This document shows, in pieces, positions 1 to 37,629 of a stretch of DNA of 37,629 bases. Under the pieces are notes generated by a model. The model was given only the letters and a program-made list of their open reading frames with translations, had not been told where the DNA came from and searched no databases. The translations under genes were made by a program, and so were the position numbers. The stretch is from Kiritimatiellia bacterium (lineage in GTDB: Bacteria; Verrucomicrobiota; Kiritimatiellia; RFP12; UBA1067), in NCBI GenBank assembly GCA_017525225.1, contig JAFXTB010000157.1, positions 1 to 37,629 of the forward strand. The letters are read 5' to 3'. Each line of letters begins with the position of its first letter. Position 1 is the first letter of the stretch.

Positions 1-102
1 ATAGCAGTATTCGTTGATGCCTGGCCCGAGCTCGTCGTGAACGGAATGCAGTGCGCCTACAATGTCATAGACGTGGTTTTTCAATTCCGCTGCATCTTTC
101 AT
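1..102 (-). CDS. GxxExxY family protein, 5' part only
   Basis: The first 34 codons are present and the gene runs off the left edge. The peptide begins MKDAAELKNHVYDIVGALHS and continues into HDELGPGINEYCY. The signature G-x-x-E-x-x-Y is visible as GINEYCY, preceded by the family's usual H-x-x-LGPG. These are small proteins (about 120-130 aa) with a PD-(D/E)XK nuclease-like fold and no firmly established function; they are often multicopy in Bacteroidota, Planctomycetota and Verrucomicrobiota. The start is supported by AAGGAG five bases upstream of the ATG. A possible extended -10 lies at 132-140. It is divergent from the kinase operon at 372. Confidence 0.8.
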   Translation of the reverse strand, partial: MKDAAELKNHVYDIVGALHSVHDELGPGINEYCY

Positions 103-131
103 GGAGTCTCCTTCACGGCTGTGGTGGCGCA

Positions 132-140
132 ATCATATCA
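132..140 (-). promoter_or_regulatory. Possible extended -10 for the GxxExxY gene
   Basis: The minus strand reads TGATATGAT, one base from the TGATATAAT element seen before other genes here. Predicted start of transcription is near 125, giving a leader of about 23 nt that contains the AAGGAG ribosome site. No clear -35 box is visible. Confidence 0.3.
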
Positions 141-172
141 GAAATCCATCGAAGACGATATGCAGAAGGCAG

Positions 173-199
173 AAAAAGCGCGGGCGAGTTAGCCCGCGC
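173..199 (-). terminator. Rho-independent terminator, minus strand, no obvious upstream gene
   Basis: Perfect 8-bp stem GCGCGGGC / GCCCGCGC (178-185 and 192-199) with a 6-nt loop, followed on the minus strand by five T residues (177-173). It terminates leftward transcription, yet it lies upstream of the GxxExxY start at 102 and no minus-strand gene precedes it within the gap. See the finding on a possible small RNA. Confidence 0.65.
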
Positions 200-308
200 A
201 CCTCTCTCAAAGTTGTTTTTACCAGTTGTTCTGGTTGTTTCCAAAACTCAATACGCATGGGTGAATTACGCAGATGCGCCCAGAAATCCCGCGGAAGAAT
301 CTTCAGAC

Positions 309-337
309 TTGCTTTTACGCGGAAAAAACGCTATACT
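309..337 (+). promoter_or_regulatory. Sigma-70-type promoter of the kinase/regulator operon
   Basis: -35 TTGCTT (309-314), 17-bp spacer, -10 TATACT (332-337). Transcription should start near 344, about 28 nt before the kinase ATG. The -10 sits inside a 5-bp inverted repeat, CGCTA-TACTG-TAGCG (329-343), which could be an operator or chance. Confidence 0.7.
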
Positions 338-371
338 GTAGCGAAATTTCCCACCGGGAAGAAATGGCACG

Positions 372-1514
372 ATGAGACGCTTTTTCAACAAGGTCGCACA
401 GCATCTGGACAAACTGGATGTCGATGGCGTACGCGGGCAGTACAAAGGGCTCGCGGACGAGTTCGCGTTTCTTGAAGCCGTGCTACGGGCAATCGGCGAA
501 GGTGTGATAGTGACCTCTGGACGCGGCTCGATCGTGTACGCCAACCCGGCTGCGGAGAGACTCGCGCATTTCAAGTTCTCCGATGTCAAGGGCAAGCCGC
601 TCGCGAAGGCGCTGCCTGGCTGGGACTGGCAGGATCTCGTGGCGCCGCCCGCCACTGCGGACTGGACGCGTACCGCCTCGCGGGAAATCGAGCTTACATA
701 CCCGGAGAGGCGCATCCTCGAGATACAGTCCATGCCAAGCGACACCGCCACCGTGATAATGCTGCGCGACGTGACGCTCGCACATGCCCGGGAGAAGGAC
801 GCCCTTGAATCCGGCCGGATCGAGGCGATCCAGCAGCTGGCGTCAGGCGTGGCGCACGAGATAGGCAATCCTCTAAACGCCCTTTCGCTCAATCTCGATC
901 TGCTTGCCCGCGACCTGCGCCGGGAGCCGGACGACGCCCGGCGCAAGCGCCTTCTTGACGATGTGGAGACCGCCAAGCGCGAGGTAAGGCGCATCGACGC
1001 CATAAACCGCAGCTTCCTCACGGCGATCCGCCCCATCGCGCCCGTGCTGGCGCCCGGCTCGCTATCCGACCCGCTCAAGGCCACCCTGGCGGAGCTTGAA
1101 CGGTCCTTCGAGGACCGCAGCATACACGTGACGCTCGACCTTCCTAACGCGCTGCCGACCGTCCTGTTCGACTCGGGTCAGATGCAGCAGGTGTTCTTCA
1201 ATCTGATAAAGAACGCGATGGAGGCGATGAAGGACGGCGGGGCGCTCGCCATCGGGTTCGAGGTCACCGACGCAAGCGTGGGCGTTTCGTTCTGCGACAC
1301 CGGCGGCGGCATTCCGACCGCCGACCTCGCACGCATATTCGAGCCGTACCGCACCACGAAGGGAAGTTCGGGCAACGGCCTGGGGCTCATGATATGCCGC
1401 CGCATCGTGCGCGCCCATGGCGGCGAGATGGACGTCGAATCCAAGGAAGGCGAAGGCACTCGCTTCACGGTATGGATGCCGCGCATGGAAAAGAGAGTGA
1501 GACGACTGGCATGA
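372..1514 (+). CDS. Cytoplasmic sensor histidine kinase, NtrB-like (PAS-HisKA-HATPase)
   Basis: 380 aa, no signal peptide or membrane span, so a soluble kinase. A PAS domain covers about residues 35-135 (AIGEGVIVTSGRGSIVYANP). The HisKA H-box is ASGVAHEIGNPLNALSLNL with phospho-acceptor H162. The ATPase domain shows the N-box FFNLIKNAMEAM (about 275-286), G1 DTGGGI, F-box FEPYRTTK and G2 GNGLGLM. This arrangement is typical of NtrB/AtoS/ZraS partners of sigma-54 activators. The stop overlaps the ATG of the response regulator by ATGA, so the two are translationally coupled. What the PAS domain senses is not visible. A GGGAAG/GAAG site lies about 10 nt before the ATG; an ATG at 364 is out of frame. 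Confidence 0.9.
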   Translation: MRRFFNKVAQHLDKLDVDGVRGQYKGLADEFAFLEAVLRAIGEGVIVTSGRGSIVYANPAAERLAHFKFSDVKGKPLAKALPGWDWQDLVAPPATADWTRTASREIELTYPERRILEIQSMPSDTATVIMLRDVTLAHAREKDALESGRIEAIQQLASGVAHEIGNPLNALSLNLDLLARDLRREPDDARRKRLLDDVETAKREVRRIDAINRSFLTAIRPIAPVLAPGSLSDPLKATLAELERSFEDRSIHVTLDLPNALPTVLFDSGQMQQVFFNLIKNAMEAMKDGGALAIGFEVTDASVGVSFCDTGGGIPTADLARIFEPYRTTKGSSGNGLGLMICRRIVRAHGGEMDVESKEGEGTRFTVWMPRMEKRVRRLA

Positions 1515-2863
1515 AACCATCCATACTTGTCGTGGACGATGAAAAGAACACGCGCGAGCTGATGAGCCGCGCCCTTTCGGACGACTATGCCGTGACGACC
1601 GCCGCCGACGCGGAGCTTGCGCTGGAGGCCCTCAAGGCCGATCCATCCATCGTGCTGTTGCTTTCCGACATCCGCATGCCCGGGGCCAGCGGCATGGAGC
1701 TGCTGAAGGCCGCCAAGGCGATGCGGCCACAGCTGGCCTGCATACTCCTTACCGCGTATGGAACGGTCGACCAGGCCGTTGAGGCCATGAAGGACGGCGC
1801 CGACGACTTCATAATGAAGCCCGTCAACCTCGATCAGCTCGAGGCCCGTGTAGCCAAGGCGATGGAGACCTCCGCGCTGAAAAGCGAAGTCGCCGCCCTT
1901 CGCAGCCAGCTAAACGAAAAGTACGGTCTGGAGAACATAACGGGCGAATCGGACGCGATGAAGCGCGTGTTCCACCTCGTGCGACAGGCCGCCCCAACGG
2001 ACGCCACCGTGCTCATCCAGGGTCCCAGCGGCACCGGCAAGGAGCTGGTGGCGCACGCCATCCACAGCCTCTCGCCACGTGCCAGCGGACCCTTCATAGC
2101 CGTGCAGTGCGGCGCCCTGCCCGACACGCTCCTGGAATCCGAGCTCTTCGGGCACGAGAAAGGCGCATTCACCGGTGCCATCGCGCGCCAGATCGGCCGC
2201 TTCGAGGCGGCAGACCACGGTACCATCTTCCTCGACGAGATCTCCGAGATAAGTCCCGCCACGCAGGTGAAGCTGCTGCGCGCGCTGGAGACGCGCACCT
2301 TCACCCGCCTCGGCGGCACCGAGGCGATCAAGACCGACATCCGCATCGTGGCCGCCACAAACCGCGATCTGCGCGCCTATGTGGACGAAGGCAAGTTCCG
2401 CGAGGACCTGTTCTACAGGCTGAACGTGGTGGACATCACGCTACCGCCGCTACGCGAACGCCCTGGCGACATACCACTTCTGGTCTCGCGCTTCCTAGAC
2501 GAATTCTCGGCGAAAAAGGGCGGACTTGTCACCGGCATCACGCCGGCGGCCATGAAGTACCTTGAAGCCTGGCGCTGGCCTGGGAACGTTCGCGAGCTGC
2601 GCAACACCATCGAGAAGATGGTCGTGCTGTCATCGGGCGGCAAGCTGGATGTGGAGGATGTGCCGGAGCAGCTGCGCGCCGCAGGCAATCCGTCCGGTTT
2701 CTCGTCGGCCGGAACGCTTGGCGAGACTGAGAAGGCCAAGATACTGGCCACCCTCAAGGAGACCGGCGGCAACCGTACCCAGGCCGCCAAGCTGCTGGGG
2801 ATATCGCGCCGTACCATCTATCGCAAGCTGGATGAGTATGCCGCAGAAGGAGAAAAGATATGA
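1511..2863 (+). CDS. Sigma-54-dependent response regulator, NtrC family
   Basis: 450 aa starting at the ATG that overlaps the kinase stop; the longer open frame from 1394 lies inside the kinase and is discounted. The receiver domain has acidic pair D9/D10, phospho-acceptor D53 (LLLSDIRMPG), T81 and K103. The AAA+ domain has Walker A GPSGTGKE (171-178), the sigma-54 contact loop GAFTGA (218-223) and Walker B GTIFLDE (237-243). The C-terminus carries a Fis-type helix-turn-helix (TQAAKLLGISRRTIYRKL). It activates RNA polymerase-sigma-54 after phosphorylation by the upstream kinase. I saw no convincing -24/-12 sigma-54 promoter in the window, so its targets are probably elsewhere. The stop overlaps the next ATG by ATGA. 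Confidence 0.95.
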   Translation: MKPSILVVDDEKNTRELMSRALSDDYAVTTAADAELALEALKADPSIVLLLSDIRMPGASGMELLKAAKAMRPQLACILLTAYGTVDQAVEAMKDGADDFIMKPVNLDQLEARVAKAMETSALKSEVAALRSQLNEKYGLENITGESDAMKRVFHLVRQAAPTDATVLIQGPSGTGKELVAHAIHSLSPRASGPFIAVQCGALPDTLLESELFGHEKGAFTGAIARQIGRFEAADHGTIFLDEISEISPATQVKLLRALETRTFTRLGGTEAIKTDIRIVAATNRDLRAYVDEGKFREDLFYRLNVVDITLPPLRERPGDIPLLVSRFLDEFSAKKGGLVTGITPAAMKYLEAWRWPGNVRELRNTIEKMVVLSSGGKLDVEDVPEQLRAAGNPSGFSSAGTLGETEKAKILATLKETGGNRTQAAKLLGISRRTIYRKLDEYAAEGEKI

Positions 2864-3453
2864 GTTCCACCACACCTGGCATTAAAGGCTTTAAGGGCCT
2901 TATGGGCCTTGTAGGCCTCATTGCCCTGCTGGCTACTGGCGCGGAGAACGCGCCGCGGCCCGAGAACGGCATCCGCAAGATTGTGGTTCCCTGCACTCTG
3001 TGCGCAAGAAGCCCGGAAGGCAGAGGGCGGCTGAAGCTGCATCCTCCAGACCACGGCCAGCACAAGGGCTCCATCAACGCCAAGGACCATTGGGATGTGC
3101 GCATGGTTTGCCCGCTCTGCGCCGGCAAGGGCCGCCGCACCGTATACCGCCTAGAGCTGCAGCATACCCTGGACGATGTGCCGCCATGCCGCGTCTGCGG
3201 ATGGTCCGGCGTGGAGAAGTGCCGCAAATGCAAGGCCACCGGGCTGGTGGCCTGCAACGCGCGCGAATGCAAGAACGGATGGGTGGTCAGGAAGAACGAG
3301 GTTGGAAGCGGACGGACAAACCGCCACTATAACATGTCGGTGGAACCATGCCCCACATGCCAGGGCGTCGGTCGCGTGGTCTGCCCGGACTGCCGGGGCC
3401 TTGAAGGCACCCCCTGCCGCGCATGCAGCGGAATGGGAAGGAAGGTACGCTGA
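2860..3453 (+). CDS. Exported Cys-rich protein with DnaJ-type zinc-finger repeats
   Basis: 197 aa. Residues 1-28 look like a signal peptide or membrane anchor (GFKGLMGLVGLIALLATGA); its core is encoded by a 9-bp tandem repeat. The rest is a series of CxxC pairs: CTLC, CPLCAGKG, CRVCGWSG, CRKCKATG, CPTCQGVG, CPDCRG and CRACSGMG. These match the CxxCxGxG zinc repeats of the DnaJ cysteine-rich domain, but there is no J domain. Such repeats bind zinc and unfolded or thiol-containing protein; the function here is unknown. It is locked between an NtrC regulator (4-nt overlap) and a Ser/Thr kinase (1-nt overlap), so it probably belongs to the same signalling unit. Confidence 0.8.
   Translation: MSSTTPGIKGFKGLMGLVGLIALLATGAENAPRPENGIRKIVVPCTLCARSPEGRGRLKLHPPDHGQHKGSINAKDHWDVRMVCPLCAGKGRRTVYRLELQHTLDDVPPCRVCGWSGVEKCRKCKATGLVACNARECKNGWVVRKNEVGSGRTNRHYNMSVEPCPTCQGVGRVVCPDCRGLEGTPCRACSGMGRKVR
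2881..2925 (+). repeat. 9-bp tandem repeat, five units, in a signal-peptide coding region
   Basis: Units ATTAAAGGC, TTTAAGGGC, CTTATGGGC, CTTGTAGGC, CTCATTGCC, in frame with the gene at 2860 and encoding IKG-FKG-LMG-LVG-LIA. A related array lies at 26600-26671 in an unrelated gene. Confidence 0.75.
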
Positions 3454-4547
3454 TGGTCATAAAGATCAAACCGAAGGAAGCGCCGCCGAAGTATCTATTC
3501 GGCAAGGCCGCGCGCCAAGCCGCCAAGGCACACAGCGACAAGGCCGATACCGACACTCCCCTTCCCCCGCCGCATCCGCCGACGGCGCCGGGCTCGGCGG
3601 CCGCTATGCAGGCGGTGGATGGCGAGAATCTCACCCAGCGCATCACGCGCAAGCTCCAGGTGGCGCAGCCGCCCAACCTACCGTTCCTGCGCTTCGACGC
3701 GATCGCCGGCAAGGGCGGCATGGCGGTGGTGTGGCGCGCATGGCACAAGGAGCTGAAGCGCAACGTGGCGGTAAAGGTGATGAACAAGGAATTCGCGTCG
3801 TCCGGACAGGATATCCGCCAGTTCATGATGGAGGTGCGCACGATGACCGACCTCCACCACCCCGGCATCGTGCAGGGGTATGGCGCCGACTGCGTGGACG
3901 GACGCTACTACTTCATCATGGACTACGTCGACGGCTACACCTTCGGTTCGCTCCTGCACCGCAAGGCGCGCCTGCCGGAGATCGATGCGCTCATAATCGG
4001 CGAATCGGTGGCGGACGCCATGAGCTACGCATGGAACATGTTCAAGATCGTGCATTGCGACATCAAGCCCGAGAACATCATGGTGGACCGCGACGGCACC
4101 GTGAAGGTGACCGACCTCGGCCTCTGCCAGTCCACGGCCGCGATCAAGTCCGGCAGCCCCACCGACGAGGTCGTGGGCACGCCCGCATACATCTCGCCCG
4201 AGCAGATATACGGCGACTCGCAGTTTGACTGCCGGGCCGACATCTATTCGCTCGGTGCGACCCTGTACCACCTGACCACCGGCCGGATGCTCTTCCCTGG
4301 CCTTTCCAACGACGACGTGCTGCGGTCCCACGTGAATCCCGAATGCCAGGCTCCAGACCCCCGCCTGATAGCGCCGAATCTCACGGAAGGCTTCTGCAAC
4401 CTCCTATCGGGCATGCTCGTCAAGGACCGCAACTACCGCTACCAGACATGGGAAGACGTGTTCGCGACAGTGCAGGTGATCGAGAACGGCGGCACCGTGC
4501 CGCCGCTCGCCCCGAACATCGTGGCATCGGTCAGGATAGGAAGATAG
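3453..4547 (+). CDS. Eukaryotic-like Ser/Thr protein kinase (PknB family), soluble
   Basis: 364 aa. The ATG overlaps the previous stop (TGATG) and has AAGGAAGG upstream; an in-frame ATG at 3423 lies inside the zinc-protein gene. Residues 1-75 are a charged and Pro-rich leader. The kinase domain has Gly loop GKGGMAVV (86-93), lysine K108 in VAVKVM, helix-C E127, catalytic loop HCDIKPENIMV with D203 and N208, metal-binding D221 in a DLG rather than DFG motif, and GTPAYISPEQ. All catalytic residues are present, so it should be active. HCD in place of HRD puts it in the non-RD class. No transmembrane or PASTA domain, so it is cytoplasmic. Its substrate may be encoded in the same operon, but that is inference. 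Confidence 0.9.
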   Translation: MVIKIKPKEAPPKYLFGKAARQAAKAHSDKADTDTPLPPPHPPTAPGSAAAMQAVDGENLTQRITRKLQVAQPPNLPFLRFDAIAGKGGMAVVWRAWHKELKRNVAVKVMNKEFASSGQDIRQFMMEVRTMTDLHHPGIVQGYGADCVDGRYYFIMDYVDGYTFGSLLHRKARLPEIDALIIGESVADAMSYAWNMFKIVHCDIKPENIMVDRDGTVKVTDLGLCQSTAAIKSGSPTDEVVGTPAYISPEQIYGDSQFDCRADIYSLGATLYHLTTGRMLFPGLSNDDVLRSHVNPECQAPDPRLIAPNLTEGFCNLLSGMLVKDRNYRYQTWEDVFATVQVIENGGTVPPLAPNIVASVRIGR

Positions 4548-4549
4548 CC

Positions 4550-6022
4550 ATGTACAGAAACGGCCGTCCTGTCCGCCAGACATTCCCCCTCAACCTCATC
4601 ATCGACGACCGTCCCGTGCTCGTCGTGGGTGGCGGGCAGGTGGGGCTGCGCAAGGTCCGTTCCCTGCTGGACGCCGGCGCCAGGGTGGAGCTGGTCTCAC
4701 CCGATGCCGTGGCGGAGCTTGCGGAACTCGCCGCCAAATCCGAAGGACGCCTCGCATGGACGAAGCGCCCGTACGCCCCAGGCGACGCCGCCTGCCATTT
4801 GCTGGCCTTCGCCTGCACCGACGACAAGCATGTGAACAGGGCCGTCCTGGACGACGCGCGCAAGGCCCATGTGCCATGCTGCTGCTCCGACATGAACTGG
4901 CCGGACGGCGACTTCACCACGCCCGCCATCGCGCGGATGGGCGACACCCTCATCGCGGTGTCTACGTCCGGACAGTCCTGCCGGTCCGCGCGAGATGTAA
5001 AGGACGAGATCGTGGCCTGTCTCGGCGAGCGGCGCAACCTCCAGCTTACCGTACTCGGCACCTCCGACGCCCTGCTCTCCTCGCGCCGGCGTGCCCCCTT
5101 CCATCTGCCTGCCGCCGAACGCGACGCCGTAGGCCGTCTCGTGACGCGCGTCAAGGGCGTGCGCGAATTCTTCATCCTCAACACCTGCAACCGCGTGGAG
5201 CTGGCGGTCGTCTCCACGCCCGACGCCGACGTGATCGCCCTCCTGAAGCGCATCACCGGATTCGACCGCCTGGCCGATGGCGAATACTTCGCGCTCGGCG
5301 GATTCGAGGCGTTCAGGCATCTCGTGCGCGTCTGCGCCGGGCTGGAATCGTCGCTCCTCGGCGAGTTCCACGTCGTAAGCCAGATGAAGGACGCCTTCGC
5401 CGAGGCAGAGGAAAAGCATTGGAGCGGGCCGGCGATCCGCTTCACCGCCGCCGAGACGCTACGCGTCGCGAAGCTTGTCCGCCATGCCGTCGAAGGCCAA
5501 CTGCGCGTGGCGGAGATCGACCAGGTCGCCGTACGATACCTTTCAGTGCACGGCGGACTCGACGCCCACACCCGCGTCGTGGTTGTCGGCACGGGACGCG
5601 TCGGCACCGACGTAGTACGTGCGCTGTCGGCCCAGGGGCTGAACATCACGTGGATCTACCACAACCGCATCCCCACGCTTCTCGACGCCACCGATGGCCA
5701 TAAGGCCACCATAGTCCTTAAAGCACTCGACGAGCTTCAAGACGCGCTCAAGGACGCCGACATCGTCCTGAGCGCCGTGGATTCCGCAAAGCCGGTCGTC
5801 ACCGTGGAGATGATGGACGCCCTTTCCGACCGCAACGTGCTGATGGTGGATCTAGGCATCCCACGCAACATCGATCCCCATTTCGATGATTGCGGGCACG
5901 GGATAACGGTGGCCGATCTCGATGATCTCAAGCTATGGCATCGGGTGAAGACCGGTACCCTCAACGAGATCCTTGCGCGCGCGGACGAGGTGATCCGCAA
6001 TGAATACAAGGCCATGCTGTAG
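4550..6022 (+). CDS. hemA: Fused precorrin-2 dehydrogenase (CysG-N type) and glutamyl-tRNA reductase
   Basis: 490 aa. Residues 1-160 match the NAD-binding siroheme synthase module: dinucleotide loop VVGGGQVGLRK (25-35) and VSTSGQSCRSARDVK (137-151). Residues about 163-490 are glutamyl-tRNA reductase: catalytic-cysteine motif NTCNRVE (C213), GLESSLLGE, a second Rossmann domain beginning VVVVGTGRVGTDVV, and MVDLGIPRNIDP. HemA makes glutamate-1-semialdehyde, the first committed step of C5 tetrapyrrole synthesis; the CysG-N type module oxidises precorrin-2 to sirohydrochlorin. The start is the ATG 2 nt after the kinase stop; the upstream open frame lies inside the kinase gene. Joined HemA and CysG modules are known in clostridia, as I recall in the opposite order. 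No hemB, hemC or hemD is nearby. Confidence 0.9.
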   Translation: MYRNGRPVRQTFPLNLIIDDRPVLVVGGGQVGLRKVRSLLDAGARVELVSPDAVAELAELAAKSEGRLAWTKRPYAPGDAACHLLAFACTDDKHVNRAVLDDARKAHVPCCCSDMNWPDGDFTTPAIARMGDTLIAVSTSGQSCRSARDVKDEIVACLGERRNLQLTVLGTSDALLSSRRRAPFHLPAAERDAVGRLVTRVKGVREFFILNTCNRVELAVVSTPDADVIALLKRITGFDRLADGEYFALGGFEAFRHLVRVCAGLESSLLGEFHVVSQMKDAFAEAEEKHWSGPAIRFTAAETLRVAKLVRHAVEGQLRVAEIDQVAVRYLSVHGGLDAHTRVVVVGTGRVGTDVVRALSAQGLNITWIYHNRIPTLLDATDGHKATIVLKALDELQDALKDADIVLSAVDSAKPVVTVEMMDALSDRNVLMVDLGIPRNIDPHFDDCGHGITVADLDDLKLWHRVKTGTLNEILARADEVIRNEYKAML

Positions 6023-6032
6023 GCCGTAGAAG

Positions 6033-6302
6033 ATGAGGACCAGGGTCGCCAGAAGCTTCTGGGAGCGCACAAAGGGGCTCATAGGGGTCAAGTCGCTGGC
6101 ACCGGACGAAGGCCTCCTGATCGAGCGCTGCAACTGCATCCACACGATGTTCATGCGCTTCGCGATCGACGCCACTTTCATGGACGCCGAAGGCAGGATC
6201 GTCAAGACCGTGCGCAACATCCGCCCATGGCGTCTGTTCGTATGGGGAGGATGGCGGGCACGCAAGGTGCTGGAGACCGCGGCCGGTCAGGCGCCTTCCT
6301 GA
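6033..6302 (+). CDS. DUF192 family protein
   Basis: 89 aa, somewhat short for the family. It contains the hallmark stretch RTKGLIGVKSLAPDEGLLIE followed by IHTMFMRFAIDATFMDAEG and VRNIRPWR. DUF192 proteins are small beta-rich proteins of unknown function, often secreted, but no signal peptide is visible here. It starts 10 nt after hemA and probably ends the operon. Its last 16 bp overlap the convergent DUF975 gene, so there is no room for a terminator between the two. Confidence 0.8.
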   Translation: MRTRVARSFWERTKGLIGVKSLAPDEGLLIERCNCIHTMFMRFAIDATFMDAEGRIVKTVRNIRPWRLFVWGGWRARKVLETAAGQAPS

Positions 6303-7048
6303 AGATCGTCGAAAGATGTCGGCGCGCCAGTCGGACGATCGAGCAGATCCTCGTAGAACGCCGCGTTTGCGACATTCATGTAGGGCGAGATGAATACGAA
6401 CCCTGCCCCGAACGTGGCCAGGCACAGCAGGATCCAGCCGATGAAGGAGGCGTCAAGGCAGGCAAGCCGCCACTTGTGTCCCTTCATCATCCGCTTGGAT
6501 TCCGAGAGTAACTTGCAAGCCGACCAGTCGGGATGATCCGCCTTGAGGAAGAACGACAGGCGGTAGGAATAGAACGCCACGATCCCTGGGATGACCAGGA
6601 GCAGCGACCACAGCGCCACGAAGAACGACTGCAGCAGCATGAGCCAGCCGGTGGAGAGAAAACGTCCGAACCCGCTGAACACCTGCATCACGTGCGCGCC
6701 GTTGCGCATCATGGCCACGGCGAACAGCGCCCATCCAGCCTGGAGCACGCCGGCCATGAAGTTGGAGACGATGGCGCTGCATACCCTGAACCCTGGCGTC
6801 GTTATGTTCATCGGCATGTCCCGCAGCATGGCCGGCAGCTCAGGCGGGATGTCGATCCCATGCTTCGCCATGATGTACTTGCCGAGTGTGGTTGCCTCTA
6901 TGCCGCCGGTCCTAACGCCGATCTGTGTCAACAGCGACGATATGACCATGCCTGCCAGCCAGAACAGCAGGTAGGCCAGGACCGCCCGCAACCAGTTGCC
7001 CTCGCCAAGCTTGTTCCAGGCCCTCTCGCGTATTGTACGTGCGTTCAT
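6287..7048 (-). CDS. DUF975 family integral membrane protein
   Basis: 253 aa from the ATG at 7048, which has GGGAGA six bases upstream; an in-frame ATG at 7069 is less well placed. The N-terminus MNARTIRERAWNKLGEGNW is typical of DUF975. It has about five or six hydrophobic segments (AVLAYLLFWLAGMVISSLL; LMLLQSFFVALWSLLLVIPG; LDASFIGWILLCLATFGAGF), and the conserved VPGIVAFYSYRLSFF region appears as IPGIVAFYSYRLSFF. The function of the family is unknown. It begins 13 nt after pyrB and is probably cotranscribed with it. Its 3' end overlaps the DUF192 gene. Confidence 0.85.
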   Translation of the reverse strand: MNARTIRERAWNKLGEGNWLRAVLAYLLFWLAGMVISSLLTQIGVRTGGIEATTLGKYIMAKHGIDIPPELPAMLRDMPMNITTPGFRVCSAIVSNFMAGVLQAGWALFAVAMMRNGAHVMQVFSGFGRFLSTGWLMLLQSFFVALWSLLLVIPGIVAFYSYRLSFFLKADHPDWSACKLLSESKRMMKGHKWRLACLDASFIGWILLCLATFGAGFVFISPYMNVANAAFYEDLLDRPTGAPTSFDDLQEGA

Positions 7049-7061
7049 CCGAATCTCCCTT

Positions 7062-8138
7062 CTATGCACCGAAACACATTATCTGCTTCTCGAAACCGAA
7101 CGTCATCGCGATGAGCGCGGAGCGTATCCACATGCCGTTGCGCATCTGCCGCCAGTACATCGCGCGCGGATCGTGGTCGCAGCATGTTGCGATCTCGTCG
7201 CGCCGCGGAAGCGGATGCATGATGACGCCGTCCTTTGGCAGCAGTTTCAGCTCCTCCGCGCCGAACTTGAAGTGCGAGGTGTCGATGCGCGCCGATTCGC
7301 CCTTGGACTGGTCCCATTCGTCCTGTATGCGCGTCATATACACAGCGTCGGAGAGCGACACCGCCTCGCGCAGGTTGCCGGAAAGCGCATAGGATACACC
7401 CTTCGCCTTCAGTATCGCAAGAACGTCATCGGGCACCTGCAGTTCGTCCGGGGCCACGAATATCTGCCGGATGTTGTCGAAGTTGGTGAGCAGGTACGAG
7501 AGCGACCGCACCGTGCGGCCGCGCAGCAGGTCGCCGCAGAACGTCACCGTGCGGTTGCAAAGCCCGCCCTTCTCCTCGAACGAGCGCAGAAGCGTGTAGA
7601 TGTCCAGCAGGGCCTGCGTAGGGTGCTGGTCCTTGCCGGACCCGGCGTTGAGGATGGGTATCGGTCGCGAAGAGTTGGAAAGCTCCCATGCCATCTGCTC
7701 GGCGAGCCCCTTCTCGGGCGTACGCATGATAATCATGTCGAAGTAGCTGGAGAAGGTGCGGATGGAATCCTCGCGCGACTCGCCCTTGAATTCAGACGAT
7801 GTCGACGAATCGCGCACACTCCCCGTGGTGAGGCCAAGTATCTGGCACGCCGCGAGATGCGAGAGGAAGGTACGCGAGCTTGGCTGCGAGAAGTAGAGCA
7901 TGGCGCGCTTGTGCGGTAGCAGCGACTTCAGGTAGAGCGCGCCCTCCTTGGATTTCGCCATGAATCGGATGCGGTTCGCAAGCGCGGCCAGGCGCTCCAG
8001 GAGCCCCCTGTCGAACTGCTGCGCGAAAAGCGTGTGGTAGGGCGTGTCCGGAATGTTGTAGTTCTCCAGATACGGCTTTTTCTCCTCAAGCGGCAGCCGT
8101 TCGTAGTCCTCCCACGCAATCTCAGTCAACCTTGCCAT
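7062..8138 (-). CDS. pyrB: Aspartate carbamoyltransferase catalytic chain
   Basis: 358 aa, longer than the usual 305-310, mostly through an N-terminal extension of about 50 residues. Carbamoyl-phosphate loop FSQPSSRTF (SSRT at 87-90; usually STRT), K118 in the FKGES loop, H172 in QHPTQALLDIYT, the GRTV-SL aspartate-binding motif, VYMTRIQ and HPLPRRDEI. The TLLD/GRTVxSL pattern favours aspartate over ornithine as substrate. It catalyses the first committed step of pyrimidine synthesis. No pyrI subunit is next to it. AAGGAG precedes the ATG by about 8 nt. A 146-bp gap with REP-like palindromes separates it from the upstream DUF1080 gene. Confidence 0.9.
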   Translation of the reverse strand: MARLTEIAWEDYERLPLEEKKPYLENYNIPDTPYHTLFAQQFDRGLLERLAALANRIRFMAKSKEGALYLKSLLPHKRAMLYFSQPSSRTFLSHLAACQILGLTTGSVRDSSTSSEFKGESREDSIRTFSSYFDMIIMRTPEKGLAEQMAWELSNSSRPIPILNAGSGKDQHPTQALLDIYTLLRSFEEKGGLCNRTVTFCGDLLRGRTVRSLSYLLTNFDNIRQIFVAPDELQVPDDVLAILKAKGVSYALSGNLREAVSLSDAVYMTRIQDEWDQSKGESARIDTSHFKFGAEELKLLPKDGVIMHPLPRRDEIATCCDHDPRAMYWRQMRNGMWIRSALIAMTFGFEKQIMCFGA

Positions 8139-8218
8139 CTTGGCATCTCCTTTGTAAGTTTACTTCGCTGTCGAAAATCGCCTCTCGCTTCCCGTACTTC
8201 CACGTCACCTTGGCGGAC

Positions 8219-8265
8219 GGCGGTCGCGCGAGGCGACCGCCCTACCGGCGCAGCAATGGCGCCGG
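8219..8265. repeat. Two adjacent palindromes, REP/BIME-like
   Basis: First palindrome: GGCGGTCGC (8219-8227) and GCGACCGCC (8233-8241), 9-bp perfect stem, 5-nt loop. Second: CCGGCGC (8245-8251) and GCGCCGG (8259-8265), 7-bp stem, 7-nt loop, only 3 bp from the first. Neither is followed by a T run on either strand, so they do not look like intrinsic terminators. They lie between the DUF1080 stop and the pyrB leader. Confidence 0.6.
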
Positions 8266-8284
8266 CATGATGCGCCCGGCTGGC

Positions 8285-9448
8285 CTATTTCCAGCCGTTG
8301 GCGGCGCAGATGGCGTTGAGCGCAGCGGCAAGCGTGCAGGTGGGTGGCAGGACGCCCCCCTGCTGCAGCGTGTCCACCATGCGCTTCATGTCGATGATCT
8401 CCGACTTGCGCGCCTTCTGCGCGGCGCCGTCCAGACCCTTCAGGAAATCGCGATAGGCGTAGGCATGGCGGAGCATCTCCTCCTTGTATACGCCCTCCTT
8501 CGCATACGACACCACCTCGAGAAGCGCCGCGAGTGTCGGCGCGTCCATCTTCGAGACGTCGATCTTCGCATAGAGCCGGGCGGCCGTCTGGCGGCGAAGC
8601 GCCATCACGTCCGCTTCGTTCGCCGCCGGGCCGCCATGCGTGGTGTTGGTGTAGCGCGAGGGGATCTCGCGCAACCACACGTTGCGGAACCTGACGGGAT
8701 TTCCGTGATCCTGGAACTCCAGCGGCAGGCGAGTCGCATGCGGCGCGAGCGGACGCCTCTTGCGGTGCGTCGTGAGACCCTCCATCTCCCAGTGGTCCTG
8801 TGTCAGGACGCCATTGTGGAACACCGTCACCGAGCCCGGATGCACGAGCTGTTCCCCTTTCCAGATCGGCTGGTGGAAGACGATGTCGTACGTCTGCCAC
8901 TCGCCCGGCGCGCGCGAGGCGTTGACGAGCGGCGGATTCTCCGCATACACGGCGGATGCCTGGCCGTCGGCATAATTCGGATTGGGATTCGGATCCTTGG
9001 AGGGATCGGTCTCGTACGAATCGAGAACCTGTATCTCGTAGCTGCCCATAAGGAACACGCCAGAATTGCCGCGTCCCTGGCCTACGCCCTCCACCTTCAC
9101 AGGGCTAGCCCATTCCACATGCAGCTGGCAGTCGCCGAAAGAGTCCTTCGTCTGGATGTAGCCCGCGCCCTTGACGGACTCCATTGCGCCGTCAACGACG
9201 CGCCAGTCGGTCTTGTGGTCTACCTTCTTGTGGCGCCAGTTCCTGCGGAAGCTCTCCTCCGTGCCGTCGAAGAGCACCACGGCGTCGCTAGGCGGACGCC
9301 CCGGCTCCGCCGAAACCTTCACAGGGTTGGGACGGTTCCTGTCGTGCACGGCCCATGCGTGGCGCGCGTCGGGCACGTCGCCATATACCCCAGCCATCAC
9401 CGATTCGGCCGCCAGGAGCGCGCCTGCGGCAATCAACAGCTTCTTCAT
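8285..9448 (-). CDS. Secreted DUF1080 protein (3-keto-disaccharide hydrolase-like)
   Basis: 387 aa. Signal peptide MKKLLIAAGALLAAESVMA. The DUF1080 lectin-like fold is recognised from VVLFDGTEESFRRNW, WRVVDGAMESVKGAGYIQTKDSFGD and GNSGVFLMGSYEIQVLDSYE, ending with FQDHGNPVRFRNVWLREIP. About 110 C-terminal residues are helical and of unknown role. Family members bind or cleave (3-keto-)glycosides in the periplasm and are very abundant in Planctomycetota, Verrucomicrobiota and relatives. The start at 9448 gives a standard Met-Lys-Lys signal peptide with AAGGA 9 nt upstream; an in-frame ATG at 9457 is the alternative. It follows cstA by 46 bp in the same direction. Confidence 0.85.
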   Translation of the reverse strand: MKKLLIAAGALLAAESVMAGVYGDVPDARHAWAVHDRNRPNPVKVSAEPGRPPSDAVVLFDGTEESFRRNWRHKKVDHKTDWRVVDGAMESVKGAGYIQTKDSFGDCQLHVEWASPVKVEGVGQGRGNSGVFLMGSYEIQVLDSYETDPSKDPNPNPNYADGQASAVYAENPPLVNASRAPGEWQTYDIVFHQPIWKGEQLVHPGSVTVFHNGVLTQDHWEMEGLTTHRKRRPLAPHATRLPLEFQDHGNPVRFRNVWLREIPSRYTNTTHGGPAANEADVMALRRQTAARLYAKIDVSKMDAPTLAALLEVVSYAKEGVYKEEMLRHAYAYRDFLKGLDGAAQKARKSEIIDMKRMVDTLQQGGVLPPTCTLAAALNAICAANGWK

Positions 9449-9494
9449 TTCAATCATTCCTTTCCTTGATTTTTCCCAAAGATTCCGGCGGGGT

Positions 9495-11249
9495 CTACTT
9501 GGTGTTCCCCGCTATCGAACGCGCAATGCGGCTTTTAACGAGCTTGCGCATCTTGAGCGCGCCCAACGCCATCAGCACGACCGCCAGGCAGAAGAGCGTG
9601 ATGGAGCCGATGGCCGTAACGCCACCCGCCGCAAAGCCCTGCTTCATCCACTTGTCCAGGTTCTGCAGGAACAGCTGGAACACCGCCGTTCCCGAAGTCA
9701 CGACCATGAAGCACATGGGTAAGGCCGTGATCCAGAACTTGAGCTTGTTCTTGAAGAGCCAAAGCGTTGCCGTAAGCAGCGTGAGCGACGCAAGCATCTG
9801 GTTGGCGCTCGCGAACATCGTCCAGAGGTTGTTCGCCATCGACGGGTTCAACACGAGCAGATAGACGCCTATCGCAACCACGACGCCCGTAGCGAAGTAC
9901 ATGTTGCGGTTGAGACGGACGATGGCGGACGGCGGCTTCTCCGCAACGGCGGCTTCGGCCGGCTGGGCGGCAGAGGCGGTGGACCACAGCTCCTGCCATA
10001 CGAAGCGCGCAAGGCGCGTGCAGGCGTCGACGGACGTCATCAGGAACGCCGCCACGGCGAGCAGCATGAAGCTTTCGGAAGTCTTCTCCGGCAGCCCAAG
10101 CTTGCCGCAGAAGGACGCCAGCCCCTGCGCGAACAGGACGACCGGCTTGCCCTCCGACAGCCCGGCCACGAGATCCGCCTGCGTGTGCCATGCCACGGCG
10201 ATGAGCGCCAGCAGCGCCACAACGCCCTCAAGAAGCATGCACCCGTAGCCCACGGGGCGTATATGGCGCTCGTTGTCGAGCTGCTTGGACGTGGTGCCGG
10301 ACGCGACCAGCGCATGGAAGCCCGAGCATGCACCGCAGGCGACCGTCACGAACAGGAGCGGGAAGAGGTACATCGTACCCCCTCCACGCGCGGCCTTTAC
10401 CGTGAACCCCGAGAAGGCATCGATGTTGATCGTGGGGCAGACCACGAACACGGCGGTGAGGCCGATGGCCAGCATCGCGTAGAGCAGGTAGCTGTTGAGA
10501 TAGTCGCGCGGCTGCAGCAGCAGCCATACGGGCAGCGTGGACGCCACGAAGCAGTACAGGAAGAGCACCCCCACCCAGATCATGCGGGCATTGGCCGCCG
10601 TGACGCCGAACAGCGCCGTGAGGTCGCACGGGAACACTACGCCGATCCACACGAGGAAGAACAGCAGCGGCACGAACACGAAGCTAGCCACGAACACGCT
10701 CCAGCGGAAACGATAGACGCATATTCCGAATAGCGCCGCCTCGAATATGCCGAGCAGCGACGATGTGGCCACTTCTGGGTTGGAGACGAACGCATCCGCC
10801 ACCTGCCCCGTGAACACCGACAGCACCAGCACCAGCGCAGAGAAGCTGAACATCAGGAAGATCATCTTGCCTGGCCGGCCTAGTACGTCCTCGATGACGG
10901 TTCCGATAGACTTGCCCTGGTGGCGCACCGAGAGGAAGAGCGTGACCATGTCGTGCATGGAGCCTATGAACATGCATCCCAGCACGATCCAGAGCGCCAC
11001 CGACACCCAGCCGAACTGCGCGGCAAGCACTGGACCGATGATTGGCCCTGCGCCCGCGATGGCGGCGAAGTGGTGCCCGTAGAGCACCATCGGATGCGCG
11101 GGCACGTAGTCCACCCCGTCGCCCATCGTATGGGCCGGCGTGGGCCGCTCGGGATCTACGCCTATGGCCTTGGCGATGAAGCGCGAATACAGCAGGTATG
11201 CGAGCGTGAAGCAGGCCACGCCAGCCAGCAGTAGAATTGCACCGTTCAT
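9495..11249 (-). CDS. cstA: CstA/BtsT-type pyruvate or peptide transporter
   Basis: 584 aa, a polytopic membrane protein with some 15 or more hydrophobic spans. Diagnostic CstA sequence is present near the N-terminus: PAHTMGDGVDYVPAHPMVL, then HHFAAIAGAGPIIGPVLAAQFGW and GSMHDMVTLFLSVRHQGKSI. CstA/BtsT proteins take up pyruvate and possibly peptides during carbon limitation. The length is between the short BtsT-like forms and the roughly 700-aa E. coli proteins. GGAGGAAG precedes the ATG. It lies 42 bp after the aldose epimerase gene on the same strand, so it is probably in the SIS-galM-cstA-DUF1080 unit. Confidence 0.92.
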   Translation of the reverse strand: MNGAILLLAGVACFTLAYLLYSRFIAKAIGVDPERPTPAHTMGDGVDYVPAHPMVLYGHHFAAIAGAGPIIGPVLAAQFGWVSVALWIVLGCMFIGSMHDMVTLFLSVRHQGKSIGTVIEDVLGRPGKMIFLMFSFSALVLVLSVFTGQVADAFVSNPEVATSSLLGIFEAALFGICVYRFRWSVFVASFVFVPLLFFLVWIGVVFPCDLTALFGVTAANARMIWVGVLFLYCFVASTLPVWLLLQPRDYLNSYLLYAMLAIGLTAVFVVCPTINIDAFSGFTVKAARGGGTMYLFPLLFVTVACGACSGFHALVASGTTSKQLDNERHIRPVGYGCMLLEGVVALLALIAVAWHTQADLVAGLSEGKPVVLFAQGLASFCGKLGLPEKTSESFMLLAVAAFLMTSVDACTRLARFVWQELWSTASAAQPAEAAVAEKPPSAIVRLNRNMYFATGVVVAIGVYLLVLNPSMANNLWTMFASANQMLASLTLLTATLWLFKNKLKFWITALPMCFMVVTSGTAVFQLFLQNLDKWMKQGFAAGGVTAIGSITLFCLAVVLMALGALKMRKLVKSRIARSIAGNTK

Positions 11250-11291
11250 TTACTTCCTCCCTTTTTGAGGCGTTCGTGCGGATCGGGCGCG

Positions 11292-12347
11292 TCAGACGGT
11301 CTTGAACCTGAATTCCGTCGTGGAGTACAGCACCTGTCCCGGATGGAGTATCGTGTTCGGGAACATGGGCTTGTTGGGCGAATCGGGGAAGTGCTGCGTT
11401 TCCAGCGCGATACCGGAATTGCGAACGGGCAGGTAGTAGCCATCGTATATCTGCAGGCCGGGCTCGGTGGTCCATACCTCCAGCTGCCTGCCGGTGGCCG
11501 GCGAGGTGAGGATGGCCGCTAGAGACAGCTCGTCGCCGGCATCGCGCCGCAGCGCCCAGTTGATGTCGTAGCCCATGCCGTACTTCAACTCGGCGCAGTC
11601 GTCGCCATGATGCTCGCCCACGGCATGCGTGGTGCGGAAGTCGAACGGGGTCCCGGCGACATCGCGAAGTTCGCCAGTCGGGATCATGTCGGGCCCGTAC
11701 GGTGTGAACTGGTCGGCGTTGACATACAGGAGGTGGCCCATCACCGTGCTTCCGGCATCGATGCCGTCAAGGTTCCAGTAGGCATGGTCCGTGAAGGAAA
11801 GCGGCGTCGCCCGGTCCGTCTCGGCGCGCCAGCCGACATGCCATGCGTTGCGGTTGTCGAGAATCAGCGTGGCGCGGACGGTCACGTTCCCGGGGTATCC
11901 GCCTTCGCCGTCGGGCGAATCGATCTCGAGCACGATGCCGACCATGTCGTCGGTATGTATCTCCTCCACGCAGCGCCACATCCTGAGCGAGAACCCCCGG
12001 AGCCCACCATGCAGGGCACAAGGGATGCCGTTGGGTTCGTTGTTCAGCTCAAGCACGTGCTCAACGCCGTCCAGCGTGAAACGTCCCTTGCCGATGCGGT
12101 TGCCATAGCGCCCGACAAGCGCGCCATAGTATGTGCCGCCATGCTCGCCCACGTATTCGTCAAGCGTCTCCCAGCCGAGGGTCACGTTGTCGAAGTGCCC
12201 CTCGCGGTCAGGCACGAGCGCCCTGACGAGACGTCCGCCGAAGTCGGTGATGTCCAGTTCCATCCCGTTGGCGTTGACGAGCCGCCAAAGATGCGCCTCC
12301 TCGCCTTCGAAACTTCCCCATGCGACCTTCTCGATTGAGTTCTTCAT
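11292..12347 (-). CDS. galM: Aldose 1-epimerase (mutarotase), cytoplasmic
   Basis: 351 aa, normal length, no signal peptide. Catalytic residues are all visible: H113 in ALHGGLRGF, H188 in FTDHAYWNL and base E316 in ALETQHFPDSPN. It interconverts alpha and beta anomers of galactose or glucose ahead of the kinase step. GGAAAG lies upstream of the ATG. The gene starts 54 bp after the SIS-domain gene. A second, secreted mutarotase is encoded at 32186-33538. Confidence 0.93.
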   Translation of the reverse strand: MKNSIEKVAWGSFEGEEAHLWRLVNANGMELDITDFGGRLVRALVPDREGHFDNVTLGWETLDEYVGEHGGTYYGALVGRYGNRIGKGRFTLDGVEHVLELNNEPNGIPCALHGGLRGFSLRMWRCVEEIHTDDMVGIVLEIDSPDGEGGYPGNVTVRATLILDNRNAWHVGWRAETDRATPLSFTDHAYWNLDGIDAGSTVMGHLLYVNADQFTPYGPDMIPTGELRDVAGTPFDFRTTHAVGEHHGDDCAELKYGMGYDINWALRRDAGDELSLAAILTSPATGRQLEVWTTEPGLQIYDGYYLPVRNSGIALETQHFPDSPNKPMFPNTILHPGQVLYSTTEFRFKTV

Positions 12348-12401
12348 TTCATCTTTCCTTTCACGTTAGACATTGTTGGCAAGACTGCCTGCGGAAGCGG
12401 T

Positions 12402-13040
12402 CTAGAACAGCTCCTCCTCCAGCATGGCGCAAAGCGCGTGGTACACTGGAACATGCAGCTCCTGCACGAGATACGTCTCGGCGGCCGGCACCCGTATGGC
12501 CGCATCCGCAGTGGCAGCGAGCCGCCCGCCCTGTTCGCCAGTCAGGGCGACGACGTTCACGCCGAGCTCGTGCGCCAGCGTGGCGGCCAGCACGCAGTCG
12601 CGCGCGTTGCCAGATGTGGACAGCGCGATCAGCGAGTCGCCATCGCGTGCAAGGCCCAGCAGCTGCTGCGCGAAGCCCAGCTCCCAGGCGATGTCGTTCG
12701 CCACGGCCGTGAGGGCCGCCGTCTGCGAGCATAGCGAGATGGCGGGCAGCGACCCTTCCAGACGTTCGGCCAGCAGCATGCCGTCGTCGTCGCCCTCCAG
12801 GAGATGCAGCTTCAGGTCCGGCGGTATGTCGCGTTCGCGGCGGAAGTTCTTGAGAAGTTCACCTGCAATATGGTCGGCATCCGCCGCGCTTCCACCGTTG
12901 CCGCAGGTGAACACGCTCCCGCCTCCCTGGTAGGTGCCGAGAACAAGTTCAAACGCCTGAAGAATGTCTTCACGGCAGCATTCAAGCGCCGGATGTCGGC
13001 GCATGAGACCGTCCAGTATCTCGGAGGTGGAAACTTTCAT
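12402..13040 (-). CDS. SIS-domain sugar isomerase, GmhA/DiaA-like
   Basis: 212 aa. The phosphosugar-binding motif CGNGGSAADADHIAGELLKNF starts near residue 47 and LSTSGNARD gives the second loop; the C-terminus QELHVPVYHALCAML fits GmhA and DiaA. GmhA isomerises sedoheptulose 7-phosphate to a manno-heptose 7-phosphate for LPS core; DiaA binds DnaA. The metal-ligand pattern of GmhA is only partly clear, so I keep the call at family level. The ATG lies 7 nt after a perfect -10 and has no Shine-Dalgarno, so the mRNA is predicted leaderless; an in-frame GTG at 13046 is the alternative. It heads a possible operon with galM, cstA and DUF1080. Confidence 0.82.
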   Translation of the reverse strand: MKVSTSEILDGLMRRHPALECCREDILQAFELVLGTYQGGGSVFTCGNGGSAADADHIAGELLKNFRRERDIPPDLKLHLLEGDDDGMLLAERLEGSLPAISLCSQTAALTAVANDIAWELGFAQQLLGLARDGDSLIALSTSGNARDCVLAATLAHELGVNVVALTGEQGGRLAATADAAIRVPAAETYLVQELHVPVYHALCAMLEEELF

Positions 13041-13047
13041 GGACACT

Positions 13048-13060
13048 ATTATACCATAAA
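13048..13060 (-). promoter_or_regulatory. Extended -10 promoter of the SIS gene (leaderless)
   Basis: The minus strand reads TTTATGGTATAAT: perfect TGn-TATAAT extended -10 with the hexamer at 13053-13048. The start codon begins 8 nt past the -10, where transcription should start. It is the exact inverted copy of the ruvB element at 13082-13094. Confidence 0.75.
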
Positions 13061-13081
13061 CCGAACACCCAAGTGGCGGAA

Positions 13082-13094
13082 TTTATGGTATAAT
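13082..13094 (+). promoter_or_regulatory. Extended -10 promoter of ruvB (near-leaderless)
   Basis: TTTATGGTATAAT, identical to the divergent element at 13048-13060, with 21 bp between the two copies. Predicted transcription start is about 13101, leaving roughly 5 nt before the ATG at 13106 and no ribosome-binding site. Confidence 0.75.
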
Positions 13095-13105
13095 TGTCGC
13101 CGCAG

Positions 13106-14125
13106 ATGAAGACAGAACGGCAATCCGAAGAACTGAACCGGCGCAATGCCGCGTTCGACAACAAGCTCCGTCCCGTGCAGTTCGGGGAATTCGTGGGCCA
13201 GCAGAAGATCCGCGACAGGCTCGAACTCGCCGTCAAGGCGGCGAAGGAGCGTGGGGAATCCCTGGACCACGTGCTGTTCTCCGGGCCGCCCGGACTCGGC
13301 AAGACCACCCTTTCCTACATACTTGGCGACGCGATGGGCGTGCATGTCAAGACCACGTCGGGCCCGGTGCTGACCAAGCCAGGCGACCTCGCAGGCCTTC
13401 TCACGTCGCTGGAGCCGGGCGACATCGTGTTCATCGACGAGATCCACCGCATGGCGAAGACGGTGGAGGAATACCTCTATTCCGCGATGGAGGATTTCGC
13501 GATCGACATCATGATCGACCAGGGGCCGAACGCGCGCAGCGTGCGCCTGGAGCTGCCTCGCTTCACGCTCGTGGGCGCCACCACCCGCATCGGTCTCATC
13601 GCCGCCCCCCTGAGGGCGCGCTTCGGGCTTGTAAACAGGCTCGACTACTACTTCCCTGCGGAGCTTGCAGAGATTGTCACGCGCTCGGCCGCGAAGCTGG
13701 GCGTGGACGTGGAGCCGGACGGCGCGCTCGAGATCGCCACGCGCGCGCGCGGCACGCCGCGCATCGCGAACAACCTGCTGAGACGGGTGCGCGACTACGC
13801 GCAGGTGAAGGCAGGAAACCTCATCACGAAGCAGGTGGCGGTGGACGCCCTGGCGCTCCTGGAGATCGATCCCAACGGCCTGGACGAGATGGACATCAAG
13901 ATCCTCGAGACCATCTGCGGCAAGTTCGGCGGCGGTCCGGTGGGGCTTTCCACCATCGCCGTCTCCGTCGGCGAGGAGTCCGACACGATCGAGGAGGCCT
14001 ACGAGCCGTTCCTGATCATGGAAGGCTACCTGGAGCGCACTCCGAAGGGGCGCGTAGCCACCTCGCTCGCATGGAACCGGCTCGGTCTCAAGCCGGTCGG
14101 CGGCGTGCAGCCTTCGCTGTTCTAG
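13106..14125 (+). CDS. ruvB: Holliday junction branch-migration ATPase RuvB
   Basis: 339 aa, full length. Walker A GPPGLGKT (60-67), Walker B FIDEIH (about 109-114), sensor [18 protein letters not shown], and the C-terminal winged helix ending in [14 protein letters not shown]. RuvB hexamers drive branch migration with RuvA, followed by RuvC cleavage; neither ruvA nor ruvC is adjacent. I choose the ATG at 13106; a TTG at 13094 is in frame but overlaps the -10. No Shine-Dalgarno precedes the ATG. The gene is convergent with the sialidase gene, 21 bp away. Confidence 0.97.
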
Positions 14126-14146
14126 CGCCGCCTGCCTTCATCGCCA

Positions 14147-15355
14147 TCATCGCGTGACGCGCCAGCGCGTCGCCATCAGGCACGGCATGCCCTTGGGCAC
14201 CATCGGCTGGTAGTATACGGTGAGTATGTCGCCGTTGGGGAGCACGGTTGAAGCGGGATATCCAAGGTCGCCGTCGGTATGCGGGGCGAGGCTGATCTCG
14301 TTGGCGACGTCCCAAGTCCTGCCGCCATCGTCCGAGATGCATGCGAACTCGCCACAACCCGGATCCTTCCGGCGGCGACCGTATACGCACACTACCTTTC
14401 CGTCCTTGAGCTGGATGAGATGCGGCGGCAGACCGAGAAGAGGCGTCTTGACCATCGGCGACCAGGTCTTGCCGCCATCCTTCGATTCGCACTGGCGCAT
14501 GCATCCGTCCTTGCCATGGTAGCGTACGAGACCTAGCAGGGTGCCGTCCGCCAGCTCCACGACATGCGGCTCATGGAACATGTGATGGATGGAGTTCTCG
14601 CCGTTTGTATCGGGGATGTCCGGGCACATGCATTTCCACGTGCGCCCGGCATCGAACGACTTCCATGTCGATACGATGGTGCGCCCTCTTTCGCCGGACC
14701 CCTGCACCGACCCTTCGAAGCTGCGGCCTAGCTGGAAGAGCGTGCCGTCCCTGAGCAGGATCGGGCCGTGGGGCGTCTGGCTGACATCCGCCATCTTCTC
14801 GGGCTTCGACCATGTGAGGCCGTTGTCGCGCGAGCTTACGCGCCAGTTGCCCAGGGTGTTCCTGCGGACCTCCTCTGAGATCTTCTCGTCATGCCGCTTC
14901 CACCAGTACCTGGGGTCTTCCGGCTTGTAGTCCACCTTGAAGTTCTTGTTGTATGTACGGTATGCGATCGAGGTGAAATAGGTCACCACGATCTCGCCGT
15001 CGGGCATCTGCACTATGCCCGCGTCGCGGTCGTCGATCGGACCGTTCGCAATCGTCACGGGCGCGCCCCACGTTTCGCCGCCATCCGTGGATCTTACATA
15101 CTGCACCTTGCCGAACGGGCACACGTGCCGGTCGCGGTCGCCCGAGAACACCGCCATCAGATCCCCGCTTTTCAGCAGGCATACGGAAGGCCAGCCGATG
15201 TAGCGGTTCGTCTCCACGCATATCGGGCGCACCCACAGTATCTCTGCCCTGGCCTGCACCTTCGGTGCGTCGTTGTAGAGCGCCGCCGAGGCGGACCCCG
15301 TCGCCGCAAAGGCGGCTGCCATCGCCGCCACGATCATCTTGTCGATACGGTTCAT
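14147..15355 (-). CDS. Secreted exo-alpha-sialidase-like BNR-repeat protein
   Basis: 402 aa. An N-terminal signal peptide covers about residues 1-25 (MIVAAMAAAFAATGSASA). Asp-box (S-x-D-x-G-x-T-W) motifs mark a six-bladed propeller: STDGGETW, SRDNGLTW, FDAGRTW, SKDGGKTW and SDDGGRTW. The GH33 FRIP arginine motif may be represented by ILWVRPICVETNRYIGWPSV, but the catalytic triad cannot be confirmed by eye. The likely role is cleaving terminal sialic acids or related sugars outside the cytoplasm. It starts 4 nt after the TIM-barrel gene, with AAGGAG and GAAGGA upstream, so it is the last gene of a four-gene operon from 20107. Confidence 0.85.
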   Translation of the reverse strand: MNRIDKMIVAAMAAAFAATGSASAALYNDAPKVQARAEILWVRPICVETNRYIGWPSVCLLKSGDLMAVFSGDRDRHVCPFGKVQYVRSTDGGETWGAPVTIANGPIDDRDAGIVQMPDGEIVVTYFTSIAYRTYNKNFKVDYKPEDPRYWWKRHDEKISEEVRRNTLGNWRVSSRDNGLTWSKPEKMADVSQTPHGPILLRDGTLFQLGRSFEGSVQGSGERGRTIVSTWKSFDAGRTWKCMCPDIPDTNGENSIHHMFHEPHVVELADGTLLGLVRYHGKDGCMRQCESKDGGKTWSPMVKTPLLGLPPHLIQLKDGKVVCVYGRRRKDPGCGEFACISDDGGRTWDVANEISLAPHTDGDLGYPASTVLPNGDILTVYYQPMVPKGMPCLMATRWRVTR

Positions 15356-15359
15356 TCCT

Positions 15360-16571
15360 TCATTCTCCTTTGTTCGTTTCCACCTTGAAAGCCGATATCA
15401 CGGCGCAGACATCCTTGGAGTAGTTGCCGCCGTCGACCACCTCCATCGTGATGCCGTCGCCGCCGGCGTCGCGCGCGATCTCAAGAAGCCTCTGCACCGC
15501 GTTGGCCGGCGAGATGCCGAGCCGCTTAGCGTACTCGGGGTATCCCGGCCGCCCCGTGAAGTTGTACGACATGATGGGGAAGTACACCTTCCCCCGGCCT
15601 ATGGCCCGCACCTCGCGTACCACGTCGCCGTAGATCTTCGCCGTGGAACCCCATGGATCCTTCCAGTCGGGGTCGACGCTGGAGACCACCACCGCGTCCA
15701 CCACGCCCGCGCGGAGAAGCTTCCGCCAGTCCACGGCGCGTTCGGTCCAGTTCCAGTCGCTGTCGCGTCCGGCGTGCTCTATCGCGATCAGCAGCTCCAC
15801 GGGCCGTCCCGTGCGCGTGATGCGCGCGCGCATCTCCGTATAGTAGCGTTCGACGTATTTCGCCACGAGCGCGAGCCAGCGCGGGTCACGCGACTTATCA
15901 GGGGGATCGCAGCCGAAGAGCCGCCTCCACTCGTCCTCCATCGGCTTCACATATTCCAGCGAGGGCGTCCAGCCGCCGGAACGGCAGAGATCGAGATAGA
16001 TCATCTGCGGCCTCATCGCCAGCAGCTCGTCGAACAGCCGCAGCTTGTGCTCGCGCACCTCGTCGTACGCGAGCGAACAGCGGCCTGGCCACGGCGTGCC
16101 GCCGTTCCTGCAGCACCAGTACTGCGGATGCTCCAGGTTCCACGGCGAGAGGGTCCAGCTCTCAAAGTGGTTCTCCTCCGTGGTGAGATGTATCCCGAAG
16201 CGCACGCCGCGCCGGGCGCATTCGTCCGCCGCCGCCTGGATGAGGTTCACCCCGCAATCGTCGAACCGCACCCACCCGCGCACCGTCTCGCTCAGCGGGA
16301 TGCGCCGCTTGTCGAGCGGCGGCTCCTTGAGCGGCAGCGCCTCCTCGGCGCTCGGATAGCGCGGGATCGCTCCGGACTGGTTGCGCCATAGGATCGTCGT
16401 GGCGCCGGTCTTGAGCACGTTCTCCAGTATGCGTATCGATCCTTCCGCCGTCTCCGTCTCATGGAGGTGGGGATAGTCGAAGCTGTCGATGTAGGCGATC
16501 TTCTCGAACTTCGCCCAGGCCGACGCGCACGCAAGCGCGATCGCCGCCGAAACAACAGACTGCAGCCTCAT
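15360..16571 (-). CDS. Secreted TIM-barrel putative glycoside hydrolase
   Basis: 403 aa from the ATG that overlaps the previous stop (ATGA). Signal peptide MRLQSVVSAAIALACASAWA. The rest has the alternating strands expected of a beta/alpha barrel: EKIAYIDSFDYPHLHETETA, ARRGVRFGIHLTTEENHF, MIYLDLCRSGGWTPS, ELLIAIEHAG, VVDAVVVSSVDPDW, KVYFPIMSYNF and DGITMEVVDGGNY. The overall look is that of the GHL/family-10-like hypothetical glycosidases (GHL10 group), but I cannot assign a substrate or catalytic pair. Operon position, between a PD40/lectin protein and a sialidase, supports a role in glycan breakdown in the periplasm or at the cell surface. Confidence 0.65.
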   Translation of the reverse strand: MRLQSVVSAAIALACASAWAKFEKIAYIDSFDYPHLHETETAEGSIRILENVLKTGATTILWRNQSGAIPRYPSAEEALPLKEPPLDKRRIPLSETVRGWVRFDDCGVNLIQAAADECARRGVRFGIHLTTEENHFESWTLSPWNLEHPQYWCCRNGGTPWPGRCSLAYDEVREHKLRLFDELLAMRPQMIYLDLCRSGGWTPSLEYVKPMEDEWRRLFGCDPPDKSRDPRWLALVAKYVERYYTEMRARITRTGRPVELLIAIEHAGRDSDWNWTERAVDWRKLLRAGVVDAVVVSSVDPDWKDPWGSTAKIYGDVVREVRAIGRGKVYFPIMSYNFTGRPGYPEYAKRLGISPANAVQRLLEIARDAGGDGITMEVVDGGNYSKDVCAVISAFKVETNKGE

Positions 16572-18025
16572 TCGGCACCTCCCTTGCTGAAGAGCGTCGC
16601 GCGCATGAGTGGAACCTGCACGTTCGCCGGCCACCCCGTTCCCACCTCCACCTTCTCGATGCCGCTGTCGGCGCCCATGGTCATCCCTACGCCAAGGCTC
16701 TTGGGAACGTCGAGCGGGAAGGTTGAATCGATGTCTATCGCATGCATCGGGTATCTTGCCCCTTTGATGTGGATCATGAGCCGGTGCGCCGTGCGGATGC
16801 CGGTTAGCTCGTACTCGATGCCGGCGACCAGGTTCGTGGACAGGCAGCAGGGCAGATACATGCCGTCGCCGTCGCGTATCGCGAACTTCGGCTGGCTGCC
16901 GTCGAGGAACAGCTGGAAGCCACGTTCCGCGCCTTCGTACCTGCCCTCCAGCAGATGTCGGAAACGCGGCGCCCCGGCCGGGGTCGAATGGCGGAACCTT
17001 GCACGGACGAATATAGTCCTGTCCCTGCCGAATATGAAGTCCTTTCCTATGGGAACCTCCATCGGCGTGCGCGGATTGTCGGCTTTCCACAGGACGCGCT
17101 CCGGCTCGCTGTAGATACGTCTTTCCTTCTCCACTTCCACCATGTAGCCTTTCGGCAGATCGTCCGGGCCGATCGGACGCTCCCACAGCCGCGCGCCGTC
17201 GTCGTACAGGAGCAGGCGGCCGGACGGATGGACGTCGGGGTTGCGGCCTTCGCATATCCTCCTTGTGGAGCCTGTGCGGAGGTCGAGTATGTACACGCAC
17301 CATCCAGGGTCGCCCTTCGAGAATCCCGTGTATACGATGTGCCGCCCGTCGGGCATCCACCGCGGCGCATACGCGCTGTCCTTCGCAGGTGAAAGAGGAA
17401 TGTATTCCTCAGGCCTGGAGAGCTTCGCGCATACTATGCGCCAGGGTGAATAGAAGTTGGCGATATGGGCGAACGCAAGCAGCGTGCCGTCCGGCGAGAC
17501 GACCGGCTGGCCCACGCCCATGTTGTTGTCTGGGCAGTATACCAGGCACGAAAGCCCCTTGCCGTCGGGCGACACGGAATAGACGCCCGTGCGGGAGGCA
17601 TCGAACACCTTCGGCGTGGCACAACGCGACGAGGCGAAGTATATCCTTCCCCCGTCCGGCGAGAACGACGCCATGCTGTCGCGGAAGCGTCCAGCGGTGA
17701 TCTCGCGCACCGCCCCCTTCTCCCAGATGCGCAGATGGTAGCCGGTCTGGCCGTCTTTCGCCATCCAGGCCGTGTTCGTCTCATTGCCGTATGTATAGAC
17801 GAGCGCTTCACCGGATGGATGCCAGGCGGGGAAGGCGGCGTTACCCGGCCCGGGTTCCACCCTCTCGCACCTACCGCCCGCGCGTTCAAGCACATAGAGG
17901 CGGCTCTTGCCGGACTCCGTACGCTGCAAGGCGATCTTCGTGCCGTCCGGGGAATACGTACCACATGTACCGTCCCCAAGCAACGCGGCCGCAGCTGCGG
18001 CCAGCATCATTATCGATGCAACCAT
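16568..18025 (-). CDS. Exported TolB-like PD40 propeller with C-terminal lectin-like domain
   Basis: 485 aa. A short hydrophobic N-terminus (MVASIMMLAAAAAALLGDG) acts as signal peptide. PD40/WD40-like repeats recur about every 45 residues: TYSPDGTKIAL, AWHPSGEALVYT, SFSPDGGRIYFASS, VVSPDGTLLAFAH, RWMPDGRHIVYT and DVHPSGRLLLYDD. From about residue 320 it changes to a beta-sandwich resembling LamG/concanavalin lectins (RTIFVRARFRHST, FQLFLDGSQPKFAIRDGDG). Propellers of this type usually bind protein or carbohydrate rather than catalyse. It starts 9 nt after the large beta-strand protein, with GGGGGGG as ribosome site, and overlaps the next gene by 4 nt. Confidence 0.75.
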   Translation of the reverse strand: MVASIMMLAAAAAALLGDGTCGTYSPDGTKIALQRTESGKSRLYVLERAGGRCERVEPGPGNAAFPAWHPSGEALVYTYGNETNTAWMAKDGQTGYHLRIWEKGAVREITAGRFRDSMASFSPDGGRIYFASSRCATPKVFDASRTGVYSVSPDGKGLSCLVYCPDNNMGVGQPVVSPDGTLLAFAHIANFYSPWRIVCAKLSRPEEYIPLSPAKDSAYAPRWMPDGRHIVYTGFSKGDPGWCVYILDLRTGSTRRICEGRNPDVHPSGRLLLYDDGARLWERPIGPDDLPKGYMVEVEKERRIYSEPERVLWKADNPRTPMEVPIGKDFIFGRDRTIFVRARFRHSTPAGAPRFRHLLEGRYEGAERGFQLFLDGSQPKFAIRDGDGMYLPCCLSTNLVAGIEYELTGIRTAHRLMIHIKGARYPMHAIDIDSTFPLDVPKSLGVGMTMGADSGIEKVEVGTGWPANVQVPLMRATLFSKGGAE

Positions 18026-18034
18026 TGTCCCCCC

Positions 18035-20107
18035 CTATTTAAACATCATCACCGTGCCTGACACTCCACGTACTATCAGGGACTTGCCAACGCTGTCATA
18101 GTCCACCGTCCAGCGGCCAGCACCAAGATCGACGCCGTCAAGCAGCACCGTGGCCGATGCGAAATTCTCCGCACCCGTCACCGTGCCCTGCGCCGTGAAC
18201 ACTGGAACCTTTACCCGTCCGGCAGGCAACAAACCGGGATTGTCGATCATGATCACCGGGTTCGCGCCGATGGAGAGGTTGCCGGCTATCGTCATCGTGG
18301 CGCTGCCGCCACGGCAGGTCTGGCGGAATCCGCCGCCCGCCGCGAGCGTGACGTTGCCCACCGTGCCAGTGCCGGAGAGGTACGCGCCGGCCGAGACGAC
18401 CACGGTTGATTTCAAATGGAACTTTCCATCGACCTGCATGGTTCCTTCCTGCACCCTAACCTCGTTCGTCTGGCCGTTGCTGCCGGAACAGTCGGCCAGT
18501 ACGTTCATCGTTCCGCCGCCGGTCTTGATAAAACCGTATTCGTATGCTACACCAAGGTTGTTCGTCCTGTAGGATGCGCCTGGGATCGTTATGCAGAGAT
18601 CCGACACAAAGTCGGGCAACGAGTCATGGGTGACGTCATCCACGTCGAACGTGGTCGCATAGCCCGGATAGAGTATCTGGTCGCATGTGGTACCGGCCTT
18701 TTTCAAGACAAGCGGCTTCGTGCCTCGTATCTTCATCGTGCCGCGCACGCCGAATGCGGCCCAGCTGTAGTTGATGGCCCCGAACGTCATGTTGCCGTCA
18801 TGCAGCGTCAGGGGTCCGAAGCAGTTGTAGCCTTGTTCGCCAGTTCCGAAGGCGATCGTGCCGCCGTTCGTCACGACCACCTCGGATTTGATCCTGTTGT
18901 TGCCGTCGGCTCCATACGAATAGCTGCTGAACATGTTGCGCTGGAGGAACGCCAGCTGCCCGCTGTCGGCAATGGTGATCGTGCGCCCTTCGACCGTCAG
19001 ATCGCCGAGCAGGGTTTTGCTGCTCTCGCCAAATACCGTTCCAGAAGGCGGATAGTCCAGCTGCAGGGTCCCGTCCTTGACGAGCACGTCGGCCTTGAAC
19101 GTGCTGCCCACCTTCGTACACGCCAGACGGAACGTACCGGCGCCCTGCTTCACAAGGAGCGGCTGCCTGACGGTGCCGGGGTTCGAGAACGGCAGGTTCA
19201 TGTACAGATCCATGTCCGGGCCGGGCACGGTGTCGGCGACGTCTATCGTCGTTGTCTCGTTGGAGCAGATGCCGAGATCCTGGTAGGTGTATGCGGCGCC
19301 CGTGTAGGGCGAGAATCCCTGCGTGATGCATACGGCCCCCGACCCCGCCACATACAGGCCGTGGAGGACTCGCAGCAGCGGTGCGCCCTGGGTGTTCATG
19401 CCCTTGGCCAGGAAATCCAGGTGCGAACCTCCGTCCAGGTGCAGGTCCCACACCGAGTTGTTGTCGGGGGCGACACCATCAGGAATGTACATTGACATCC
19501 GACCACCGCTCTTGACCTTCACGACGGCGCCGCCGGACGCCTGCAACGTGAACTGGTCGGCCTTACCGATGGAATTGCGATTAGTGACGCGCAGCTCCGC
19601 GCCCGCATCCACGATGTACTCGCGGGTGTTGCCGTTCCTGGGTGCATAGTTGTTTGAATTGGGCGCGGAAAGGATCAGTATTCCCGCCGTGATCTGCACG
19701 GGGGTCGTGGAGTTGCTGCCATTGCCGCCCCAAAGACACCAGTCAACCGAACCGCTGCCCGTCTTGACGATGTTCGTGGCCCCGAAGAACAGGGCTCCGG
19801 TGCCATTGTTGATGACACGCAGCGTATTCGTTATGTCGAACACCAGGTTACCGGGCGTCATGTTGCGGCTCATCTCCACGGTTGTGCCGCATATTGCCGG
19901 GATGAGCGTATCGCTGAAAAGGACGTCGTCGTTCTGGTAGTAGCGTACAGGATTGCCGTCAGGCGTTGGCGGCGTGTTCCAGTTCTTGATGGTTGAATCG
20001 TTATCGCTCCAGAGTGACGACCCGTTGCCGGTGTAGAGCAATTCGCTGGCATGGACGCCAGCCGCCGCCGCGAGCACGATAAACACCATCATTTTGGTTG
20101 AACGCAT
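18035..20107 (-). CDS. Autotransporter-like beta-strand repeat surface protein
   Basis: 690 aa. Signal peptide MVFIVLAAAAGVHAS after a short basic leader. The body is low in charge and rich in Gly, Thr, Asn and Val, with recurring blocks such as LVKQGAGTFRLACTKVGST, VLVKDGTLQLDYPPSGTVF, FIKTGGGTMNVLADCSGSN and VRVQEGTMQVDGKFHLKST. These match the autotransporter-associated beta-strand repeat (KxGxGTLxLxGxNTYxGxTxVxxGxL), which builds a right-handed beta-helix. There is no recognisable outer-membrane barrel and no clear PEP-CTERM at the end (GVSGTVMMFK), so surface retention is uncertain. It is the first gene of the export operon, with AAAAGGAGG upstream and an extended -10 at 20144-20152. Confidence 0.75.
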   Translation of the reverse strand: MRSTKMMVFIVLAAAAGVHASELLYTGNGSSLWSDNDSTIKNWNTPPTPDGNPVRYYQNDDVLFSDTLIPAICGTTVEMSRNMTPGNLVFDITNTLRVINNGTGALFFGATNIVKTGSGSVDWCLWGGNGSNSTTPVQITAGILILSAPNSNNYAPRNGNTREYIVDAGAELRVTNRNSIGKADQFTLQASGGAVVKVKSGGRMSMYIPDGVAPDNNSVWDLHLDGGSHLDFLAKGMNTQGAPLLRVLHGLYVAGSGAVCITQGFSPYTGAAYTYQDLGICSNETTTIDVADTVPGPDMDLYMNLPFSNPGTVRQPLLVKQGAGTFRLACTKVGSTFKADVLVKDGTLQLDYPPSGTVFGESSKTLLGDLTVEGRTITIADSGQLAFLQRNMFSSYSYGADGNNRIKSEVVVTNGGTIAFGTGEQGYNCFGPLTLHDGNMTFGAINYSWAAFGVRGTMKIRGTKPLVLKKAGTTCDQILYPGYATTFDVDDVTHDSLPDFVSDLCITIPGASYRTNNLGVAYEYGFIKTGGGTMNVLADCSGSNGQTNEVRVQEGTMQVDGKFHLKSTVVVSAGAYLSGTGTVGNVTLAAGGGFRQTCRGGSATMTIAGNLSIGANPVIMIDNPGLLPAGRVKVPVFTAQGTVTGAENFASATVLLDGVDLGAGRWTVDYDSVGKSLIVRGVSGTVMMFK

Positions 20108-20143
20108 GAACGTTGCCTCCTTTTCTGCTGAACTTGTGTTGGT

Positions 20144-20152
20144 ATTATATCA
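20144..20152 (-). promoter_or_regulatory. Extended -10 promoter of the four-gene export operon
   Basis: The minus strand reads TGATATAAT. Predicted transcription start is near 20137, giving a 30-nt leader with AAAAGGAGG. Just upstream lies a 6-bp inverted repeat, ATCCTA-CCATT-TAGGAT, a possible operator. Confidence 0.65.
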
Positions 20153-20209
20153 TAATCCTAAATGGTAGGATATATGTTTTCGGGGAGTGAAAAGATTGCG
20201 GTGGTGCTT

Positions 20210-21490
20210 CTATTTCGCCGCCGCACAGTTCGCCAGCTGCGCCCTTGAAAAGCCCATGGCGACATCGCCGATGGCGCGCGCGGCGAGATTAAGCCACTCG
20301 AAGCGGGCCTTGCCGTAGTTTTCACGCGGGGCATTTGCCTGGCGCGGCGCAAAGGGCGAGAGAAGCAGCAGTCGTCCATCGGAGCAGAAGTCGAAATCGC
20401 GGCCACCCGGCTTGTAGTAGCGCCCCATGCCTTCTGCAAGCAGATGCACTACGCGGCCGCCATGCGCAAGAGCCGCGGCTTTAACGGCCTTTTCGCCTGG
20501 AGAAATCCAAGGGCTCGCCAGGACAACTCCGCGCTCGGCCTTCGAGCCAAGCTTCGAGACAAGCTCTTCAATCTTGCCGGCAGGAGTCGCCGTGGAGATT
20601 CTCACGCTCGCAAGAAGCGGAGCATCGAGGAGAAACGGGTTGCCCATGGCAGTCCAAGCGAGGGGGCGAGGGGCGACAGCAAGCGTACTACAACAAGTAT
20701 TGCCGGAGCCACCTACCGCTTGCTCCTTGCTGCCGTGCGCTTGCCCCTTGCCGCCGTACGCTTGATGTTCCCCGAACGCCCGCTGCAGCCGATTCCCCTT
20801 CCGGGGCTTTGCTATCTCCTCGCCCGTTTCCAATTCCCACAATTCGCAATCTTCCCCAACCCCGCCGCCGTCATGCGAAAACGCCCTGAAATCCCAGCTG
20901 TCGGCGCCGGCAACACCAGCAAGCGTTTCATCTGCGCGATCAAGCCGCCAGTGCCTGAATCCCATCACTTTTCTGAAGAGTCCGGGGTTGTGCTCCTTTA
21001 TCCAGCGCCGCTTCGCGTTCGAAAGCACATAGTCGATCTGGCGATGAAGCTGCCCTTTTGCAAGGCAAACAGAATCGCGCCAAAGGGGGCACCACACCCG
21101 GCGCCCGATGCGCCTTTCGACTTCTCCGGCGAAGAAATCCACCACCGTCTCAAGATCGACCATCCCTTCCGCCATTATGAAGACCACGCCATGGAAATGA
21201 TCGGGCATGATCGCGTTGTATGTCGCCCGCACGCCTGGAAACTTCGCCTCGATCGCCTGCCAGGCATCATATACGGCACGCCCTTCCTCCGAACGTTCGA
21301 CACCCCACTCGCGAATGGTGCCGAAAATCGAAGCGCGCGGTTCGGTGACAAGCGTTATCATGTAGTTACAGCGAGAATCGTAACGCCAGCCAAGAAGCCC
21401 CTTGTGGTGCATTCGGGTAACAGCAAGCGTACTACAGCAAGCCGATTCTCGGCAACTCTGCTTCATCATCTCGCTTCCTTGCCACATCAT
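20210..21490 (-). CDS. REP-associated-type tyrosine transposase (Y1/HUH) fused to a Rossmann-like domain
   Basis: 426 aa from the first ATG after GGCGGAG at 21490; the longer open frame to 21703 lies inside the neighbouring gene. Residues 35-180 are a Y1 transposase domain: YDSRCNYMITLVTEPRASIF, the metal-binding HUH motif MPDHFHG (H98, H100) and candidate nucleophile Y154 in QIDYVLSNAKRRW. A repeat-rich linker (about 225-280) follows. Residues 283-426 (GNPFLLDAPLLASVRIST, ERGVVLASPWISPGE, FCSDGRLLLLSPF) resemble a DprA/LOG-like nucleotide-binding fold; this part is inference from pattern. Such single-copy RAYT relatives act on short palindromes rather than on an insertion sequence, and I see no IS ends. 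A REP-like palindrome pair lies at 8219-8265. Confidence 0.8.
   Translation of the reverse strand: MMWQGSEMMKQSCRESACCSTLAVTRMHHKGLLGWRYDSRCNYMITLVTEPRASIFGTIREWGVERSEEGRAVYDAWQAIEAKFPGVRATYNAIMPDHFHGVVFIMAEGMVDLETVVDFFAGEVERRIGRRVWCPLWRDSVCLAKGQLHRQIDYVLSNAKRRWIKEHNPGLFRKVMGFRHWRLDRADETLAGVAGADSWDFRAFSHDGGGVGEDCELWELETGEEIAKPRKGNRLQRAFGEHQAYGGKGQAHGSKEQAVGGSGNTCCSTLAVAPRPLAWTAMGNPFLLDAPLLASVRISTATPAGKIEELVSKLGSKAERGVVLASPWISPGEKAVKAAALAHGGRVVHLLAEGMGRYYKPGGRDFDFCSDGRLLLLSPFAPRQANAPRENYGKARFEWLNLAARAIGDVAMGFSRAQLANCAAAK
20676..20697. repeat. 22-bp direct repeat, copy 1 (transposase linker)
   Basis: Matches 21420-21441 at 21 of 22 bases, both copies within the transposase gene, 744 bp apart and in the same frame. 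Each encodes the end of CCSTLAV. Internally it is a 14-bp unit CAGCAAGCGTACTA followed by a partial second unit. Confidence 0.7.
20717..20765. repeat. 21-bp imperfect tandem repeat in the transposase linker
   Basis: Two units (20717-20737 and 20738-20758) plus a partial third beginning at 20759, all starting CGCTTG. On the coding strand they give the low-complexity stretch YGGKGQ-AHGSKEQ-AVGG, i.e. one seven-residue unit per repeat. Confidence 0.65.
21420..21441. repeat. 22-bp direct repeat, copy 2 (transposase N-terminus)
   Basis: Partner of 20676-20697. It lies between the chosen start codon and the Y1 domain and encodes part of SACCSTLAVT. Confidence 0.7.
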
Positions 21491-21518
21491 TTCTCCGCCT
21501 TGCTGTCGTACGCTATGG

Positions 21519-23429
21519 TCACTTTCGACCTGCGGCATTCGCATCCAACGGAATGAATCCAAGCGCGAGAGCCGGGGAATCGGGCGACAACCGGAAATCG
21601 TAGTTCTTCGCATCGACAAACCCCGGATCGGCGAAGACGCTGCCCGTCTCGTGCCGCCGACGTCGCCATTCCTTCCAGGAAAGACCGTCGAACACGGCCT
21701 CACCCTCGCCCTTCAGGTCATACCACACGTTGTTCGCCCATACCCCGTATATCTCGCACGCCCGCGGACTAGCCATGCGGCAACCGTCGCTCAGGACGAT
21801 ATTGTTCACGAAATGGAGCGAAGTCGGTACGCCATGCTTGTGGATGCGGTAGAAGCGGATCGCGCCAAACTCCCGGTTCCAGGCGAAGATGTTGTTGCGT
21901 ACGATGTTCCCGGCTCCGAAGTGCTCGTAGAAGTTCGCGTCCGTTGTGTTCCAGACCATGTTCCTCTCGAGCACCACCCCTTCCGTACCCTCGTCGCAGT
22001 ACAGTCCAGAACCTCCGTAGGCATAGGTCCTGACGTCGTGGATGACGTTGTCGTGGACGGTCGTGCCGAAGCTCGTGCCAAGCAGATAGATGCCTGCCAT
22101 GTCGCTCATGAGGCCAAGGCCGATGTTCCAGATCCGGTTGAAGGCGATCTCGTTGCGCTGGGCTACCGACCCCTGGTAGCCCTGCGTCCAGCCCACGGAG
22201 ATGCCCGTATAGAGCATGTCCGTGATGTCGCAGTGCACGACCCTGCTGTCCGAACAGTCGGCGATGGCGATGCCGCACCCTTCTGGATTGTACCGCCCGC
22301 CCGTGCGGATCGTGCAATTGGACACAAGATTGAACGCCGTGGAGGTCCGTGCCGTCGGAAAGACAAACCTGCGGCCCACGATCGGGCGCTCCACCGTGGA
22401 TCGCGGCTCGCGCTCGCCCATCCATACCCCGCCCGCGCCGATGTCCTCCATCGTGCAATCGACGATGCGGTTCGAGATGCAGCCGTCGTCCAGGCGGAAG
22501 GCGTGATTCGCCGTGTGCGCAACACGGCATTTCTCGAACGTACAGTTGCGTGCGCCCAGCGCCTTGATCGTGCCGCCATCGGTCGATGCCGCCTGGAACT
22601 GGGCTATCTGATGCGGCCCACCTTCCTCGCCGGGGGAGACATCGAACGACGCATGCTCGAATGAGATGTTTCGAAAGACCACGTTCTCCACGTACCGGCC
22701 GTTTGCGGGATCGCCTCGAAGCTCTACGAGCGACGAGAGCCCGTATCGCGGCGCGTAGGCAACAAGGGCATCGGGCCTCTCGCCCGGCAGTGGACGATAG
22801 AGAACCTTTCCTCGCTTCACGTCCAGCAGCCACTGCCCTGGCACCTTGAAGGCAGTGCGCACGTTCTCGAACGCCACAAGCACAAGCTTCGGGTTCCACT
22901 CCAGGTGGTTGGTACCCTCCGCCACCCACGGCTCGTGGAAGAGCGTGGAGACGCGCCTCTTCGCCCTGTCGTAGCCGAAAAGCCTGCGGCGCGCGTAGCT
23001 CCACTTGACGATGACCCCCATCTGCACGTATTTGAGCTCGTCCTCATCAAGCTCTCCAAGGACGTCGATGACATCGTTCGTGAAGGTCAGCTCCTCCATG
23101 TAGCCGAGCCGCCTGCCGTCGACATCCCCGTATTCGCGCTGCTCGCCGCCGGCAACGGTGAGATAGCCCTCGGCCGGCAGGCGGGCGCACGGGGCGCGGC
23201 GACCGGCGACCCAGAGCTGGTCGAAGAAGAACCCCGGCGACGGCGCCTCCCAGACGCCGTCGCCGCGATCAACCCAGGGACCAAGCTTCACGCCGCCAGA
23301 GACGACCGCACCATCCTCGCCCACGAACTCCTTGCCGGAGTCATCCGGCGTAAGGACAATGGGCTTGTCGATGAACGTCATCCCCTTGAAGACGACCGCA
23401 GCAAGCGCAATCTGTACTGCAGGGATCAT
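21519..23429 (-). CDS. Right-handed parallel beta-helix enzyme, GH141-like
   Basis: 636 aa. A weak signal peptide-like start (MIPAVQIALAAVVFKG) is followed by an N-terminal sandwich with the sequence FENVRTAFKVPGQWLLDVKR and GKVLYRPLPGERPD, which resembles the GH141 hallmark (LDxPGEWYLD...LYYxPxPGE). The second half is a beta-helix with repeated VVHCDITDMLYTGISVGW, NEIAFNRIWNIGLGLMSDMA, TVHDNVIHDVRTYAYGGSG and GVVLERNMVWNTTDANFY. GH141 includes an alpha-fucosidase/xylanase acting on complex pectin; substrate here is not determined. No Shine-Dalgarno precedes the ATG at 23429. It lies 27 bp after the SDR stop, so translational coupling is possible. It ends 28 bp before the transposase start. 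Confidence 0.75.
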   Translation of the reverse strand: MIPAVQIALAAVVFKGMTFIDKPIVLTPDDSGKEFVGEDGAVVSGGVKLGPWVDRGDGVWEAPSPGFFFDQLWVAGRRAPCARLPAEGYLTVAGGEQREYGDVDGRRLGYMEELTFTNDVIDVLGELDEDELKYVQMGVIVKWSYARRRLFGYDRAKRRVSTLFHEPWVAEGTNHLEWNPKLVLVAFENVRTAFKVPGQWLLDVKRGKVLYRPLPGERPDALVAYAPRYGLSSLVELRGDPANGRYVENVVFRNISFEHASFDVSPGEEGGPHQIAQFQAASTDGGTIKALGARNCTFEKCRVAHTANHAFRLDDGCISNRIVDCTMEDIGAGGVWMGEREPRSTVERPIVGRRFVFPTARTSTAFNLVSNCTIRTGGRYNPEGCGIAIADCSDSRVVHCDITDMLYTGISVGWTQGYQGSVAQRNEIAFNRIWNIGLGLMSDMAGIYLLGTSFGTTVHDNVIHDVRTYAYGGSGLYCDEGTEGVVLERNMVWNTTDANFYEHFGAGNIVRNNIFAWNREFGAIRFYRIHKHGVPTSLHFVNNIVLSDGCRMASPRACEIYGVWANNVWYDLKGEGEAVFDGLSWKEWRRRRHETGSVFADPGFVDAKNYDFRLSPDSPALALGFIPLDANAAGRK

Positions 23430-23456
23430 TACCGGGGAAGCGCCGCGAAGGCATTG

Positions 23457-24299
23457 TCAGACGCCTGAATAGCAGACGAATCCGCCGTCCACCGGAAGCG
23501 TCACGCCCGTGATGAACGAGGCTTCGTCGGACAGGAGGAAGCGTGCCGCGCCGTGCAGGTCGCTCGGCTGGCCGAACTTGCGCATGGGCGTCTTGGCGAT
23601 GACCTTGTTGCCGCGCGCGGTGAGCGTCTTACCGTCCTTCTCCAGCATCAGGAAACGGTTCTGGTTCGTGATGAAGAATCCGGGCGCGAGCGCGTTGACG
23701 CGGATGCCCATCGGCGCAAGGTGCGTGGCGAGGAAGCGCGTAAAGTTCATGATGCCCGCCTTCGCCGCGCCGTACGCCGCCACCTTCGTGAGAGGCTGAT
23801 ACGCCGCCATCGAGCAGAAGTTCAGAACGGCTCCGCCCTTCTTCAGCATCTCCTTGCAGAACACCTGGCAGGGAAGGATCGTGCCCACGAGGTTGAGCTT
23901 GTTCACGAACTCGAAGCCCTCTGGCGTAAGGCCGAAGAACGTGTCCTCGAGCTTCGTGCCCTTCGTCATCTGCTCTGCGGGGGTAGTGCCCTTGGGATGG
24001 TTGCCGCCTGCGCCGTTGATGAGGATGTCAATCTTCTTCCACTTCTTGAGGATTGCCTTGCAGGCCACCTCCAGCGACGCCTTGTCGAGCACGTTCGCCT
24101 CGACCGCCATCGTCTGCGTCAAGCCCTTCTTCGCAAGCTTCTTGCAGAATTCCCTCGCCACGTCGCCGCGGAGGTCCAGCACTGCGACCTTTGCACCGTG
24201 CTTGAGCAGGTCCTCGGTCATGGACGAGCAGAGAACGCCCGCCGCGCCTGTACATACTATGACCTTTCCGGCCACGCTCTTGTCCTGAATCGCCTTCAT
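23457..24299 (-). CDS. SDR oxidoreductase of the fructuronate reductase/mannonate type (UxuB/YjmF-like)
   Basis: 280 aa starting at MKAIQDKSVAGKVIVCTGAA with GAAAGGA upstream; the longer open frame to 25211 is antisense noise in the antiporter. NAD-binding loop CTGAAGVLCSSM, D42 at the end of beta-2, INGAGGN, catalytic S163-Y176-K180, then IRVNALAPGFFITNQNRFLM and the C-terminal FITGVTLPVDGGFVCYSGV. NLVGTILPCQVF, the NQNRFL segment and the SGV tail match the SDR family that interconverts D-fructuronate and D-mannonate. That would place it in uronate catabolism, consistent with the pectin-type GH141-like gene next to it. No mannonate dehydratase (uxuA) is in the window. Confidence 0.82.
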   Translation of the reverse strand: MKAIQDKSVAGKVIVCTGAAGVLCSSMTEDLLKHGAKVAVLDLRGDVAREFCKKLAKKGLTQTMAVEANVLDKASLEVACKAILKKWKKIDILINGAGGNHPKGTTPAEQMTKGTKLEDTFFGLTPEGFEFVNKLNLVGTILPCQVFCKEMLKKGGAVLNFCSMAAYQPLTKVAAYGAAKAGIMNFTRFLATHLAPMGIRVNALAPGFFITNQNRFLMLEKDGKTLTARGNKVIAKTPMRKFGQPSDLHGAARFLLSDEASFITGVTLPVDGGFVCYSGV

Positions 24300-24348
24300 T
24301 GCATTTTTCCTTTCGTTGTTTGGACAGAACCTCGTCTGCCTGGACGCT

Positions 24349-24357
24349 AGTATACCA
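24349..24357 (-). promoter_or_regulatory. Extended -10 promoter of the SDR gene
   Basis: The minus strand reads TGGTATACT inside the AT-rich tract AATTATGGTATACTAG. Predicted transcription start is near 24342, with a conventional leader of about 43 nt and a ribosome site. Confidence 0.65.
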
Positions 24358-24379
24358 TAATTCCGCCGTTTTGGGGAGA

Positions 24380-25390
24380 CTAGCCTGCAGGACGCAGCTC
24401 CTGGAACATCATCACTGCGTAGTATGCCAGGAATGCCAGAAGCCACAGTACGCCCTTTGCGCGCGTGATGCTGCCGCCCTGGCGCGGATGCCGCCAGTTG
24501 AACCCGAACAGCGCGATGCTGGCCGAAAGGGCCACCAGCACCGGCATGTCGCGATAGAGCACGTATGCGCTGGTGTCGCGAAACGGGGAGATCGTGCCGG
24601 CCAGCCCCACAACGGCAAGCGTGTTGAAAAGATTGCTTCCTACGATGTTGCCGAGGACGAATTCGTTCTGACCCTTCCTTGCCGACGCCACAGCAGACGC
24701 GAGCTCCGGCAGCGACGTACCCACCGCCACTACCGTGAGCCCGATGAGCAGCTCCGACACGCCGCACCTGCGCGCGACCACAACGCATCCCCACACAAGC
24801 ACGTGCGACGAACCTACCAGAAGCGCCAGCCCCGCCGCCAGCGTCGCCCATGCGCGCGCCATCCCACCGCGAGGTCGCTCGACCTCCTCCACGCGATCCT
24901 CTCCAGCGGCCACGCCCTTTGAACGCTGGTCGAACCAGCAGTACAGCGGCATCAGGACAAGGAACAGCAGCAGTTCCACCATGCCGTCCAGGCGCGAGAA
25001 ACCTCCGCCCATGCCGACCTGCAGGCAGGAGATAGCGGAGATGGCAACCAGCATCGGGGCGGCCGCATACACGATCGCAGGCTTTACCGCCAGAGGGCGT
25101 ATCACCGCCGCCACGCCAAGTATGCAGGCGATGTTGAATATGCACGACCCGTACGCGTTGCCGAGGGAGAGGTTGCTGTGTCCCGTGATCCCTGAAAGGG
25201 CCGACACGCACAGCTCCGGCGCGGACGTGCCGAACCCTATGATGACCATCCCTATCACAAAGGGCGACACCCCAAGCGCCCGCGCGATCGTCGCGGCGGC
25301 ATCGACAAACAGGTTCGCGCTCCAGGCAAGGACGGCAAGGCCGACGATTGCTAGCAGGATTGCGGGAATCAATGGAATCTCAGGATACAT
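24380..25390 (-). CDS. CaCA family Na+/Ca2+ (K+) antiporter, YrbG-like
   Basis: 336 aa, about ten or eleven membrane spans. The two inverted alpha-repeats are plain: FVIGMVIIGFGTSAPELCVS and GNAYGSCIFNIACILG in the first half, LLIGLTVVAVGTSLPELASA and GNIVGSNLFNTLAVVG in the second. The acidic residues of GFGTSAPEL and AVGTSLPEL coordinate the cation. Between the halves is a charged loop of about 30 residues (FDQRSKGVAAGEDRVEEVER). It exchanges sodium or protons for calcium across the inner membrane. It starts 30 bp after the DUF6930-like gene and has no strong Shine-Dalgarno. Confidence 0.92.
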   Translation of the reverse strand: MYPEIPLIPAILLAIVGLAVLAWSANLFVDAAATIARALGVSPFVIGMVIIGFGTSAPELCVSALSGITGHSNLSLGNAYGSCIFNIACILGVAAVIRPLAVKPAIVYAAAPMLVAISAISCLQVGMGGGFSRLDGMVELLLFLVLMPLYCWFDQRSKGVAAGEDRVEEVERPRGGMARAWATLAAGLALLVGSSHVLVWGCVVVARRCGVSELLIGLTVVAVGTSLPELASAVASARKGQNEFVLGNIVGSNLFNTLAVVGLAGTISPFRDTSAYVLYRDMPVLVALSASIALFGFNWRHPRQGGSITRAKGVLWLLAFLAYYAVMMFQELRPAG

Positions 25391-25420
25391 GGTATATCGC
25401 CGCCGTACTTCTCATACTTC

Positions 25421-26377
25421 CTATACCGTCTTCGTCTCGAGGGCGTGCCTGAGCGCATCGTCCAGCGCCGGCAGCTTGCCGTGCTGTACCAGGCGGAAAG
25501 GTATCTGCAGGCCCAGCGGACGCAGGAAACGCGCCATCCTTCCAGATCTCACGTTTACGGAGCCAGGGATGCGCCCATGCTTCACGATCGCAGCCAGCAG
25601 CCTCTGCGCCAGCCCCTCCCAAAGAGGCTTCAATCCCTGCGGCGCGCCGTGCGCCACGCTCATCCTGTCCCACACGCGCCTTTCGCCGCTCGTTGAATCC
25701 ACGGCCGCGAAAAGGTACATGATGCGCGGATGCGCCTCCTCGGTACGGCAGGCCGCCACGCTGTAGAAGTCGACGTCCCACGACTCCTCGTTCACGAAGG
25801 GCATGGCGGCGGCCGATGCGCACATCTTCAGATCGAGCGAGATGCGCTCGTCGCGTTGCACAGGCGGCTCCTTGGGCGCGGGCTGCGGGCCATCGCGCCA
25901 TTTGCCGTCCAGCCCCTCCTTTCGCGCGAAGAGTGCATTCTCGCCGGCATAGCACATGGGCAGATCGGGTGTCTCCTCGAAGCGGAACATCAACCCGAGA
26001 CACTCGTGCACGAGCGGTGCAAGGAACCTGCGCTCCTCGTCGTCGGCCAGGCGCGGCAGATAGCCCGTCTTGAACGAATGCAGCTCGTAGCCGCCGTCGG
26101 CAAGCCCCACCAGCTCCCAGTGCGTGATGTCGATCGGCGACAGCGCAAGCCCGAGGTCAGGCGCCTGCCTCAGCAGCACGAAGTCGCGATAGGCGGCGAA
26201 TCCCGCGAAGAACATAAGCCGGCCCGAGACCTTTGCGTCGGCATGCTGGTCCACATGCACGACGACAGGCTCGTCGCACGTCTGGGGCACAAGCACCCAG
26301 TTGTAGGCGGCAACCTTCTTCCAGACGTTCAGACCTACGATGGCCTTTGCGTCGCTGTCTAGCGAGATTTCGTCCAT
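25421..26377 (-). CDS. Uncharacterised protein with DUF6930-like C-terminus
   Basis: 318 aa from the ATG at 26377 (MDEISLDSDAKAIVGLNVWK). The upstream frame to 26518 crosses the divergent promoter and is discounted. No signal peptide or membrane span. Features include DEPVVVHVDQHADAKVSGRL, a SISxD-type middle region and a C-terminal part VKHGRIPGSVNVRSGRMARF followed by LPALDDALRHAL, which resembles the DUF6930/DUF7309 pattern (pKeIlVRdeelaalLeplakelgi...LPaLeea). The function of that family is unknown. It is probably cotranscribed with the antiporter. GGAG lies only 2 nt before the ATG, which is unusually close. Confidence 0.6.
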   Translation of the reverse strand: MDEISLDSDAKAIVGLNVWKKVAAYNWVLVPQTCDEPVVVHVDQHADAKVSGRLMFFAGFAAYRDFVLLRQAPDLGLALSPIDITHWELVGLADGGYELHSFKTGYLPRLADDEERRFLAPLVHECLGLMFRFEETPDLPMCYAGENALFARKEGLDGKWRDGPQPAPKEPPVQRDERISLDLKMCASAAAMPFVNEESWDVDFYSVAACRTEEAHPRIMYLFAAVDSTSGERRVWDRMSVAHGAPQGLKPLWEGLAQRLLAAIVKHGRIPGSVNVRSGRMARFLRPLGLQIPFRLVQHGKLPALDDALRHALETKTV

Positions 26378-26410
26378 GGCTCCAAAAACGGAAAACGGAA
26401 AGTTCTGCAT

Positions 26411-26419
26411 ATTGTACCA
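26411..26419 (-). promoter_or_regulatory. Extended -10 promoter of the DUF6930-like gene
   Basis: The minus strand reads TGGTACAAT within GATTATGGTACAAT. Predicted transcription start is near 26404, giving a leader of about 27 nt. It faces away from the element at 26438-26446. Confidence 0.6.
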
Positions 26420-26437
26420 TAATCCGCGCCCGGAATG

Positions 26438-26446
26438 TGGTAAAAT
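26438..26446 (+). promoter_or_regulatory. Extended -10 promoter of the CAAX protease gene (leaderless)
   Basis: TGGTAAAAT, with the GTG start codon beginning 7 nt after the -10, at the expected transcription start. The two divergent -10 elements form a near-inverted repeat (ATTGTACCA / TGGTAAAAT). Confidence 0.65.
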
Positions 26447-26452
26447 ATCGGC

Positions 26453-27130
26453 GTGGACGCAATCAAGAGAAACATCCTCCTGGCGGTGACGCCTTTCGCC
26501 ACATGGATCGCCATGCAATCCCTGTTGCCGGCGACGGCGTGGGCGTATGCCGCCAGGACCGTCGCCACCGCGATCGTGGGGATCATCTGCCTTGCCGCAT
26601 TCAAGGGCTTTAGGAATTCCAAAGCCCTGAAGGACATCGCAGGCATCAAGGGTCTCATGGGCCTTGGATGGGGTCTGGCCGTGGCGGCGCTCTGGATATT
26701 CCCCGACTCCTTCGAATGGTACCGCACCTGGCTCTGCTGGCCGCTGGGCTCGCTCCCCGAGACCGCTGTGGCTTCCCCGTACGATCCTGCCGTCTGCGGC
26801 TGGACGCTCACCATCGTCAAACTCGCCGGAAGCGCATTCGTGATCGCGCCCGTAGAGGAGGTGTTCTTCCGCTCGTTCCTCTACAGGTGGCTGCAGAACG
26901 GGAACTATGCGTCCGTGCCGCTTTCGCGTTTCGACTTATCAGCCTTCCTCTGGACGGTCCTCCTTTTCACGCTCGAGCACGACCGTCCACTTGTCGCCGC
27001 ACTGGCTGGCGCGATCTACGGCATGCTGGCCGTGCGGCACGGCCTTGGATGTGCCATCGTCGCGCATGTGGCAACGAATCTCGCACTCGGTCTCCATGTG
27101 GTGTACCACGGCGTCTGGGGGTTCTGGTGA
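26453..27130 (+). CDS. CPBP/CAAX-type intramembrane protease, exosortase-associated kind
   Basis: 225 aa, polytopic. Conserved protease motifs: EE135-136 and R140 in VEEVFFRSFLYRWL, H176 in FTLEHDR, and H205/N209 in AHVATNLALGLHVV. The order and the closing GVWGFW fit the CAAX prenyl protease-related proteins (TIGR03008) often encoded beside EpsH/exosortase, though no exosortase is in the window. The family's role is probably membrane-protein processing. Residues 49-74 (FKGFRNSKALKDIAGIKGLM) are encoded by a 9-bp tandem repeat and fall in a loop between membrane spans. GTG start, no Shine-Dalgarno, placed at the predicted transcription start. The stop lies 1 nt before the rluD start. Confidence 0.85.
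   Translation: MDAIKRNILLAVTPFATWIAMQSLLPATAWAYAARTVATAIVGIICLAAFKGFRNSKALKDIAGIKGLMGLGWGLAVAALWIFPDSFEWYRTWLCWPLGSLPETAVASPYDPAVCGWTLTIVKLAGSAFVIAPVEEVFFRSFLYRWLQNGNYASVPLSRFDLSAFLWTVLLFTLEHDRPLVAALAGAIYGMLAVRHGLGCAIVAHVATNLALGLHVVYHGVWGFW
26600..26671 (+). repeat. 9-bp degenerate tandem repeat, about eight units, in the CAAX protease gene
   Basis: Units TTCAAGGGC, TTTAGGAAT, TCCAAAGCC, CTGAAGGAC, ATCGCAGGC, ATCAAGGGT, CTCATGGGC, CTTGGATGG, in frame. The ATCAAGGGTCTCATGGGCCT stretch closely resembles units 2-4 of the array at 2881-2925. Confidence 0.7.
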
Positions 27131-27131
27131 A

Positions 27132-28088
27132 ATGGAATTTTCCGACGACACAAGGCGCTTCGAGGTGCCGGCCGAGGGCATCGCAAGGCTGGACACCTGG
27201 CTCGTGCAGATGTGCGAGGGTTTCTCGCGTAACAGGATCCAGGGCCTCATCGACGCCGGATTCGTGAAGATCGATGGTGCCGTAGCAGAGAAGACCAGCG
27301 TCTCGCCGCCGCCCGGCGCGATGGTGGAGGTGTTCGTGCCGCCGCCCGTGCCGGCCGTACCTGAGCCGGAGGACATCCCGCTTTCCATCCTCTTCGAGGA
27401 TGACGACGTCATCGTACTCGACAAGCAGCCCGGGCTGGTGGTGCACCCAGCGCCCGGACACAACGGCGGTACCCTCGTCAACGCCCTTCTCCACCATTGT
27501 CCTACGCTCTCCGGCATAGGCGGCGTCGCCAGGCCGGGCATCGTGCACCGGCTCGACCGCGACACCTCCGGCGTGATGGTCGTGGCCAAGAACGAGACGG
27601 CCATGCGCAATCTCGCCAGGGCGTTCGCCTCGCACGACAGGATCAGGAAGACCTACCTCGCGCTGGCGCATGGCATCCCTTCGCCGCCGGCGGGACGCAT
27701 CGAGAACCTCATGGCCCGCAAGCCCAGCAACCGCAAGAAGATGGCGGTCGTTGAGGAAGGCGGCAAGGTGGCGATAACGGAGTACCGTATCGCCGAGGGG
27801 TGCGTGCGGGACGAATTCGCCGCGCGCCTCTCGCTAGTGGAGTGCAGGATCGAAACAGGCCGTACGCACCAGATACGCGTGCATCTCGCCTCGCTGGGCT
27901 GCCCGGTGGCAGGCGATGCGGCATACGGCAGACCATCCCTCGACAAGACCCTCAACCCTCCGCCAATGCGTCAGCTGCTCCACGCATGGCGGCTCGAGCT
28001 GCCACATCCTGCGACCGGCGAACCGCTCAAGTTCGTCGTTCCGCCACCCACGGACTTCTCGCCCTACCTCTGCAGATTCCCGGATTGA
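27132..28088 (+). CDS. rluD: RluD-type 23S rRNA pseudouridine synthase
   Basis: 318 aa. N-terminal S4 RNA-binding domain (about 1-65: ARLDTWLVQMCEGFSRNRIQ), then the RluA-family catalytic domain with VLDKQPGLVVHPAPGHNGGT and the catalytic motif HRLDRDTSG (D142). RTHQIRVHLASLGCPVAGD and the C-terminal LHAWRLELPHP complete the family pattern. It converts uridines in helix 69 of 23S rRNA if it is RluD proper; RluA/RluC relatives modify other sites, so the exact target is inferred. It starts 1 nt after the CAAX protease stop and has only a weak ribosome site, which implies coupling. It is convergent with plsY, 28 bp away, with no visible terminator. Confidence 0.9.
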   Translation: MEFSDDTRRFEVPAEGIARLDTWLVQMCEGFSRNRIQGLIDAGFVKIDGAVAEKTSVSPPPGAMVEVFVPPPVPAVPEPEDIPLSILFEDDDVIVLDKQPGLVVHPAPGHNGGTLVNALLHHCPTLSGIGGVARPGIVHRLDRDTSGVMVVAKNETAMRNLARAFASHDRIRKTYLALAHGIPSPPAGRIENLMARKPSNRKKMAVVEEGGKVAITEYRIAEGCVRDEFAARLSLVECRIETGRTHQIRVHLASLGCPVAGDAAYGRPSLDKTLNPPPMRQLLHAWRLELPHPATGEPLKFVVPPPTDFSPYLCRFPD

Positions 28089-28116
28089 CCACGCAATCCC
28101 TGTCCACACGGCGCGT

Positions 28117-28761
28117 TCAGGGCTTTGGACGGCTCCAGTAGAACCTGTTCTCGGTTCCGGACATGAGGCGCGAGATGTTGGAACGGTGCTTCCATATCGC
28201 GAAGACCGCCACGAAGGCTATCATGATGCACTGCGGCAGATTGTGGTAACCCTGCGGATTGGAGAGCGCCTCGCAAGGGATCCATACCGTAGCCAGCAGA
28301 AACGCCGCCGCGCAGATCGAGCCAAGCGAGATGTAGTGGAAGACCCGTACCACCACGATGAAGAGGGCGAAGGCCGCCAGCACCAGCAGAGGCACGAGCG
28401 CCACGAGCATGCCGAACCCGGTGGCGATGCCCTTGCCACCCCTGAACCCCATGAAGCACGTGAACATGTGCCCGACGACGCACATAACGCCCACGGCGAG
28501 CGGCAGATGGGCCATGAGCGACGCATCGTCGCATCCGGACACATAGAGCCTGGCGAGAAGCGTGGGCACGAAACCCTTGAGAAAATCGCATGCGAATGCG
28601 AGAAGCCCCCACTTCCTGCCGACGGTGCGGAACACGTTGGTGGCGCCGATGTTCCTGGAACCTACGGTGCGCACGTCCACGCCGCGCATCTTCCCCACAA
28701 GGAAGCCGAACGGAATCGAACCTACAAGGTATGCCGCCACCATCGCTACAGCGTAGACCAT
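28117..28761 (-). CDS. plsY: Acyl-phosphate:glycerol-3-phosphate acyltransferase
   Basis: 214 aa, five or more membrane spans. All three PlsY motifs are present: YLVGSIPFGFLVG with VGSRNIGATNVFRTVGRKWG, GHMFTCFMGFRGGKGIATGFG, and the C-terminal WKHRSNISRLMSGTENRF. PlsY moves the acyl group from acyl-phosphate to glycerol-3-phosphate, the first step of phospholipid synthesis in most bacteria; plsX is not in the window. Strong ribosome site AGGAGGG six bases before the ATG. It begins 23 bp after the parvulin gene and is the last gene of the 34050-28117 run. Confidence 0.96.
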   Translation of the reverse strand: MVYAVAMVAAYLVGSIPFGFLVGKMRGVDVRTVGSRNIGATNVFRTVGRKWGLLAFACDFLKGFVPTLLARLYVSGCDDASLMAHLPLAVGVMCVVGHMFTCFMGFRGGKGIATGFGMLVALVPLLVLAAFALFIVVVRVFHYISLGSICAAAFLLATVWIPCEALSNPQGYHNLPQCIMIAFVAVFAIWKHRSNISRLMSGTENRFYWSRPKP

Positions 28762-28784
28762 GCCAATCCCTCCTGGGTGCGGGT

Positions 28785-29687
28785 TCAACGGTACTCGATC
28801 TTCACCTTCTCGCGGAGCTCCGCCACATAGGCGTCCATCGCGCGGCCGCGCGCCTCGTGGCGCAGGAGGTCGCGGATCTGGTCGGCCACGTCCACAAGCG
28901 TCTGCGGCCCGCCGGCCTTCTCGTCGGTCTTGAGGATTATGTGGTAGCCGAACTGCGTCTCGATGACGTCGGAGACCTCGCCGCACTTCATCCCGAACGC
29001 GGCCTTGTCGAACTCGGGCACCATCATGCCGCGCCCGAACCAGCCGAGCGAACCGCCCTGCGCGCCGGATGGACAATCCGAATGCTCCTGTGCGGCCTTG
29101 GTGAACGCCTGGCCCACCTCGCCAGGTTCGCCTGCCGCCACGATCCTCGCGCGGATTTCCTTGATCTTGTCGAGCGCCTGCGCCTTGTCGGCGGCATCCA
29201 TGCCCTCCGTCTTCACGAGGATGTGCTGCGCGAGGACCTGCGGATCCGAGACGAACTCCGCCGAATGCTCGCGGAAGTACGCCTCCACCTCCTGCTCGGT
29301 AGGTTCGGGCACACCGGAGCAGGCCTTCGCCACGAGCGCGTCCACGCGACACCCCTTGACGAGCTCCTTGCGGAATGCATCCTCGGTCAAGTTCTGCGCC
29401 GCAAGCGCCTTTACGAAGTTGTCGCGTCCGCCGACCTGTTCGACGACCTTCTCCACCTGCGCGTCGATGGCGGACTCCGGCACGGGCATGTCCAGCTGGG
29501 CGGCGCGGTCCAGCAGCAGCTTCGCGCCGATGGCCTGCTCCTGCGCCTTCTCCACGAGCTTGTCGAGATTCTTCTTGATCTCGTCTGGACGCATCCCGTG
29601 GCTGGCGTAGAACTTCACGAGCCTGTCCAGCTCGAACTGCACCGCTTCACGCGATATGGGTTGACCGTTGACGTATGCCTGCTTCAT
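28785..29687 (-). CDS. Parvulin-type peptidyl-prolyl isomerase, no signal peptide
   Basis: 300 aa. Residues 1-130 form a helical SurA/PrsA-like chaperone domain, 150-265 a rotamase (parvulin) domain: VLAQHILVKTEGMD, AQEHSDCPSGAQGGSLGWFG, MMVPEFDKAAFGMKCGEVSD and TQFGYHIILKTDEK. PrsA and SurA relatives are exported, but this one begins MKQAYVNGQPISREAVQFEL with no signal sequence, so it is predicted cytoplasmic, like NifM-type proteins. The start overlaps the folB stop (ATGA) and has AAGGAG upstream; the longer frame to 29882 lies inside folB. Confidence 0.88.
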   Translation of the reverse strand: MKQAYVNGQPISREAVQFELDRLVKFYASHGMRPDEIKKNLDKLVEKAQEQAIGAKLLLDRAAQLDMPVPESAIDAQVEKVVEQVGGRDNFVKALAAQNLTEDAFRKELVKGCRVDALVAKACSGVPEPTEQEVEAYFREHSAEFVSDPQVLAQHILVKTEGMDAADKAQALDKIKEIRARIVAAGEPGEVGQAFTKAAQEHSDCPSGAQGGSLGWFGRGMMVPEFDKAAFGMKCGEVSDVIETQFGYHIILKTDEKAGGPQTLVDVADQIRDLLRHEARGRAMDAYVAELREKVKIEYR

Positions 29688-30085
29688 CTGCACATCTCCT
29701 TGTCCTGACCGTTCACAATTGCCTCTGCCGCCTCGCCGCGCATGCGCGAGACCGCCACCTCTGCCGACGAAAGCCCCGGCACGCTGCCGCATTTCCGCAC
29801 CGACACCGTGGCGCGGACGACCCGGGCATCGGCCAGGCACTCGCCCACCGCCAGCTTCGCCGCGCGCTCCACAAGCCTGCACTTGGCGGAGCGGAGCGTC
29901 TCGCGTATCCTGCGCGACAGTGCCGCGTAGTCCACGGTGTCCGCAAGGGAGTCGCTCGCCGCGGCCGCCGAGAGATCCAGCTCCAGCGTGGCGTCCACGA
30001 GAAGCCTCTGCTCACGCAGGCGCTCTTCTGGCAGATCGCCGATGATGCATAGCACCTCAATGCCGTTGAGCCGCAGGCTATCCAT
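29684..30085 (-). CDS. folB: Dihydroneopterin aldolase
   Basis: 133 aa. Family pattern: LNGIEVLCIIGDLPEERLREQ (catalytic Glu region E21/E22), the LSADTVDYAAL-like segment LADTVDYAALSRRI, LVERAAKLAVGECL and VSVRKCGSVPG with the conserved lysine. It splits dihydroneopterin to 6-hydroxymethyl-dihydropterin in folate synthesis. Other fol genes are not present. GGAGGGAAAG precedes the ATG at 30085. It overlaps the parvulin gene by 4 nt and follows the TPR-like gene by 14 bp, so it sits in the middle of an operon. Confidence 0.88.
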   Translation of the reverse strand: MDSLRLNGIEVLCIIGDLPEERLREQRLLVDATLELDLSAAAASDSLADTVDYAALSRRIRETLRSAKCRLVERAAKLAVGECLADARVVRATVSVRKCGSVPGLSSAEVAVSRMRGEAAEAIVNGQDKEMCR

Positions 30086-30099
30086 CACTTTCCCTCCGA

Positions 30100-30909
30100 C
30101 TAGCGCCACTGCATGCGCTGCCTCGGCTGGCTGTACTTCGGCTCCTCCAGTCTGAGGGCATACCACTGTTCGCCCAGCCCGGCGTTCGAGAAATGCGCGA
30201 GCCGGTTGTTGGCAAGCTGCTCGCGGTTTGCCTTGAGCACCTCGTTGTCGCTCTTGTCGAGAGCGTGCGTAAGCGCCTTGAAGGCGCCGTCCGCATCGCC
30301 GCGCCTGAGCAGTATCCACGAGTACGTCGCCGCCAGCAGAACGTTCTGGTTGTACCGCAGACGCCGCACGGCCTTGTTGTAGACCTTCGATATGGCGTCG
30401 ATCGGCTCGTCCAGCATCTGCATGCGCGCCATCTTCATCGCGCCCATCGTGGGATCGAGGAACATCGCCCTAGGCATGAGGGCGTCCACCGCCTTGAAGT
30501 CGCCGATCATCCAGTGCAGCTGGAGCTGCACCGTGGCTATCTGGCGCTTCATCATCGGCACCCAGAGGTCGAAGCGGTGCAGCGTCTCCGTAGCCGCCAG
30601 GGCCTCCTTCACGAACACCTTCTGATCGCGTGCCATCTCGGCCTGCGCCGCCTGCATGGAGCCCGGCGGACGCATCTGCCAGCGGGCCACCTTCGCCTGC
30701 AGCTGCTTCTGCCCGGCGACCAGGATCGCCTGTATGGACGTCATGGCGGCCTTTACCTTGCGCTGCACCATGTACCCGCCCACGGCCTGCGCCACGCCGA
30801 ACGCGAGGATCCCCCAGAAGAGGCTCCAGCCCCAGCCGCAGACATCGCCGAACCAGAGGCCAAGCCCCGTGGATGCACCTGCGAACAATGCTATCAAAAT
30901 CATGAACAT
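30100..30909 (-). CDS. Membrane-anchored TPR-like protein of unknown function
   Basis: 269 aa. Residues 1-45 make two membrane spans (MILIALFAGASTGLGLWFG and WGWSLFWGILAFGVAQAVGG). The rest is helical and soluble with repeat-like pairs: WMIGDFKAVDALMPRAMFLD, EPIDAISKVYNKAVRRL, LLAATYSWILLRRGDADGAF. This looks like a degenerate tetratricopeptide scaffold. No enzyme motif. I use the ATG at 30909; the TTG further upstream is less likely, and 30903 is an alternative. It lies between the HAD phosphatase and folB genes with gaps of 17 and 14 bp. Confidence 0.7.
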   Translation of the reverse strand: MFMILIALFAGASTGLGLWFGDVCGWGWSLFWGILAFGVAQAVGGYMVQRKVKAAMTSIQAILVAGQKQLQAKVARWQMRPPGSMQAAQAEMARDQKVFVKEALAATETLHRFDLWVPMMKRQIATVQLQLHWMIGDFKAVDALMPRAMFLDPTMGAMKMARMQMLDEPIDAISKVYNKAVRRLRYNQNVLLAATYSWILLRRGDADGAFKALTHALDKSDNEVLKANREQLANNRLAHFSNAGLGEQWYALRLEEPKYSQPRQRMQWR

Positions 30910-30926
30910 CTCTTGTCTTCCACCTT

Positions 30927-31631
30927 TCAACCTTCAACTTCGCCGTCGCCGAAGACGGCATCGACATCCATCTCGGACAGATCGTGCACCAGCCATTCGC
31001 ATCCGGCCATGTTCTGCGGGCAGGCTGCGTTACGGTCCAGCCCAAGCACATGCATGCCGGCGGCACGGCCCGCCGCCACTCCGGCGGAGGAATCCTCCAC
31101 CACCACGCATTCGGAGGCGTCCACATCGAGCATCTCCGCGGCCTTCAGGAACCCGTCCGGCGCAGGCTTGCCGCGGCCGTAGTCCTCGGCGCCCAGCACG
31201 AATTCCACCTGATGCGCGATGCCGCAGGCCTCGGCCGCGGCCTGCACGTCGGCATGCGGCGACCCGCTCACTATCACACAAGGGGCGAGACGCGCCGCCT
31301 TGCGGAAGAAATCCACCGAACTCGGTATGGCAAGCGAAGCAGTGTCCGACACCAGCTTGGCGTAGTATGGACGCAGCGCCGCCGCATCCTCCGCCGGGGC
31401 GGCCGGCGCCAGCTTCGGGAACATGCGGTGCATGTCGGCCTGGATGTCCAGCCAGCTTCGCCCGAACACCATCGCGTTGATCTGCTCGAGCGTGGCGCAG
31501 ATGCCACGGTCGCCCAGGAACGCGACGATCGCCTGAACCCAGACCGTCTTGGTATCGACCAGCGTGCCGTCCAGATCGAACAGGAAGGCCGCCGGCCACC
31601 CCTTCCGCCGCCGCGGGAGGAGGCCCGACAT
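30927..31631 (-). CDS. HAD-superfamily phosphatase, beta-phosphoglucomutase-like
   Basis: 234 aa. Motif I FLFDLDGTLVDT (nucleophile D19, acid/base D21), motif II S122 in VSGSPH, motif III K155 in YGRGKPAPDGF, motif IV VVVEDSSAGVAAGRAAGM (E179, D180). The helical cap at about 25-95 places it in subfamily I with phosphoglycolate phosphatase and beta-phosphoglucomutase; the substrate cannot be told from sequence. It starts 2 nt after the YchJ stop. The ribosome site (CGGTGAAA) is weak, so it probably depends on coupling. Confidence 0.88.
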   Translation of the reverse strand: MSGLLPRRRKGWPAAFLFDLDGTLVDTKTVWVQAIVAFLGDRGICATLEQINAMVFGRSWLDIQADMHRMFPKLAPAAPAEDAAALRPYYAKLVSDTASLAIPSSVDFFRKAARLAPCVIVSGSPHADVQAAAEACGIAHQVEFVLGAEDYGRGKPAPDGFLKAAEMLDVDASECVVVEDSSAGVAAGRAAGMHVLGLDRNAACPQNMAGCEWLVHDLSEMDVDAVFGDGEVEG

Positions 31632-31633
31632 TT

Positions 31634-32131
31634 TCACCGACCGCAGCATTTCTTGTATTTCTTGCCGCTGCCGCACGGGCAGGGATCGTTGCGTCCGATC
31701 TTCGGCTCCTCGCGCCTGTATGGTTCGCCGGTGTCGATCTTGCCGTCGATGAAGCGCCAATCGCCGTCGATGCGCTTGAAGTACGACTGCTCGCGGTGCT
31801 CGCAGGCGTTTCCCTTGGCCGTGTAGTGGGCGACGAACGACACGAAGCCCTCGTCGTCCTCGGCTCCGCCCTTCTCGGCGTAGAGGACGTCTATGCCTTC
31901 CCAGGTCGCCCCCTTGGACCACTCGAGCGTCGACTTCTCGTCAAATTCCGCCCTGACCTCCGGGCCAGAGGACTCGTAAAGGAACTTGGCGTCGCCCACG
32001 GCGTATGCCGAATAGCGCGCCCGCATCAGCTCAACGGCCGTGGCGGCCTTGCGTTCGCCCGAAATAACAGGGCCGCAGCATTCCCCGTAGGACTTGCCGC
32101 TTCGACATGGGCAGGGATCGGATGTGTTCAT
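31634..32131 (-). CDS. YchJ family SEC-C zinc-binding protein
   Basis: 165 aa, close to the 152 aa of E. coli YchJ. It has a SEC-C zinc motif at each end: [15 protein letters not shown] at the N-terminus and [14 protein letters not shown] at the C-terminus. The middle is an NTF2-like domain ([32 protein letters not shown]). The function is not known; SEC-C modules bind zinc and often protein partners. The ATG at 32131 has no clear ribosome site. The 54 bp upstream contain two copies of a 14-bp repeat. Confidence 0.88.
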
Positions 32132-32147
32132 GGTCTTTGTCGATTGA

Positions 32148-32175
32148 GGGTTTCTAGTTTCGGGTTTCTAGTTTG
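32148..32175. repeat. 14-bp tandem repeat, two units
   Basis: GGGTTTCTAGTTTC (32148-32161) and GGGTTTCTAGTTTG (32162-32175), 13 of 14 identical, in the gap between the galM stop and the YchJ start. Confidence 0.75.
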
Positions 32176-32185
32176 CGGCGGACGA

Positions 32186-33538
32186 TCACTTCGGCAATGT
32201 ACCGAACCGGTACTCCGTGCGTGAAGTGAAGCGAGTCTCGGGCTTGAGAATGGTAGACGGGAAGTTCTCGTGGTTTGGACTATCCGGGAAATGCTGCGTC
32301 TCGAGGGCGATCGCCCCGCGCCAGGGCAGCGTGCCACCAGTCTTGTTCGGCACCGGACGCTTCATCTCGCGTCCGCCGCTCATGACGTTGCCGCCGTAGA
32401 CCTGCAGACCCGGCTCGGTGGTCCAGGTCTCGACATACCTTCCGCTCGAGGGTTCGGAGAGGACTGCCGCCTTGGCAAGCTTGCCGCCCGGGGAATCCAG
32501 CACCCAGTTGTGGTCGTATCCCTTTCCAAGCACGATCTGCGGATGGTCGGAGTTGACGCGCTCACCGATGACATGCGGCGCAAGGAAGTCGAAGGGCGTG
32601 CCCTTCACGTCGAGGATCTCGCCGGTCGGTATCATCCCGGCGTCGACAGGCGTATAGCGCGATGCAAATATCTGCAGCACGTGGTCGTTGATGTCGCCAC
32701 TGCCTATCCCCTTGAGGTTGAAATACGCGTGGTTGGTAAGGTTTATGGGGCACGGCTTGCCTTCCACGGACGCCTCGTAGTCGATGACCCATGCGTTGTC
32801 GGCCGTGATGAGGTGGGTCACCTTCACGGACATCTTGCCCGGGAATCCCTGGTCGCCATCCGGCGAAGTCGTGGTGAACTCCACGCCTACCGCGCGCGTG
32901 CGACGCACGGGACGCGCCGCCCATATCACGAAGTTCATCGAGTTGGTACCGCCGTGCAGGCAGCAGCGCTTGTCGTCAGGACCCCAGTTGAGGGGCAGCT
33001 GGTAGGTCTCGCCATCTAGGCTGAACCGCCCCGCGGCTATCCTGTTGGCGAACCGACCGACCGTAGCATTGAAATTGCGGTCGTACTTCTCGTAGCCGGA
33101 CACGTCGTTGAACCCTACCGTCACGTCGGCCAGGTTACCATCGCGATCCGGCGCGTAGAGCCTTACCAGCCGCGCGCCATGGTCTGAGAAATCCGCCACC
33201 AGGCCGCCCTGACCCATGACCCTGAATAGCTTCGCCTTGCGCCCGTCGGCAGTGGTGCCGAAATCGCGCACCACCACGCCTGGGATGCCGCGGCTGTTCT
33301 TGGAACCGTAGATCGACCGCCCTGCCGGACCGCCGTGGCGACGCCCATCCGGTCCCATGCGCCCGCGTCCCTCGTAGCGCATCCGCCGCTGCTGGCGCTG
33401 GGGTTTTGCCGCAGCCCCTTCCGTAGACGCCGGCGCCACCGCCGGCGCGGGCGACGCGGGGGCGGCAGGCGCGGTCTTTTCCTGCGCCATACAGGATGCG
33501 GCCGCGATCGCGGCGATGAACATCAGAGGTCTTTTCAT
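32186..33538 (-). CDS. galM: Secreted aldose 1-epimerase
   Basis: 450 aa. Signal peptide MKRPLMFIAAIAAASCMA; AAASC could also serve as a weak lipobox. Residues about 20-85 are an Ala/Pro-rich then Arg/Gly-rich linker (APAAPASPAPAVAPAS; RQQRRMRYEGRGRMGPDG). The mutarotase domain has CCLHGGTNS, LTNHAYFNLKG and ALETQHFPDSPNH, i.e. both catalytic histidines and the glutamate. It is exported, unlike the enzyme at 11292-12347. It would equilibrate anomers released by the secreted beta-galactosidase encoded upstream. AGGAG lies 9 nt before the ATG, within the tail of the gtrA-like gene; the longer frame to 34024 is antisense-type noise in that gene. Confidence 0.9.
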   Translation of the reverse strand: MKRPLMFIAAIAAASCMAQEKTAPAAPASPAPAVAPASTEGAAAKPQRQQRRMRYEGRGRMGPDGRRHGGPAGRSIYGSKNSRGIPGVVVRDFGTTADGRKAKLFRVMGQGGLVADFSDHGARLVRLYAPDRDGNLADVTVGFNDVSGYEKYDRNFNATVGRFANRIAAGRFSLDGETYQLPLNWGPDDKRCCLHGGTNSMNFVIWAARPVRRTRAVGVEFTTTSPDGDQGFPGKMSVKVTHLITADNAWVIDYEASVEGKPCPINLTNHAYFNLKGIGSGDINDHVLQIFASRYTPVDAGMIPTGEILDVKGTPFDFLAPHVIGERVNSDHPQIVLGKGYDHNWVLDSPGGKLAKAAVLSEPSSGRYVETWTTEPGLQVYGGNVMSGGREMKRPVPNKTGGTLPWRGAIALETQHFPDSPNHENFPSTILKPETRFTSRTEYRFGTLPK

Positions 33539-33549
33539 GGAACTTGCTC

Positions 33550-34050
33550 CTAGCCTTTGAATATGAAGAACTTCCTTATGAAGTAATTTACAAGGAACGA
33601 CACGACAACCTCCACCACCACGGCGAGCGTCGTCATCATCCCCGCGTACCTTATGAGCGCGGATGACACTCCTAGCGCGATCACTGTCGCCAGTGTAGCC
33701 GAACCCACGAACATCCCGAACTCCACATACCACCTGAACCTGCCCGGCTTGAACACGAACCACCTGTTCATCAGCCAGCAGAATATGTTCGCCAGGATGA
33801 ATCCCAGCGACGTCGCAACGGCAAAGCGGCACGCGCGCACGGAATCCGACACTTCCACCGACGGCAACCCCATGAACTTCACGGCCCAGTCGTCCGGGTT
33901 CAGGCACTTGAGCCATGTGGCCGCCAGCACGTAGAACACGCCGGTCTGCACGCAGGTGGCCATCACGCCCACGATGCCGTACTTCACCAGCTGCATGAAC
34001 GGCCCTGCCTCGTGCGAGAGGCATCTTTTGATGTCCAGGTTCAGATTCAC
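33550..34050 (-). CDS. GtrA-like integral membrane protein
   Basis: 166 aa with four membrane spans: FMQLVKYGIVGVMATCVQTG, SLGFILANIFCWLMNRWFVF, EFGMFVGSATLATVIALGVS and LAVVVEVVVSFLVNYFIRKF. The NWxxNRxFVF and VNYxxxKFxVF signatures of GtrA appear as CWLMNRWFVFK and VNYFIRKFFIFKG. The family is thought to move or present lipid-linked sugars. GTG start directly at the predicted transcription start; an ATG at 33996 with GGCAGGG upstream is a reasonable alternative. An insertion of about 35 residues follows the first span. Next gene (secreted galM) starts 11 bp downstream. Confidence 0.85.
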   Translation of the reverse strand: MNLNLDIKRCLSHEAGPFMQLVKYGIVGVMATCVQTGVFYVLAATWLKCLNPDDWAVKFMGLPSVEVSDSVRACRFAVATSLGFILANIFCWLMNRWFVFKPGRFRWYVEFGMFVGSATLATVIALGVSSALIRYAGMMTTLAVVVEVVVSFLVNYFIRKFFIFKG

Positions 34051-34057
34051 GCGCTTA

Positions 34058-34066
34058 ATTATATCA
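34058..34066 (-). promoter_or_regulatory. Extended -10 promoter of the gtrA-like gene (leaderless)
   Basis: The minus strand reads TGATATAAT; the GTG start codon begins 8 nt past the -10. A possible -35 TTTCCA lies 17 bp upstream. The TG overlaps the end of the T tract of the lacZ terminator. Confidence 0.65.
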
Positions 34067-34094
34067 AAAACGGCAGTCCGTGGAAAGTCCGCCG
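34066..34094 (-). terminator. Likely rho-independent terminator of lacZ
   Basis: Minus-strand stem CGGCGG / CTGCCG (6 bp with one G-U), 12-nt loop, followed by five T residues. It lies 11 bp past the lacZ stop and merges with the next promoter. Confidence 0.5.
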
Positions 34095-34105
34095 GCGCGG
34101 CCCGC

Positions 34106-37315
<3,210 letters not shown>

Positions 37316-37383
37316 TCATCCACCCCGCCTCCTGACGGGTAGCCGGATGGATCTCTTGTGCGAAGTCCTCCTTCGCGGCATGG

Positions 37384-37412
37384 ATTTTACCAAAACCCTC
37401 CGCCGTTTGCAA
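37384..37412 (-). promoter_or_regulatory. Promoter of lacZ
   Basis: The minus strand reads -35 TTGCAA (37412-37407), 17-bp spacer, -10 TAAAAT (37389-37384) preceded by TGG, so also an extended -10. Transcription should start near 37377. Confidence 0.7.
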
Positions 37413-37450
37413 TGGGCTTCGTGGGTGGAACGAGGTTCCCCACTCTTTTC

Positions 37451-37480
37451 CGGGCGTGTGTGGGCGTGTGCGAGCGTGTG
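37451..37480. repeat. 10-bp tandem repeat, three units
   Basis: CGGGCGTGTG, TGGGCGTGTG, CGAGCGTGTG, upstream of the lacZ promoter. Confidence 0.7.
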
Positions 37481-37629
37481 TGTAGGATAGGCGCGGCCGG
37501 TTTCCGGCGGTCGCGGCTCTAGCGCGGGCGCGCGTTGCGCCTTGCGCCACGGGGTCTCGGCAATCGCCAGATTGCCTTCGCCCCCTGTCGCCGCGGCGTC
37601 CGCGCGTCCTCGCGTCGGCCGCGCCCTTG

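Follow-up and report, generated by a model that had tools for sequence, protein, structure and literature searches.

The described systems closest to the gene studied here are the REP-associated tyrosine transposases (TnpAREP/RAYT; class 2 of Quentin et al. 2018, RAYT groups 1-5) and the TnpA proteins of the IS200/IS605 elements, such as IS608 and ISDra2. The published TnpAREP subclasses have median lengths of 148-325 aa; the text describing them mentions no DprA-like domain, and unexpectedly long proteins were discarded in that survey (PMC6006769). In subclass 2.4, REP insertions occur in frame within the gene (PMC6006769). Typical REPs are spread genome-wide and tnpAREP is usually present as a single copy, while REPtrons with locally concentrated REPs are known in Marinomonas (PMC8266576). 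The second domain considered below resembles DprA/Smf (PF02481). In S. pneumoniae DprA, the RecA-contact residues are E235, M238, D243 and E265 and the dimer zone spans 249-275, and R52 of H. pylori DprA, the equivalent of S. pneumoniae R115, is crucial for ssDNA binding (PMC4066776). ShosA, the DprA-like antitoxin of the E. coli ShosTA system, is a DNA-binding protein (review PMC12593503) and, unlike the proteins described here, stands alone without an HUH domain. A fusion of a RAYT with DprA was nowhere described in the literature accessible to us, a scope outside which most subscription papers and supplements fall.

The gene lies in a 37,629-nt stretch of a Kiritimatiellia bacterium genome (hereafter the window), in which positions 20210-21490 of the minus strand form a single unbroken frame of 426 aa. 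By ORF calling and family alignments, this frame encodes an RAYT-like HUH/Y1 transposase joined to a DprA-like domain. It sits inside a 497-aa ORF with a GTG start at 21703, and because the conserved core of the family starts at about residue 31, the true start of the protein may be M27 (21412) or M8 instead of M1 (21490). MPDHFH at residues 95-100 and the three C-terminal motifs listed in the preliminary description, GNPFLLD at 283-289, GVVLASPWISPGE and CSDGRLLLLSPF, are all present in the protein.

The HUH/Y1 domain occupies residues ~40-172 (20975-21373, minus strand) and was modelled with a pLDDT mostly above 94. In a structural alignment with the whole protein model, it was closest to the REP-bound TnpAREP structure 4er8 (Z 13.4, rmsd 5.2) and matched IS608/ISDra2 TnpA, which has the same catalytic fold, at Z 10-12; a family profile searched against the PDB likewise found IS200/TnpAREP structures (2.8e-8 and 7.4e-6). 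The window protein alone gave no match in Pfam-A, and the NCBIfam model REP_Tyr_transpos matched its residues 42-161 below the cut-off (E 2.9e-4, 20.8 bits vs 80). At the family level, REP_Tyr_transpos matched 44/44 members at E up to 0.01 (best 2.5e-15), and Pfam Y1_Tnp matched 25/31. Across 44 diverse family proteins M95, P96, H98 and H100 of the HUH metal-binding motif MPDHFH (21191-21208, minus strand) are invariant, as are the presumed catalytic Tyr154 (21029-21031, minus strand) and N158. The HUH motif is shared with TnpAREP/RAYT, and so, in most family members, is the single catalytic Tyr followed by N-P; the window copy has A159, whereas 42/44 members have P at this position. The protein combines an HUH motif and a single catalytic Tyr with a predicted TnpAREP fold, as RAYT/TnpAREP proteins do, and the initial assignment to an RAYT-like HUH transposase was borne out, with an intact HUH/Y1 domain whose closest solved structures are TnpAREP 4er8 and the IS200 transposases. 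By analogy with these enzymes, we infer that the HUH domain would cleave hairpins.

Unlike IS200/IS605 TnpA, the family has an additional C-terminal domain. It had been described as a DprA/LOG-type domain beginning at residue 280, past a repeat-rich linker. A domain past such a linker is indeed present, but its predicted fold begins earlier, at about residue 173: the first strand and helix (residues 173-195; 20906-20974, minus strand) are separated from the core (residues 280-412; 20255-20653, minus strand) by a repeat-rich insertion of low confidence (~residues 196-278; 20657-20905, minus strand; pLDDT mostly <50) that splits the domain. This insertion is missing from all seven own-genome paralogs in the family alignment.

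AlphaFold models of the whole window protein and of the isolated 155-residue domain of a Bacteroidales relative, L117 (pLDDT 96.8), placed ShosA and DprA well above all other structures for this part of the protein, and the profile searches agreed. The best structural match of the L117 domain was ShosA (PDB 8zva; Z 12.4, rmsd 3.0, 133 residues aligned, ~14% identity), followed by DprA of three species (Z 9.4-10.9) and then by LOG proteins (Z 5.5 and 5.3), and Foldseek gave the same ShosA/DprA ranking. For the whole window model, the values were Z 13.6 for ShosA, ~12 for H. pylori DprA and 11.3 for S. pneumoniae DprA. A profile of the C-terminal domain searched against the whole PDB found DprA alone at E up to 0.1 (best 1.1e-5), and the profile of the entire family found DprA structures at 2.4e-4. 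An hhalign comparison of the domain profile with 11 canonical DprAs gave E 0.006 and is not counted as support because its probability was just 6%. Pfam PF02481 (DprA) matched no family member, and neither Pfam-A nor NCBIfam contained a model covering the C-terminal part. The predicted models thus show a DprA-type Rossmann fold, so that of the original proposal the DprA side stood (DprA/ShosA, Z 9-12), in the form of a truncated DprA. Membership of the LOG family is improbable, its matches being weak and far under those of DprA.

The domain shares with DprA the Rossmann core, the G-N..LL region and, in most members, the Arg of the GSR/GTR loop. It differs in having CSR/VSR-like sequences in place of GSR and SPxISPGE in place of SGxAxGxD, and in missing the final portion of the DprA fold, to which the dimer and RecA-contact region belongs. 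Since the L117 domain aligns solely to residues 70-218 of S. pneumoniae DprA (and 8-153 of H. pylori DprA), the dimer zone and the RecA-contact patch fall outside it, a judgement based on the aligned range and not on individual residues. In the C-terminal profile alignment, the near-invariant Arg of the family falls on the arginine of the GTR loop in H. pylori DprA. An Arg is present at this position in 39/44 members (89%) and in 26/26 sequences of alignment A7, whereas the window copy has Thr300 (20591-20593, minus strand). The resemblance to DprA and ShosA suggests that the domain would bind ssDNA.

Two other functions of this domain were considered. It might act as a recombination mediator that hands the strand to RecA after the HUH cut, in which case homologous recombination or gene conversion would spread the hairpins or the whole gene. 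On ssDNA, DprA acts as a mediator for RecA (PMC4066776), ShosA, the closest fold, has been described as likely promoting homologous recombination (PMC12593503), and the mode by which REPs spread is described as unknown (PMC8266576), all of which would fit. However, the RecA-contact residues and the dimer zone lie outside the aligned DprA range, and a full RecA-loading role becomes less likely because the RecA-contact surface is missing; moreover, the mediator role is already filled by a canonical dprA in the same genome. We therefore consider this function unlikely. A replacement of the host DprA by the fusion was rejected as well, the genome having its canonical dprA on contig C6 (PF02481) together with a ComEC-type Competence match. 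The second alternative takes the S-P-G-E loop (S330-P-G-E333; 20492-20503, minus strand), which is a signature of the family, as an active or binding site, the domain then being an enzyme or a nucleotide sensor of SLOG type through which a small molecule controls the HUH domain. The invariance of S330, E333, P361 and L375 in 44 proteins and the distant LOG matches (Z 5.5 and 5.3) agree with this, but structurally the DNA-binding DprA/ShosA branch is much closer than LOG, and the Arg conserved in the family is that of ssDNA binding, making such a sensor quite improbable. An ssDNA-binding role is the one we retain.

The two domains occur together well beyond the window. The genome of origin, a 180-contig assembly, contains eight diverged family members including the window copy, and with profile A1 the family was found in 36/41 related genomes, where a single genome had as many as 17 matches, some of them partial. 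When 84,980 species genomes were scanned, 183 relatives emerged, the best 80 of which were retained; these came from Bacteroidales (Prevotellaceae, Muribaculaceae and others), Lentisphaeria, Kiritimatiellia and other Verrucomicrobia bins, and one from a bin labelled Neomarinimicrobiota. The relationships of the hits would point to the Lentisphaeria/Kiritimatiellia side of Verrucomicrobiota for the host of the window itself. In 76/80 of these best loci, the HUH motif is in the same ORF as the DprA-like domain; of the other four, two carry an HUH motif upstream but in a different frame, and a third is located where its contig begins. Among the carriers of this architecture are two named strains, Oligosphaera ethanolica DSM 24202 and Prevotella lacticifex JCM 34664. 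An artefact, produced by a frameshifted neighbour gene or by assembly, might be suspected from the fragmentation of the window genome into 180 contigs, but it has next to no probability, because the same architecture recurs in eight paralogs, in the related genomes and in most of the best 80 of 183 loci, named strains included. A recent join with a frameshifted neighbour, raised as a caveat in the preliminary description, is ruled out by this recurrence, and the wider search asked for there showed that the architecture recurs in Bacteroidales and in Lentisphaeria/Kiritimatiellia. This appears to be a large, previously undescribed family of gut and rumen Bacteroidales and of Lentisphaeria/Kiritimatiellia. 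In one of the relatives, L161, the sequence diverges from that of the close relative L148 inside the C-terminal domain, and the end of the DprA-like part appears to be lost.

The evolutionary distances of the two domains correlate strongly (Mantel r 0.83; best of 2000 permutations 0.33), as expected from joint inheritance since a single fusion. Most close pairs had dN/dS values under 0.35 in the HUH as well as the DprA-like domain, and two pairs had values of 0.33-0.55; purifying selection acts on both domains in the majority of the close pairs. The truncated DprA-like domain was probably gained once, at the C-terminus of an RAYT-type HUH/Y1 family. We count the one-ORF linkage in 76/80 loci, the correlation of 0.83 and the low dN/dS in favour of a joint function of the two predicted domains, in line with the functional pairing that the preliminary description had thought possible. 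A search of plasmid and phage collections did not find the fusion; the matches covered 40-44% of the query and the HUH part only, and spread by plasmid or phage was accordingly set aside. A defence-system library gave marginal matches only.

For hairpins near the genes, we compared intervals comprising a family gene and 300 bp on either side with control intervals of equal length from the same loci, counting an interval as positive when it contained two or more recurrent hairpin segments. Recurrent hairpins were found in 46/114 family intervals and 7/191 controls (odds ratio 18; Fisher p 4e-16, a value that is too small and overstates independence because the family intervals include orthologous pairs). 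They lie upstream, downstream and in frame within the family gene, and in one relative the in-frame hairpins have grown into a long run of peptide repeats. As with TnpAREP/RAYT, hairpins flank the gene in many members and diverged copies occur within one genome, and the in-frame insertions resemble those of subclass 2.4. A difference from TnpAREP/REP is that the hairpin types searched are confined to family loci and that many diverged copies per genome are possible. All 18 matches of CCCRTGCAAMACTC in the five genomes searched were at family genes, in four of the genomes, and its outermost copies flank the gene on both sides in the same orientation. Both genome matches of the hairpin of the C5 paralog were at that paralog, and a third type, in two Bacteroidales genomes, matched only at or within ~2 kb of a family gene. 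Dispersed REPs were thus rejected for these three hairpin types, which were searched genome-wide. A repeat confined to such loci could, however, be a by-product of slippage instead of a substrate. Hairpins on the same strand at the left and right ends were seen at the CCCRTGCAAMACTC loci and at L083 and are absent in the window; such hairpins at both borders in one orientation, in the loci examined for two hairpin types, are a further likeness to IS200/IS605 TnpA.

In the linker of the HUH protein, the copy number of in-frame hairpin arrays varied between loci L033/L136 (G036:C96) and L032/L151 (G040:C175), where the peptide repeat AHGSARAKLSGVAEP is present about three and about six times in genes otherwise 97-98% identical. 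The own-genome paralog on contig C5 (L016) lies between 48-bp direct repeats (8210-8257 and 9686-9733) within which a small ORF begins (MKCIVELFGDDRNGR); this paralog has a 43-bp hairpin repeat in the linker and at the 3' end.

No recurrent hairpin was found at the window gene, which has copies of a 27-nt repeat only, and the seven paralogs in the same genome all fell short of the hairpin threshold as well. One copy of the repeat lies within the linker (20671-20697, minus strand; CTTGTTGTAGTACGCTTGCTGT core) and another directly upstream of the conserved core (21415-21441, minus strand; CTTGCTGTAGTACGCTTGCTGT core); the repeat search also detected a degenerate inverted copy within the linker (20747-20773, plus strand). 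The two minus-strand copies have the form CTTGCTGT-N6-CTTGCTGT, which is also present eight times within ~10 kb of contig C94 of the same genome (L020), several copies being near ORF boundaries, and three times on contig C137 (L021). Contig C94 carries Mu-like prophage genes (gpT, F).

By its sequence, the window copy is a diverged member of the family, in which the catalytic residues are intact, Thr replaces the putative DNA-binding Arg and no cognate hairpin is recognisable; it may be specialised or decaying. That it is a decaying, non-functional relic of a functional family, which would not conflict with the explanation preferred for the family as a whole, is suggested by the Arg to Thr change at 300, by A159, by the repeat-rich insertion that splits the DprA-like domain and by the lack of a recurrent hairpin. 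On the other hand, the 426-codon frame is intact, none of the catalytic residues is replaced and the models of both domains are of high confidence, and we regard a relic as an unlikely state of this copy.

Taken together, the family is best read, with a probability of about 0.6, as an HUH/Y1 endonuclease that acts as a hairpin-specific nickase with a built-in DprA-like clamp for ssDNA. The HUH domain would recognise a hairpin in single-stranded DNA that borders its own gene, and would cut beside this hairpin through Tyr154, as TnpAREP and IS200/IS605 TnpA do, while the DprA-like domain would grip the adjacent single strand, either to keep it available for strand transfer or to shield it. The hairpin-substrate part of the model rests on the relatives because the window is without a recurrent hairpin.

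The observations on mobility of the family genes are suggestive only. L148 and L161 come from two genomes within a single genus; their genes are 87-94% identical in two main aligned pieces and the flanks are unrelated. L149 and L163, from different families, share 94% identity over 1.6 kb, compared with 72% over 432 bp for the canonical dprA of their genomes. Binning errors are possible in both pairs, because the genomes are probably MAGs and because similarities between G036 and G040 conflict. In these latter two genomes, the family loci and their flanks are ~91-97% identical, whereas dprA (L182 vs L183) is only 74% identical, which could reflect mixed bins or exchange and calls for caution in claiming transfer on the basis of these assemblies. 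Among the compared loci, in MAG data, no empty site was shown, and no set of near-identical copies was seen within one genome. The own-genome paralog on contig C134 (L018) lies between 114-bp direct repeats (8958-9071 and 10463-10576) that are 99% identical, and that may be a long target-site duplication. They contain a promoter-like region and the opening codons of a small gene whose product begins with the AT-hook-like GRPRGRPP; downstream, this small gene is present in full, and a similar region is found on C68.

The spread of REP hairpins and their transposases has been described as an open question (PMC8266576). The fusion of a transposase to an ssDNA-handling fold suggests that the limiting step may be the control of the released single strand, and in this family cutting and strand handling could be studied together in one and the same protein. 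We would put forward only tentatively, as a doubtful proposal, that these genes form a distinct class of single-strand mobile elements, with an HUH nickase, its own DprA-derived strand-handling module and private hairpins. Were this true, some hairpins would multiply in frame inside their own gene, and a single polypeptide would link cleavage with strand capture or recombination as the element spreads. With this family, a predicted DprA-like fold is also known from a context other than natural transformation.

Follow-up and report, generated by a model that had tools for sequence, protein, structure and literature searches.

Degenerate 9-bp tandem repeats inside coding genes of a Kiritimatiellia bacterium, with a probable worn copy in a CAAX-type protease gene

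The gene for a CAAX prenyl protease-related protein in a Kiritimatiellia bacterium contains a run of degenerate 9-base units that resembles a clearer tandem array located in another gene of the same contig, raising the question of whether the run belongs to a dispersed repeat family that has entered coding genes, or is simply loop sequence that happens to look like one. The window, that is, the whole stretch of DNA analysed (37,629 nucleotides), corresponds to contig C55 in a genome of 4.2 Mb (labelled G000), and no Rfam family matches within it at the gathering threshold. The features concerned are as follows.

26453-27130, + strand: CAAX prenyl protease-related gene, TIGR03008 family, 225 aa
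26603-26665, + strand: degenerate 9-mer array-like stretch of seven in-phase units, protease residues 51-71 (KGFRNSKALKDIAGIKGLMGL)
2860-3453, + strand: gene for a 197-aa cysteine-rich protein, weakly DnaJ-CXXCXGXG-like (PF00684 25.8 bits, below the cut-off of 32.7)
2884-2919, + strand: clear 9-mer array of four units, residues 9-20 of the 197-aa protein (KGFKGLMGLVGL)

The host protease scores above the curated cut-off of TIGR03008 (118.3 bits, cut-off 81.05) and reaches 40.6 bits against PF02517. Its residues E135 E136 R140, H176, and H205 N209 are invariant across 28 aligned sequences (30 loci minus L051 and L055) and form the pattern EE...R, H, H...N, which we take to be the Rce1-type catalytic motif. 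According to the AlphaFold2 model (mean pLDDT 92.6), residues 51-64 make up the connection between the membrane helices 29-49 and 65-86 and are folded into two short helices (mean pLDDT 66 for residues 51-60), while residues 65-71 are the start of the helix 65-86. The sequence-only reading had counted eight 9-mers at 26600-26671; in-phase units are present, but there are seven of them, at 26603-26665, translated as K-G-F-R-N-S-K-A-L-K-D-I-A-G-I-K-G-L-M-G-L, and two are unlike the consensus. From the first to the seventh, the units score 13.0, -11.7, 6.1, 1.4, -5.5, 5.2, and 8.6, with about five of the seven consensus-like, and the units on either side (26594 and 26666) score negatively. Tandem Repeats Finder (TRF) did not report 26603-26665.

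The family to which this stretch might belong is readily visible elsewhere in the genome. A degenerate 23-base pattern has 33 matches in the own genome against 3 for the reversed pattern, compared with 3 and 3 in the same-genus genome G001; the pattern is also enriched in two more distant relatives, with other units (23 vs 2 in G047 and 11 vs 0 in G031). A sequence-only profile, R1, was trained on 12 stretches taken from 10 array loci and excluding both window arrays, and its match counts are lower bounds because 150 candidates were scored per genome, out of 278 to 1156. At E <= 0.001, R1 finds at least 26 matches in the own genome and at least 1 (in G015) in 30 related genomes taken together, one of them of the same genus. 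The array near position 2881, which thus stands outside the training set, is recovered with 29.4 bits (E 2.6e-8 in the window and 2.9e-6 genome-wide); it constitutes the N-terminus of the 197-aa protein, which is signal-peptide-like by inspection, and the N-terminus of the same-genus orthologue is different and shorter. With E up to 0.033, at least 51 matches in the own genome fall into 32 loci, 28 of which lie inside open reading frames (ORFs), these locus counts and the phase counts given below covering 51 of the 94 R1 rows, with site 1 of leucyl-tRNA synthetase (LeuRS; E 0.092) among the 43 left out. Further arrays, which the sequence-only reading had expected from a genome search, were therefore found, and its proposals of a dispersed, coding-compatible family and of an array in an unrelated gene at 2881 both hold, the family being larger than it had supposed and the gene being that of the cysteine-rich protein.

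Named Pfam or NCBIfam families are matched by 21 of the 28 host ORFs. The hosts include ClpX, adenosylhomocysteinase (AhcY), LeuRS, pyruvate carboxylase B/OadA, UDP-galactopyranose mutase, ThrC, DXS, GatA, CoaE, a MiaB-like radical SAM protein, a second Rce1-like protein, dihydrouridine synthase, gyrase/topoisomerase IV A, a GATase_5 protein (presumably PurL-type), a Mur ligase, a DEAD helicase, DsbD, a PMT_2 protein, a nucleotidyl transferase, a GH28 protein, and a V-type ATPase subunit I, the last with 317 bits, below the model cut-off of 799. To our knowledge, conserved bacterial genes invaded in frame by repeats are known chiefly from Rickettsia and Wolbachia. The open-licence literature, in which a description could be missed, yielded no account of coding arrays of 9-bp units in the core genes of a single bacterium.

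Several arrays add length to the enzymes that contain them. ClpX is 27 aa longer at its array than the G001 orthologue and 24 to 30 aa longer than all 20 orthologues that cover the site (rows L261 and L269 lie outside it). AhcY is 23 aa longer than its G001 counterpart, which aligns to residues 12-156 and 184-496, the two segments being separated by just 12 bases. LeuRS carries two arrays (rows L249 and L235, one per site, lie outside the array site): site 2 is longer by 21 to 47 residues than in all 21 orthologues covering it, and site 1 by 8 to 22 residues than in 20 of 21, the 21st orthologue, that of G013, being itself 8 residues longer there because of another repeat; G001 has only a LeuRS fragment. 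When compared with the best solved structures, ClpX 309-346 and AhcY 155-185 find no counterpart between the segments that do align, and in UDP-galactopyranose mutase, DXS, and ThrC the array regions face gaps of 10, 7, and 12 residues. Net insertion is thereby shown for ClpX, AhcY, and LeuRS, the ClpX and AhcY arrays being clear insertions relative to the same-genus orthologue.

Such insertions might be kept for the peptides that they encode, as flexible K/N-G-x linkers that help the host proteins. This explanation would agree with the finding that 27 of the 29 ORF arrays, and those of 20 of the 21 family-supported genes, are read in one codon phase, AAN-GSC-NYT, with the placement of arrays where orthologues differ in length, and with the collagen-like tail of the DEAD helicase (PF01391 27.0 bits, just under the cut-off of 27.2). 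The two exceptions to the common phase are the second array of orf646, a gene with one array in phase 0 and another in phase 2 that is counted as phase 0 at the gene level, and a phase 2 match close to the start of the GH28 ORF, possibly before the gene. Of the phases outside the common one, one is closed by TAA and one is almost unused. The common phase reads mostly [K/N]-[G/A]-[L/F/V/S/D], the middle codon being G or A since both array orientations occur, and this presence of both orientations argues against selection for the peptide.

The composition of the unit argues against it more directly. The unit is AANGSCNYT, with a self-complementary core, AANGSCNTT. Entropies for positions 1 to 9 are 0.41, 0.44, 1.97, 0.15, 0.96, 0.64, 1.63, 1.13, and 0.53 bits in 136 units of 22 arrays (22 of the 23 listed, without that of the DEAD helicase; six further ORF arrays were also left out), where the array ends, for these statistics as for the scorer, tail fit, and neighbour tests described below, were chosen by looking at the peptide, a choice in favour of positions 1, 2, 4, and 5 that leaves the wobble positions unaffected. 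The fixed positions include wobble positions 6 and 9, the freest include position 7, the first of its codon, and the bases conserved at the wobble positions run counter to the codons that these genes otherwise prefer: GTT encodes 15 of 19 Val in arrays and 75 of 813 elsewhere in those ORFs, TTT 13 of 13 Phe against 68 of 461, and CTT 57 of 63 Leu against 244 of 1054, with a third-position GC of 0.50 in arrays and 0.77 outside. The arrays are conserved at the DNA level, not the protein level, because fixed wobble positions combined with a free first codon position are the reverse of what protein selection produces. Peptide selection is accordingly improbable as the source of the family.

Conservation at the DNA level could also mean that the arrays are putative tandem binding sites, maintained for a protein that recognises AANGSCNTT. 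The self-complementary consensus and the freedom of positions 3 and 7 suit this idea, whereas the motif, counted on both strands, occurs 80 times in 300 kb here versus 100 times in G001 (286 kb) and 106 times in G013 (277 kb); isolated AANGSCNTT binding sites were rejected, with no enrichment outside arrays, and we regard the binding-site explanation as very improbable. A separate peculiarity concerns TTAA, which is scarce (110 on both strands in 300 kb, versus 196 in G001, 286 kb, and 188 in G013, 277 kb) although most array unit boundaries form TTAA; GC content is equal, at 0.618, in the own sample and in that of G013.

How well the protease stretch fits this family depends on how it is scored. 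A phase-locked scorer of seven units, trained on 21 other arrays, was run over about 300 kb of the own genome (L283-L302 plus the window, both strands, 596,754 positions), and the protease stretch, with 17.1, has the fourth highest score of all positions. Only the 2881 array, once on each strand, and the stretch's own reverse strand score higher, making the protease the second-ranked locus in 300 kb, after the 2881 array, where the best unrelated position scores 12.7. The maxima are -15.5 in the reversed sequence, -10.6 in the G001 sample (286 kb), and -6.9 in the G013 sample (277 kb), and when the columns of the model were permuted, 1 of 58 models exceeded 17.1 somewhere in the sample (20.5). 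Seven is the most favourable number of units for the rank of the stretch; with 2, 3, 4, 6, and 8 units, 9, 27, 14, 12, and 2 other positions match it, the 2881 array included. With R1, the two halves of the stretch score 7.3 and 7.2 bits (E 0.31 and 0.33 in the window search), and the stretch is absent from the R1 results for the own genome up to E 10. The pattern that the sequence-only reading saw in common between the protease and the 2881 array is partly confirmed: by the seven-unit test it exceeds chance, and the profile detects it only weakly.

These results have to be weighed against convergence, in which the stretch is no repeat at all but a Lys/Gly-rich loop followed by the start of a membrane helix, which happens to approach the consensus of a family that is real elsewhere. 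The R1 E values of the two halves and the lower rank with other unit numbers are in its favour, as is an exponential tail fit, resting on 8 non-negative sample positions of which some are possibly worn arrays, which expects 0.8 scores like that of the stretch within the sample and 11 genome-wide. T occupies unit position 9 in 2 of the 7 units, versus 125 of 136 in the other arrays, and the stretch is therefore either heavily ameliorated or convergent. Convergence would have to accommodate the second-best locus in 300 kb, the values below -6 throughout the reversed sequence and the G001 and G013 samples, and the codon phase of the stretch, which is that of the other arrays. It is a possibility of some weight, on the unlikely side, and the stretch is probable as an ameliorated member of the 9-mer family. 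On balance, we lean towards reading it as a worn member of a species-specific 9-bp tandem repeat family that entered, and expanded inside, coding genes.

The protease loop in relatives bears on how such a member would have arrived. The sequence-only reading had supposed an insertion in the loop, and this is not supported by the loop length between anchors, which is 48 residues both here and in G001, a point in favour of convergence. In the comparison with relatives that the reading had proposed, other repeats occur at this place in 3 of 27 (64, 72, and 87 residues), the remaining 21 having 37 to 56 residues, in a listing of 28 of the 30 loci (without L048 and L055) where L036, L050, and L053 are mis-anchored. 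If the worn-member reading is right, the stretch may represent an old array that took the place of loop residues. Two g13 genomes, G035 and G026, have a protease loop with a repeat peptide (..GEAALSPL..), and the same peptide is found in the LeuRS site-1 loop of G013, whose own protease loop is without it. The DNA of this peptide contains a perfect, REP-like hairpin, GAAGCGGCG-CTCT-CGCCGCTTC, in frame at loci L034, L035, and L234, and copies with up to three mismatches number 62 in G008, 23 in G013, 5 in G006, 3 in the own genome (control 1), 1 in G022, and 0 in G001. The repeats accepted by the protease and LeuRS loops vary from lineage to lineage. Yet another insertion, long, repeat-like, and rich in Ser, Asn, and Gln, sits in the G049 protease loop (L051).

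Three known systems invite comparison. The Rickettsia palindromic elements (RPEs; Ogata et al. 2000, per review PMC2229807) are single elements of 105-146 bp with terminal inverted repeats, and in both cases repeat DNA lies in frame in genes of conserved proteins as well as between genes, and is apparently tolerated (PMC2229807). The 9-mer arrays share the in-frame position in conserved genes; they consist of degenerate 9-bp tandem units and do not have the 105-146 bp inverted-repeat architecture. The best reading is that the 9-mer family works like RPEs, as in-frame repeat DNA, but is not one of them, being species-specific and built of degenerate 9-bp units. PARCELs are dispersed coding tandem repeats with dyad symmetry, as here, and represent an amphipathic motif of 25 residues in ORFs to which no function is assigned (PMC2996958). 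The arrays here, in contrast, have three-residue units in core enzymes, most of the host ORFs belonging to the named families mentioned above, and do not form 25-residue amphipathic repeats in ORFs lacking assigned functions.

The third comparison, with the GGGNATC-type heptamer repeats of Xanthomonas and Nostoc, gives rise to a further explanation. According to PMC4692102, these are 7-bp, G-tract based repeats, likewise short degenerate tandem units scattered over one genome, and are under-represented in coding regions, whereas 28 of 32 loci here lie in ORFs. The 9-mer arrays might similarly be putative G-quadruplex-forming simple repeats, as GGG recurs at 9-bp spacing in some units. G occupies unit position 3 in only 38 of 136 units, and runs of four GGG tracts should therefore be rare; G-quadruplex simple repeats were rejected, since consecutive G-tracts in every unit are not found, and the explanation is scarcely credible for this genome. 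AARGGCNTT arrays (L069-L182) come from many Tidjanibacter, Muribaculaceae, and other gut Bacteroidales genomes and from some other phyla, among the matches listed. The Tidjanibacter unit is like that of the own genome, and its position 7 is also freest (1.77 bits); its position 3 is mostly G (231 of 267), which would suit G-quadruplexes, but the search pattern restricted this position to A or G. By inspection, many of the arrays in Tidjanibacter and other gut genomes are in short or unlikely ORFs and apparently intergenic. Neighbouring Tidjanibacter units differ by 1.57 mismatches when adjacent and by 2.54 at lag 4 (42 arrays and 267 units among the matches listed, from 37 loci of L069-L148 and none from L149 on, with an extension rule that favours positions 1, 2, 4, 5, 8, and 9); they are thus more alike and drift apart with distance, as slippage gives.

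The coding arrays of the own genome behave differently. Their mean mismatches per 9 bases are 2.32 between adjacent units, 2.34 at lag 2, 2.31 at lag 3, and 2.91 between arrays, and the lack of a rise over lags 1 to 3 is unlike recent slippage. Neighbouring unit pairs common to different arrays number 5, with 4.57 expected (942 of 2000 shuffles reach 5), and block copying was rejected as a general source of arrays, sharing being no higher than with shuffled unit order. One identical 39-bp block with array units and unrelated flanks occurs in contigs C29 and C77 (L204 about 1500 and L208 about 425). Overall, the coding arrays resemble neither products of fresh slippage nor block copies.

A course of events consistent with the worn-member reading can be proposed. 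The 9-bp repeat would arise and spread through a process acting on DNA, and arrays would survive where they are placed in loops or termini and in one codon phase. Selection would then filter the phase and site of arrays, which would themselves be neutral or mildly harmful passengers, and new arrays may be seeded from old ones via slippage or template switching. Inside ClpX, LeuRS, gyrase/topoisomerase IV A, and other core enzymes, the free and fixed positions of the units contradict protein selection. The family offers a natural test case for how essential proteins cope with repeat DNA in their loops and make use of it, and for the seeding of new sites by short tandem repeats.

A wider and more doubtful extension is that each genome in this bacterial family or order has its own coding-compatible repeat, through a lineage-wide process in which variable positions are built in and the same tolerant loops of core enzymes are repeatedly invaded. 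Different repeats do mark different lineages: AANGSCNYT here (in the LeuRS loop and probably the protease loop), the hairpin in g13, and another in G049. If such a process exists, it would continually supply essential proteins with new loop sequence. Arrays of 9-mers with other sequences also occur in G047, G031, G019, G015, G038, and G027, members of the family and order; by inspection, of 12 such arrays in relatives, some are in long ORFs and others apparently intergenic.

The own genome also contains a second 9-mer family, of about GGTTGWGAA (L285, L286, L293, L296, L300, and L302), by inspection mostly outside likely genes. No period-9 consensus of this kind is among the TRF rows of the 286 kb G001 sample. 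In the own genome, the second family lies once in frame in a long ORF (VEKVERVEKVE, L293 about 16317-16363).
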